5,844 nucleotides of DNA from Pseudomonas sp. (GTDB lineage: Bacteria; Pseudomonadota; Gammaproteobacteria; Pseudomonadales; Pseudomonadaceae): contig JARDZH010000162.1 of the NCBI GenBank assembly GCA_029240955.1, positions 1 through 5,844 of the forward strand, read 5' to 3'. Position numbers and translations under genes: made by a program. The stretch's first letter is position 1. Each line of letters starts with the position of its first letter. The notes beneath the pieces are model-generated. The model did no database searches. It was not told where the DNA came from and was given only the letters and a program-made list of their open reading frames with translations. This document shows positions 1 through 5,844 of this stretch, in pieces.

Positions 1-1771
1 CCTCCATCGGCGCCAGGCAAGCCGGGTCCGGCGTGGGCACGTAGTGGTTGTAGAACGTGCAGCCCTCCACCGAAGGCCCGAGCACCCACAGCCGCGGGTG
101 CACCGAGCCGTCCTGTTGCAGTGCGCGGCCCAGCGCGTCGGTGTCGATCCCGTCAGCCGGCCAAGGATGAGCCGCACGGATCAGCCCCTGCTGGAGCAGA
201 TCTGCAATCAACTCTTGAGCACTCCCGGACAAGCCGCTGTGAGCGACCCGGGCGGGGATGACCTGATCGAAGTCGAGGTGATGTTCAGCGCCAGGGCCGA
301 GTACGGTCACAACCCCGGCATCGATCAGCGCCAGCAGGTCTTCGTAGCGTTCAAGCTGCGGGCCGCCGACCAGACGGTTGGAAACCCTGGCCCAGACGCT
401 GTAGAAATCATGGGTGGAGGCGTCGGTGAGGCCGTGACGATCAGCCACTCGGCGCAACAGGTCGCGGCAGTCGCGCCAGACCTCCAGCGCAGCCTTGACC
501 GGACTCTGCGCAGCGCCCAGGCGGCTAAGCGCAAGATCACGTTCGATCCAGTGCCGAAACCACGCCGCGTAGGCCTCGCCCTGCCCCGACCCTGAACCTG
601 GCCACGCCGCGGTGGGCATCCACTCCAGCGGATCGAATGCGCCCCACTGATCTGCCAGTCCTGCAAACAGCGTCTCGCGAGCCACGTTATCGGTCGCCAT
701 GCGCAGTTGATGTTGCACGCGGCCGAGCTGCGCCGGCGCGTCCCGCTGCAGCCGTGTCTGATAAAACACGGCGCGCATCTCAGCGGCGATCAGCGGCAGC
801 ACATCATGGCGAAAATCCAGCTGGCCTGCCTCGCGCCCCAAACGCAGCGCGTCCACCGCGGCTGCGGTGAAGAACAGCCGTGGCCATTTCAGTGAGTCGA
901 CCGCAATCCGGGGCCTGGCGTGAAAGGGCAAACCGCTGCGCGACTGCAGGAACACCTGTGGCTCACGACCGGACGGCTGATAACGCCAGCCGGCAAAACC
1001 CTGATCGCGGACGTAACGGCCACCGCGGCCTTCGGTCAGCCCGGCCAGTGTGTCCATCGCCGTAAGCCCCAGCCCCTCGATAGCGACGCGGCCGTGGGCC
1101 TCTTCAACACTCGACGCCTGCGGTGCATGGCCGGTGGTGAGAAACACCGCATCGCACGCCTTTTGCCAGCCGCTGGCGCTGACCAGCCGGAAACCCGTAC
1201 GGCCGGCCAACGGCCGACACTGGCTGAGCTTTTCTGCGTGGTGCTGAACCTGCACGTGCGCCGGGCAGCTCTGGATCAGCAGGCGATAACAGGCTTGCAG
1301 GTAGCGCCCCAGTAGCTTGCGCGGCACGAAATCGCCGTACTGCACTGGCCGGCCGCCGTGCTCGACGACATGACCTCGCTCATCCAGCTGCACACCGCGC
1401 TGGTTGCACCATTGCAGGAAGGTCATGGTCGCGGACTCACTGGCCGGAAACGCCGAAGAGAATGCGGACAACTGCCCGGCCGGGGTGTTGAGCATCAGGT
1501 AATCGGGCTGCTCGCTGTGGTGCAGCCCGCCGCCCGGCGCCCGCGGTTCGAAGACGTCGATGCGCAGACGCAGACCCGGGGTCTGGCGCGCCAGGCCGAT
1601 GAGTTGCTCCAGCACGCTGAGGCCTCGCGACCCCATGCCGACGATCGCGATTCTCGATGGCTCGTTTCTGAACTGTCCGGTTCTGAACGGCTCGGCTCTG
1701 AACGGCTGGGCCGGGGAATGGGCAGCCCGGTCGGCTTCAGCCTGCCTAGCCTGTAGGGAAATCCTTTTCAT
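1..1771 (-). CDS. FAD/NAD(P)-binding oxidoreductase-like protein (PF13454 type), 3' end off window
   Basis: The frame reads from ATG at 1771 to base 1 without a stop (590 residues visible), so the gene runs off the left edge. An N-terminal dinucleotide-binding motif, IAIVGMGSRG (residues 41-50), is followed by EPRAPGGGL (75-83), LMLNTPAGQLSAF (92-104), VPRKLLGRYL (149-158) and a strand ending TTGHAP (212-217). Late in the protein come LIDAGVVTVLGPG and LWVLGPSVEG (561-570). This order is typical of the large FAD-NAD(P)-binding family PF13454, whose members are about 600 residues, so probably only a short tail is missing. The start is firm: no other ATG, GTG or TTG lies in frame before the Rossmann motif, and GGTGA sits 5 bp upstream. 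The 40-residue leader before the motif is unusually long and carries a small repeat. The reaction is unknown. By context it is a redox partner or tailoring enzyme acting with the upstream diaminopropionate synthase and N-hydroxylase. A cytosolic location is likely, since no signal peptide or membrane segment is seen. Confidence 0.88.
   Translation of the reverse strand, partial: MKRISLQARQAEADRAAHSPAQPFRAEPFRTGQFRNEPSRIAIVGMGSRGLSVLEQLIGLARQTPGLRLRIDVFEPRAPGGGLHHSEQPDYLMLNTPAGQLSAFSSAFPASESATMTFLQWCNQRGVQLDERGHVVEHGGRPVQYGDFVPRKLLGRYLQACYRLLIQSCPAHVQVQHHAEKLSQCRPLAGRTGFRLVSASGWQKACDAVFLTTGHAPQASSVEEAHGRVAIEGLGLTAMDTLAGLTEGRGGRYVRDQGFAGWRYQPSGREPQVFLQSRSGLPFHARPRIAVDSLKWPRLFFTAAAVDALRLGREAGQLDFRHDVLPLIAAEMRAVFYQTRLQRDAPAQLGRVQHQLRMATDNVARETLFAGLADQWGAFDPLEWMPTAAWPGSGSGQGEAYAAWFRHWIERDLALSRLGAAQSPVKAALEVWRDCRDLLRRVADRHGLTDASTHDFYSVWARVSNRLVGGPQLERYEDLLALIDAGVVTVLGPGAEHHLDFDQVIPARVAHSGLSGSAQELIADLLQQGLIRAAHPWPADGIDTDALGRALQQDGSVHPRLWVLGPSVEGCTFYNHYVPTPDPACLAPME
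1664..1708. repeat. three tandem 15-bp imperfect repeats inside the PF13454 gene
   Basis: Three consecutive 15-mers occur on the plus strand: gtttctgaactgtcc, ggttctgaacggctc and ggctctgaacggctg. They share the core tCTGAACnG. The unit is a multiple of three, so it stays in frame and encodes the five-residue repeats PFRAE, PFRTG and QFRNE (residues 23-37) on the minus strand. It lies in the variable leader before the FAD-binding fold and looks like local slippage duplication. No function is evident. Confidence 0.8.
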
Positions 1772-1776
1772 GACAT

Positions 1777-1781
1777 TCACC
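1777..1781 (-). promoter_or_regulatory. ribosome binding site of the PF13454 gene, overlapping upstream stop
   Basis: On the minus strand GGTGA lies 5 bases before the ATG at 1771, and its last three bases are the stop codon of the sbnA-sbnB fusion. This geometry favours translational coupling. An ATG directly after that stop meets an in-frame TGA two codons later, so it is not the start. Confidence 0.6.
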
Positions 1782-3786
1782 AGCGATTCGATTCGAAGAA
1801 AAAGTTCGGTACGGCCAGCGCACTGCCCTTGGCCAGCGCCTGCCGATAGATGCGATAGCCCACCGCAAGGTCCAGCACGCCCAGGCCGAACGGCGAGAAG
1901 ATCGAGGCTTTGTCAGGGCTGAGCTCGACCTCGCCGCACATCAACTGCGCCAGCGTGCCGGTGATGAACGAGCGGTCCTGATAGTGCTGCACGGCCAGGT
2001 CCGGCGAGGTTTGCGCCTTGAGGCAATGCTCAACGTCGTCGAGGATGTTGTTGGCTGCGGCAATCACCTGCGGACCGAGGTCGCGCAGCGAGATATTGAG
2101 CACGAGCTGTCCCGGCGCGAACAGCGGTTCCAGCACATACGGGCTCGGCGCCGTGGTTGCGAACACCACCAGATCGGCACGCAGGCTGTCCGCCAGGTCG
2201 GCACCGTCTGCAGACAGGCCGTGGTGATTGGAGGCGTGGGCCAGCAGCGCGGCAGCGCTGACCTGGTCGGTGTCGTGCACGCTGACGTGCTGCATCGTCC
2301 AGCCGTCGCTGACGAAAATGTCGAGAATCGTGCGGGCAATGAACCCCGCGCCTATGAACGCCACGCGCTTGACCTGACGCTGGCGGCGGTTCATCCACCA
2401 GGCGCCCAGCACGGCCGAGGCCGCCGTGCGCGAGGCGCTGATGCGCGACGCTTCAAGACATGCAAAGGCGTAGCCGGTGTGCGGGTCGTTGAGCACCAGC
2501 ACCGCCGAGGCCCGCTGCAGACCGGATTCGGTGTTGCCCGGAAAGCTGGAAATCCACTTGATGCCGCTGACCGGCTGCTCGCCTTGCAGACTCGCCGGCA
2601 AGGCAATGATCCGGTTGGCCGGCGCGTCGGGAAAGCGCAGGAAATAGCTGTCAGGATTGACGGTCTGGCCGGCGTGATGCTCCAGATAAGCGCCGCGCAC
2701 GTCCTCGATGCACGCCTGCGGGTCGGCGCTCAACAGCCGCGCAACCACTTGCCCGTCGACCAGATGAAACGGCGCATCACGCTGCTGTCTGGCGGCGAGA
2801 TAGCGCGTCCACTCCGGCACGATGGGCATGTCCGCCAGCGCCATGCTCAGCACCTCGGCGCCGAACCGCTGCTCCACCCACTGATCGTCGTACAGCGTAT
2901 CCAGATAACGTTCGCCCCAGTCCGGCGACAGCGCCACCACCACCGAACCTGGCTCGATGCGCTCGCGCCAGGCATGCACGGCAGCGATCACGGTCGCGGT
3001 CGAACCGCCGACCAGCATCCCCTTGGTGCGCGCCAGCAACCGGCACATGGCGACGGTGCGTGACTCGGGCACCATCTCCAGTGCGTGGATCCCGTCGATG
3101 TCGAAGATCGGCGGCCGCTGGCTGGTGCCCAGCCCCGGTATGAAACGGCGACCGGGCGGCGTGTCGAACGTGACTGAGCCGACACTGTCCACAGCGATGA
3201 TTCGAGTGGTCGGATGGTGCTTGCGGAAATGCTGCACGCAGCCCATCAGCGTGCCAGTGGTCCCGGCGCCGACGAACAGATAATCCACATGCCCGACTTC
3301 ACGGGAAATGGAACGCGCAGTCGTGCAGGCGTGAGCGCGCGGGTTGGCGGCGTTCTCGTATTGATTGAGCCACACGTAACGCGGGTCGCTGGCGACCTTG
3401 TCGCGAATCAGCTCAAGGCGCGTGCCCAGATAACCGCCGTTGGCGTCCGGCGTCTCGACGCGAATCACGTCAGCGCCGTACGTGCGCATCATGCGGATGT
3501 TGTGGTTCGAGGTGTTGGGGTCGACCACGCAGGTGAAGGCAATGCCGCGCTCGGCGCAGAGCATCGCCAGCGCGACCCCGAGGTTGCCGGATGACGATTC
3601 GATCAGAACCGTGTCGGGGCCGATCAGACCACGGGCCTGCAGGTCATTCACCAGGCCTGCGGCGGTCTTGAGCTTGATCGAGCCTGCGGGGTTGAACGAC
3701 TCCATTTTCAGGAGAAAGTCGGGGCCAACGCCCGACACCTTGAGGAAGGTCCGGTCGTGGACGATGTCGCTGATTGTCTCGTACAT
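1777..3786 (-). CDS. sbnA-sbnB: fused SbnA-SbnB: bifunctional L-2,3-diaminopropionate biosynthesis protein
   Basis: Known SbnA joins O-phospho-L-serine and L-glutamate to give N-(1-amino-1-carboxyl-2-ethyl)-glutamate. SbnB then oxidatively cleaves this with NAD+ to L-Dap and 2-oxoglutarate. Here both are one 669-residue cytosolic protein. Residues 1 to about 313 are the PLP cysteine-synthase fold: NPAGSIK with the presumed Schiff-base Lys38, ESSSGN (63-68), PDANGGYLGTR (113-123), the phosphate loop GAGTTGT (173-179), GGSTA (260-264) and SPDWGERYLD (287-296). Residues from about 339 to 669 are SbnB: GIKWISSFPGN (408-418), QRASAVLVLND, EASRISASRTAA (445-456) and the NAD-binding GAGFIA (479-484). 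The ATG at 3786 is chosen because translation further upstream only overlaps the previous gene and SbnA homology starts here; a weak SD lies 5 bp upstream. Odd points are the fusion itself, the DR missing after the catalytic lysine (SIKLK instead of SxKDR), and TF in place of the usual GxTP near the N-terminus. The family call is confident. The exact substrates are inferred. Confidence 0.92.
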   Translation of the reverse strand: MYETISDIVHDRTFLKVSGVGPDFLLKMESFNPAGSIKLKTAAGLVNDLQARGLIGPDTVLIESSSGNLGVALAMLCAERGIAFTCVVDPNTSNHNIRMMRTYGADVIRVETPDANGGYLGTRLELIRDKVASDPRYVWLNQYENAANPRAHACTTARSISREVGHVDYLFVGAGTTGTLMGCVQHFRKHHPTTRIIAVDSVGSVTFDTPPGRRFIPGLGTSQRPPIFDIDGIHALEMVPESRTVAMCRLLARTKGMLVGGSTATVIAAVHAWRERIEPGSVVVALSPDWGERYLDTLYDDQWVEQRFGAEVLSMALADMPIVPEWTRYLAARQQRDAPFHLVDGQVVARLLSADPQACIEDVRGAYLEHHAGQTVNPDSYFLRFPDAPANRIIALPASLQGEQPVSGIKWISSFPGNTESGLQRASAVLVLNDPHTGYAFACLEASRISASRTAASAVLGAWWMNRRQRQVKRVAFIGAGFIARTILDIFVSDGWTMQHVSVHDTDQVSAAALLAHASNHHGLSADGADLADSLRADLVVFATTAPSPYVLEPLFAPGQLVLNISLRDLGPQVIAAANNILDDVEHCLKAQTSPDLAVQHYQDRSFITGTLAQLMCGEVELSPDKASIFSPFGLGVLDLAVGYRIYRQALAKGSALAVPNFFFESNRW
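2773..2847 (-). other. SbnA/SbnB fusion junction (interdomain linker)
   Basis: This codes for roughly residues 314-338 (from MALADMPIVPEW to RQQRD) between the C-terminal end of the SbnA-type fold and the start of the SbnB-type fold (FHLVDGQVVARLL). In standalone relatives such as staphylococcal SbnA and SbnB the two chains end and begin about here. No stop codon, start codon with SD, or frame change separates the halves. The boundaries are estimated from recalled homologues and are accurate to perhaps ten residues. Confidence 0.6.
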
Positions 3787-3791
3787 GAGGG

Positions 3792-3798
3792 TCACTTC
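3792..3798 (-). promoter_or_regulatory. weak ribosome binding site of sbnA-sbnB
   Basis: On the minus strand GAAGTGA ends 5 bases before the ATG at 3786 and begins within the stop codon of the N-hydroxylase gene. The match to the anti-SD is only partial, so translation may rely on ribosomes finishing the upstream gene. It supports the ATG at 3786 as the start. Confidence 0.45.
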
Positions 3799-5143
3799 AC
3801 TGTGCCGGAATCGGTTCAAAGTCGGGGGTCGGTGTGGCGTGTCCGCGCAGAGCCGGGTCACGCACGGCACGTTCCAGGGCGTGAGCGATGCGCTCGGCAC
3901 GCAGCGCCATCAGCGAGAAGGACTGGCTGTCACTGATGCCGTGACTGCGTTCGGACAGACCGTTGACCCAGAGCTTCACCTCGCAGCCCTCTCGGGTCGC
4001 TACCTGGTAATCGCGGTCGATCAACAGGCCGCCGTCGCGATCAGCCTTGAGCCAAGGCTGCAGGTTGCTGAGCAGCGGCGGGATCAGGTACTGCTGGTAG
4101 CCGGTACCCAGCACCACCACGTCGACATCGAGCGTGGTGCTGTGGCGGCTGAAAGTGTCGGTCAGCACCACGCGATAGCCCTCGCCCAGCGGCTGGATGT
4201 CCGATACAACACGGTAGGCGTGGCTGTGCAGACGCTGGCGCCCGGCGATGCGGTCTTCGTACATCAGCGAGAAGAGATTCTGGCTTTCGTCCGGGTCAAT
4301 GCCGGCGTAATTGGTCGAACGACTCCAGTCGAGGAACCGGTGCCGCGCGGCCGGCTCAAGGTTGTGGAAGTAGTCAACGTGGTCCGGGCCGAACACCCGA
4401 TTGGGAAACTGCCCCAACTGCGTGAGTTTGAAACCCGCCGAGCGATGCACCGAATGGACTTCAAGGCCGCGGTCACGGCCCAGCAGTTCCAGCACCGACT
4501 CGCTGGCGCTCTGACCGGAACCCAGCACCAGCCAGCGCTTGGGCAGCTCGGGGCCGAGGGCGTCGAGGCGGGTCAGAAACTGCGAGGTATGGAACAATCG
4601 CGGCCCTTGCAGCGGCACAAACGCCTCGGGAATTCGCGGCGCACTGCCGCTGGAAAGCACGACGTTGCGCGTGGTGAACCGGGCATTCGGCGTCACCAGT
4701 TCCACGGCCTCTAAGCGACCGTCCCTCATGACCGGCAGGATGTCAGTCACCGGCGTACTGAAGTGGGCGTCGCCGCTCACTTGCCCGGACACCCAGGCCA
4801 CGTAGTCCGACCATTCATGGCGGCTTGCCGGACGACCCAGCAGCCCGAAGTCGAACATGCGGCCCATGGCTTTGAGGTACATGGCGAACGAGAACCGGCT
4901 GCGGGGGTTGCGCGGCGTCACCAGATCACGGAACACGTGATGATTGATGTCCGTGCCTTCGAGCAGCAGTTCGGGATGCCATTGGGTATGCGGCGCGGCT
5001 TCGAAGTAGCGCAGCGACAGTTCGCCAAGCGGCGCATTGGCTTCCCGTGCGTCCTCGAACGCGCAGGACAACGCGATGCCAGCAGGCCCGAAGCCGATGC
5101 ACACGGCGTCGGATGCAAGTGGGTGTTGCGTAACAAGAGTCAT
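3797..5143 (-). CDS. flavin-dependent amine N-hydroxylase, SidA/PvdA/IucD family (lysine/ornithine N-monooxygenase-like)
   Basis: Members of this class B flavoprotein family use FAD, NADPH and O2 to hydroxylate a side-chain amine, usually of ornithine or lysine for siderophore hydroxamates. The protein has 448 residues, close to PvdA. It shows the FAD motif GFGPAG (17-22), WHPELLLEGTD (55-65), RNPRSRFSF (78-86), the NADPH motif VLGSGQSASE (206-215), a TNY motif, LGTGY (345-349) and the C-terminal SHGISDSQS signature. The ATG at 5143 is preferred over upstream starts because it places GFGPAG near the N-terminus as in the family, has GGACGAG 6 bp upstream, and avoids a 150-bp overlap with the preceding gene. 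The conserved substrate-site stretch MQxxFxKDL reads INHHVFRDL here (66-74). The Gln and Lys that contact ornithine in PvdA/SidA are therefore Asn67 and Arg72. The substrate is thus uncertain. The adjacent L-Dap synthase makes Dap or a Dap-derived amine a candidate. Confidence 0.9.
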   Translation of the reverse strand: MTLVTQHPLASDAVCIGFGPAGIALSCAFEDAREANAPLGELSLRYFEAAPHTQWHPELLLEGTDINHHVFRDLVTPRNPRSRFSFAMYLKAMGRMFDFGLLGRPASRHEWSDYVAWVSGQVSGDAHFSTPVTDILPVMRDGRLEAVELVTPNARFTTRNVVLSSGSAPRIPEAFVPLQGPRLFHTSQFLTRLDALGPELPKRWLVLGSGQSASESVLELLGRDRGLEVHSVHRSAGFKLTQLGQFPNRVFGPDHVDYFHNLEPAARHRFLDWSRSTNYAGIDPDESQNLFSLMYEDRIAGRQRLHSHAYRVVSDIQPLGEGYRVVLTDTFSRHSTTLDVDVVVLGTGYQQYLIPPLLSNLQPWLKADRDGGLLIDRDYQVATREGCEVKLWVNGLSERSHGISDSQSFSLMALRAERIAHALERAVRDPALRGHATPTPDFEPIPAQ

Positions 5144-5149
5144 GGAATT

Positions 5150-5156
5150 CTCGTCC
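5150..5156 (-). promoter_or_regulatory. ribosome binding site of the N-hydroxylase gene
   Basis: On the minus strand GGACGAG lies 6 bases before the ATG at 5143, inside the 50-bp spacer after the binding-protein gene. It decides the start codon in favour of 5143 over the longer upstream reading frame. Confidence 0.55.
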
Positions 5157-5193
5157 GTGGAATTGACAGCAAAGGTTTGAATGAACGGCAAGC

Positions 5194-5844
5194 TCAGCCA
5201 CTGAGCGGGATCAGTCCTGCCGGACCGATGCGCCAGAGCTGGGTCCACACGCCATGGCGTTCGCCACGGGTAAAAGCGACTTCGCCCAGCGGAGTATCGA
5301 AACGGGTGGTTTGCAATGCCTGGAGCAGCTCGTGCCTGCGCCACGCACCGGTCGCGAGCTGCGCCAGCACGTGCAACATCAACAGGCTTTCCCGGTAGTA
5401 GGTTTCAGGCGGCGCGTTGAACAGCGCTTGCAGCTGCGCATCCCCTGAGCCAAACGCTTGATCCGCAGCGCCGAAGCCGATGACGTAAGTGCTGTCGTCC
5501 GCCTCTGGCGCGGTGCCCAACTGCATGGAAACCGCGTCGTCGGTGAGCACCAGCGGCGCTTTGCTGCCCGCAGCGCGACGCGATTGCCAATGCTCGCGAC
5601 TGGCGCGCAGGCGGCCGGCGAACACCTCGACCTGCGCCTGCTCGCGTTCGGCAACCCTTTGCAAACCGGCTTGCGCTGCAGTCTTCGCGATGGCGCTGGC
5701 CAGGCCTTGCCCGTGGGCGCTGTCATCGGCGCTGACATGCACGACCTGCCATTTCCGCCCCGTCAGCCAATCGACCAGATCTGCCGCCAGTTGCCGGTCG
5801 GACGGGCAAAAGCGGAATACATTGGCGTGTTGCTGCGTGAGGCC
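5194..5844 (-). CDS. type-1 periplasmic-binding-protein-like protein (LivK/Peripla_BP_6 fold), 5' end off window
   Basis: The frame is open from the right edge to the TGA at 5194-5196, giving 216 visible residues. It reads through the internal GTG at 5742, which is therefore not the likely start. The first visible residues resemble the second half of branched-chain amino acid or amide binding proteins: NVFRFCPSDRQLAADLVDWL, then a strand and helix with HVSADDSAHGQGLASAIAK. A middle segment contains APLVLTDDAVS and TYVIGFGAADQ. Then come a helical PETYYRESLLMLHVLAQLAT and a C-terminus FDTPLGEVAFTRGER ending WRIGPAGLIPLSG, which matches the usual TPLG-x-V-x-F ending. Such proteins are about 370-400 residues, so roughly the first half and any signal peptide lie outside. 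It could bind a substrate or product for ABC uptake, or act as a ligand sensor like AmiC. No permease or ATPase is visible. It is in the same orientation as the biosynthetic genes, 50 bp upstream. Confidence 0.75.
   Translation of the reverse strand, partial: GLTQQHANVFRFCPSDRQLAADLVDWLTGRKWQVVHVSADDSAHGQGLASAIAKTAAQAGLQRVAEREQAQVEVFAGRLRASREHWQSRRAAGSKAPLVLTDDAVSMQLGTAPEADDSTYVIGFGAADQAFGSGDAQLQALFNAPPETYYRESLLMLHVLAQLATGAWRRHELLQALQTTRFDTPLGEVAFTRGERHGVWTQLWRIGPAGLIPLSG

What the first reader, a model, noticed from the sequence alone, without database searches (positions are those of the whole stretch)
1..5143. Candidate undescribed pathway: L-Dap synthase + SidA-like N-hydroxylase + PF13454 flavoprotein
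Three tightly packed genes encode L-Dap formation, amine N-oxidation and a second flavin/nicotinamide enzyme. Known L-Dap products that are N-oxidised are few; the diazeniumdiolate L-alanosine is one that starts from L-Dap. A product with an N-hydroxylated Dap unit, such as a hydroxamate metallophore, nitroso/diazeniumdiolate or N-N-bonded compound, is a reasonable hypothesis. I do not recognise this exact set as a characterised cluster.
Basis: inference. Interest (0 to 1): 0.75.

Follow-up and report, generated by a model that had tools for sequence, protein, structure and literature searches.

The report
Half of a diaminopropionate-hydrazine operon
These genes look like the back half of an operon, shared by many Pseudomonas, that makes the small amino acid diaminopropionate, oxidises its nitrogen and probably joins it to a second nitrogen, a rare kind of bond whose product here is still unknown.

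Summary
Confirmed: SidA-type N-hydroxylase, fused SbnA-SbnB (L-Dap synthase) and PF13454 flavoprotein (3' cut), preceded by a cut substrate-binding protein. This is half a cassette. In 37 related loci a cupin, a MetRS-like protein and a glycine-oxidase-like DAO lie upstream: the known hydrazine synthetase set. Best reading: L-Dap is N-hydroxylated and joined to an amino acid through an N-N bond. Of 14 loci reached through the MetRS-like protein and read widely, the 8 at 42% identity or more hold Sbn genes, the 6 at 40% or less do not. The N-hydroxylase has N64/R69 (PvdA numbering) in 38 of 38, against Q/K in three solved Orn/Lys enzymes. The PF13454 protein is of the L-aspartate N-hydroxylase (CreE) family but with acidic 413 (35 of 36) and Thr/Ser577 (36 of 36). 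Published N413E abolishes aspartate oxidation; in 30 Streptomyces loci all 13 with acidic413+Ser577 have SbnA-SbnB next door, the other 17 none. It should oxidise Dap or a derivative. Product unknown, nothing assayed; the window's own upstream genes are inferred. A 2010 paper described such neighbourhoods as Met-Lys pathways. New variant of a known kind.

The parts
5194..5844 (-). PF13458 substrate-binding-protein fold, 216 aa seen, 5' end cut by the window; relatives whose starts I read begin close to the first beta strand, so probably without a signal peptide
   Evidence: starts read; alignment
3797..5143 (-). SidA/PvdA-type flavin N-hydroxylase (PF13434), 448 aa; predicted L-Dap N3-hydroxylase; near relative of PDB 5cqf (754.2 bits)
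1777..3786 (-). fused SbnA-SbnB, 669 aa: L-2,3-diaminopropionate synthase
2..1780 (-). PF13454 flavoprotein, 593 aa seen, 3' end cut; CreE / L-aspartate N-hydroxylase family with altered substrate residues; predicted to N-oxidise Dap or a Dap derivative

Best explanation
The window is the downstream half of an operon for a Dap-derived N-N-bonded amino acid. SbnA joins O-phosphoserine and glutamate and SbnB oxidises the product to L-Dap plus 2-oxoglutarate (inferred from the equivalog families; chemistry recalled). The SidA-type enzyme hydroxylates the side-chain amine to N3-hydroxy-Dap (inferred; its substrate residues differ from Orn/Lys enzymes). Upstream of the window, the MetRS-like enzyme adenylates an amino acid and esterifies it onto the hydroxylamine, and the metal cupin rearranges the ester into a hydrazine (inferred from PyrN and Spb40). 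The DAO enzyme then oxidatively cleaves the hydrazine, most likely leaving the N-N unit on the Dap side as 3-hydrazinylalanine (about 0.55; hydrazinoacetate about 0.25). The CreE-family enzyme N-oxidises a further nitrogen, most likely the alpha-amine of Dap or of its hydrazine (least certain step). LysE exports the product in the syringae-type version (inferred).
For: All eight genes in one order in 37 loci; 29 of these were found with SbnA-SbnB itself, but 8 were reached with the MetRS-like protein, and of the 14 such loci read widely the 8 at 42-56% identity have Sbn genes and the 6 at 40% or less do not. Pairwise distances of the eight proteins correlate at 0.95-0.99 over 37 loci and 0.80-0.95 within 28 syringae-type loci. 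Cupin, PF09334 and PF01266 domains in L003; cupin HxQxxxE...H invariant in 35 of 35 aligned, keeping the Glu reported as invariant in N-N cupins (PMC8664883 passages). DAO nearest to sarcosine and glycine oxidases. SidA N64/R69 in 36 of 36 and in L124 and L125; cluster L114/L126 with a Dab transaminase (TIGR02407, 648.2 bits against 552.2) has Q64/R69. CreE family: 152 bits to 8cp2; acidic 413 in 35 of 36 and Thr/Ser577 in 36 of 36; published N413E abolishes Asp oxidation (PMC10404684 section 8); 13 of 13 against 0 of 17 association with SbnA-SbnB in Streptomyces.
Against: The window does not contain the cupin, MetRS-like or DAO genes and its own genome is not held, so their presence there is inferred. 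No product or activity was found for any member. Two cupin metal ligands differ from RHS1 (H and Q in place of D63 and H65). Two N-oxygenases are not explained by the hydrazine pathways I read about. The PF13454 protein also occurs beside SbnA-SbnB without a hydrazine synthetase (5 of 75 loci), so it may not act on a hydrazine. The near relative 5cqf is named L-lysine 6-monooxygenase by its depositors. The R69 control L114 also lacks the PvdA N254 equivalent (Glu there). In one of the 37 loci (L112) the N-hydroxylase lies in two frames. L113 has Asn413. R276, another Asp-binding residue, is kept in only 1 of 36 cassette proteins but in 4 of 4 proteins beside Sbn genes alone, so the two groups may differ in substrate. 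Distance correlations partly reflect common descent.
Confidence: 0.8

Rival explanations
1. The hydrazine synthetase set uses N6-hydroxylysine (as the name of 5cqf suggests) and Dap is a separate building block, joined later.
For: The nearest solved relative is called L-lysine 6-monooxygenase; the 2010 neighbourhood paper assumed lysine.
Against: Asn and Arg at PvdA positions 64 and 69 in 36 of 36, where MbtG (Lys), PvdA and KtzI keep Q and K; no further amino-acid ligase in the conserved set; the Dab-linked cluster also has Arg at 69.
Confidence: 0.12
2. The CreE-family enzyme, not the SidA-type enzyme, makes the N-oxidised Dap that enters N-N bond formation, and the SidA-type enzyme works elsewhere in the pathway.
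For: The CreE-family protein travels with SbnA-SbnB without SidA in five of the 75 loci and with Sbn genes next door in 13 Streptomyces loci.
Against: The hydrazine synthetase clusters described in the papers read use an ornithine/lysine-type N-hydroxylase, and all 37 cassettes keep one directly before sbnA.
Confidence: 0.1
3. Hydroxamate or Dap-citrate siderophore cluster.
For: SbnA-SbnB make Dap for staphyloferrin B (PMC3179956, listing); SidA homologues serve hydroxamates (recalled).
Against: No NIS synthetase, NRPS or TonB receptor among eight flanking proteins of L003 and two of L110 or the downstream set; a MetRS-like plus cupin pair has no known place in such a pathway.
Confidence: 0.03

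Closest known systems
Hydrazine synthetase pathways: Spb38/39/40 (s56-p1), Tri27/Tri28 (triacsin), PyrN (pyrazomycin), Apy9/Apy10 (actinopyridazinone), Por9/Por11 (Pseudomonas orientalis)
   Same: N-hydroxylase, MetRS-like, cupin and DAO-type oxidase (PMC11705231 passages and section 15 part 2)
   Different: Hydroxylated partners named there are Lys, a Dab type, a compound numbered L-28 (which I take to be Orn), putrescine and 'DAPN' (called beyond alpha-amino acids; I read it as 1,3-diaminopropane, the full name is not printed). Here the cassette supplies Dap and adds a CreE-family enzyme and a substrate-binding-type protein. The review's Table 2 lists further enzymes, one from Pseudomonas fluorescens and one from Ralstonia, whose clusters I could not compare
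L-aspartate N-hydroxylase (CreE/FzmM family), PDB 8cp2/8cp5
   Same: homology over both nucleotide-binding and helical regions; R266, R409, R412 and N62 kept in 36 of 36, R13 and R416 in 35 of 36
   Different: 413 is Asp/Glu (35 of 36), 577 is Thr/Ser and 51 is His (36 of 36); R276 kept in 1 of 36; lies beside SbnA-SbnB
L-alanosine cluster
   Same: starts from Dap, N-N bonded, has CreE and CreD homologues (PMC11705231 passage)
   Different: N-hydroxylation there is assigned to an acyl-CoA-dehydrogenase-like protein; lack of a MetRS-like enzyme is recalled, not checked
MtRS-paralogue neighbourhoods of Aravind, de Souza and Iyer 2010 (PMC2922099)
   Same: cupin, MetRS paralogue, lysine monooxygenase, periplasmic-binding-type proteins, cysteine synthase and ornithine cyclodeaminase homologues; P. 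syringae listed
   Different: read as Met-Lys dipeptide synthesis with Cys- and Pro-making enzymes; 'diaminopropion' occurs 0 times in the main text; figures and additional file not seen

Membership tests
hydrazine synthetase cluster | MetRS paralogue with adenylation motifs beside the N-hydroxylase | tested here: met
   homologue in 37 of 37 loci; PF09334 scanned in L003 only; HIGH and LSTSR motifs read in L003; lies outside the window
hydrazine synthetase cluster | metal cupin with the invariant Glu | tested here: met
   HxQxxxE...H in 35 of 35 aligned; two other ligands differ from RHS1; metal not testable
hydrazine synthetase cluster | side-chain amine N-hydroxylase | tested here: met
   PF13434 in the window; homologue in 37 of 37 loci, in two frames in L112
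hydrazine synthetase cluster | formation of an N-N bond | not testable with these tools
   needs enzyme assay
L-Dap synthase SbnA/SbnB | both equivalog models above cut-off | tested here: met
   405.0 and 405.8 bits against 349.95 and 326.9
CreE family | homology to 8cp2 and its arginine cluster | tested here: met
L-aspartate N-hydroxylase activity | N413 and R577 of the aspartate chamber | tested here: not met
   413: D30 E5 N1; 577: T29 S7, of 36
nitrosuccinate/nitrite (CreE-CreD) pathway | CreD-type lyase nearby | tested here: inconclusive
   none among the proteins scanned with Pfam; no dedicated CreD search was run
siderophore cluster | NIS synthetase or NRPS and TonB receptor | tested here: inconclusive
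   none among eight flanking proteins of L003 and two of L110; wider flanks not read

The most novel reading that the evidence does not exclude
The PF13454 protein belongs to a Dap N-oxygenase branch of the CreE family that carries out successive N-oxidations of L-Dap or a Dap derivative. In Pseudomonas it works with a Dap-specific hydrazine synthetase, giving a very small amino acid that holds both an N-N bond and an N-O group (for example 3-hydrazinylalanine, or its ring form 4-aminopyrazolidin-3-one, a cycloserine-like shape, with the other nitrogen oxidised). In actinobacteria the same branch, with a transsulfuration-type PLP enzyme, could release nitrite from N-oxidised Dap, a CreD-free route.
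Probability: 0.3. Interest if true: 0.85.

Novelty: new variant of a known kind. Interest (0 to 1): 0.72.

Why it matters
If true, many named Pseudomonas species, several of the P. syringae group (titles; grouping recalled), carry a conserved pathway to an unknown hydrazine amino acid that databases hide under the names methionine--tRNA ligase, L-lysine 6-monooxygenase and FAD/NAD(P)-binding protein. It would add Dap to the substrates of enzymatic N-N bond formation, offer sequence rules that may predict substrate (N64/R69 in SidA-type enzymes; acidic 413 with Thr/Ser577 in CreE-type enzymes), and turn a published dead mutant, N413E, into a natural substrate switch that can be assayed directly.

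Tried and rejected
Siderophore reading: no support in the flanks scanned, but wider flanks were not read. Plasmid records: 37 records match, none covers 80% of the window in one place; the 20 rows shown match only within about 1833-3693, the sbnAB part. Order of Aeromonas cavernicola: 0 of 394 genomes at E 1e-50; the tool warns that an empty answer shows nothing. Promoter and terminator scan of the window: 0 and 4 sites, shuffles give 0.8 and 3.5. Literature: searches, seen as listings, with passages or sections of six papers read; no Dap hydrazine pathway and no paper on 5cqf seen. PMC13061610 (passages) mined 129 hydrazone-type clusters in Actinobacteria and Proteobacteria; its list was not seen and could include this cassette.

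Rows dropped or to note: the 30 Streptomyces loci nearest 8cp2 (N413 and R577 in 30 of 30, no Sbn genes) are set aside as a control because they were picked for closeness to 8cp2; the set is used instead, itself the 30 loci returned from 50 matching genomes. In that set position 577 falls in a gap in 11 of the 17 loci without Sbn genes; 413 could be read in all 30. L034/L036 (one strain on two contigs) and L053 (rearranged) are left out of the 37; L043 is cut by its contig end and left out of the residue counts; L124 and L125 were fetched later and are in the SidA count by reading but not in the cupin count of 35 or the PF13454 count of 36. At 95% identity the 37 N-hydroxylases fall into 28 groups. 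In L109 the SbnB alignment has one stop at its edge, before the called gene start. L112 has its N-hydroxylase in two frames. L113 has Asn413 and lacks R13 and R416; it is counted. My notebook says the SbnA-SbnB fusion occurs only in the syringae type; one search shows one reading frame in L022 too, and the report corrects this.
Full report
WHAT IS IN THE WINDOW. The genes are on the minus strand. In order of transcription: a PF13458 substrate-binding-type protein (5194-5844, 5' end cut), a PF13434 SidA-type N-hydroxylase (3797-5143), a 669-aa fusion of SbnA and SbnB (1777-3786) and a PF13454 flavoprotein (2-1780, 3' end cut). The fusion passes both curated Dap-synthase equivalog cut-offs. Spacings are 50 bp, 10 bp and a 4-bp overlap. 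The four genes evolve under purifying selection: dN/dS 0.10 to 0.31 in 24 of 24 comparisons with six loci. The nearest fetched locus, L001 (Pseudomonas sp. v388), is 75.6% identical in DNA, so the window is from a Pseudomonas-like genome that is not among those fetched; no own genome is held.

THE OTHER HALF. A scan of genome contigs with the SbnA-SbnB protein confirmed 413 relatives, of which the best 80 gave 75 loci. In 29 of these 75 the set cupin, MetRS-like, DAO, SBP, SidA, SbnA, SbnB, PF13454 lies in that order, without stops in the alignments. Three further loci are the same cassette split or rearranged (L034 with L036, and L053), five have SbnA-SbnB-PF13454 without the rest (L024, L031, L032, L042, L043) and 38 have only Sbn genes in the fetched stretch. 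A search of 398 Pseudomonas genomes with the MetRS-like protein gave 38 with a match at E 1e-32: 17 at 76-100% identity, 10 at 48-49%, one at 42%, one at 40% and nine at 27-33%, some of which may be the housekeeping MetRS. I fetched 12 regions: five of the ten 48-49% loci and the 42% locus all hold the same eight genes, with SbnA and SbnB as separate genes; the six loci at 40% or less lack Sbn genes in the fetched stretch. The 17 closest were not fetched widely. In 299 genomes of the family of L022 (Paraburkholderia fungorum), 3 match, L022's own included; the two new ones, L124 and L125, hold all eight genes. In all, 37 loci: 28 syringae-type Pseudomonas, 6 other Pseudomonas, 3 of the Paraburkholderia family. 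In one of them, L112, the N-hydroxylase lies in two frames. SbnA-SbnB is one reading frame in the syringae type and in L022 and two genes in the six other Pseudomonas loci and L125.

WHAT THE SET IS. In L003 the upstream proteins are a Cupin_2, a PF09334 class-I synthetase and a PF01266 oxidase. The MetRS-like protein is about 500 aa, keeps HIGH and KMSKS-like motifs, and is named methionine--tRNA ligase by NCBIfam (849 bits against 553); the three genomes checked that hold it also have a second, distant match of the size of a normal MetRS. MetRS-like plus cupin plus N-hydroxylase plus DAO is the hydrazine synthetase set: the MetRS-like part adenylates an amino acid and esterifies it onto a hydroxylamine, the zinc cupin rearranges the ester to a hydrazine, and a DAO homologue cleaves it (PMC11705231, passages and section 15 part 2; PMC8664883, passages). 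The cassette cupins keep HxQxxxE...H in 35 of 35; the Glu is the residue reported as invariant and critical, while two ligands differ from RHS1. The nearest solved DAO relatives are sarcosine and glycine oxidases, as fits an enzyme that attacks an N-substituted amino acid.

WHY DAP IS THE LIKELY SUBSTRATE. First, linkage. For the 29 loci found with SbnA-SbnB this is circular; but of 14 loci reached with the MetRS-like protein and read widely, the 8 at 42-56% identity all have Sbn genes inside the cassette and the 6 at 40% or less have none. Pairwise distances of the eight proteins correlate at 0.95-0.99 over 37 loci (0.80-0.95 within the 28 syringae-type loci); common descent contributes to this. 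Second, the N-hydroxylase active site. PvdA Q64 and K69 (numbers computed; their role in substrate binding, and the substrate of KtzI, are recalled) are Asn and Arg in 36 of 36 cassette enzymes including the window's, and also in L124 and L125. PvdA, KtzI and MbtG have Q and K. The six hydrazine-type loci without Sbn genes have Q in 6 of 6 and K in 5 of 6. The sixth, L114, has Q and R, and the next gene is a 2,4-diaminobutyrate transaminase (TIGR02407, 648.2 bits against 552.2). So R69 may go with short diamino acids and N64 with the shortest; this rests on one Dab example, which also lacks the N254 equivalent. PDB 5cqf, named L-lysine 6-monooxygenase, is a close relative (754.2 bits); I found no paper on it.

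THE SECOND FLAVOENZYME. The PF13454 protein matches PDB 8cp2, L-aspartate N-hydroxylase, in two stretches that cover most of its length (152 bits for the window, 207 for L024 in one stretch). Paper PMC10404684 (passages; section 8 read) shows Asp held by R13, R276, R416, R577 and N413, and that engineered N413E leaves NADPH oxidation but no detectable hydroxylated product. In the 36 cassette proteins R266, R409, R412 and N62 are kept in 36, R13 and R416 in 35, but 413 is Asp in 30, Glu in 5, Asn in 1; 577 is Thr in 29, Ser in 7; 51 is His in 36; R276 is kept in 1. Four proteins beside Sbn genes without the rest of the cassette have Asp413 and Ser577 but keep R276, so the two groups may not share one substrate. 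To test whether the change goes with Dap, 295 Streptomyces genomes were searched with the Aeromonas (L024) protein; 50 match at E 1e-60 and 30 loci were returned. Thirteen have acidic 413 with Ser577 and all 13 have SbnA and SbnB within 1.5 kb; of the other 17 (Asn413 in 14, Ala413 in 2, Glu413 with Arg577 in 1) none has (577 falls in an alignment gap in 11 of the 17). Thirty loci picked as nearest to 8cp2 have N413 and R577 in 30 of 30 and no Sbn genes, which is not independent. The enzyme is therefore predicted not to use Asp but a substrate with an amine in place of the side-chain carboxylate: L-Dap or a Dap derivative. Which nitrogen it oxidises is not known.

MECHANISM, WITH WHAT IS SHOWN AND WHAT IS INFERRED. 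Shown by sequence: the gene set, its order and linkage, family memberships and residue changes. Inferred: Dap formation, N3-hydroxylation, ester formation and N-N rearrangement, oxidative cleavage. I think the N-N unit stays on the Dap side (3-hydrazinylalanine), because a pathway to hydrazinoacetate would not need its own Dap synthase and because Apy10 keeps the N-N unit on the diamino acid in the Dab-based pathway. Least certain: a further N-oxidation by the CreE-family enzyme. The SBP-type proteins whose starts I read (L003, L022, L110, L113, L124 and the Dab-type L114) begin within a few residues of the first beta strand, so they are probably cytoplasmic and may bind an intermediate; no signal-peptide program was run. 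In 28 of 28 syringae-type loci a LysE exporter, an iron-type alcohol dehydrogenase and a PF00144 hydrolase follow the cassette; LysE and the dehydrogenase also lie near the cassette in L124 and L125.

NOVELTY. Aravind, de Souza and Iyer (PMC2922099, passages and section 7 part 1) reported MetRS-paralogue neighbourhoods, listed P. syringae, and mentioned cysteine synthase and ornithine cyclodeaminase homologues, reading the product as a modified Met-Lys peptide; 'diaminopropion' does not occur in the main text, and figures and the additional file were not seen. The 2024 review names Lys, a Dab type, a compound numbered L-28, putrescine and DAPN as hydroxylated partners (DAPN is called beyond alpha-amino acids and is read here as 1,3-diaminopropane; if it were diaminopropionate, the Dap step would already be known in Streptomyces). 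Searches showed no Dap-based hydrazine pathway; the library lacks most subscription papers, and the clusters of PMC13061610 and of the review's Table 2 were not compared, so this is weak evidence of absence. Verdict: a new variant of a known kind, with a CreE-family branch whose predicted substrate appears to be new.

Noticed in passing
L042:13637-14863; L163-L172; L031; L032: In actinobacteria SbnA-SbnB-PF13454 is followed by a transsulfuration-family PLP enzyme: 10 of the 13 Dap-linked Streptomyces loci, plus L031 and L032 (L163 is from the genome of L031) and Frankia L042. No hydrazine synthetase homologue was found in the stretches of L024, L031, L032 and L042. Could be a separate pathway from N-oxidised Dap, perhaps releasing nitrite.
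   Followed up: partly
L114 and L126 (genome G349): A different hydrazine-synthetase-type cluster in a Pseudomonas genome with a Dab transaminase and, by eye, adenylation-domain-like proteins; probably a Dab-based N-N product.
   Followed up: partly
L022:13984-19408: The Paraburkholderia cassette is followed by a haem-oxygenase-like protein (PF14518), a carbamoyltransferase and a protein with a below-cut-off GDSL-lipase match.
   Followed up: partly
L053: In P. syringae pv. cilantro the sbnAB gene is split between two parts of the contig in opposite orientation; rearrangement or assembly error.
   Followed up: no
L112:12134-13629: The N-hydroxylase gene of this otherwise complete cassette lies in two reading frames; decay or sequencing error.
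   Followed up: no
window 5194-5844 and alignment A1: Substrate-binding-protein fold, apparently without signal peptide, with invariant GHF, TDDA and HG motifs in 18 of 18 aligned sequences, the Dab-type cluster L114 included.
   Followed up: partly
L003:14494-16900 and equivalents: Fe-type alcohol dehydrogenase and PF00144 (beta-lactamase family) hydrolase downstream in 28 of 28 syringae-type loci; a possible aldehyde-handling enzyme and a possible tailoring or self-protection enzyme.
   Followed up: partly
L003:5008-6507: NCBIfam NF008859 names the MetRS-like enzyme methionine--tRNA ligase with a score far above cut-off, which may hide these clusters in annotation.
   Followed up: yes
L010 and L110/P0001: Genomes labelled P. 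graminis carry two different versions of the cassette (syringae type in L010, the 49% type in L110, whose PF13454 protein is P0001), suggesting transfer of the cassette or a naming problem.
   Followed up: no
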